From Thalassorhabdomicrobium marinisediminis (GTDB taxonomy: Bacteria > Pseudomonadota > Alphaproteobacteria > Rhodobacterales > Rhodobacteraceae): a DNA stretch of 32,207 nt. The stretch spans positions 1 to 32,207 of the forward strand of contig NZ_QCYG01000014.1 of the NCBI RefSeq assembly GCF_003072065.1. The letters run 5' to 3'. Within the stretch, counting starts at the first letter, position 1. Each line of letters starts with the position of its first letter. The position numbers and the translations under genes are program-made. The notes under the pieces are model-generated. The model had not been told where the DNA came from and searched no databases. It saw nothing but the letters and a program-made list of their open reading frames with translations. This document shows, one piece after another, positions 1-32,207 of the stretch.

Positions 1-120
1 CGGTGGCGTCCAGACCATCTCGGGATCAAACCAGATCGACAGCGATCCGCGTTGCTTCAGCGCTGTGTTGTACGAAGACCAGTTCTTGGTCTTGTACTTC
101 GTAGGGGCCCAACTGCTCAT
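1..120 (-). CDS. IS5-family transposase, N-terminal fragment cut by window edge
   Basis: Reading the minus strand from the ATG at 120 gives a 40-residue open frame running off the left edge. It contains APTKYKTKNWSSYN and then GSLSIWFDPEM, a pattern I recognise from the start of IS5-group transposases, whose DDE domain would lie outside the window. The downstream coding part is missing only because the sequence stops here, so intactness cannot be judged. Bases 121-183 between this start and the next element hold no gene I can support. They probably include the outer end of this element, but its boundary is not resolved. Confidence 0.7.
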   Translation of the reverse strand, partial: MSSWAPTKYKTKNWSSYNTALKQRGSLSIWFDPEMVWTPP

Positions 121-183
121 CCATTCCAGCTATCATACTGGACTCCCAACGTGAATCCCGGTCGAGATTTGTGCAACAAAGCC

Positions 184-1011
184 GTCAGGACCCATTGATT
201 TCGGTCCGGCGTCATGATTCACGGTTCAGAAAACGAGCGGTGAACATGTCTGATCTTTTCTGGCTGACCGACGCGCAGATGGCGCGTCTTGAGCCCTTCT
301 TCCCCAAGTCTCACGGCAAGCCACGCGTTGATGACCGGCGCGTGTTGAGTGGAATCATCTTCATCAATCGCAATGGTTTACGGTGGCGTGACGCGCCTGC
401 TGTCTATGGTCCGCACAAGACACTCTACAATCGCTGGAAGCGGTGGAGCGACAAAGGCATCTTCGCCCGGATGATGGCCGGTCTGGCCGCCGAGCATGGC
501 GAGACGAAGACCGTGATAATCGACGCGACCTACCTCAAAGCCCACCGAACCGCGACCAGTATGGGCGTCAAAAAGGGGGGCGTGGACGCCTGATCGGTCG
601 CACGAAGGGCGGGATGAACACGAAGCTTCATGCCATCTGCGACAGCCAGGGGCGACCGCTGAACCTGTTCGTGACCGCTGGACAAGTCAGTGACTACATC
701 GGCGCGCGGGCATTGCTGAGCAGCCTGCCGAATGTCGATTGGCTCCTCGGTGATCGCGGCTATGACGCGGATTGGTTCAGAGAAGCGTTGAAAGACAAAG
801 GGATACGCGCCTGCATCCCTGGCCGGAAACAGCGGAAGAGACCGATCAAATACGACAAGCGTCGCTACAAACGCCGCAACAGGATCGAGATCATGTTCGG
901 CAGGCTCAAGGACTGGAGACGCGTCGCGACCCGCTATGACCGCTGTCCAAAGGTCTTCCTCTCGGCCATCGCACTCGCAGCCGTCGTCATGTTCTGGCTA
1001 TGAGTCCTGAC
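184..1011 (+). mobile_element. IS5-family (IS427-like) insertion sequence
   Basis: The element is bounded by short inverted repeats: GTCAGGACCCAT at 184-195, and ATGAGTCCTGAC at 1000-1011, whose reverse complement GTCAGGACTCAT differs at one position. They flank a two-frame DDE transposase, and its stop codon lies inside the right repeat. At about 0.83 kb the size suits the IS427 group. The exact ends and target duplication are not certain: a CC dinucleotide lies outside both repeats but could be coincidental. No internal damage is apparent, so the element may be active. Confidence 0.8.
246..1003 (+). CDS. IS5-family transposase made by -1 frameshift (orfA/orfB)
   Basis: OrfA starts at the ATG at 246 (MSDLFWLTDAQM) and stops at 593. 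OrfB is open in the -1 frame to 1003. A run of five A and six G at 570-580 is the obvious slip site. Shifting there joins VKKGG to RGRLIGRTKGGMNTKLHA, a continuous match to what I know of IS427-group transposases. The DDE residues are visible: the Asp in VIIDATYLKAH (orfA), the Asp in LLGDRGYDADWF, and the Glu in RRNRIEIMFGRLKDWRR near the C terminus. The fused product is about 252 residues, normal for the group. It catalyses cut-and-paste movement of its own element. The frame break looks programmed, not decayed, because no other lesion is visible. Confidence 0.85.
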
Positions 1012-1242
1012 CCTAGCTGAACAAGGACTTTCGTACTTTACTGGCGCAACAGCGCGGATCTCGAGTCTAAAAAGGTCCGTGGGTGGGGTGTGCTCTGAGG
1101 AGAAACTATGTCGACGGCACTCTGGCGGAATTTGGGCGTTGGTGGGCGTCTCTAGGTCCGAAGGACGCTTGTCAATCTGTCGTATAGGCGACGGTCTTGC
1201 TCGGCCTCGCCCTTCGGCTCGTAGTGGCGTTTACCCGCCAGT

Positions 1243-1356
1243 TCACTCGATTTCGGCGTGGAGTTCTTTCACCTGCTTTTCCTCGGTCTTGGGCTCCTTT
1301 CGGCCCCCGCGCACAAACACGCTGGAAACGCCCTCAAGGAGCGCCTGTTTCCATTT
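1243..1356 (-). pseudogene. IS3-family orfA relic fused to an IS110 relic
   Basis: The minus-strand frame reads KWKQALLEGVSSVF, then RGGRKEP and VKELHAEI. This is the segment after the helix-turn-helix in IS3-family OrfA proteins. It has neither the N-terminal helix-turn-helix nor any orfB, and it stops right after HAEIE. It follows the IS110 fragment directly in the same reading frame, so one element probably inserted into or recombined with the other. Bases 1012-1242 to its left hold no gene I can recognise. Confidence 0.6.
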
Positions 1357-1640
1357 AAGCAGCGCCTGCGTGTCCTCACTCTTGACGGTCACAAACCCCA
1401 TCGAGGGGCACGGCACGGCTTCAGATCGCTTCCGCATCAGCCTTGTCCGTCTCGTCGCGCTTGCCGTAACCCTTCACATAGCTGGGCTGCATCAGCCGGA
1501 CGTCATGGCCGAGCTTTACCAGCTCTCGCGCCCAATAATGCGCGCTCGCATAGGCTTCTATGCCGATCAGGCATGCTGGCTGGCGCCGAAAGAACTCAAG
1601 CATCTGCTTGTGCCTCTCCCCTTTATATTGCCATTTCAGA
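1357..1640 (-). pseudogene. IS110-family transposase relic with a one-base deletion
   Basis: The minus-strand translation contains LEFFRRQPACLIGIEAYASAHYW, then LVKLGHDVRLMQPSYVKGY and KADAEAI, the N-terminal DEDD-nuclease region of IS110 transposases. The frame hits TGA after AEAI. One base further on, the other frame continues with SEAVPCPSMGFVTVKSEDTQALL, the next conserved stretch (usually CEAV.RP.MRFV.VKS). A single lost base near 1431-1434 explains this. The protein start and the whole C-terminal Ser domain are absent, so the fragment is dead. It lies just upstream of ugd on the opposite strand and may mark the edge of an old insertion. Confidence 0.8.
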
Positions 1641-1693
1641 TGTTTCTCTGATAGCGCTCCGTGCAACTTCGGGGGAATTGTGAGGGGGTACCC

Positions 1694-2869
1694 GTGCCAA
1701 AGTATGATATCGCCGTCGCGGGCCTTGGTTATGTCGGCCTGTCCAACGCGGCCCTGCTCGCCCAGCACAACGCGGTGCGCGCCGTCGATCTGGATGCGGA
1801 GCGCGTCGATTTGGTGAACGCCCGACAATCGCCGATTGTCGATCCCGAGCTTGAGGCGTTCCTGAAGGATGAGGATCTGAGCCTGAGCGCCACGACGGAT
1901 GCGGTCGAGGCCCTGTCTGGGGCGGATTTCATTGTTGTGGCGACGCCCACAAACTATGATCCCGACACCAATACCTTCGACACCTCCAGCGTCGAAAGCG
2001 TGATCGCGCAGGCAATGCAGATCGCGCCCGATGCGACGATCGTGATCAAATCGACGATTCCCGTGGGTTTCATCGAAAGCCTCCGCGCCCAGATGGGGAC
2101 GCAGCAGGTCATTTTCAGCCCCGAGTTCCTGCGCGAGGGCCGCGCTTTATACGACAATCTCTATCCGTCCCGTATCGTCGTGGGAGAGGACAGCCCCCGC
2201 GCGCGCGCCTTTGCCGACCTTTTGGTGCAGGGCGCGCGAAAAAAGGATGTCCCACAGCTGTTCACCGGCCCATCCGAGGCAGAGGCGATCAAGCTGTTTT
2301 CCAACACCTACCTTGCGATCCGTGTCGCCTATTTCAACGAGCTGGACAGCTATGCGATGAAGTTCGGGCTCGACTCGCGCCAGATCATCGACGGGGTCGG
2401 GTTGGATCCGCGCATCGGGTCACACTACAACAACCCATCGTTCGGTTATGGCGGCTATTGTTTGCCCAAGGACAGCAAGCAGCTTTTGGCGAATTACGCC
2501 GACGTGCCGCAAAACATGATACAGGCGGTGGTCAGCGCCAACCGCACCCGCAAGGATTTCATCGCCGACCAGATCATCGCCCGCGCCCCCAAGGTCGTCG
2601 GCGCCTACCGTCTGGTGATGAAGGAAGGGTCCGACAATTTCCGCCAGAGCTCCATCCAGGGGATCATGAAGCGGATCAAGGCCAAAGGCATCGAAGTCAT
2701 CGTCTATGAGCCGGTCTGCGAGGACGACACATTCTTCGGATCGCGCGTGCTGCGCGACCTTGAGGCGTTCAAGGCCGAGGCAGAGGTGATCATCACCAAC
2801 CGCCTGTCCCCCGATCTCGACGATGTCATGGACAAGGTTTTCACGCGGGACTTGTTCAGTGAGAACTGA
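1694..2869 (+). CDS. ugd: UDP-glucose 6-dehydrogenase
   Basis: This enzyme oxidises UDP-glucose to UDP-glucuronate with two NAD+ in the cytoplasm, supplying acidic sugar for exopolysaccharide. The 391-residue product opens with the NAD-binding GLGYVG (10-15) and carries [13 protein letters not shown] (142-153), the [12 protein letters not shown] lysine region (about 197-208) and the catalytic Cys256 in [10 protein letters not shown]. It is close to the short E. coli Ugd type in length and motif order. I chose the GTG at 1694 because GAGGGGG ends five bases upstream and the protein then begins [12 protein letters not shown]; the frame stays open upstream but adds unconserved sequence. It stands alone between IS relics and the curli-like block. 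Bases 2870-3049 separate it from a convergent gene and show no clear terminator. Confidence 0.95.
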
Positions 2870-3049
2870 AGAACACCGGTTCCGGTTGACCATTGCCGTA
2901 ACGCAGAACGCTTGTGGTAGAAGCCTTGGTTCTGTCGAACGCAATTTTCTTCCATTGTCTTCATTCACCACGAGAGTTTGAGGTTGCGTATTGAAAGTCC
3001 GCTGGCAGGCGCTGCTCCCTGGTCACGACAGAGGCCCCCTCACGGGCGG

Positions 3050-4423
3050 TCAAAAGACATAGGCAACCGATACTCCGGCACCGGCAGACCATGACGATCC
3101 GGTGGTGAGCTCATTGCGGTAGGCTTGCTGCCCGGTCGAGACCAAGGAGGCATCTTCACCCGTGCCGGACACGGTGGCCGTGATGGGCGAGAGGGCCGTG
3201 GCCCGCAACGTGGGTTGATTGAAGCCCCGCTGCCCATAGAGCGACAAGGACAGAACACCGCCAAGCGCGATCGGACGGGAGACACCGATTTGCAAACCTG
3301 CGCGGCCGGTGGCCCCTGACAGGCGGTCCCTGTGTCGGATTTCAGGCCCATCGCTCAGGCTCGGAGCTGTTACCCGGCTGTAGCCGCTGTACTTGCTGTC
3401 GAAGCGGCCGATTTCAGCAGACAGGCCGATCGACCCCGTCCAGGCGTCGGTCAAAGGCCGCGAGAACGAAATCTGCGTCGCCGCCCCGTAGGTGCTGGAG
3501 GTGACGGTATCGCGCGAGGTCAGGCCAATCGTCGGGCCATTCGCACTGTTGGTTGTGGGCGCGATCTCGACCATTTCATCCCGCGACAAGCTGCGGTCGG
3601 TCACCGTCAGAGTGGGGCCGACCTTTGCGGTGATGGTCCAATCGGAGGTGGTTGGAATCTGCCACCCGCCCAGAATTTGCTGGCGCACCGAGGTGATGCG
3701 ATCGGTGGCTTCGATAACCACCTCACTGTTCTGGGTGTCGCCGAGCCCCGAAAGCACAAACCCGCCCGCATCGAAAATCGCACCGTAGCTTGCCGACAGC
3801 GCGTTCGTGCCATCGGTGGTGAGCGCGGTGAAGGCACCGCCGCTGGCCGTCGTGGTGATCGCCTGCTGGGTGATCGCGCCGCCCGGAGGCGAGAACGCCG
3901 AGCTGGTGATCGTGCCGGTTCCACCCGTGTTATCGGTCAGGCTGACATCGGCGGTGGCCACCGCGCCGGCGGGCCCCGAGGAGCTGTTCAGATCAATCGT
4001 TCCATCGGGCGCCGATCCGAAGCTCAAGACCACGGGGCCCCCATTGCCCAGACGGCTGCGCTGACTGGTGTTGAGCCGGCTCACGCTCAGATCCCCGGAC
4101 CATTCGACGAAAAACGAACGGGGGCCATCCTGCACGGTCCAGGCCGCCGATTGCGAAAAGGTGATCTGACGGTGCTGGCCATTGGAGTGGAATACGCCCG
4201 AGGGATGCAGGCTGCTGACGGACAAGGCCGGGGCATCATGGACACCCAGGGCGACTCCGGTCCCGAGGCCCAGAAAGCCGAATTCGTATCCCGGCTCGAT
4301 TGTCACTTGTTCCGGTTGCGGCACATCCGCTTCCACGATTGGGGGATCCAGCGCGCCGGCATGCAAGGATGGGAGAGACCCGAGTGTCAAAACGCAGGCG
4401 ACGACCGGAACTCTACTCAACAT
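3050..4423 (-). CDS. Predicted outer-membrane beta-barrel protein of the curli-like block
   Basis: This 457-residue protein begins with a signal peptide (MLSRVPVVACVLTLGSLPSLHA, cleavage near residue 22). Its second half is rich in alternating polar and hydrophobic stretches ending in aromatic residues, and the last residues are VSVAYVF. A terminal Phe is the usual signal for BAM-dependent insertion of outer-membrane barrels. Residues about 120-220 are rich in Ser, Thr and Gly and may form surface or passenger-like sequence. The ATG at 4423 is supported by AGGAGGG just upstream. It is the last gene on the minus strand after the curlin, csgH-like and luxR-like genes. It is not CsgG, which is a lipoprotein of about 260 residues. 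I cannot assign a function. A role as an accessory surface protein or pore is inferred only from location. Confidence 0.75.
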   Translation of the reverse strand: MLSRVPVVACVLTLGSLPSLHAGALDPPIVEADVPQPEQVTIEPGYEFGFLGLGTGVALGVHDAPALSVSSLHPSGVFHSNGQHRQITFSQSAAWTVQDGPRSFFVEWSGDLSVSRLNTSQRSRLGNGGPVVLSFGSAPDGTIDLNSSSGPAGAVATADVSLTDNTGGTGTITSSAFSPPGGAITQQAITTTASGGAFTALTTDGTNALSASYGAIFDAGGFVLSGLGDTQNSEVVIEATDRITSVRQQILGGWQIPTTSDWTITAKVGPTLTVTDRSLSRDEMVEIAPTTNSANGPTIGLTSRDTVTSSTYGAATQISFSRPLTDAWTGSIGLSAEIGRFDSKYSGYSRVTAPSLSDGPEIRHRDRLSGATGRAGLQIGVSRPIALGGVLSLSLYGQRGFNQPTLRATALSPITATVSGTGEDASLVSTGQQAYRNELTTGSSWSAGAGVSVAYVF

Positions 4424-4558
4424 ATACCCTCCTACGGAGCGACCGCCGGGCATGGCCGCACCTATGGGACGACCATTCCTACTTTTCTGAAGGACCTTTT
4501 TTTCCGCTCCTGCAAGATAACCTTCTTGGAGTGATCGCGGACTGTCAAGGTGGCCGCG

Positions 4559-5725
4559 CTATGGCGGACTCGACATCGCGAGTTTCTGTAACGACGTGAC
4601 CAATTCGACCTGTCGCCGCGTGCCGGTTTTCCGCATCAGGTTGGACAGGTGATTGCGCACCGTCTGCTTTGACATCTGGCGCTGATAGGCGATGTCCCCG
4701 ATGCTGTTCCCCTTCAGCAACTCCGAGGCCAGCTCGGATTCGTGCGACGAAAGCTTGTAGGTTTGCCACAGCATGTCGTGGCTGAGCTCCAGTTGGGCAC
4801 TTCCATGGTTGGCGATGACGGCTACCCGGCGGTCAAGGGGGGCATCGTCGTTCGCGCCGTGGTTGGAGCGAGAGGGCGCGCTGGTCGACAACCGCACCAC
4901 CGTCAGGAACGTGTCTCTCTGCCGGTCGGTGGATCTGAAATGCAGCCAGCGGCGCTTGCAACTCGTGTCTTGATGGCAATCGCGGATGGCCGCCATCAGA
5001 TCAGCATCCGAGTCGGCTTCGATCCCGTTGAGATGGCGATCCGGCCCAAGGATGAGACAGCTTCGCGACCGGAGTAATTCATCGGCCATCAGATTGGTAT
5101 GTTCGACGCGCCCCTGCGGATTGACGATAATCGTGGGGAAGGGATTCAGACATAGAATCTGTTCATACACCCACTGCGCCTGCTTGAGTTTTCTTTTCAG
5201 GTTGAAGGCATCGGTTGCGTGGCAGAAATGCGTGGAGGCGTTTGTCAAAAACTTGCGGATCTGCGCGCCCTCGGCGGCAATCACACGTTGGGATGACCGC
5301 ACCTCAAGCACGACTTGCTTGGTGCCCTCGCGGTAGATCACCATGCTGATCGCGGTCTCCACGTCGCCTCTGTCGGCAAGCCATCCCCGGTAAAAGCGGG
5401 TGGCCTTGAATTGATCCAGATCGATCAAATCCTGTTGTTGGAACACCGCGCCGATCGGTTGATGCCACTGCATGTTGAACCACGCCGACGTGGCTGAAAT
5501 CTCGACCGAGAAGGAACGACTCGCGTCAGGGTCCAGCCCGCGATGCATCAGGGCGTTTCCCCCCGGATCGACGGTATCTTGAAAGAAGAGCATCACGCTT
5601 GCGTTGGGTACCCGCTCGGCGGTCGTATCCAGGATCTGGTCATACAATCCACAGTTAAGCGCGGATTGGTAAAGGCGTGCGACGTCATCCTGACCGAAGA
5701 CAGTCTGGTCTTTATCTAAAATCAT
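4559..5725 (-). CDS. LuxR-type DNA-binding regulator
   Basis: The 388-residue protein ends in a LuxR/FixJ helix-turn-helix: LSSHESELASELLKGNSIGDIAYQRQMSKQTVRNHLSNLMRKTG, about residues 325-370. Its large N-terminal part has a PAS-like stretch around FPTIIVNPQGRVEHTNLMADELL but no receiver Asp motif that I can see. The start at 5725 is supported by a GGGAGGGGG tract six bases upstream. The frame stays open to 5875, so a 50-residue longer form is possible. CsgD, the E. coli curli activator, is also a LuxR-family protein. The position here between curlin and barrel-protein genes makes control of this block likely, but that is inference. The long upstream region with nested dyads (5968-6021) suggests independent or autoregulated expression. 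Confidence 0.85.
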   Translation of the reverse strand: MILDKDQTVFGQDDVARLYQSALNCGLYDQILDTTAERVPNASVMLFFQDTVDPGGNALMHRGLDPDASRSFSVEISATSAWFNMQWHQPIGAVFQQQDLIDLDQFKATRFYRGWLADRGDVETAISMVIYREGTKQVVLEVRSSQRVIAAEGAQIRKFLTNASTHFCHATDAFNLKRKLKQAQWVYEQILCLNPFPTIIVNPQGRVEHTNLMADELLRSRSCLILGPDRHLNGIEADSDADLMAAIRDCHQDTSCKRRWLHFRSTDRQRDTFLTVVRLSTSAPSRSNHGANDDAPLDRRVAVIANHGSAQLELSHDMLWQTYKLSSHESELASELLKGNSIGDIAYQRQMSKQTVRNHLSNLMRKTGTRRQVELVTSLQKLAMSSPP

Positions 5726-5967
5726 TTGGCCCCCTCCCCAAAGGACGCCTGCAAACGGCGATATAAAGACCGCCTGCAAGTCAAATAATAATTCTTCTAC
5801 ACTTAATTTCGCACGCCCTGCGGGCCGATCGGTAATAGATCGTATGGCATACGCCGGAACATGCTCGGATATCATCCGATCTTCTGGTCATAATTGTTGA
5901 TGCAGCGGACGTCTTTGCTCGAAACGAGTATGAGCCCCAGCCCATCCGCATCGCTTGACCAAGGGTA

Positions 5968-6021
5968 AGGTAACACATTTTCGCGCGAAATCTTAACGGT
6001 TTCTTAACTCTTGTGTTACCT
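5968..6021. promoter_or_regulatory. Nested inverted repeats upstream of the luxR-type gene
   Basis: AGGTAACACA at 5968-5977 and its exact reverse complement TGTGTTACCT at 6012-6021 enclose a 34-bp spacer. Inside are a perfect 12-bp palindrome, TTTCGCGCGAAA (5979-5990), and two TCTTAAC copies (5991-5997 and 6002-6008) spaced 11 bp apart. Such dense symmetry in a non-coding interval suggests a regulator-binding region. The whole gap 5726-6177 (452 bp) between the regulator and the csgH-like gene contains no other gene I can support. Confidence 0.55.
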
Positions 6022-6177
6022 CAGTGTTCTCGCCACGGCTGTCTTGGCGAAGGCGCAGGGGGCAAGATTCTGATCTCCCACCAAAAACCGTTGGAGCCAA
6101 CCAAGGCATGGATGGGTCGATCTCATTGCGGATGCGGGCAAGCGCTTCAGGCAAAGATATCCCGTCTGTGGCCCGAA

Positions 6178-6618
6178 TCAGATGTTCGCGAAGCAGACTT
6201 CTTCGCCTTCTGAAACGATGACCAGGGTTGCGTTGACATTGTCACCGCGGCCAACAGATACCGAGACGGTGCTCAACCTTTGCTCCTCGCCGGGCTCCAA
6301 GGCGAACAATCCTTCCTGCATCGAACTGGATCGGCCGCTGGCTCCTTCCTTGAGGATAGAAAGCCTATATCGCCCGCTTCCGGGGGCCGCGGTCTCGGAC
6401 CACACGACTCCGCTAAGTTGGAAACCGCGCGCGGTGGGCTGCTTGTCAATTTTACATTTCATATCTTCTCCTCCCGAACCGTCGATCGTGCTGTTTGCCG
6501 CGGTCGCGGTAGAGGTCAGCGCACAGGCGCATCCCAGCAGAACACCGGCCATGGCGCTGCCCAGGGCGCATCGCTTGGTCAGGGACCGCGATGGCGTAAT
6601 CGTAACTTGGTCGTACAT
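6178..6618 (-). CDS. csgH: CsgH-like curli assembly protein
   Basis: This is a 146-residue exported protein with an N-terminal hydrophobic segment (about 16-40, cleavage probably after TATA). The mature region KCKIDKQPTARGFQLSGVVWSE, SGRYRLSILKEG, MQEGLFALEPGEEQRLSTVSV resembles CsgH. That family is the alphaproteobacterial counterpart of CsgC, a small periplasmic beta-sandwich that keeps curlin from polymerising too early. Cys55 and Cys142 could pair. LLGC at 27-30 weakly resembles a lipobox, so a lipoprotein form cannot be excluded. The ATG at 6618 has AGGGGGT just upstream. The gene lies 71 bp after a curlin gene on the same strand, as expected for a chaperone co-expressed with its client. 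Identification is from remembered family pattern and context. Confidence 0.7.
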   Translation of the reverse strand: MYDQVTITPSRSLTKRCALGSAMAGVLLGCACALTSTATAANSTIDGSGGEDMKCKIDKQPTARGFQLSGVVWSETAAPGSGRYRLSILKEGASGRSSSMQEGLFALEPGEEQRLSTVSVSVGRGDNVNATLVIVSEGEEVCFANI

Positions 6619-6689
6619 TGTAACCCCCTGTCTGCGCTATGGCCGCGCGATGTCATTTGCTTCAGCAGCCCGAAGTTTGGCTCCTTTCC

Positions 6690-7073
6690 TTAGTTGCCGA
6701 CGACCGTCAGTGTATTGGTGACGGTAAAATTGGTGCCGGCCATGGAAACGCTGCTGTGGTGACTGACACCGATGCCCTCCGTGCTGACCTGAACTTTGGC
6801 CTCGATGTTGTTGTTTCCGGACTGCATCGTGCTGGCGGCGTGACTCACACCTGCCTGATGGATCGCGGAAATATTGTTGATCCCATTCTGCACGGTGCTT
6901 GCGCCATTGTTGCTGCCATACTGCGAGGTTATCGCAATATTACGTCCGGATTGAGTGGTGGCTTGAGTGTTCCCGTTGCCCCATTGATAGGCTGCGGACC
7001 AGTTGCCTTCAGCAGCGACGCCCGTTGCGAGACAGGCCGATGCGGTAAGGATTGCGAATATCTTGGGTGCCAT
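6690..7073 (-). CDS. Curlin-repeat fibre subunit (CsgA/CsgB-like)
   Basis: The 127-residue product has a signal peptide (MAPKIFAILTASACLATGVAA) followed by curlin half-repeats. Gln-x-Gly occurs at residues 30, 41, 51, 62, 73 and 84, a spacing of 10-11, with Asn pairs between (for example QSGNNN). Curlin repeats of this kind stack as cross-beta strands in extracellular amyloid. After residue 95 the repeat fades into a less regular, Val- and Thr-rich tail, so it may be a nucleator (CsgB-like) or a variant subunit. The start at 7073 fits GAGAGGG seven bases upstream; the frame is open to 7124 but without a better start. It is second in the curli-like block, between the more regular curlin gene and csgH. 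Confidence 0.85.
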   Translation of the reverse strand: MAPKIFAILTASACLATGVAAEGNWSAAYQWGNGNTQATTQSGRNIAITSQYGSNNGASTVQNGINNISAIHQAGVSHAASTMQSGNNNIEAKVQVSTEGIGVSHHSSVSMAGTNFTVTNTLTVVGN

Positions 7074-7199
7074 TTTAAGTCCCTCTCCTTTTGATTTTTC
7101 GGTGGCCGGCTCAACATCCGGCAAAAGCCGCCCGCCTGATTTAGCGAACGAAACAGTTCGTCATACTGGGGAGCAGGTTCAAGTCTGGCGAGCGGCCTA

Positions 7200-7217
7200 C
7201 AAAGCCCGAAACCGGGC
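7200..7217 (-). terminator. Possible weak terminator or attenuator between the two curlin genes
   Basis: Read on the minus strand, GCCCG-GTTT-CGGGC (plus-strand positions 7204-7217) forms a 5-bp stem that is followed by TTTGT. It lies just after the stop of the upstream curlin gene at 7253. The U-tract is short, so it may only attenuate transcription and lower expression of the downstream genes. Confidence 0.35.
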
Positions 7218-7252
7218 GGGCCTGTAAGGCGCGCCCGATTTAGGTTTTGTAA

Positions 7253-7612
7253 TCAGTCGGTCTGGACAGTGACCGAAACGTTGCCGAGACCAACCTGCTC
7301 CGTATCGGAGAAGTGACCGTTCACGCCCATCTGAGTTGTGGATGAACTGTTCAAGGCACCGATTTGGTCCGTGATGGAGTTGTTGCCGGCACCGATCTGG
7401 ACGGTCGACGAACCATTGGCCAGGCCGCTCTGCACCGTCATGCTGCCGTTGGCCACGCCAAGCTGGCCGGTGTACTGGGTGTTAAAATCACCCGCCTGAC
7501 CGACGCCGCTGAAGTTGCCAGCACCCCATTGGTCAACAATGCTGATGTTGCCGGCCATTGCACCGGTTGCGGAGACTGCGAGCACTGCGAGTGTGGAAAG
7601 AAGACGCTTCAT
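7253..7612 (-). CDS. Curlin-repeat major fibre subunit candidate (CsgA-like)
   Basis: The 119-residue protein has a clean signal peptide ending AMA (residue 20), then a regular curlin array. Gln-x-Gly occurs at residues 28, 39, 50, 61, 72, 83, 94 and 106, an 11-residue period with Asn and Ser/Thr between, ending VTVQTD. This is the sequence signature of secreted curli amyloid subunits, and its regularity makes it the best candidate for the major subunit. The ATG at 7612 follows AGAGGGA by about seven bases. It is the first gene of the minus-strand block, so the promoter should lie in 7613-7890. CsgG, CsgE and CsgF, which export curlin in well-studied systems, are not in this window. Confidence 0.88.
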   Translation of the reverse strand: MKRLLSTLAVLAVSATGAMAGNISIVDQWGAGNFSGVGQAGDFNTQYTGQLGVANGSMTVQSGLANGSSTVQIGAGNNSITDQIGALNSSSTTQMGVNGHFSDTEQVGLGNVSVTVQTD

Positions 7613-7649
7613 GTTATGTTCCCTCTTGGTCTGTGGTTTGTTTGATTTG

Positions 7650-7671
7650 TCATCGACCTGATTGCCGATGA
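7650..7671. promoter_or_regulatory. 22-bp dyad ahead of the first curlin gene
   Basis: TCATCG (7650-7655) and CGATGA (7666-7671) form a perfect dyad with a 10-bp spacer, 38 bp upstream of the curlin start codon. Its length suits a LuxR-type dimer, and the block encodes such a regulator, but no link is shown by the sequence. Bases 7672-7890 contain no gene I can support. They include two copies of ATGGCGCTGT, starting at 7834 and 7854. Confidence 0.35.
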
Positions 7672-7894
7672 ACCCACCCTACTGACCGGCCGAAACCGCG
7701 CTGCATCTCAGGTGCCGCCGGTTTCTTGTTTTCAGCATGCCGTTTTCGAGATTTGAGGAGGAACCGCCCCACACGGCCCGAAACGACACAGACGTGGTGG
7801 GCTTCTGGGGTCAGATGCCAAAGATCGGATAACATGGCGCTGTGGCGGCCCGAATGGCGCTGTCCGGGCAAGCGCGACGGGCTGGATCATCATT

Positions 7895-7933
7895 TGACCC
7901 ATAATTGACCCATTTGACTGGAATCTGACCCAT
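7895..7933. repeat. Three TGACCCAT repeats, possible IS terminus
   Basis: TGACCCAT occurs at 7895-7902, 7906-7913 and 7926-7933. A GGGTCAGAT in inverted orientation lies at about 7808-7816. Closely spaced copies of a short terminal motif are typical of the ends of some insertion sequences, notably the IS21 family. No istA or istB coding is visible nearby, so this is at most a relic. Bases 7934-8112 to the right show no supportable gene. Confidence 0.4.
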
Positions 7934-8112
7934 TTGAGTGGCGCGGGGCGTCTATTCGTGTTCCACAGGTCAGGCGACAGGTCCGGAAGGCCGCTAAAGC
8001 CTTTTGTCTGCCAGCTTGGTCAGGCTGCCGAAGACCCCCGCAACAGGTCATGGTAAGACGCAGATTTTCGCGCACGCTCATCGAGTTGGTGGAAATCTCT
8101 TACGACAGGGAT

Positions 8113-8180
8113 TGACCTGCCCCCCATGGGTCCCTCACTCATAACGAGAGTTTGCAGGTTTGGTTTTGATAGCTGGGGGA
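8113..8180. repeat. IS3-family element terminus (orfB side)
   Basis: Starting TGACCTGCCC at 8113, this stretch aligns base for base, with scattered mismatches and no gaps, to 31634-31700. Both copies read from outside to inside of an IS3-type element that starts with TG, as IS3 ends usually do. Here the adjoining sequence is the C-terminal end of a decayed orfB on the minus strand. Confidence 0.65.
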
Positions 8181-8694
8181 TCCGGATTGGGCAAGCGCGG
8201 TGGGCGCGGAGCCCTCAAATTGCTCAAGCGCCTGCCGCGCTTGCTTTGGCGTTTGGTTTCCGAGCGATGAGTGTGGTCTGACGGTGTTGTAGTCGTAGCG
8301 CCAGAGGGCCAGCTTCCGTCGCGCATCGTCCAGAGTGTCGAAGATCTCCTCGTTCAGCAGCTCATTGCGCAGGCTACCGGGGCGTTTCCCCCGACGTAAA
8401 ATGAAGGCGTTCTGCTGCGGCTTGCCAGGATCGATGTAATGCCATGGGACGGAGTTCACCAGTCGGCAGCGCATCCAACTCGCGGGCGACACGGGCTCCC
8501 GAGATACTGGTGTCGGCCATCAGGCACAGATTCTCGCGGCAGCAATCGTCGATCACCGCCAAGGCGAGCCATTGTGCGCCATTGGTTCGAGAACAATGGC
8601 GAGCGAACTTGCGTGAAGCCCCGAAGCTGTCGGAGAGAAAGTCCAGCGACCACCGTGCGTTGGGGCGCAACGCCTGGGGCCAAGGGGAGATCAC
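8139..8694 (-). pseudogene. IS3-family transposase orfB relic, deleted and frameshifted
   Basis: One minus-strand frame (8374-8694) gives NARWSLDFLSDSF, then LALAVIDDCCRENLCLMADTSISGARVARELDAL. Another frame (8139-8492) continues VPWHYIDPGKPQQNAFI and RNELLNEEIFDTLDDARRKLALWRYDYNTVRPHSSLG. Both are core IS3 OrfB (rve integrase) sequence. Between them the usual segment with the second catalytic Asp (SDNGTE-like) is deleted. The Glu region after NAFI, normally ESFNGRLRDE, is scrambled to LRRGKRPGSLRNE. There is also an extra stretch before LALAVIDD. With two of three catalytic residues lost, the gene is not functional. Confidence 0.85.
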
Positions 8695-8724
8695 TCGAAG
8701 TTTCTCTGTGACTTTGTTTCAACG

Positions 8725-8762
8725 TCAACATTAGTCAACATCGTTCAACATTCTCTAACATC
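8725..8762. repeat. Four tandem 10-bp repeats (TCAACA core)
   Basis: TCAACA starts at 8725, 8735 and 8745, and the variant CTAACA at 8755, exactly 10 bp apart, with an extra TCAACG at 8719. On the other strand this reads as repeated ATGTTGA units. One repeat per helical turn suggests a protein bound along one DNA face. The array lies 227 bp beyond the 3' end of the HUH-protein gene. Bases 8763-8988 contain only a minus-strand open stretch (about 8756-8920; QQQQQLREPFTKFKADLED) without a start codon, possibly a gene remnant. Confidence 0.5.
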
Positions 8763-8988
8763 TGATCGTAAGCAGCGGTTGAGCTGAGTCGGCTTGCTGG
8801 GGGCTTTGATTACAATGTCTTCGAGGTCGGCTTTAAACTTGGTAAAGGGCTCGCGAAGCTGTTGTTGTTGTTGGCGCGTTGAGCGCCGCCATGTCGCCCC
8901 CAGATCGGCCTCTTTTTATGATGTCCGGCGAAGAGGATGAGCCTTCTCGTCAGGGCAAGAGGCCTAGTTCATTGGCTCATTCGAGGCG

Positions 8989-9720
8989 CTATGGGGTGAA
9001 ACCGTGCCTATCGCGCTGCGTGCGCGCTAAGGACGTACTGGTACCCCACCTGTAGGCATGTTTGTCGTTACCTTCGATTGGCCCCTGCCCGCCCTTTCTA
9101 CCACGCCGTGGCTTCGATCCGTTGACCTTGGTCTTACCCCATCCTGTAATGATCTCGCTAGGCTCAGCCTTGCCAAGATATGCCGCGATGCAGACACCAC
9201 TGGTTCCGCCTCTTACGCATCGACGAATGTCCCAACTGCTGTCGATGGAATGTGCGATCGCCTCTGCTTCAAGGCTCCGGTTATCAGCGAGGGGCTCATC
9301 CAGCCAATCCGCCATTTGCATTGCATACTCGCGATCAAATTCACTCTGTTGGTGATACCCGAAGTGAAAATGTTCGCCTTGGGCCCGACACCATTCTCGG
9401 ACCCAAATGTTGGCTATGGGGATGCCTCTGTAACTCATCCAATGCCTGCTTTTTTCGAGGAAACCTCGAACGCATTCAGCCTGTGTCCCCATTCGGAAGA
9501 TCCCGCCCTCTCCCATGGCACGAATTCCTGTGGTCCTAATCGTCAATAGCCGGTTGATTGGCGTTCCCAAGAAGTCCGCCAGTTTTGCTGCTTCAATCAT
9601 TTTTGCCTGTGTGCCTACGGGTAGTACCTGAGTGACGACCTGTGCACGGTCTCTTACGTCTATAGTAAGGGGCGGCTTGGCAGAATATGAGGCAATCAGC
9701 ATAGCTCTTTGAAGCGACAC
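8989..9720 (-). CDS. Putative HUH-endonuclease / Rep-like protein
   Basis: I do not recognise an exact family for this 243-residue protein, but the three motifs of single-strand-nicking HUH proteins appear in the right order. These are a motif 1-like NRLLTIRTTG (about 56-65), the HUH pair His117-Phe-His119 in GEHFHFGYH, and the Y-x-x-K motif Tyr181-Leu-Gly-Lys184 in IAAYLGKAEP. Rolling-circle Rep proteins, some IS transposases and inovirus Gp2-type proteins share this layout. The IWVREW..GEHFHF stretch most recalls the Gp2/YagK group. The C terminus is basic (KPRRGRKGGQG). The GTG at 9720 is preceded by GGAAAGGCGGA; an ATG lies 18 bp inside. It stands alone, flanked by IS debris, a ccdA relic and a 10-bp repeat array. 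A role in replication or mobilisation is inference. Confidence 0.65.
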   Translation of the reverse strand: MSLQRAMLIASYSAKPPLTIDVRDRAQVVTQVLPVGTQAKMIEAAKLADFLGTPINRLLTIRTTGIRAMGEGGIFRMGTQAECVRGFLEKSRHWMSYRGIPIANIWVREWCRAQGEHFHFGYHQQSEFDREYAMQMADWLDEPLADNRSLEAEAIAHSIDSSWDIRRCVRGGTSGVCIAAYLGKAEPSEIITGWGKTKVNGSKPRRGRKGGQGPIEGNDKHAYRWGTSTSLARTQRDRHGFTP

Positions 9721-9849
9721 CTGTTTTCCGCCTTTCCAGCAATCAAAGTTCGTTCCGTTAAACTAGCAAAACCTCAACATTCGCACAAGATGATGTGTGG
9801 CAAATGGAATACGCATCTAACTGTGCTATCTTTCTTGCCGGTTTTTAGT

Positions 9850-9975
9850 CTCGACCCAGGCATCACAACATCTATATTGGAGCGAGCTAATGGCGCTGAG
9901 ATCGCGGCTACCAGAGACAGGCATAGCTGATGAAAGCCGTGATCTGAAACAGAGCGGACCAGTCTCGCTCGACCC
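9850..9975 (+). pseudogene. Decayed ccdA-type antitoxin remnant
   Basis: The frame ending at 9930 reads DPGITTSILERANGAEIAATRD. After a one-base shift, the frame from 9890 reads GIADESRDLKQSGP. Together they align without other gaps to residues about 38-72 of the intact CcdA at 12671-12916 (DAGIAKSKAERDRAAWIAAAKEGLADESRHLEQSGP). The extra base lies around 9915-9925. No toxin gene follows: downstream of 9975 the reading frame becomes unrelated and ends at 10105. The rest of 9721-10106 holds nothing else I can support. An independent short gene starting at the ATG at 9890 (behind a GGAGCGAG tract) is the alternative reading. Confidence 0.6.
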
Positions 9976-10106
9976 AGAAGGGCTTGTGCGAAAACGAAAC
10001 AAGAAAACACCCAACGGTCACCTAATCCGCCATTTCACCACCGCAGAGAAATCAGCGGCTGCATTGGAGCTTGTGCCAGCGTCCAAATTTCAGATAGCTC
10101 AGTGAG

Positions 10107-10985
10107 CTATGCCTGCTCCAACTGTTTCAGAACGTGGGCCAAACTGATGGTCCAGTCGGGGCGTTCAATCTGAAAGGTCTGCGCCGTCAATTCACACTCC
10201 ATGCGAGAATTCAAAGGCCTCTTGGCAACCGTGGGATAGTCGGCGCTGGAAATGGGCGTCACCATGCAGGACACTCCAGCCTGCCGGAAAATCTCTCGGG
10301 CGAAGTCTGCCCAACTAACATCCGGTGTGCCGCTGAAATGGTACAGGCCTGCCCGGTCGGGATCGGCGGCCAGACACTGAGCAAGCCTCAAACAGGCGGC
10401 GGCGATGTCCGCGGCCGCGGTCGGGCCGCCAATCTGGTCGCCGACGATCGTAAGGCTGTCGCGGGTCTCGGCCAACCGCAGCATTGTCTTGACGAAATTT
10501 TGCCCATAGGCCGAGAACACCCATGATGTCCGCAGGATCGCGAACCGGCCCCCGGCCGCGCGCACGGCCTTTTCACCAGCCAGTTTGCTGTACCCATAGA
10601 CGCCCAAGGGCTGCGGTGAGTCGTCGGGGGACCACGGTGCCGTGCCGCTCCCATCGAAGACGTAGTCTGTGGAGATCGTCACAAAGGGGATGTCCTGCGA
10701 CGCACAAGCCCGGGCCATGGCACTCGGCGCCTCGGCATTGACCTTATGAGCCTGATCCGTGTCGGTTTCGGCCGCGTCGACCCCTGTATAGGCGGCCGCG
10801 TTGATCACCGCATCCGGGGCCCGGGCGATGATGGCGTCGCTACAGGCCTGCGGATCTGTCAGATCCACCTCTTCCCGACTCAGAAAGGTGAGGGTCGATG
10901 CGAGAGCACCGTCGGGCTTCGCAGCCATCAGATCTTGCAAGGCCCGCGCCACTTGGCCCGTTCTACCAAAAACGAGGATATGCAT
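10107..10985 (-). CDS. rfbD: dTDP-4-dehydrorhamnose reductase
   Basis: RfbD carries out the last step of dTDP-L-rhamnose synthesis, the NAD(P)H-dependent reduction of dTDP-4-keto-L-rhamnose. The 292-residue SDR-type protein shows the nucleotide-binding FGRTGQVA (6-13), FVTISTDYVFDG (101-112) and the catalytic YxxxK as Tyr130-Lys134 in GVYGYSKLAGEK, plus the RTSWVF segment. Length and motif order are normal. The ATG at 10985 has AGGGGC upstream. It is separated from rfbC, rfbB and rfbA by about 7 kb and lies on the opposite strand, so the rhamnose genes are not one operon here. It diverges from the export lipoprotein gene, sharing the 165-bp interval 10986-11150 for promoters. Confidence 0.95.
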   Translation of the reverse strand: MHILVFGRTGQVARALQDLMAAKPDGALASTLTFLSREEVDLTDPQACSDAIIARAPDAVINAAAYTGVDAAETDTDQAHKVNAEAPSAMARACASQDIPFVTISTDYVFDGSGTAPWSPDDSPQPLGVYGYSKLAGEKAVRAAGGRFAILRTSWVFSAYGQNFVKTMLRLAETRDSLTIVGDQIGGPTAAADIAAACLRLAQCLAADPDRAGLYHFSGTPDVSWADFAREIFRQAGVSCMVTPISSADYPTVAKRPLNSRMECELTAQTFQIERPDWTISLAHVLKQLEQA

Positions 10986-11150
10986 TTAAAGCCCCTGCCA
11001 TTGTACTGCCGGCCGTGGCTATCAGAGCGGTTCTTTCAAGACCAGCCCGGGCCGGACCGGTTTGGATCGAGCGCCCTCAGGGCACGGAATGCGCACTTTC
11101 CCCTTTGGCCTCGGACGGCTAGAAAACACGGGTATGCAGAGGGGGGCGGG

Positions 11151-12251
11151 ATGCGCCGAATCTTAATTTTGTTGTGTTGCGCTACGCTTCTGGCGGGCTG
11201 CGATCTGGCGCCGCGCGGCGCGGCCTTACAGTCAGAGGTGCTCTCTACCGACCGGCAGGCGGGTGGGCAGCAGACCCCGGACTTTGCCGTTGAACCCGTC
11301 ACCCGAACCAATCTGGTCACCTTTCTACACTGGCCGACTACCGGCCCTGCGCCCTTGCCTTGGATCGACCGCGTCGATCAGCCCAACACCCGGATCATCA
11401 CCAGTGGCGACACCCTACGCGTCACCATCTGGAGCACCGAATCCAACGGCCTACTAACCGCGCCGGGTCAGCGTTTTATCACTCTGCCCGACATCCGCGT
11501 GACGCCCAACGGGACCATTACCCTGCCCTATATCGACACCATGCGGGTCCGCGGCATGAGTCCTGAACGTGCCCGCGAAGTGATCGAGGAACGCTACCTT
11601 GCCATAGCCCCCTCGGCGCAGGTCCAGGTCGAGTTGATCGAAGGCCGCGAGCGCACTGTCAGCCTGATCAGCGGTGTCGCCTCACCAGGGGCCTATGTCT
11701 TGCCGGACAATGACTTCACCCTTCTGGAACTGATAGCCTTGGGCGGCGGCATTTCGCAAAATCTAAGCAATCCGCAAGTGCGGCTTCAGCGCGGCAATCG
11801 GCTGTTTGGCATCTCTGCCGATCACCTGCTTGCCACGCCGTCCAAGAACACCACCCTCGAAGGCGGCGACCGTGTGTTTCTTCAGTCCGACGAGCGTCAG
11901 TTTCTGTCCCTGGGGGCTGCGGGCCGCGAAGCCGTGCACCCCTTCCCCAGCGATCATGTCACCGCGCTCGAGGCGCTGGCGATCATCGGCGGGCTCGAGG
12001 CCAGCCGCGCCGATGCAAAGGGCATTCTGGTGCTGCGGCGCTATCGCGCGGATGCCATCACGGCCGACCGTTCTGGCCCCGATCATCCGCGCACGGTTTT
12101 CACGCTGGATCTGACCTCGGCGGACGGGCTGTTTTCGGCCGGCCAGTTTCTCATCCAGCCCGATGATCTGGTCTATGTTTCCGAAAGTCCGATCACCGCT
12201 GCGGGCAGTATCCTTGCGCTTTTCCGATCGGTTCTGACGTTCCCGGTTTGA
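11151..12251 (+). CDS. Polysaccharide export outer-membrane lipoprotein (Wza/KpsD-like)
   Basis: This is the likely outer-membrane exit channel for the exported glycan. The 366-residue protein starts with a lipoprotein signal (MRRILILLCCATLLAGC, lipidated Cys17). A Poly_export domain follows (ITSGDTLRVTIWSTESNGLLT through NGTITLPYIDTMRVRGMSPERAREVIEERY, about 83-155). SLBB-like segments come next (VSLISGVASPGAYVLPDNDFTLLELIALGGG, and HVTALEALAIIGGLEASRADAKGILVLRR). The ATG at 11151 is directly preceded by AGGGGGGCGGG. The frame is open further upstream, but those residues would bury the signal peptide. Its partners are probably the KpsE/M/T-like proteins at 26399-29504, 15 kb away. Confidence 0.92.
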   Translation: MRRILILLCCATLLAGCDLAPRGAALQSEVLSTDRQAGGQQTPDFAVEPVTRTNLVTFLHWPTTGPAPLPWIDRVDQPNTRIITSGDTLRVTIWSTESNGLLTAPGQRFITLPDIRVTPNGTITLPYIDTMRVRGMSPERAREVIEERYLAIAPSAQVQVELIEGRERTVSLISGVASPGAYVLPDNDFTLLELIALGGGISQNLSNPQVRLQRGNRLFGISADHLLATPSKNTTLEGGDRVFLQSDERQFLSLGAAGREAVHPFPSDHVTALEALAIIGGLEASRADAKGILVLRRYRADAITADRSGPDHPRTVFTLDLTSADGLFSAGQFLIQPDDLVYVSESPITAAGSILALFRSVLTFPV

Positions 12252-12362
12252 CCTGCGGGCTTGGTGGCACCCGGACAGTATCGCGGCATTCAGGCTGGGA
12301 CAGTGTCGAAATCCGCTCTGTTCCAGTCGGCCTTGTCGGTTGGGTATCCTGGATTCTGTGGG

Positions 12363-12659
12363 TCAGAAGCCAGACACCAGAAGATCGACGGCCGCGACGA
12401 TTTTGTCCCGCCAAGCCGATGCATCCCCGATAACAGAACCGATCTGTACGCTTGGAAGAGCGACCAGCTGCGACATGAGTATGACGTGCGGGGCGCCGTC
12501 CAGATGAATGGGGATGTGCAGTTTCGGTGTCAATGCGCCCCACTGGGAGCGCGGCAGAACCGGCGCGCACAGAATATAGGGGGTCTCAATGCCCAGATCG
12601 GTCTGAACGCGGCAGACAATTTCGTGGCCATCGCGCATGCGATGGAGGTTGCCTTGCAT
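12363..12659 (-). CDS. ccdB: CcdB-family toxin
   Basis: The roughly 98-residue protein MQGNLHRMRDGHEIVCRVQTDLGIETPYILCAPVLP, then PKLHIPIHLDGAPHVILMSQLVALPSVQIGSVIGDASAWRDKIVAAVDLLVSGF, follows the CcdB fold pattern: an N-terminal strand, a VQTD segment, PxLHIPI, and a C-terminal helix ending in a short GF-like tail. CcdB poisons DNA gyrase in known members. I prefer the ATG at 12659. A TTG at 12674 would overlap the ccdA stop and add MSEND. It lies directly behind the antitoxin gene on the same strand, the standard order. Its job is to retain the replicon by killing cells that lose it. Confidence 0.82.
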   Translation of the reverse strand: MQGNLHRMRDGHEIVCRVQTDLGIETPYILCAPVLPRSQWGALTPKLHIPIHLDGAPHVILMSQLVALPSVQIGSVIGDASAWRDKIVAAVDLLVSGF

Positions 12660-12670
12660 ATCGTTCTCAC

Positions 12671-12916
12671 TCAAACTCGTCTGAACCGCGCGAGGCTGGG
12701 GCCGCTTTGTTCCAGATGACGGCTTTCATCGGCAAGCCCTTCTTTGGCAGCGGCGATCCAGGCGGCGCGGTCGCGCTCGGCTTTGGACTTGGCGATGCCG
12801 GCGTCGATCCAGGCCCGAACAATCTCGGAAATCGAGCTGCCCGTGATTTTCGCTTCCCGTTCAAGGGCCGCCTTCCGATCCTGACCGATGTCCCGAATGT
12901 TTAGTGGTGACGGCAT
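12671..12916 (-). CDS. ccdA: CcdA-family antitoxin
   Basis: The 81-residue protein begins with a short DNA-binding-type segment (NIRDIGQDRKAALEREAKITGSSISEIVRAWIDAGIAK), as expected for a ribbon-helix-helix repressor. It ends with an acidic or disordered region containing GLADESRHLEQSGPSL, the kind of C-terminal stretch that wraps the CcdB toxin. The ATG at 12916 has AAGG upstream. CcdA proteins normally bind their own operator with CcdB. A promoter-like sequence and a dyad lie at 12958-13014. A decayed copy of this antitoxin survives at 9850-9975, so the replicon has held at least two such modules. Confidence 0.82.
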   Translation of the reverse strand: MPSPLNIRDIGQDRKAALEREAKITGSSISEIVRAWIDAGIAKSKAERDRAAWIAAAKEGLADESRHLEQSGPSLARFRRV

Positions 12917-12957
12917 GATACCTTCGCTTCCTCAGGGCTTGCTGGCCATGTGCGCTA

Positions 12958-13014
12958 CACATATTGCACCACAATACGTGGGACAAGGTGCACACTCTAC
13001 ACCCACCGGTGTAG
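12958..13014 (-). promoter_or_regulatory. Candidate ccdAB promoter and operator
   Basis: On the minus strand, TTGTCC (12981-12986) and TATGTG (12958-12963) are separated by 17 bp, a reasonable sigma70-type pair about 40 bp upstream of the ccdA start. Just beyond, CTACACC (12997-13003) and GGTGTAG (13008-13014) form a perfect 7-bp dyad with a 4-bp gap. Autoregulation by CcdA-CcdB is typical of the family; which sequence they bind here is inference. Confidence 0.4.
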
Positions 13015-13108
13015 CTTTTCAAAAGACATGCGTGTTCGCACGGGGCGGCCGGAGACAGATCTCGGCGGTGTCACGATGGATCGGCAAAGGATCTGCTGTC
13101 CGATGGAC

Positions 13109-15094
13109 CTATTCCGCAGCCTGCCGGTGGGCAACCTTATGAGCGGCGGTCTGACGGGGGACAGGCCCGACCCAGCGGGCGATCACATTCAGTGCCGCCG
13201 CGTCGTCATCCTCCTCGATCGCGCGGCTCAGATCACGCAATGCGGTGGCTGCTTCAAGCTCCGACAGGCGCCCCTCTGCGATCCGTTTGATCTTGGGGTG
13301 ATCGGTGGGCCATTGCACGTGATCGGTCATCGCCAGATCTTCATGCAGCTTTTCGCCCGGGCGCAGTCCGGTGATCACCACCTCGATATCGCCGTCGGGG
13401 TTGGCGGCATCACACACGGTGTAGCCCGCCGCTTCGATCATCTGCCGCGCCAACCTCTGGATCGGCACGGGCGGCCCCATATCCAGCAAGAAGACGTCTC
13501 CCCGGCTCTCGGTCCGGCCGATGAAATTGCCCGCCATCAAGACCAACCGGGCGGCTTCCGACAGGGTCATGAAGTAGCGCGTCACCTCGCGGTGGGTCAG
13601 CGTTACCGGACCGCCCCGGGCAATCTGTTCCTGGAACCGGGGCACCACCGATCCGCTTGAGCCCAGCACATTGCCAAAGCGCACAATGCCAAAATGGGTC
13701 TTCGTGCACCGGGATGCCAGATCCTGCACAAGCAGTTCCGCCAGCCGCTTGGAGGCCCCCATCACGCTTGTCGGATGCACCGCCTTGTCGGTGGAGATCA
13801 GGATGAAATGGTTGACCCCGGCCGCGCGGGCCGCCTCGGCCACCACCCGGGTGCCCAGCACGTTGTTGTTCAGCCCGGCCAGTTTGTTGGTCTCGACCAG
13901 AGGCACGTGTTTGTAGGCCGCCGCATGCAGGATGATCTCGACCTCGTGGCTGGCAATCGTCCGGCGCACCGCCTGGGCATCGGTCACCGACCCCAGAACC
14001 GGAATCACCTCGATCCGCTGGTGCTGCACACCCAGATCCGCAAGCTCGTGATCCAACTGATAGAGTGCGAACTCGCTGCTTTCGAACAGCACGATCCGCG
14101 CCGGGTGACACGATAGGATCTGCCGCGTCAGCTCCGATCCGATAGAGCCGCCGGCGCCGGTGATCATCACCGTGCGGCCGGAGTAGATTTCGCACAGCCC
14201 CTGAAGATCCGCCTCCAGCCCCGCGCGGCCCAGATAGTCGGTGGGGTTCACCGGCTGGATCCGGTCGATCAGATCTCCCTCGCCCACCAGCGCCGCAAAA
14301 GAGGGGACCATCGAAACCTCACAGTTCAGATCCTCGATCTGGCGCGCCAGCCGCGCCTGTCTGGGACGGCTGATAGAGGGCATCGCCAACACCACGCGGT
14401 CGATCTTCTCACCCTCGATCAGGTCCTTGATCCGGAACGGCGGATACACCGGAAACCCCGCCACGGTGAGGTGCTGCAATGTCTTGTTGTCATCGACAAA
14501 GGCCACCGGCACGACCGCGTCATCGGTGCGCAGCGCCGTGGCCAGTTGCACCCCGGTCTGGCCGGCCCCGTAGATCAACACCCGTTGCCGGGACTGCCCG
14601 CGGCGGTAGATTTTGATCAGCATGCTGCGCAAAAGCAGCCGCACCCCGACGGATAGGATCAACAGGATCATCGTGAAGATAACCATGGTGCTGGGCGCGG
14701 CCTGTCCGGAGAACAGGATCTGGGTGCCAATCATCCCAATGATGCCCACAAGCGTCGCATAGACCGCCGTGCGATGGATTCCGCTTTGCTCATAGGCGTT
14801 CAGCTTGATCCGCGGCAGCCGCAACAGACTAGAGAACACGCCCCCCGCAAGGGCCATGACGCCCCCCAGGGCCAGATAGGACACCGGCTGGGAGGTCACG
14901 GCAAGGTTGAACGTCGCCCCTGCTGTCAGGACGGTCAGCCAAAGCGCCACGGGCACAAGCAGAACATCAACGGCCAGCAGGACCCAGATCTTCTGGGGCC
15001 GGGTCAACGAAGTTGCCGTTTTTTCAAGACGCCGGGCTAGTGAGATCACGTCAGCTCTACCATGATTTTGTATCTCTCCCTCGTCCTGTAGCAT
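13109..15094 (-). CDS. Nucleotide-sugar 4,6-dehydratase, CapD/WbpM/FlmA-like membrane enzyme
   Basis: The 661-residue protein has hydrophobic segments at about 35-60, 70-92, 105-130 and 135-158 and a first Rossmann region (VLIYGAGQTG, 172-181). A C-terminal SDR domain follows, with ITGAGGSIGSELTRQI (311-326) and ISTDKAVHPTSVMGASKR (433-450). The Met445-x3-Lys449 signature replaces the usual Tyr-Lys, as in WbpM-type UDP-GlcNAc C6 dehydratases. It should form 4-keto-6-deoxy-UDP-sugar for the glycan. The start is uncertain: the ATG at 15094 lacks a ribosome site, and a GTG (V16) inside is an alternative. It ends 192 bp from the ccdA start and is transcribed in the same direction as the ParA-like gene behind it. 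Confidence 0.92.
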   Translation of the reverse strand: MLQDEGEIQNHGRADVISLARRLEKTATSLTRPQKIWVLLAVDVLLVPVALWLTVLTAGATFNLAVTSQPVSYLALGGVMALAGGVFSSLLRLPRIKLNAYEQSGIHRTAVYATLVGIIGMIGTQILFSGQAAPSTMVIFTMILLILSVGVRLLLRSMLIKIYRRGQSRQRVLIYGAGQTGVQLATALRTDDAVVPVAFVDDNKTLQHLTVAGFPVYPPFRIKDLIEGEKIDRVVLAMPSISRPRQARLARQIEDLNCEVSMVPSFAALVGEGDLIDRIQPVNPTDYLGRAGLEADLQGLCEIYSGRTVMITGAGGSIGSELTRQILSCHPARIVLFESSEFALYQLDHELADLGVQHQRIEVIPVLGSVTDAQAVRRTIASHEVEIILHAAAYKHVPLVETNKLAGLNNNVLGTRVVAEAARAAGVNHFILISTDKAVHPTSVMGASKRLAELLVQDLASRCTKTHFGIVRFGNVLGSSGSVVPRFQEQIARGGPVTLTHREVTRYFMTLSEAARLVLMAGNFIGRTESRGDVFLLDMGPPVPIQRLARQMIEAAGYTVCDAANPDGDIEVVITGLRPGEKLHEDLAMTDHVQWPTDHPKIKRIAEGRLSELEAATALRDLSRAIEEDDDAAALNVIARWVGPVPRQTAAHKVAHRQAAE

Positions 15095-15138
15095 CTTGTG
15101 CGATGAAGGTTAACGCAACCCTAAGAAGAACAATCGGG

Positions 15139-15154
15139 ACATTCTGCAGAATGT
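15139..15154. promoter_or_regulatory. Perfect 16-bp palindrome ACATTCTGCAGAATGT
   Basis: ACATTCTG and CAGAATGT are exact reverse complements with no spacer. The site sits 45 bp upstream of the CapD-like start and 50 bp past the end of the ParA-like gene, in a short non-coding gap. It could be an operator or a centromere-type site. I saw no second copy in the window. Confidence 0.45.
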
Positions 15155-15203
15155 ACTAGACTCTTGAATGCGGCGCCATCCCTCAGCATCCGGTCGGCAA
15201 ACT

Positions 15204-16562
15204 TCAGCGATCCGGCGTCAGAATGACCCGTTGCAGACCTTGCCAACAGGCCTCGACCGCCGTGCGCAGCGGCGCATAGACCGCCCGTGGCAGCGCCCTT
15301 GGCGCTATGTCGTAGAGCTGGCCGTCATGGGCGCGGGCCAGGTCTTCGGGCGGGGCGGCCCGTTTCGCCCTCCCCCGCACATCGGCCCAGACATCAGGCA
15401 TCGCATCGGGCAGCACATGGGTGCCGAACCGTGCCCGCAAACGGGCCTCTTGCGTCCGGGTCCGCACCTGGGCGCCGACGGGCAGCAGATGTACGCCTTG
15501 CCAGTCCAAGGTCATCGCCGGTTTGCCCAATGCGCGCGCCGTGCGACTTTCGCGGGTCTGGATGTCCGTCAGCCCCGCCGCCAGCGCCCGCAGACCCCGC
15601 GCCACATCTTCATGGTCCTCTGCGTCTCGTCCGCCGTCGCCCGCGGTCGCCCTGTCGCGCTCCTGCCCCGGCTCGAGGTCCGCGGGGGTCATCCGCCACA
15701 GAGGCACCGGCAGCACCAGAACATCCGAAGAGGCCGCGACCGCCAGCGTCAGCGGCCCCACATCGGCGCCGGTGTCACAGAAGATCACATCGTATTGCGC
15801 GGCCAGCCCGTCGCGGTGGATCAGGTCGTAGAGCGCGCGCCAGGGGTTCCAGCTGCGCGCCGTGCCCTGCCACTGTCCCAGCTTCAGATCCGCCAGCGCG
15901 AGCGAGGCCGGCGCGGCGATCAGATCCAGCCCCGGCCAGCGCCCCGGCCGGATCACGTCCGGGGCCGACAGCCCCACCGCCCTGGAAATCGCCTCCTCCA
16001 TCGGCAGCGGCGTCTCCCCTTGATCCAGCCGCAGCTGGTTGGCGCGCAGCAGATGGCCGCCATAGGAGCGCGCAATCAGCGGCAGAACCCCGAAGGGCTC
16101 CCCGTCGCTCTCTTCGAGCCCTGACAAAAGCCGGCTGGTTCCGGCGGCCGGATCCGCGTCGATCACCAGCACCCGCCAGCCATCTAATGCTGCCGCCGTG
16201 GCCAGATGCGCCACCGTGGACGTGCGCCCTGCCCCGCGGGCCGTCTGCACCAGTGACACGATCGGCGCGCGCTTAGGGCGCGGGCGTGGACCCTGCCGGC
16301 CTTCGGTGTCGAAATGGTGCCGCAAAGTCGCGACCTCTTGTGGGGTGAAAACCCGCGTGGCATTGGCCGCGTTCTGCCCGGATAGGGGGCGGCCCTGCGG
16401 CAGGTTCGGGACCTCTTTCAGCACCCGTCGGAAGTGCCCGACGGACATCGGACGCACAAACTGGGTGAACTCCCAGATTGTCATATCGCGTAAGGGCGCG
16501 GGCGACGCAGTCTGCGCATCAGCTCCGGCGATATTGGTCAGCTGGTCGGGAAATACGGGCAT
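15204..16562 (-). CDS. ParA-like protein with a degenerate P-loop
   Basis: This 452-residue protein resembles the plasmid ParA at 19909-21225 in layout: an N-terminal helix-turn-helix-like part (TIWEFTQFVRPMSVGHFRRVLKEVPNLPQG, about 28-57; compare SIWEISQFMFGIPADTLRKKLAEDPSLPQG) and a C-terminal ATPase-like domain. The Walker A of true ParA, KGGVGKT, is here ARGAGRTST (about 108-116), so the signature Lys is lost and the ATP-binding Lys is Arg113. The following LATAAALDGWRVLVIDADPAAGTS is still clear. No ParB gene follows. It diverges from repA across the origin region, so it may act as a repressor or copy-control protein, not an ATP-driven partition motor. That is inference. The ATG at 16562 has no clear ribosome site. 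Confidence 0.8.
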   Translation of the reverse strand: MPVFPDQLTNIAGADAQTASPAPLRDMTIWEFTQFVRPMSVGHFRRVLKEVPNLPQGRPLSGQNAANATRVFTPQEVATLRHHFDTEGRQGPRPRPKRAPIVSLVQTARGAGRTSTVAHLATAAALDGWRVLVIDADPAAGTSRLLSGLEESDGEPFGVLPLIARSYGGHLLRANQLRLDQGETPLPMEEAISRAVGLSAPDVIRPGRWPGLDLIAAPASLALADLKLGQWQGTARSWNPWRALYDLIHRDGLAAQYDVIFCDTGADVGPLTLAVAASSDVLVLPVPLWRMTPADLEPGQERDRATAGDGGRDAEDHEDVARGLRALAAGLTDIQTRESRTARALGKPAMTLDWQGVHLLPVGAQVRTRTQEARLRARFGTHVLPDAMPDVWADVRGRAKRAAPPEDLARAHDGQLYDIAPRALPRAVYAPLRTAVEACWQGLQRVILTPDR

Positions 16563-17030
16563 TGAAAATAGCGACCTTTTTCTATGTTCGCACTTTATGA
16601 TACCTTAACCAAATTATGCTAACATGGGCAAGAAAATTGGGTTCTTTCTTGGAAAATTCCCGTGTTTTTCTCTGCCCTGGTGGCTGCCTGAAGCTGCCAT
16701 TTGTTCTTGCAGATCTCGGAACCTGTTAAATTTGAGTTAGATCTTTGTTACGGCGGGCCAACAGGATCACTTATAGCCACATTCTTCTGATTCTTCAGCC
16801 TCTTACATGAAACGTCTCTTATCTGACCCGACTCTGAAACCCCGATAGGGTGACTCTGATCCCCCGAAGCTCCGACTCCGAAACCCCGATCCGGGTCCGC
16901 GCTACCGTAGACCTTTATTCACAGCCTCCTTACTCTGGGTGTCAGTGAAACCCCGAAGACAGACTGGCAGGGCCTCGGCCCGAAGCCGGCAGCCCGAACC
17001 ACCGGGCCGGGAGTGAGGCGGACGGGACAG
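16563..17030. other. Putative origin of replication region
   Basis: The gap between the divergent ParA-like and repA genes contains an AT-rich half (about 16565-16760, with several A/T runs, suited to strand opening) and then the 22-bp-spaced iterons at 16830-16960. This is the layout of iteron-controlled plasmid origins next to their initiator gene. No gene is visible inside. Promoters for both flanking genes must also lie here but I cannot pick them with confidence. Confidence 0.65.
16830..16960 (+). repeat. Iterons with TGAAACCCCGA core, 22-bp spacing
   Basis: GACTCTGAAACCCCGATAG starts at 16830, GACTCTGATCCCCCGAAGC at 16852 and GACTCCGAAACCCCGATCC at 16874, exactly 22 bp apart. A fourth core, TGAAACCCCGA, at 16946 lies 111 bp from the first core, near five 22-bp periods. 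Direct repeats on one strand at two helical turns, just before the initiator gene, are the standard binding sites of RepA-type initiators. Confidence 0.75.
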
Positions 17031-18089
17031 ATGACCACAGCACCCATGGGACGTGCGGCTAGACCCGCAGAGATCGCACAGGCGCGCGAGGCGCCGGACT
17101 TTTTTGTCTGCGACATCTGGGGGGCCTTGCCCAAGGATGATCTGGCGAGCATGGAGCACCCCTTGTTCTCGCTCTCCACCCGCCCTGATCGCGCGATCCT
17201 GAGCTACGAGCACAATGGCGCCACGATCGAGGTCGTTCCGTCGGTCAAGGGCCGGGCGACGATCCATGACAAGGACATCCTGATCTATTGCATCAGCCAG
17301 ATCCTCGCCGCCCTCAACACCGGGCGGGCGGTGTCGCGCACCCTGCATCTGACCGCCCATGATCTGCTTTTGGCGACGGGGCGCGAGACGTCGGGTGACG
17401 CCTATCGGCGGTTGCGCGACGCCTTCGAGCGCCTGGCGGGCACCCGCATCACCACCAACATCACCACCGGCACGCTGGAGACGACCCGCGGTTTCGGCCT
17501 TATCGAAAGCTGGGAAATCGTGCGTCAGACACCGCCGGGGCAGCGTGGCGGCGGGCGAATGATCCGGGTCTGCGTCACCTTGAGCGAATGGCTCTACCGC
17601 GCCGCCTGTGCCAAGTCCGTCTTGACCCTGAACAAAGACTATTTCACCCTCAGGCGCCCCTTGGAGCGGCGTCTTTATGAGCTGGCGCGCAAACATTGCG
17701 GACGTCAGGCGGAATGGCGCATCTCGCTTGAGACTTTGCTCAAGAAGTCCGGATCGACCAGCCCGCGGCGGGTGTTTCGCGCGATGGTTCGGGACATCAT
17801 CGCACAAGACAACATCCCCGACTACGACCTGCATCTGGATGCCGCGGACATGCTGCGCGTCACCCCGCGCGCGGTGGTGCTGGAGCCGTTCGAGACCCCC
17901 CTGCTCTCCCCCGATACGCTGGACGAGGCCCGCCTGCTCGCCCCGGGTGAAGACGTCTATGCGCTGCAAGAGGAATGGCACCAGTTCTGGCACCGCTCCG
18001 GCCGCCCTGCCCTGCGCGCGCCCGACAAGGCGTTTCTGGGCTGGCTGGCCAAACGCACCGCACCGGCGTCGAACCTTATCCGCGGATAA
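17031..18089 (+). CDS. repA: Plasmid replication initiator RepA (RPA family)
   Basis: The roughly 352-residue protein belongs to the alphaproteobacterial RepA/RPA initiator group. Recognisable parts are DFFVCDIWGALPKDDLASMEHPLFSLSTRPD near the N terminus, RATIHDKDILIYCISQI, LTAHDLLLATGRETSGDAYRRLRDAFERLAGTRITTNI (about 110-147) and LTLNKDYFTLRRPLERRLYELARKHCG. These would form winged-helix DNA-binding domains that bind the iterons and recruit the host replisome. I start it at the ATG at 17031. A GTG at 17013 is in frame, but its GGAG lies too close; neither has an ideal ribosome site. It is divergent from a ParA-like gene and followed directly by rfbC, so its transcription may run into the rhamnose genes. 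Confidence 0.92.
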   Translation: MTTAPMGRAARPAEIAQAREAPDFFVCDIWGALPKDDLASMEHPLFSLSTRPDRAILSYEHNGATIEVVPSVKGRATIHDKDILIYCISQILAALNTGRAVSRTLHLTAHDLLLATGRETSGDAYRRLRDAFERLAGTRITTNITTGTLETTRGFGLIESWEIVRQTPPGQRGGGRMIRVCVTLSEWLYRAACAKSVLTLNKDYFTLRRPLERRLYELARKHCGRQAEWRISLETLLKKSGSTSPRRVFRAMVRDIIAQDNIPDYDLHLDAADMLRVTPRAVVLEPFETPLLSPDTLDEARLLAPGEDVYALQEEWHQFWHRSGRPALRAPDKAFLGWLAKRTAPASNLIRG

Positions 18090-18192
18090 GGTCTGGCCTG
18101 TCGCTTGTCGTCTCGCGCCCGAGAGGCTGGTCCCGTGACACATCCGGCAGGGATTGTTACAGGGGTCTTTCATCGTAGTGAATGGATTAAAC

Positions 18193-18759
18193 ATGCACCT
18201 GGAACCTACCCTTCTGCCCGACGTCATCATCTTGACCCCTGCCCGCTTTGGCGATCATCGGGGGTTCTTTTCAGAAAGCTGGTCACGTCGGGCAATGGCT
18301 GAGCATGGGTTGGATCTGGACTTTGTGCAGGACAACCATTCGCTCTCGGCCGCCGCCGGCACCGTGCGTGGTCTGCATTTCCAGACACCGCCCCATGCCC
18401 AGGACAAGCTGGTGCGCTGTGGACGCGGGGCCTTGTTGGATGTGGCCGTAGACATCCGCCACGGCTCCCCAACCTTCGGGCGGCACGTGGCCGTTGAACT
18501 CTCTGCGGAAAACGGGCGTCAGTTGCTGGTGCCCAAGGGCTTTGCCCATGGCTTCGTGACCCTCCAGCCCGAGACGGAAATCATCTACAAATGCACCGAC
18601 TACTATGCGCCGGACTGTGATGCGGGCCTGCGTTGGAACGATCCGGCCCTCGGCATCGAATGGGGCCTGTCCGCACTGGATGCAATTCTGAGCGACAAGG
18701 ATCAAACGGCCCCGCTACTGGCCGATCTGCCGGTCTATTTCACCTATGCCGCTCAATAA
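18193..18759 (+). CDS. rfbC: dTDP-4-dehydrorhamnose 3,5-epimerase
   Basis: RfbC epimerises dTDP-4-keto-6-deoxyglucose at C3 and C5, the third step to dTDP-rhamnose. The 188-residue cupin protein shows RFGDHRGFFSESW (18-30), QDNHSLS (46-52), GTVRGLHFQ with catalytic His62, and VPKGFAHGF (113-121), all in normal order and length. Starting at the ATG at 18193 gives MHLEPTLLPDVIILTPARFG, the expected N terminus; upstream in-frame GTG and TTG codons are less likely. It follows repA by about 100 bp and precedes rfbB by 18 bp, so rfbC and rfbB are co-transcribed. Confidence 0.96.
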   Translation: MHLEPTLLPDVIILTPARFGDHRGFFSESWSRRAMAEHGLDLDFVQDNHSLSAAAGTVRGLHFQTPPHAQDKLVRCGRGALLDVAVDIRHGSPTFGRHVAVELSAENGRQLLVPKGFAHGFVTLQPETEIIYKCTDYYAPDCDAGLRWNDPALGIEWGLSALDAILSDKDQTAPLLADLPVYFTYAAQ

Positions 18760-18777
18760 CCGAAAAGGGGTCAATTC

Positions 18778-19815
18778 ATGAAAGTTCTCGTCACCGGCGG
18801 GGCCGGTTTTATCGGCTCGGCCGTCGTGCGTCACGCCATCGCGCAAGGACACAGTGTGGTGAATCTGGATGTTCTGACCTATGCCGCCTGCCTCACCAAC
18901 GTTGCCTCTGTAGCAGGCAGTCCGGCCTATGCCTTCGAGCAGGTAGACATCCGCGACCGCGCAGAACTCGACCGGGTGTTCGCCGCCCACCAGCCTGATG
19001 CGGTGATGCATCTGGCCGCCGAAAGCCATGTGGACCGTTCGATCGACGGTCCGGGCGATTTCATCGAGACGAACATCACCGGGACTTACCACCTGCTTGA
19101 GGCCGCTCGCGCCTATTGGTTGGCCTGCGATCGTTTCGAGGGGTTCCGGTTTCATCATATCTCCACCGATGAGGTTTTCGGCACATTGGGCGATACGGGA
19201 CAGTTCACCGAGAGCACGCCCTATGACCCCCGCTCGCCCTATTCTGCCTCCAAAGCCGCGAGTGACCACCTCGTTCGCGCCTGGTCTGAGACCTATGGCC
19301 TGCCGGTTGTCATGACCAACTGCTCCAACAACTACGGCCCCTTCCATTTTCCTGAAAAGCTCGTGCCAGTGGTGATCCTGCGCGCCCTCGCCGGAGAGCC
19401 CATTCCGGTTTACGGCGAGGGGCTCAACGTGCGCGACTGGCTCTATGTCGAGGACCACGCGGATGCGCTTTTGACCGTCCTAGAAAAGGGAGAGCTTGGC
19501 CGCTCATACAACATCGGCGGCGAGAACGAGGCGCGCAACATCGACCTTGTGAAGATGATCTGCGAGATCCTCGACGTCAAGCGCCCACAAGAGACCCCTT
19601 ATGCCGATCTGATCACCTATGTCGCCGACCGTCCGGGGCATGATTTGCGCTATGCCATCGACCCCACCCGGATCGCCACCGAACTGGGCTGGCGGCCGTC
19701 GGTGACATTGGAGCAGGGGTTGGAGAAGACCGTGCAATGGTATCTCGACAACGAAGACTGGTGGCGCCCCCTGCAAAATCGGGCTGGTGTCGGGACGCGG
19801 CTGGGGACCGGTTAA
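18778..19815 (+). CDS. rfbB: dTDP-glucose 4,6-dehydratase
   Basis: RfbB converts dTDP-glucose to dTDP-4-keto-6-deoxyglucose, the second step of the rhamnose pathway. The 345-residue extended SDR has GGAGFIG (7-13), [13 protein letters not shown] (68-80), the catalytic STDEVFG (129-135, Asp131-Glu132) and Tyr155-SAS-Lys159, then [15 protein letters not shown] and [17 protein letters not shown]. The ATG at 18778 has GGGG six to ten bases upstream. It is translationally close to rfbC. In many bacteria rfbA or rfbD would follow, but here a parAB operon comes next and rfbA lies 3.1 kb away, so the rhamnose cluster is interrupted. Confidence 0.97.
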
Positions 19816-19842
19816 GGAAAGAAGGCTACCCGCCCAGTCAAA

Positions 19843-19900
19843 ATCCTGCTATCCCTGCTGCGGGTCGGATTAACGCGACCATCGAGGCGAATAGCAGGAT
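19843..19900. promoter_or_regulatory. 10-bp inverted repeat upstream of parA
   Basis: ATCCTGCTAT (19843-19852) and ATAGCAGGAT (19891-19900) are exact reverse complements with a 38-bp spacer, ending eight bases before the parA start. A further CCTGCTG partial copy follows the left arm. ParA proteins with an N-terminal helix-turn-helix often repress their own operon, so this is a plausible ParA operator. Confidence 0.5.
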
Positions 19901-19908
19901 AAGGCAAA

Positions 19909-21225
19909 ATGCGGGATCACTCCGACCTTCAACAATTAAACGAAACCTCTCTTGTGCAGCAGTCAGCTGTGCGACGGGCGACCTTTTCACCGTCGGAGGT
20001 CAAGGCGCTGCGGCCCTTCTCGATATGGGAAATTAGCCAGTTCATGTTCGGCATCCCGGCGGATACCTTGCGCAAGAAATTGGCTGAGGACCCCTCTCTT
20101 CCCCAAGGAGAGGTTGAAGACGATGGCCGCCAACGCTGGTTCTCACTAGATGAAATTAACACCTTACGACGGAGGTTGCGGTTTCGGGGCAAACAGCTTT
20201 TGCCACAACGTCCCAAGGGCCGTGCGATGCGCGTGGCGGTTAGCAACTTCAAGGGCGGCGTTGGCAAGACCGTTGTAGCGCAACATCTGGCCCACGCATC
20301 AGCCCTCGACGGCTACCGCGTGCTTTGCATTGATTTTGACCCACAGGCGACGCTCACCCACTCCATGGGCTTGCATGAGGTCAATGACTGGCAGACCGTC
20401 TGGGGCATTATGTGTCGTGATCTGTGCCGCGAGGCGGATCGAATCGCCGATAATTATGACGACCCCGCGGACTGCCCCTACCCCAATGCCAGCCAGTTGC
20501 CGCAGGACGTGCAAAGCATTGGCGCGCAGCGGTTTCAGGATTTCATCCAGCCGACTTGTTGGCCTAGCATCGACATCATCCCCTCCTGCGCCAATGCGGC
20601 TTTTGTCGAGTTCGCGTCAGCCCAATACCGTGCATTGCACAAAGCCTGGACCTTCTTCGGCTGCGTGTCGCGTTACCTCGAAGAGTTACCCGACGATCAA
20701 TACGATATCATTATTTTCGATTGCCCGCCTGCCATCGGGTATCAATCTCTAAACGCGGCGTTTGCAGCAGATATCCTCTATGTGCCGTCGGGGCCTGGCT
20801 ATTGGGAGTACGACAGCACAACCTCGTTTCTGGGGCAGTTGGGGGACGCTTTGGCTGATATTGCCGACGGTTTTGCAGGTTTGGCAACTGATGCTGGCCT
20901 AACGCTCCCGAAAGAGTTGCACGACATACGCTTGGTGATGACGCGCTATGAGGCGCACAACCCCTTGCACGAGGCAATGATGCAGGCTTTCCGCAATGTG
21001 TTTGGCGACGACGTTTGTGAAAACCCGATCGAGATGACCCGTGCGGTCGAGCAGTCGGGCCGGTTTCAGATGTCGATTTATGAGCAGGACTATCGTCACA
21101 TGACCCGCGAGACGTGGAAGCGCGCGAGGCAAAGCTTTGATCGCGCCTATGAGGAATTCAAACAGACCGTGCTCGCCGCATGGGAGGTTGAGGCAAGCAA
21201 ATCAGCCCAAAAGGATGTCGCATGA
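19909..21225 (+). CDS. parA: Plasmid partition ATPase ParA
   Basis: The 438-residue protein has an N-terminal DNA-binding part (RPFSIWEISQFMFGIPADTLRKKL, about 35-58; RWFSLDEINTLRRRLRF, 76-92) and a MinD/ParA ATPase domain. Walker A is KGGVGKT (115-121), followed by LDGYRVLCIDFDPQATLTHSMGL; the later YDIIIFDCPPAIGYQSL carries the Walker B-like Asp. All catalytic residues are present, unlike the ParA-like protein at 15204-16562. It drives segregation of ParB-parS complexes to daughter cells over the nucleoid. The ATG at 19909 has only a weak ribosome site. parB starts inside its stop codon, so the two are translationally coupled. Codon use looks more A/T-tolerant than in rfbCB next door, suggesting a separate origin. 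Confidence 0.95.
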   Translation: MRDHSDLQQLNETSLVQQSAVRRATFSPSEVKALRPFSIWEISQFMFGIPADTLRKKLAEDPSLPQGEVEDDGRQRWFSLDEINTLRRRLRFRGKQLLPQRPKGRAMRVAVSNFKGGVGKTVVAQHLAHASALDGYRVLCIDFDPQATLTHSMGLHEVNDWQTVWGIMCRDLCREADRIADNYDDPADCPYPNASQLPQDVQSIGAQRFQDFIQPTCWPSIDIIPSCANAAFVEFASAQYRALHKAWTFFGCVSRYLEELPDDQYDIIIFDCPPAIGYQSLNAAFAADILYVPSGPGYWEYDSTTSFLGQLGDALADIADGFAGLATDAGLTLPKELHDIRLVMTRYEAHNPLHEAMMQAFRNVFGDDVCENPIEMTRAVEQSGRFQMSIYEQDYRHMTRETWKRARQSFDRAYEEFKQTVLAAWEVEASKSAQKDVA

Positions 21226-22274
21226 GCACCCGTAATAAATTTGGCTTTGGTCCACTCGACGCTACTACGACGCCCTTAAAAACAAACTCCAAGCGCAACC
21301 GAAGCGTTGGCCCGATGGGAGCCGCCGTGCGTGAGACCGCTGGGAGTTTGCAGGACAGCACTGGCGCTCTAGCCGAACAGCGACGCAAGAACGCGGCCGA
21401 CGCGAAGGCCTTTGCCAGTGCGCGTGAAAGCGGGTTGGTGCTGGAACGGGTGCCATTGAGCGAGATCAACGCCAATGATTTGCCGCGCGATCGCCTTGAC
21501 CTCGAAAGTGTCGCCGCGTCAGACGAGATGGAAGAACTCAAGGCTTCCATCCGGAGTCGCGGACAGCGCGAACCGGTTGAGTTGTATCGTGACTCGAGAG
21601 GGCATTTTCAAATCAAGAAAGGCTGGCGCCGCTTCACAGCGTTGAGCCAACTTTTGGCTGAAACCGGCGACACAGAAGCGTATGGCCAGATCGTCGCCCG
21701 TGTCGAAGCAGAGGGGGCGGACGACCGTATGGCGCGCTACGTCGATATGGTCGAAGAGAATGTCATCCGAGAGGATTTAAGCTTTGCGGAAATGGCCATG
21801 GTGGCAATTTCTGCTTCGCGGGATGGTGCAATCGAAGGGGCTGATCCCGAGGATCTCGTGCCGCGGCTCTACGCATCGTTACACAAGATGAAACGCTCCT
21901 ACATCAAAAGCTTTGTCCTGCTGCTGAAGGCCTATGGGCCAGACCTGAAATTCCCCAAGGCGATTCCACGTAATTTGGGTGTCGAAGTGGTACGCAAGGG
22001 TGGGGGGGTGCCGTCGAACGACTTGCGTCGAGCCCTCAAAGCGGCTGAGACCCCAGAAGCGCAAAATGCTGCGCTATCTGCGTATGCTTCACAGAGTACC
22101 GAACCAACGACGCCGGCCCGAAAGCAACCGCGAAGCCTGCAAGTCGGCTCACTCAAAGTCGAGGCACGCAAGGGGCGGATAACCCTTTCAGGAAAAATCG
22201 ACTACAGAGCGTATTCAGACGCGGACCTGACTAAGGCCATTGAAGCTTTCGCGGCCGCGTTGAAAAATGGATGA
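21222..22274 (+). CDS. parB: Plasmid partition protein ParB
   Basis: The 350-residue centromere-binding protein overlaps parA by ATGA. It has a basic N-terminal stretch and LVLERVPLSEINANDLPRDRLDLE. The ParB/Srx-like nuclease-fold region follows: EMEELKASIRSRGQREPVELYRDSRGHFQIKKGWRRFTAL, about 105-145. Next come VDMVEENVIREDLSFAEMAMVAI, which corresponds to the conserved box ahead of the helix-turn-helix, and a C-terminal dimerisation part (AYSDADLTKAIEAFAAALKNG). It resembles the RepB-type ParB proteins of alphaproteobacterial plasmids. Two near-palindromes that fit parS start four bases after its stop. Confidence 0.93.
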   Translation: MSTRNKFGFGPLDATTTPLKTNSKRNRSVGPMGAAVRETAGSLQDSTGALAEQRRKNAADAKAFASARESGLVLERVPLSEINANDLPRDRLDLESVAASDEMEELKASIRSRGQREPVELYRDSRGHFQIKKGWRRFTALSQLLAETGDTEAYGQIVARVEAEGADDRMARYVDMVEENVIREDLSFAEMAMVAISASRDGAIEGADPEDLVPRLYASLHKMKRSYIKSFVLLLKAYGPDLKFPKAIPRNLGVEVVRKGGGVPSNDLRRALKAAETPEAQNAALSAYASQSTEPTTPARKQPRSLQVGSLKVEARKGRITLSGKIDYRAYSDADLTKAIEAFAAALKNG

Positions 22275-22277
22275 GTG

Positions 22278-22323
22278 GTAACCCACGGGTTACGTAAACC
22301 AGACTGGGTAGCCCGTGGGTTAC
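22278..22323. promoter_or_regulatory. Candidate parS centromere: two 16-bp near-palindromes
   Basis: GTAACCCACGGGTTAC (22278-22293) and GTAGCCCGTGGGTTAC (22308-22323) each have 7-bp arms around a 2-bp centre, spaced exactly 30 bp. The second has one arm mismatch. Between them GGGTTACGTAAACC gives a further partial dyad. Two copies of the same palindrome immediately behind parB are the classic position for its binding sites. Confidence 0.75.
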
Positions 22324-22890
22324 TGACGACCAGAGCACCTACGGCTACCGACTTGCGCCGGAACAGTGATGAATCTCCGATGGGGCGGACTGCTTTGACG
22401 CCCCTCTCAGTGAGATGAGGCTCCCAAGACAATGATAGTAGGCGGGTAACGTTCAAAGCCCAGTGTCTGGGCGTAATTAGTTCCCCGATATGTAGGCGAT
22501 GTTAAAGTGGTCTAGGTGGTGCGGTCTATGTAACAGCATAGAGCACTTTGGTATCCCGGTGCCGCAACGGATCAGGCGGGTATTCATAGTAGATGCTTCA
22601 CGGCGGGGCAGGGTGCCCTTGATTATGTTGTCCTTCTGGCGTTTTCGTCGTTGATGGGATGGAGACACCGGTAACAAAGGCTCATGCTTTATAAATGAAA
22701 ACTAGTAGCCTGCCAGGGCTTTCGGCGAAAGATGCTTTTTACTCAAACAGGTATTTGACCCTTCGCCATGATGAAGAATGATGAGGTAAAGGTGACATTA
22801 TCTTGAGGTTGATCGTCATCTGTGACAACCACCGCGTCACGATAGGGCTGCTCAACTTCAGGTGCTGTGCCCGTAGAGAGGAATCCTAAG
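22324..22890. other. Non-coding gap between parS and rfbA
   Basis: About 560 bp with no gene I can support: the open frames here are short, lack family signatures and have no convincing start. Features seen are a GGGTAACG half-site resembling the parS arm near 22454 and a GTGAC/GTCAC dyad with a 9-bp spacer at about 22821-22839, some 50 bp ahead of rfbA. The size and lack of coding fit a junction left by rearrangement plus the rfbA promoter. Confidence 0.5.
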
Positions 22891-23769
22891 ATGAAACGTA
22901 AGGGTATTATTCTTGCCGGTGGCTCAGGGACGCGGCTTTATCCGATTACCGTTGGCCTCTCGAAACAACTCCTGCCACTCTATGACAAGCCGATGATCTA
23001 TTATCCGTTGAGCGTGCTGATGCTCGCGGGAATCCAGGACATTGCGATCATCACCACACCCACCGACCAAGAGCAGTTCATCCGAATTTTGGGGGATGGC
23101 AGTCAGTGGGGGCTGAACCTGACTTATATTGAACAGCCCAGTCCTGACGGATTAGCGCAGGCTTACGTGCTGGCCGAGGGCTATCTCCGCGGCGCGCCAT
23201 CAGCGATGGTACTGGGCGACAATATCTTCTTTGGTCATGGCCTGCCCGAAATGCTGCATCATGCGGACGAACAAACGCAGGGTGGCACTGTCTTCGGCTA
23301 TCACGTCTCAGACCCCGAACGCTATGGTGTGGTCGGGTTCGATGCGGATGGCACCGCGCGTGAGATAGTTGAGAAACCGGAAGTGCCTCCGTCGAGCTAT
23401 GCGGTGACGGGCCTGTATTTTCTGGATGGCGATGCTCCAAAGCGGGCCGCACAGGTAGTCCCCTCTGCGCGCGGCGAGCTGGAGATCACGTCGTTGCTAG
23501 AAATGTACCTGACGGAGGGTCTGCTGAACGTAAATCGCATGGGGCGCGGTTATGCTTGGCTGGACACCGGCACCCACGGCAGCTTGCTTGATGCGGGCAA
23601 TTTCGTACGCACATTGCAGAAACGTCAAGGTATGCAAACCGGAAGCCCAGACGAGATCGCCTATGAAAAAGGCTGGATTAGTGCTGATGCACTGGCCGAA
23701 CGGGCGCGTCTTTTCAGTAAGAACGACTATGGAAAGCATCTGTCTGATCTCCTGACCCATTCGGATTAA
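22891..23769 (+). CDS. rfbA: Glucose-1-phosphate thymidylyltransferase
   Basis: RfbA joins glucose-1-phosphate to dTTP to give dTDP-glucose, the first and feedback-controlled step of rhamnose synthesis. The 292-residue protein starts MKRKGIILAGGSGTRLYPIT, with the nucleotide-binding GGSGTRLYP at 10-18. It has KQLLPLYDKPMIYYPLS, LGDNIFFGHG, VEKPEVPPSSYAVTGLYFLD and RGYAWLDTGTHGSLLDA, all standard. The ATG at 22891 has AGAGAGGA eight bases upstream; the frame is open from 22867 but adds only MPVERNPK. It stands alone downstream of parAB and upstream of a large glycosyltransferase, completing the RfbABCD set of this window. Confidence 0.97.
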   Translation: MKRKGIILAGGSGTRLYPITVGLSKQLLPLYDKPMIYYPLSVLMLAGIQDIAIITTPTDQEQFIRILGDGSQWGLNLTYIEQPSPDGLAQAYVLAEGYLRGAPSAMVLGDNIFFGHGLPEMLHHADEQTQGGTVFGYHVSDPERYGVVGFDADGTAREIVEKPEVPPSSYAVTGLYFLDGDAPKRAAQVVPSARGELEITSLLEMYLTEGLLNVNRMGRGYAWLDTGTHGSLLDAGNFVRTLQKRQGMQTGSPDEIAYEKGWISADALAERARLFSKNDYGKHLSDLLTHSD

Positions 23770-23829
23770 TCTTCCATAGTTGCATCTGTCATGACGCTTC
23801 ATGGGAAACGTAGCAGGACAATACCGCAT

Positions 23830-26373
23830 ATGATCAGGCAGCTTCGGCAGGTCTTCGCGCGTTATGTGGACCGCAAAATCCGAATGGTGGGGCAGGGCAC
23901 CCCCCTGATGCAACCAGACGGCACGTCAGTTGGTCATGTGGACCGTGTAGAGTTGCGAGACGGGCGGTTATGGCTTGTAGGCTGGGCCGATGCGAAACGA
24001 GTTTTGGTATCGCAGAATGGGCTGCAGGCTGAAGTGCGCCCTGATTTGGTCCGGGACGACGTGTTGCAGGCCAATGGCCGGATCCGCACTCCACGCCCGG
24101 GTTTTTTGGTCAGCCTACCCTATCGGGCTGGGCCGGTGGCGTTGGCCCTTGAGATGGGGTCTGATGTTCAGGTGTTTTCCTTGCCAGCTCTACAGATGGC
24201 TAAAGTACGCAAGGAGCGCCGCCGTCATCTTGGGCCTTTCCTAATGCGGGTGCTTTGGGCGCTACCATTGGCGATCCGCTACAAACTGTGTCGCAGTCCA
24301 GTACACAAGGTTGTGTTACGTCAGCAAATCAAGCGACGGCTAGATCTGAACGGTGACGAAATAGCTCCAACCTCGAACCTTAACACTGGCTTGTTTGTCA
24401 AGGCAGAGGCATCGCAGGCGGACTTGGAGCGGGATGTCATGCAAACTGGCATCACCATCATCCTACCAGTTTATAACGCTTTGGATCTGGTGCAGGAATG
24501 TCTGGCTCGCGTGGTGCAGCACACTGATCTTGATTGGCACCTGGTGGTAATTGAGGATTGTTCGACTGACACCACCGTGCGCCCTTGGCTGGCAGATTGG
24601 GTGCAACAAACCAATGCGAATGCTCCGGGCCGCATCACCTTGATTGAAAACCCTGAAAACCGTGGTTTCATCGGATCGGTCAACAGCGGCTTCAACGTGG
24701 CGCTTGAACGCGGCAATCCGGTGGTGTTGTTGAACTCGGATGCGTTTGTGCCAGTCGGTTGGGCCAGCCGCTTGATCCGACCTCTGCTCTCTGAGCCCGA
24801 TGCAGCCAGCGTCACGCCGATGTCGAATGATGCTGAAATTTTTGGCGCACCTCTGATGTGTGTCCCCGTGGCTTTAAGCCTCGGGGAGGCGGATGTGATC
24901 GACAAGACAGCAGCTACCTTTACCCGCACCGCCAGCTTTGCCGAAGCGCCGACAGGTGTTGGCTTCTGTATGGCGATGCATATCGACTATCTGCGTCGTT
25001 ATCCACAATTCGATATAGCCTTCGGACGTGGCTATGGTGAAGAAGTCGACTGGTGCCAAAAAGTCCGCGCCGATGGTGGCCGACATCTCGGGCTAGCAAG
25101 TCTTTACGTAGAACATCGTGGCGGCCAGAGCTTCGGCAATGCCGAAAAACTGAAAAACATCGCCGCCGCCTCGAAGCTCGTAACCAACCGCTATGAGACT
25201 TACGATGCCGATGTGCAGGACTTCGTCAGACACGATCCGCTGCATACGCCACGCTTGGCCCTGGCCCTGGCCTGGGCTGCGGCACGGACGGCGGGGCAGG
25301 GGCTTAGACTCCCCGTCTATATGGCCCATGACATGGGCGGCGGAGCAGAGCTTTATCTTCAACAGCGGATTGCCGACGATCTCGCCGAGGTCGATCAGCC
25401 TGACGCAGCAGTGATCTTACGCATGGGCGGTCCGCGCCGATTTCAACTTGAGGTGTATTCCCTCGGGGGTGTGACGGCCGGAGGTACTGACGACTTTTCC
25501 CTGGTAAAGCGGCTCTTGGAGCCCGCATTGAGCCTGCATTTGGTTTACTCCAACGGCGTCGGAGACCCTGATCCGGTAGCGCTGCCCGGTTTTCTGCTCG
25601 ATATGAAGCGGGGCGCTCAAGACAGCCTCGAAGTCTTGATGCATGACTTCTTTCCACTCAGTCCGTCGTTTAATCTGCTCAATGCACATAACCGATTTGA
25701 AGGCGTTCCGGACGCATCGATACGCTCGCCAGTGCATGAAGTCCGACGCCCTGATGGGACACTGATCAAACTGGCTGAATGGCGCGCGGCTTGGGGGGCA
25801 TTGCTGAACGCTGCTGATGAAGTGCGCGTCTTTTCCAATGACGGAGCGGCCCATGTGAAGGCAGCATATCCCGAGATCACGCCAACAGTTGTGCCCCATA
25901 CCATGAGCGACCTTCCCGCTCGAATTCCTGATCCACAGGGCAGGGGGGCAGTGATCGGTGTTCTGGGCAATATAGGGTTGCCTAAAGGTGCACCTGTGCT
26001 CAAGGACATGGGAGAGCAGGTTGAAAAGGGCGGACTTGTTCTAATTGGCAATATTGATCCCGCTTATAATCCTGGCCCGAACGTGATTGTGCACGGTGAA
26101 TATACCCTGGCCGAACTAGAGACGCTTGCTCGCAAGTACGGCATCAGTTGCTGGCTGATCCCCTCAATCTGCCCTGAGACCTTCAGCTATACTACCCAAG
26201 AATGTCTGGCTACGGGCCTTCCGGTTTGGTGTTTCGATCTCGGCGCACAGGCCGAGGCAGTGTCTCGTGCGGTCGCCAATGGGGGGCGTGGGGGGATCTT
26301 GCCGCTAGAGTGGGTCGGTCAGCCGCGCAAAGTTGTAGAGCGCTTGACTAAGCCCGCGATCGAATCCACTTGA
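23830..26373 (+). CDS. Two-domain glycosyltransferase (GT2 plus GT-B-like C terminus)
   Basis: This protein of about 847 residues has an N-terminal region of unknown role (residues 1-200). A GT-A domain of family 2 follows: GITIILPVYNALDLVQECL, IEDCSTD, NRGFIGSVNSGF, VVLLNSDAFVP with the DxD-like Asp, GVGFCMAMHIDYLRR and GYGEEVDWC. The C-terminal part is a second transferase-like region ending in ISCWLIPSICPETFSYTTQECLATGLPVWCFDLG, the nucleotide-sugar end of GT4-type GT-B enzymes. Such fusions usually add two sugars in sequence to one glycan. I start at the ATG at 23830, behind AGGA; an ATG at 23791 without a ribosome site adds 13 residues. It probably uses dTDP-rhamnose or UDP-linked donors made nearby, but substrate is not visible. 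Confidence 0.87.
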   Translation: MIRQLRQVFARYVDRKIRMVGQGTPLMQPDGTSVGHVDRVELRDGRLWLVGWADAKRVLVSQNGLQAEVRPDLVRDDVLQANGRIRTPRPGFLVSLPYRAGPVALALEMGSDVQVFSLPALQMAKVRKERRRHLGPFLMRVLWALPLAIRYKLCRSPVHKVVLRQQIKRRLDLNGDEIAPTSNLNTGLFVKAEASQADLERDVMQTGITIILPVYNALDLVQECLARVVQHTDLDWHLVVIEDCSTDTTVRPWLADWVQQTNANAPGRITLIENPENRGFIGSVNSGFNVALERGNPVVLLNSDAFVPVGWASRLIRPLLSEPDAASVTPMSNDAEIFGAPLMCVPVALSLGEADVIDKTAATFTRTASFAEAPTGVGFCMAMHIDYLRRYPQFDIAFGRGYGEEVDWCQKVRADGGRHLGLASLYVEHRGGQSFGNAEKLKNIAAASKLVTNRYETYDADVQDFVRHDPLHTPRLALALAWAAARTAGQGLRLPVYMAHDMGGGAELYLQQRIADDLAEVDQPDAAVILRMGGPRRFQLEVYSLGGVTAGGTDDFSLVKRLLEPALSLHLVYSNGVGDPDPVALPGFLLDMKRGAQDSLEVLMHDFFPLSPSFNLLNAHNRFEGVPDASIRSPVHEVRRPDGTLIKLAEWRAAWGALLNAADEVRVFSNDGAAHVKAAYPEITPTVVPHTMSDLPARIPDPQGRGAVIGVLGNIGLPKGAPVLKDMGEQVEKGGLVLIGNIDPAYNPGPNVIVHGEYTLAELETLARKYGISCWLIPSICPETFSYTTQECLATGLPVWCFDLGAQAEAVSRAVANGGRGGILPLEWVGQPRKVVERLTKPAIEST

Positions 26374-26398
26374 TGCCCGCGCTGCCGATCTGTCTGGC

Positions 26399-27205
26399 CT
26401 AAAAATCAAGAATATCCCGGTGATAACGGCGCAAGAAAATCAGCCCGAACAGCATCAGGATCGCGCTGACCCCGAACAAATATGCGTAACTGACGTAGCT
26501 GCTATCATAGGTAGGATAGAAACTGTCTCGCATTTTCCCCACTACATGGATTAGCGGATTCCACCATAGGTAATCTCGATAAGGCTGCGGAACGTTATCA
26601 AAGATGAAAATTACGCCGGAAAGCAGCACGAGAGGGCGCGTCAGGATCGACCAAACGCGTTGCCAAATCGGAAAAGCTGTAAACAAGACCGCATTCACCG
26701 TACCGACGCCAAAGGCCAGCGTTGCCCCCATAACCGTCGCAAGGGCGATTCCCGATACTTGCGGAATCGTACGGGTTTCAAACATCATCAGGATTCCTAC
26801 GAACACCACATAGCTGACCATGATCTGCGTGAGGAAATTGACAATGAAACGCCCTAGAAGGGCATCCAGAAACGTAACGCTGGGGTAGTTCAATAACGGT
26901 TTAGAAAACAGCAACGCCATCGCTACCTTGTTCGAAAGATCCGTAAACATCATGAAAGGCACCAGTCCTGTGGCGTAGAAAATTGCGAAGTTGGTACCTA
27001 TCGCTGGGTTTCGAAAGCCCAGTGAAAACAAGGCTGATAACAATGCGATGCCGGCGGCGGGTTCGATGACTGCCCATAAGTAGCCCCCAGGAGACCTGCC
27101 GTAGGACGTTGCCATCTCACGCATCACCAAAGCCGAGATCGTACGTAGGCTGGCAAACCGGCGGCGGGTCTGGGTCGGTCGCTGCGCGGGGGGGAGCTGG
27201 CTCAC
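26399..27205 (-). CDS. kpsM: Capsule/polysaccharide ABC transporter permease (KpsM/Wzm-like)
   Basis: This 268-residue integral membrane protein has about six hydrophobic segments: AAGIALLSALFSLGF, FAIFYATGLVPFMMF, FLTQIMVSYVVFVGIL, ALATVMGATLAFGVGTVNAVLF, PLVLLSGVIFIF and SYAYLFGVSAILMLFGLIFL. The N-terminal SALVMREMATSYGRSPGGYLWAVIEP is the amphipathic entry typical of ABC-2 permeases for polysaccharide. It would form the inner-membrane pore with the KpsT-like ATPase. The GTG at 27205 has AGGA seven bases upstream. It is convergent with the glycosyltransferase gene (25-bp gap) and divergent from the kpsE-like gene across the 171-bp interval 27206-27376, which should hold both promoters; no clear promoter was chosen there. 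Confidence 0.92.
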   Translation of the reverse strand: MSQLPPAQRPTQTRRRFASLRTISALVMREMATSYGRSPGGYLWAVIEPAAGIALLSALFSLGFRNPAIGTNFAIFYATGLVPFMMFTDLSNKVAMALLFSKPLLNYPSVTFLDALLGRFIVNFLTQIMVSYVVFVGILMMFETRTIPQVSGIALATVMGATLAFGVGTVNAVLFTAFPIWQRVWSILTRPLVLLSGVIFIFDNVPQPYRDYLWWNPLIHVVGKMRDSFYPTYDSSYVSYAYLFGVSAILMLFGLIFLRRYHRDILDF

Positions 27206-27376
27206 GTCGGAGTCCTACAAACAGGATAGGGGGGTAGCGGTCGCGCTTAGGCTAATGCTTGCCGGAGGTGGTGACCAGAGCCCCTGCTACCTGCTACAAT
27301 GCAGGCTTTGCGCTGGTAATTCACAGCCTAGAACGGTAGCGTTTAGCAGCAAATTCAATGGCTGGAAAGATCGCTC

Positions 27377-28822
27377 GTGACGACACCTTCGGACGCGTCC
27401 CTAAAGGGTAATCCTGTGCAACCAGCCTCGGCCCGGAACGATGCTAGAACTCCAGCGGGAAGCGTGCAATCCAGTGCACCGGCCCAGTCGACTCCGCCTC
27501 AGAAGGAGGCATCGGGTACCAAGCAGCCTCCACACAGGCCATATCCTGCCAAACCAGCCGATCTTAATCAAACACATGGTCCGGAACCGCGACCAAAGGC
27601 TAACCCCAAGACCGCCCCCGGTTCAGGGAAGCCCGCCTCGAATTCGCTTCAAAAATCCGAGCCGAAGCCAGCCTATACACCGGAGACCGTCCGCTCAACG
27701 CCTGCAGGTCCAGCACGGATGCGCAGGCGACACTGGGGCATCATCTTCAGTTTTCTATTACTTGTACTGGCGCCTATCGGTGTGGCTGGCTGGTACCTCT
27801 ATGACCGCGCAGCGGATCAATATGCCTCGACGGTGGGGTTTTCTATTCGTCGAGAGGAGGGGGCCTCCGGAATGGAGCTTCTGGCCGGTTTGTCAGCCAT
27901 GGGCAGTTCCTCTTCTACTGACGCGGACATTCTTTACGAATTTATCCAAAGCCAGAAACTTGTCGCTGATATTAATGCACGGATCGACTTGGAGGCAATG
28001 TGGGCTATTCCTCACGAAACAGACCCTTATTTTAGTTATGATCCGGAAGGTACGATAGAGGATTTGGCGAACCAATGGGACCGCAAGGTGCGGATTTTCT
28101 ATGACAGTGGAACAGGCCTGATTGAAGTGCGCGTTCTCGCATTCCGCGCCGAGGATGCCCATACTATCGCCCGCGCGATCTTTGAGCAAAGCTCGGCCAT
28201 GATCAACGCGCTGAGCGATATCGCCCGCGAAGATGCAATTAGCTATGCTCGCGCCGAACTCGAAGCTGCTGAGCAACGGCTGCGCGATGCTCGTGCCGCT
28301 GTCACGGATTTTCGCAACCGTAACCAAATTGTCGATCCTTCGGCGGACCTACAGAATCAATCAGGTCTGTTGGGTAATCTACAGGCGCAACTCGCCGAAG
28401 CCTTAATCGATGTTGATTTGCTAACCGAAACCACGCAGTCGGGTGACCCGCGAATAGAACAGGCTCGACTGCGGGTACGGGTCATCCAAGACCGGATTGC
28501 CGAAGAACGCCGTAAAATGGGGATCGGCGATGGGGTCGCGGGCGGCACGGCCTTCGCGGATCTCATCGGTGAATTCGAACGCCTAAGTGCAGACCGAGAG
28601 TTTGCCGAGAGCGCTTATACCGCCACGCTGGCGTCATTCGATGCAGCACAGGCCGAGGCGCGTCGCCAGACCCGGTATCTGGCCGCCCATGTGCAACCGA
28701 CATTAGCCGAACGGGCAGAATACCCGCAGCGGGCAATGTTGCTCGGCCTCGTGGCGATGTTCATCTTCGTCGTCTGGTCGATTCTGGTGTTGGTGTACTA
28801 CTCACTCAAGGATCGCAGGTAG
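27377..28822 (+). CDS. kpsE: Polysaccharide export inner-membrane protein (KpsE/Wzz-like)
   Basis: The 481-residue protein links the inner-membrane transporter to the outer-membrane export channel. It has a long Pro-, Ser-, Thr- and Lys-rich cytoplasmic N terminus (about 1-115) and a first membrane helix (HWGIIFSFLLLVLAPIGVAGWYLYD, about 119-143). A periplasmic part follows, with a Wzz-like start (ADQYASTVGFSIRREEG) and a long coiled coil (AISYARAELEAAEQRLRDARAAVTDFRNRN and following). A second helix (AMLLGLVAMFIFVVWSILVLVYYSL) lies near the end. The GTG at 27377 follows GGAAAG. The kpsT-like gene starts 10 bp after its stop, so they form an operon. The low-complexity N-terminal extension is unusual in length. 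Confidence 0.9.
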   Translation: MTTPSDASLKGNPVQPASARNDARTPAGSVQSSAPAQSTPPQKEASGTKQPPHRPYPAKPADLNQTHGPEPRPKANPKTAPGSGKPASNSLQKSEPKPAYTPETVRSTPAGPARMRRRHWGIIFSFLLLVLAPIGVAGWYLYDRAADQYASTVGFSIRREEGASGMELLAGLSAMGSSSSTDADILYEFIQSQKLVADINARIDLEAMWAIPHETDPYFSYDPEGTIEDLANQWDRKVRIFYDSGTGLIEVRVLAFRAEDAHTIARAIFEQSSAMINALSDIAREDAISYARAELEAAEQRLRDARAAVTDFRNRNQIVDPSADLQNQSGLLGNLQAQLAEALIDVDLLTETTQSGDPRIEQARLRVRVIQDRIAEERRKMGIGDGVAGGTAFADLIGEFERLSADREFAESAYTATLASFDAAQAEARRQTRYLAAHVQPTLAERAEYPQRAMLLGLVAMFIFVVWSILVLVYYSLKDRR

Positions 28823-28832
28823 AGTTCCAGCG

Positions 28833-29504
28833 ATGATCTCATTGGAACACGTAAGCAAACATTTTTACATGCGCGGCTATCGCAAGACCGTGCTAAAGAA
28901 TGTTAATGCCACTTTTCCCAGCGGGAAAGCGGTGGCGCTGCTGGGGCGAAACGGTGCTGGCAAGTCAACTCTTATGAAACTGATTGCAGGAACGGTGAAT
29001 CCTTCAGCAGGTCGCGTTAAAATCAGCGGCACAGTTTCTTGGCCTGTCGGTTTTGCAGGCTCGTTCCATCCGGAACTGACGGGCGCCCAGAATACTCGGT
29101 TTCTAGCACGAATTTACGGTACGGATGCGGACGAATTGGTCGACTTTGTTGCCGATTTCTCTGAGTTGGGCCGTAGTTTTCACCAGCGTTTCGGTGGCTA
29201 TTCCTCAGGAATGAAATCCCGACTGGCGTTTGGTGCGTCAATGGGGATCGACTTTGACACCTATCTAGTAGACGAGGTGACGGCCGTAGGCGATCAAGCA
29301 TTTAAACAAAAAAGCCAAGCCTTATTCAAGACAAGGATGCGCCAGTCTGGCGCGATCGTCGTTAGCCACTCAATGCCCCAAATCCGTGATATGTGCGATG
29401 CGGGCGCCGTACTCGAAGGCGGAAATATAGTCTACTACAACGATATAGAATCGGCGATCGCTCATCATCTTCATAATATGAATGTAACTCCCGCGACTAA
29501 TTAA
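28833..29504 (+). CDS. kpsT: Capsule/polysaccharide ABC transporter ATPase (KpsT-like)
   Basis: The 223-residue ATPase powers glycan export through the KpsM-like permease. It has Walker A GRNGAGKST (about 38-46), the signature YSSGMKSRLAFG, Walker B DTYLVDEVTAVGD and the switch His in VVSHSMP. WPVGFAGSFHPELTGAQNTRFLARIYG is the segment typical of polysaccharide exporters. It lacks the extra C-terminal glycan-binding domain of Wzt proteins, so it is of the capsule (KpsT) type. The gene begins 10 bp after the kpsE-like stop. It is convergent with the sulfotransferase-like gene, with only 34 bp between them. Confidence 0.94.
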   Translation: MISLEHVSKHFYMRGYRKTVLKNVNATFPSGKAVALLGRNGAGKSTLMKLIAGTVNPSAGRVKISGTVSWPVGFAGSFHPELTGAQNTRFLARIYGTDADELVDFVADFSELGRSFHQRFGGYSSGMKSRLAFGASMGIDFDTYLVDEVTAVGDQAFKQKSQALFKTRMRQSGAIVVSHSMPQIRDMCDAGAVLEGGNIVYYNDIESAIAHHLHNMNVTPATN

Positions 29505-29538
29505 GTTGGCGATTAGAGTCTCTGAACAAGTGTTGACA

Positions 29539-30483
29539 CTAACTTCTTTGAAGGAGGTGATCAATTAGCTGCATTAAGTCTGCAAGCGTAACGTTGGGTC
29601 GATTCGCGCCATTCTCAATCGGAGTGTAACATTCTAACCGGTATGGGTTTGCTCGGCCAAGTCGCTTAAAAAGATTATCAATTCTAGGCTGAAGGATCCG
29701 GATCACAGTGCGCCGATCGGCATCACTGAGAAAGAATGGTGGGCGATCGGCCATTCTCTGACTGGCTAACTGGTAGAGCTTGATCTGCTCAACTTTGCCC
29801 ATCTGAGAAAATTTGGCGACTCGCATCATCTCAGTTACCACCCCAGGTACACTTTCATTAAGGCGAGAAGGCATGGGCAGTGCATCCGCCGACAAGCCCA
29901 ATATCCTAAGCATCTGCACGACACTGCTGCCGTCCTCGTACAGTCGGATGATGGTGTTCTCCTTACCAAAAGCGTCCATCCAAGGGGTTACGCAGGCTTC
30001 GAAATCCATATCACGATCCAGCGCGCAGGGATCCTCCACAAAATGGCCAATTCCTCGGACAAACCTGTTTCCGGGCTGTTTCGCTTTTTGGTTGTATATT
30101 GACACCAACAAGGTGTCGGGACGGCGCAAAGTCGCTAAGATATGGATACGCTCTGCATCCAGTGCATTGCGTAAAGCAATTATACTCTCACTGGGGCAGG
30201 AGAAAAACTCCTCGCTCGAAATAAATGATTTTTTGCACTCACTCTTGGCCATAGCACGGTTCAATTTAGCTGCTTCGCTGGCCAGATCAGGTATATCTCC
30301 CACACTTGGATCGCGCATGCCTTTCATGGCGAAAGCCAACCGATGTTGCGAATGATGGTACCAGTTGGTTCTTGGATAGAGCACACCCAGTTTGTGCAAA
30401 GTGCCAGCCTGACCGTCAAAACAACTTTGAAGGGATGTGGTGCCAGTCTTATGGGCGCCGATGTGGATATACAAGTCGCGCAT
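29539..30483 (-). CDS. Sulfotransferase-like protein
   Basis: The 314-residue protein begins MRDLYIHIGAHKTGTTSLQSCFD. The HxGxHKTGTTxLQ motif at 7-20 is the PAPS 5'-phosphosulfate-binding loop of sulfotransferases. FISSEEFFSC (about 89-98) and LATLRRPDTLLVSIYNQKAK (116-135) match the region that normally carries the 3'-phosphate-binding Arg and Ser (RxPxxxxxS-type). The C-terminal half is less conserved. Sitting inside a glycan export cluster, it may sulfate the exported polysaccharide, a common feature of marine bacterial glycans; that target is inference. The ATG at 30483 is used. The 199-bp interval to the divergent glycosyltransferase gene at 30683 shows no other gene. Confidence 0.8.
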   Translation of the reverse strand: MRDLYIHIGAHKTGTTSLQSCFDGQAGTLHKLGVLYPRTNWYHHSQHRLAFAMKGMRDPSVGDIPDLASEAAKLNRAMAKSECKKSFISSEEFFSCPSESIIALRNALDAERIHILATLRRPDTLLVSIYNQKAKQPGNRFVRGIGHFVEDPCALDRDMDFEACVTPWMDAFGKENTIIRLYEDGSSVVQMLRILGLSADALPMPSRLNESVPGVVTEMMRVAKFSQMGKVEQIKLYQLASQRMADRPPFFLSDADRRTVIRILQPRIDNLFKRLGRANPYRLECYTPIENGANRPNVTLADLMQLIDHLLQRS

Positions 30484-30682
30484 TTTGAGGCCTCAACACA
30501 GTGCGTTTGGGCCTTCCTAGAGAATATTATTCTTAAGGGAAAGCACGGCGGGATCGATAGACATCTAGAGTTTGGTTTTGTCTTTCATTGCATAGGTTCG
30601 GATGCGGTCCAGGTAGGTTTTGACGGTTGCAGAAAGACAGGATAGCAGGACGTACCTATGCTTTTAGAGCCCATATCCGCTT

Positions 30683-31630
30683 ATGTCTGTCTGTTCGCCA
30701 TCTGTGTTGATTGTCATGTGCACCTACAACGGAGCGCGCTGGCTGCCTGAGCAGCTCGCCAGCATCGCGGGCCAAACCCATAAGAACTGGACACTTGTGG
30801 TAAGTGATGACGGTTCGACTGATAATACTTGCAATATCGTCCGAACCTTCGGGGAGACTTATCCCGTTATCCTTTACGAGGCCGCGAACCAGAACGGAGA
30901 AACTCGGTCATTAGCTCCATCACAACGGGCCGCTCGAAATTATATGCAAACCTTGTCACGTCCCGATCTTCCGTTGTCGCCCAACAGCTATCTGGCTTTG
31001 TCGGATCAAGATGACGTTTGGTACCCTGACAAGCTGGCCCACGGGCTAGGTGTTCTAGCTAGCGCAGAAAACCAGTTTGCGCTATATGGCGGACAATCGC
31101 GGCATATTGACCAAGACGGGCGCGTGCTAGCACATAGTCACCCACTGCGGCGAGGCGCGGGGCTGCGCAATGCGTTGGTGCAGAACGTGATCTCCGGCCA
31201 TAGCGCAATCCTGACGCCTCAGGCAACTACCCAGGTGCGAGACGCTGGAGTACCTGTGGGGATATGGTATCATGACTGGTGGATCTATTTGTTGTTATCG
31301 GCAATGGGGGCACAGGTTATCGTAGATGACCATGTGGGGCTGGATTACCGGCAGCACGCCGGAAATGTTATGGGAGCTGGCCGCGGACACGCGGCGAGGC
31401 TGCGCCGCTTGCGGCAGATATTCAACGGCGCGTTCGGTCATTGGATACATGCTAACCTTACCGCACTTAATCGCCACCAGCATAGTCTAACGCCACAAGC
31501 CCGCACTAGCTGTGCCGCCTTGAAAACCAGTCCGATCCGTGCCCAGGCGTTGTGGCGTAGCAAAGCCTACCGACAAAACCCCATTGAAACCATGTGCCTC
31601 TTGCTCGCAGCAACGATGCGTAAATTATGA
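30683..31630 (+). CDS. Family 2 glycosyltransferase, possible rhamnosyltransferase
   Basis: The 315-residue protein starts with SVLIVMCTYNGARWLPEQLASIAGQTHKNWTLVVSDDGSTDNT, the donor-binding entry of GT2 enzymes. It has YLALSDQDDVWYPDKL with the metal-binding DxD at about 110-115 and ISGHSAILTPQ, then WYHDWWIYLLLSAMG. The SDQDDVW motif and HDWW segment are common in rhamnosyl and related transferases of O-antigen and exopolysaccharide clusters. With RfbABCD in the window, dTDP-rhamnose is a likely donor, but this is not proven by sequence. The ATG at 30683 has no strong ribosome site. Its stop codon ends at 31630, three bases before an IS3-type terminus, so the original downstream genes may have been displaced. 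Confidence 0.88.
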   Translation: MSVCSPSVLIVMCTYNGARWLPEQLASIAGQTHKNWTLVVSDDGSTDNTCNIVRTFGETYPVILYEAANQNGETRSLAPSQRAARNYMQTLSRPDLPLSPNSYLALSDQDDVWYPDKLAHGLGVLASAENQFALYGGQSRHIDQDGRVLAHSHPLRRGAGLRNALVQNVISGHSAILTPQATTQVRDAGVPVGIWYHDWWIYLLLSAMGAQVIVDDHVGLDYRQHAGNVMGAGRGHAARLRRLRQIFNGAFGHWIHANLTALNRHQHSLTPQARTSCAALKTSPIRAQALWRSKAYRQNPIETMCLLLAATMRKL

Positions 31631-31633
31631 TCC

Positions 31634-31700
31634 TGACCTGCCCACCACGTGTCCCGCACTCGTAGCGACAGTTTGAAGGATTGATCTTGATAGTTGGGGG
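31634..31700. repeat. IS3-family element terminus (orfA side)
   Basis: This stretch begins TGACCTGCCC and aligns without gaps to 8113-8180, both reading inwards. Here it leads into a decayed orfA on the plus strand, so this is the left end of one copy while 8113 is the right end of another. The element inserted just after the glycosyltransferase stop codon. Confidence 0.65.
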
Positions 31701-31778
31701 TTCTGGGTAGTGCATTGGACCTGTCGCGGTTTGATACCGCTCCTTTGATAGCATTTACTGCAACAAAGGAGACGAACT

Positions 31779-32207
31779 TTGGGCAAGGGAAGAACTGTAC
31801 GAATTCAGCAAGGATGCAGTGCGAATTGCGCTGACCAGCGGGCTGACGCGGCGGCAAGTTTCCGATGATTTGGGCGTTGGGCTTTCGACGCTGAACAAGT
31901 GGGTGACAGCGCACCGCGACACGGATGTGGTATCGCCCGAGGATCGCGAGCTTGCGCGGGAGAATAAACGGCTTCGGCGCGAGAACCGCACCCTCAAGGA
32001 GACAGGGACATCTTAAAAAACTGTTCCGGTCCGCAGCCCACCTGTGCGCTATATAAACGGCCTGTGCTATGCTGTGCCCGAAGGGCAGTTGCCGATGGCT
32101 TATTGGTGGGCTGGACCCCTTTAAAAAACGGTAAGACCGCATGTCTTTTTTCAGCGGCGCGCGCATGACGGTTCAGCTTGTATCCTGATCGCATGGCGGC
32201 AAGTGCC
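31779..32207 (+). pseudogene. IS3-family orfA relic running off the right edge
   Basis: A TTG at 31779 in place of the expected ATG follows AAAGGAGACGAAC and reads GKGRT. After a frame change near 31796-31799 the other frame reads YEFSKDAVRIALTSGLTRRQVSDDLGVGLSTLNKWVTAH, the OrfA helix-turn-helix, and ARENKRLRRENRTLKE, its leucine-zipper part, ending at 32016. Another shift in the LKE..RDILKK region brings a second frame (RDILKN) over the A-rich slip site at about 32011-32017. The rest to 32207 shows no clear orfB start. Multiple frame breaks make this copy non-functional, though orfB lies mostly beyond the window. Confidence 0.75.

Follow-up and report, generated by a model that had tools for sequence, protein, structure and literature searches.

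The window, by which we mean the whole stretch of DNA analysed here (32,207 bases, the entire contig C6), carries on its minus strand, from position 7612 down to 3050, a block of five open reading frames in the order curlin 1, curlin 2, CsgH, LuxR-type regulator and outer-membrane barrel protein, all in one direction as originally predicted. Curlin 1 (7253..7612) has a signal peptide followed by curlin repeats from the first mature residues, and curlin 2 (6690..7124) has a likely start near 7073, judged from its signal peptide. CsgH (6178..6618) would be, by the function of its family, a periplasmic amyloid-inhibiting chaperone, and the LuxR-type (GerE) transcription regulator (4559..5875) adjoins the barrel gene in all eight genomes where, as described below, this pair was found. 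The barrel gene (3050..4453) encodes a protein of no known family with a signal peptide, a C-terminal Phe and 10 predicted membrane strands; its predicted length of 457 residues holds when translation begins at the ATG before the likely signal peptide, and the first ATG gives 467. Positions 3740..4033 of this gene (residues 141-238) encode an 8-stranded domain lying between membrane strands 3 and 4, which would be external by the usual topology rule.

A Pfam search of the window proteins gave no match for either curlin; in the search of the window's own genome with PF07012 curlin 2 reached only 13 bits (cut-off 20.7), and with the CsgB model it scored 27.3 bits (E 2.6e-06), below the cut-off of 165. 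An alignment of five curlin 1 sequences, the window's own included, shows nine invariant Gln at a spacing of 11-12 residues, and the repeat kernel Gln/Gly/Asn is present in all five. Because these nine evenly spaced Gln are invariant, chance is excluded, and the window curlins are, as judged by sequence, true curlin repeats that have diverged too far for the Pfam repeat cut-off. A second curlin-like place in the same genome, on contig C11 (E 0.4), was rejected, since nearby open reading frames of at least 100 residues show no curlin. The mature window chains open directly with repeats, the first lying no more than about 8 residues from where our own simple signal-peptide rule places the cleavage, a rule which gave a value for 74 of 81 curlin reading frames, the other 7 being dropped from the spacer test for having no signal peptide or no two spaced repeats. 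The N22 targeting segment, an E. coli-type trait situated before the first repeat, is absent from the window curlins, and its absence was considered as a mark of CsgG-less loci, whose curlins are often without such a spacer, and dropped, because 8 of 18 curlins from CsgG loci have none either and N22 itself is called an outlier by Sleutel 2023 (PMC10192328).

CsgH passed the cut-offs of NCBIfam NF041112 (92.6 bits, cut-off 35) and of the CsgC-type Pfam family PF10610 (27.0 bits, cut-off 25), and fell slightly below that of Pfam CsgH PF21112 (26.2 bits, cut-off 27). One of its cysteines lies near the start of the matched domain and one near the end, and the family has been defined by two cysteines far apart in sequence (PMC4838910). 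The regulator has a Pfam GerE domain (35.9 bits, cut-off 23.5) and is not CsgD, the CsgD model NF007505 giving 18 bits against a cut-off of 250, over residues 361-420 only.

The contig is probably a plasmid with surface-polysaccharide genes, because it carries RepA/RepB-type partition genes (19909-22274, below curated cut-offs), dTDP-rhamnose genes, polysaccharide export genes and transposase pieces, the last flanking the curli block on both sides. The earlier description of the block as plasmid-type we would thus grade as likely, the window being a complete contig that carries partition genes; no replication initiator was identified on it. The block looks acquired, since the barrel is absent from all 18 genomes of the same genus, several of which are incomplete.

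Models of CsgG, CsgE and CsgF have no match in the genome to which the window belongs, an assembly of 35 contigs and 3.43 Mb with completeness 100, so the predicted absence of these genes from the block is borne out, and no csgEFG operon was found elsewhere in the genome. The CsgG model works in this family, because it found strong CsgG in 9 of 41 family genomes; the CsgE and CsgF models, which within the family were applied to the window's genome only, matched just E. coli among 14 named controls, so that their sensitivity within the family is not established. There was likewise no CsgG match in the barrel-carrying sample genomes G047, G081, G091 and G118, or in any of the six named genomes with the window's kind of curlin 1, three of which are G081, G091 and G118. 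An assembly gap is therefore an unlikely cause of the missing CsgG, since other barrel genomes are also without it.

Our sample of the family comprised 345 genomes, about one per genus, of which 45 match the CsgH model; CsgG was searched in the 41 above the cut-off, the four below it being left out. A CsgG-family match was found in 12 of the 41 (9 strong, with E under 1e-45, and 3 weak) and none in the other 29. Around CsgH we took 40 stretches (the window apart, three of the 45 places that pass the cut-off were omitted, namely G059:C3, G074 and G346); 7 of them carry CsgG, and most of the others show, by our own rough gene calls, a bare curlin-CsgH-curlin cassette in varying surroundings. Dueholm 2012 described many Alphaproteobacteria with only curlins and csgH, in which other proteins must stand in (PMC3521004), and Sleutel 2023 counted 1033 CsgG-less genomes among 43279 with CsgA (PMC10192328). 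The missing pore by itself is already known, and common in the family sample, and the premise that known curli systems need CsgG was too strong in view of the operons published in 2012 and of the 29 genomes counted here.

Those published operons resemble the window block in having two curlins and csgH and no CsgG, CsgE or CsgF, whereas a barrel or LuxR regulator, both present in the window block, is not named in the parts of that account considered here, and the term LuxR is absent from its text (PMC3521004). The other CsgG-less loci of our sample differ also in gene order, which is usually curlin-CsgH-curlin, as opposed to curlin-curlin-CsgH in the window. Enterobacterial curli (csgBAC-csgDEFG) share with the block the curlin repeats, a chaperone of CsgC/CsgH type and a LuxR-family regulator nearby, but the window block has no CsgG, CsgE or CsgF match, its regulator is not CsgD, and a barrel is added.

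New, within our searches, is a distinct subtype marked by the tight co-occurrence of a special curlin 1 with the LuxR protein and the barrel. A profile made from four barrels, run over the 345 genomes, gave five strong matches, in the window's genome, G047, G081, G118 and G091; a sixth, in G051 (E 8.3e-04 over 89 positions), is weak and partial and was taken as chance. The LuxR profile at E 1e-30 and better returns exactly the same five genomes, and the curlin 1 profile scores 187-205 bits in these five and 79.7 in the next one (at E 1e-8 it matches 30 of the 345, other curlins included). Seed genomes match their own profiles by construction, the LuxR and barrel of G091 not being seeds, and none of the other 340 genomes has barrel, LuxR or curlin 1 at those levels. 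All five fall among the 41 CsgH genomes (P 1.9e-05). When the window proteins were compared by BLAST with the reading frames of the 40 stretches, three stretches proved to carry the barrel, and all three had LuxR too. A scan with a short peptide pattern from curlin 1, which takes no account of the barrel, led to six named loci, in Maritimibacter harenae, Oceanomicrobium pacificus (G091), Citreimonas salinaria (G081), a Rhodobacteraceae MAG (G118), a Yoonia MAG and a Loktanella MAG, and barrel and LuxR lie on the same stretch in five of them and elsewhere in the genome in the sixth. Three genomes beyond the five, found by curlin 1 alone, also carry LuxR and barrel, which brings the total to eight, seven besides the window's own.

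In searches of other scope, the barrel of the window's genome was the only one in a set of 41 genomes (its own, 18 of the same genus, 6 of the same family, 16 of the same class), and among 385 genomes of the class the two matches besides it were both weak and partial (E 8.4e-06 and 1.8e-04). A first contig scan with the single barrel protein as query gave no matches, nor did barrel and curlin 1 against a plasmid collection. Among the papers listed in literature searches on CsgH and CsgG-less curli, on Rhodobacteraceae curli and on OpcA with curli, which mostly did not extend to subscription papers, none deals with such a barrel. What was suspected to be a previously undescribed arrangement is thus new, within our searches, as regards the barrel/LuxR subtype, and not as regards CsgG-less curlin operons.

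The genes of the subtype form two modules. All run in one direction in 3 of the 8 genomes (window, M. harenae, C. salinaria), the curlin-csgH and luxR-barrel modules face each other in 4, and in G091 the LuxR-barrel pair is on another contig than the curlins. CsgH proteins of the eight genomes form one clade (100/100) in a tree of 44 rows whose bootstrap is not fully settled (26 of 41 inner branches open). Distances among the barrels correlate with those of LuxR (r 0.90), CsgH (0.86), curlin 2 (0.72) and curlin 1 (0.65), a pattern that shared ancestry alone could give. That the LuxR protein regulates the curli genes we infer from adjacency only. A shared operator 5' of curlin 1 in the eight genomes was sought and rejected: the best 18-base motif had 12.7 bits against 11.7-12.4 in 8 shuffles, and the best 22-base motif had 14.7 against 12.7-13.8. 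Both exceed the shuffled sequence slightly, but their positions differ between the two widths, and neither was used.

The barrel protein matches no Pfam or NCBIfam family, omptins included. Its predicted fold is a 10-stranded barrel of OpcA/OmpT type with the 8-stranded domain placed in an external loop; modelled alone, this domain reaches pLDDT 93.0 and pTM 0.83. Structure comparison puts the OpcA adhesin among the two closest folds. The predicted 10-stranded outer-membrane fold is shared with OpcA and omptins, from which the window barrel differs in its large extra external domain, in matching no sequence family and in having no invariant His. Omptin proteases need conserved catalytic residues including His, and there is no His among the 25 invariant columns of six aligned barrels. 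Conservation is distributed unevenly along these six proteins: identity is 43% in the external domain and 23% in the barrel, with the same direction in 15 of 15 pairs, and 15 of the 25 invariant columns fall within residues 145-240.

The original prediction offered two alternatives, secretion genes located elsewhere or a part for the barrel in export or anchoring. The outcome named as refuting it, a csgEFG operon elsewhere together with a barrel that never accompanies curlin genes in other species, did not arise, and that the barrel takes part is supported by the co-occurrence described above. It could serve as export channel for the curlins and so stand in for CsgG, in the manner of FapF of the Fap system, whose amyloid genes likewise lie beside a gene for an outer-membrane barrel. 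We consider this unlikely. Barrels of 10 strands are poor candidates for a protein channel, OpcA and OmpT, which the model resembles, having no known open pore, and the most conserved part of the protein is predicted to be external and not in the barrel wall. FapF is a 12-stranded trimer with a coiled coil and a plug (PMC6173800), whereas the window barrel is modelled with 10 strands and an external 8-stranded domain. As for a plug helix and a coiled coil, the model shows neither, but its residues 1-56 are of low confidence (pLDDT under 50). Moreover, the barrel is present in 5 of the 29 CsgH genomes with no CsgG match and absent from the other 24, and for this reason it is no general substitute for the CsgG pore.

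It is about equally improbable, in our opinion, that the barrel acts on its own as an adhesin or receptor at the surface, made under the same LuxR protein as the fibres and having no contact with them. The similarity to OpcA would agree with such a role, as would the fact that LuxR and barrel are a unit of their own that can lie apart from the curlins or in opposite orientation to them; on the other hand, no strong barrel match was found in a genome lacking this curlin subtype (5 of 345 genomes), and external loops of adhesins are usually their most variable part, while here the external domain varies least. We read the modelled barrel as a candidate anchor or nucleator at the cell surface and not as a pore of CsgG type: its predicted shape, with 10 strands as in OpcA, and the conservation of its external domain fit anchoring better than export. 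Anchoring is placed above export also because a 10-stranded barrel would make a poor channel and because CsgG and the barrel are both missing from 24 CsgH genomes.

Other CsgG-less loci may have their own solution. In 22 of the 29 remaining loci that have no CsgG, the downstream curlin carries a segment of about 39 residues (NSEG) ahead of its repeats, as counted with our own profile, for which 19 of the 22 positives were seeds (one positive, L060, lies in a doubtful long frame). The absence of CsgG from these 29 was judged on the fetched stretch; 4 of them belong to genomes where the CsgG family is matched at another place, strongly for L041 and weakly for L035, L038 and L070, and they include second loci of two barrel genomes, L058 in G118 with the segment and L073 in G047 without it. 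The segment occurs in none of 7 CsgG loci and none of 8 barrel-type loci (Fisher P 1.7e-4 for barrel-type against other CsgG-less loci). G118 holds one barrel-type and one NSEG locus; the two solutions are mutually exclusive by locus, not by genome. The CsgH tree allows one historical split between the types, not many. As a lead suggested by sequence, the segment may be the anchor of its class.

How curli would leave the cell and be retained on it without CsgG was raised as a question in 2012 (PMC3521004), and a large survey set CsgG-less genomes aside as orphans (PMC10192328). One could take the curlins of such loci for remnants that stay in the periplasm or are released by lysis and build no surface fibres, the barrel being unrelated to assembly; no pore is known for these loci, and Sleutel 2023 treats CsgG-less CsgA genomes as a 2% orphan minority (PMC10192328). 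We find this very improbable, as the signal peptides, the invariance of the repeat Gln and the retention of CsgH by 29 genomes with no CsgG match point to selection, and, the CsgG status of the species aside, a CsgA homologue of Dinoroseobacter shibae forms extracellular fibres (PMC12281610).

We propose instead, with about an even chance of being right, that curlin1-curlin2-csgH and luxR-barrel are the two modules of a curli-type amyloid system that works independently of CsgG, in which the barrel would anchor or nucleate the curlins and the LuxR protein would switch the system on. Curlin 1 and curlin 2 would reach the periplasm via their Sec signal peptides and be held unfolded there by CsgH, as R. 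palustris CsgH does with E. coli CsgA in vitro (PMC4838910). They would then cross the outer membrane by a route that the proposal leaves unspecified. The barrel, sitting in the outer membrane, would present its conserved 8-stranded external domain, and this domain would bind and probably nucleate the curlins at the cell surface, a task that falls to CsgF and CsgB elsewhere. Expression of the genes would be turned on by the LuxR protein.

It is tempting to go further and suggest, as a tentative idea that we hold more doubtful than the proposal itself, a third way of curli building, in which this Rhodobacteraceae subtype has, in place of the CsgG/CsgF/CsgB surface machinery, a single outer-membrane protein of 10 strands that templates amyloid on its conserved external beta-sheet domain, with a LuxR switch of its own, and in which the commoner CsgG-less type anchors its fibres via the short N-terminal segment of the second curlin. 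The subtype supplies a single candidate protein whose shape is predicted, along with an isolated domain of 106 residues, and it occurs in strains that are cultured and named (Maritimibacter harenae, Oceanomicrobium pacificus, Citreimonas salinaria). The host family is largely marine. Should the external domain prove to seed or hold the fibre, it would be a new amyloid anchor and a handle for work on marine biofilms.

In 22 loci of the CsgG-less class (L034-L046, L048, L050, L051, L053, L054, L056, L058, L060 and L064), one curlin of the cassette has a conserved stretch, some 39 residues long, ahead of its repeats, recognised with a profile built for it; this curlin is encoded downstream of csgH wherever its place could be mapped. 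The segment was found in none of the seven CsgG loci and none of the eight loci of the barrel type, and it is possible that it serves the common CsgG-less class as an anchor or export signal.

Both CsgG-less types, the barrel type and the curlin-CsgH-curlin type, coexist in one genome, G118 (L057, L058). In genome G059, CsgG adjoins CsgH (contig C3, 156550-159158) and a CsgG-less cassette (L041) lies on a different contig. Genome G047 carries a second CsgH (L073, contig C1 near 2644264), which clusters in the tree with the CsgH of CsgG operons; the CsgG model search gave no match in this genome, and L073 is perhaps a decayed operon. Outside the family, the barrel profile gave weak and partial matches in other families of the class (L087 in G721, L088 in G623), which may be generic barrels.

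In the window, the curli block is flanked, at 443-1003, 8139-8492 and 8989-9720, by fragments of transposases, of the DDE type and with an rve integrase core, and by an ORF that resembles G2P weakly (E 0.013, below the cut-off). The stretch 9800-32207 holds dTDP-rhamnose, glycosyltransferase and polysaccharide export genes together with RepA/RepB-type partition genes (19909-22274), and a second ParA-like ATPase (AAA_31/CbiA; 15204-16562) lies amid the polysaccharide genes. No replication initiator was recognised in the window, which is probably a plasmid bearing surface-polysaccharide genes.
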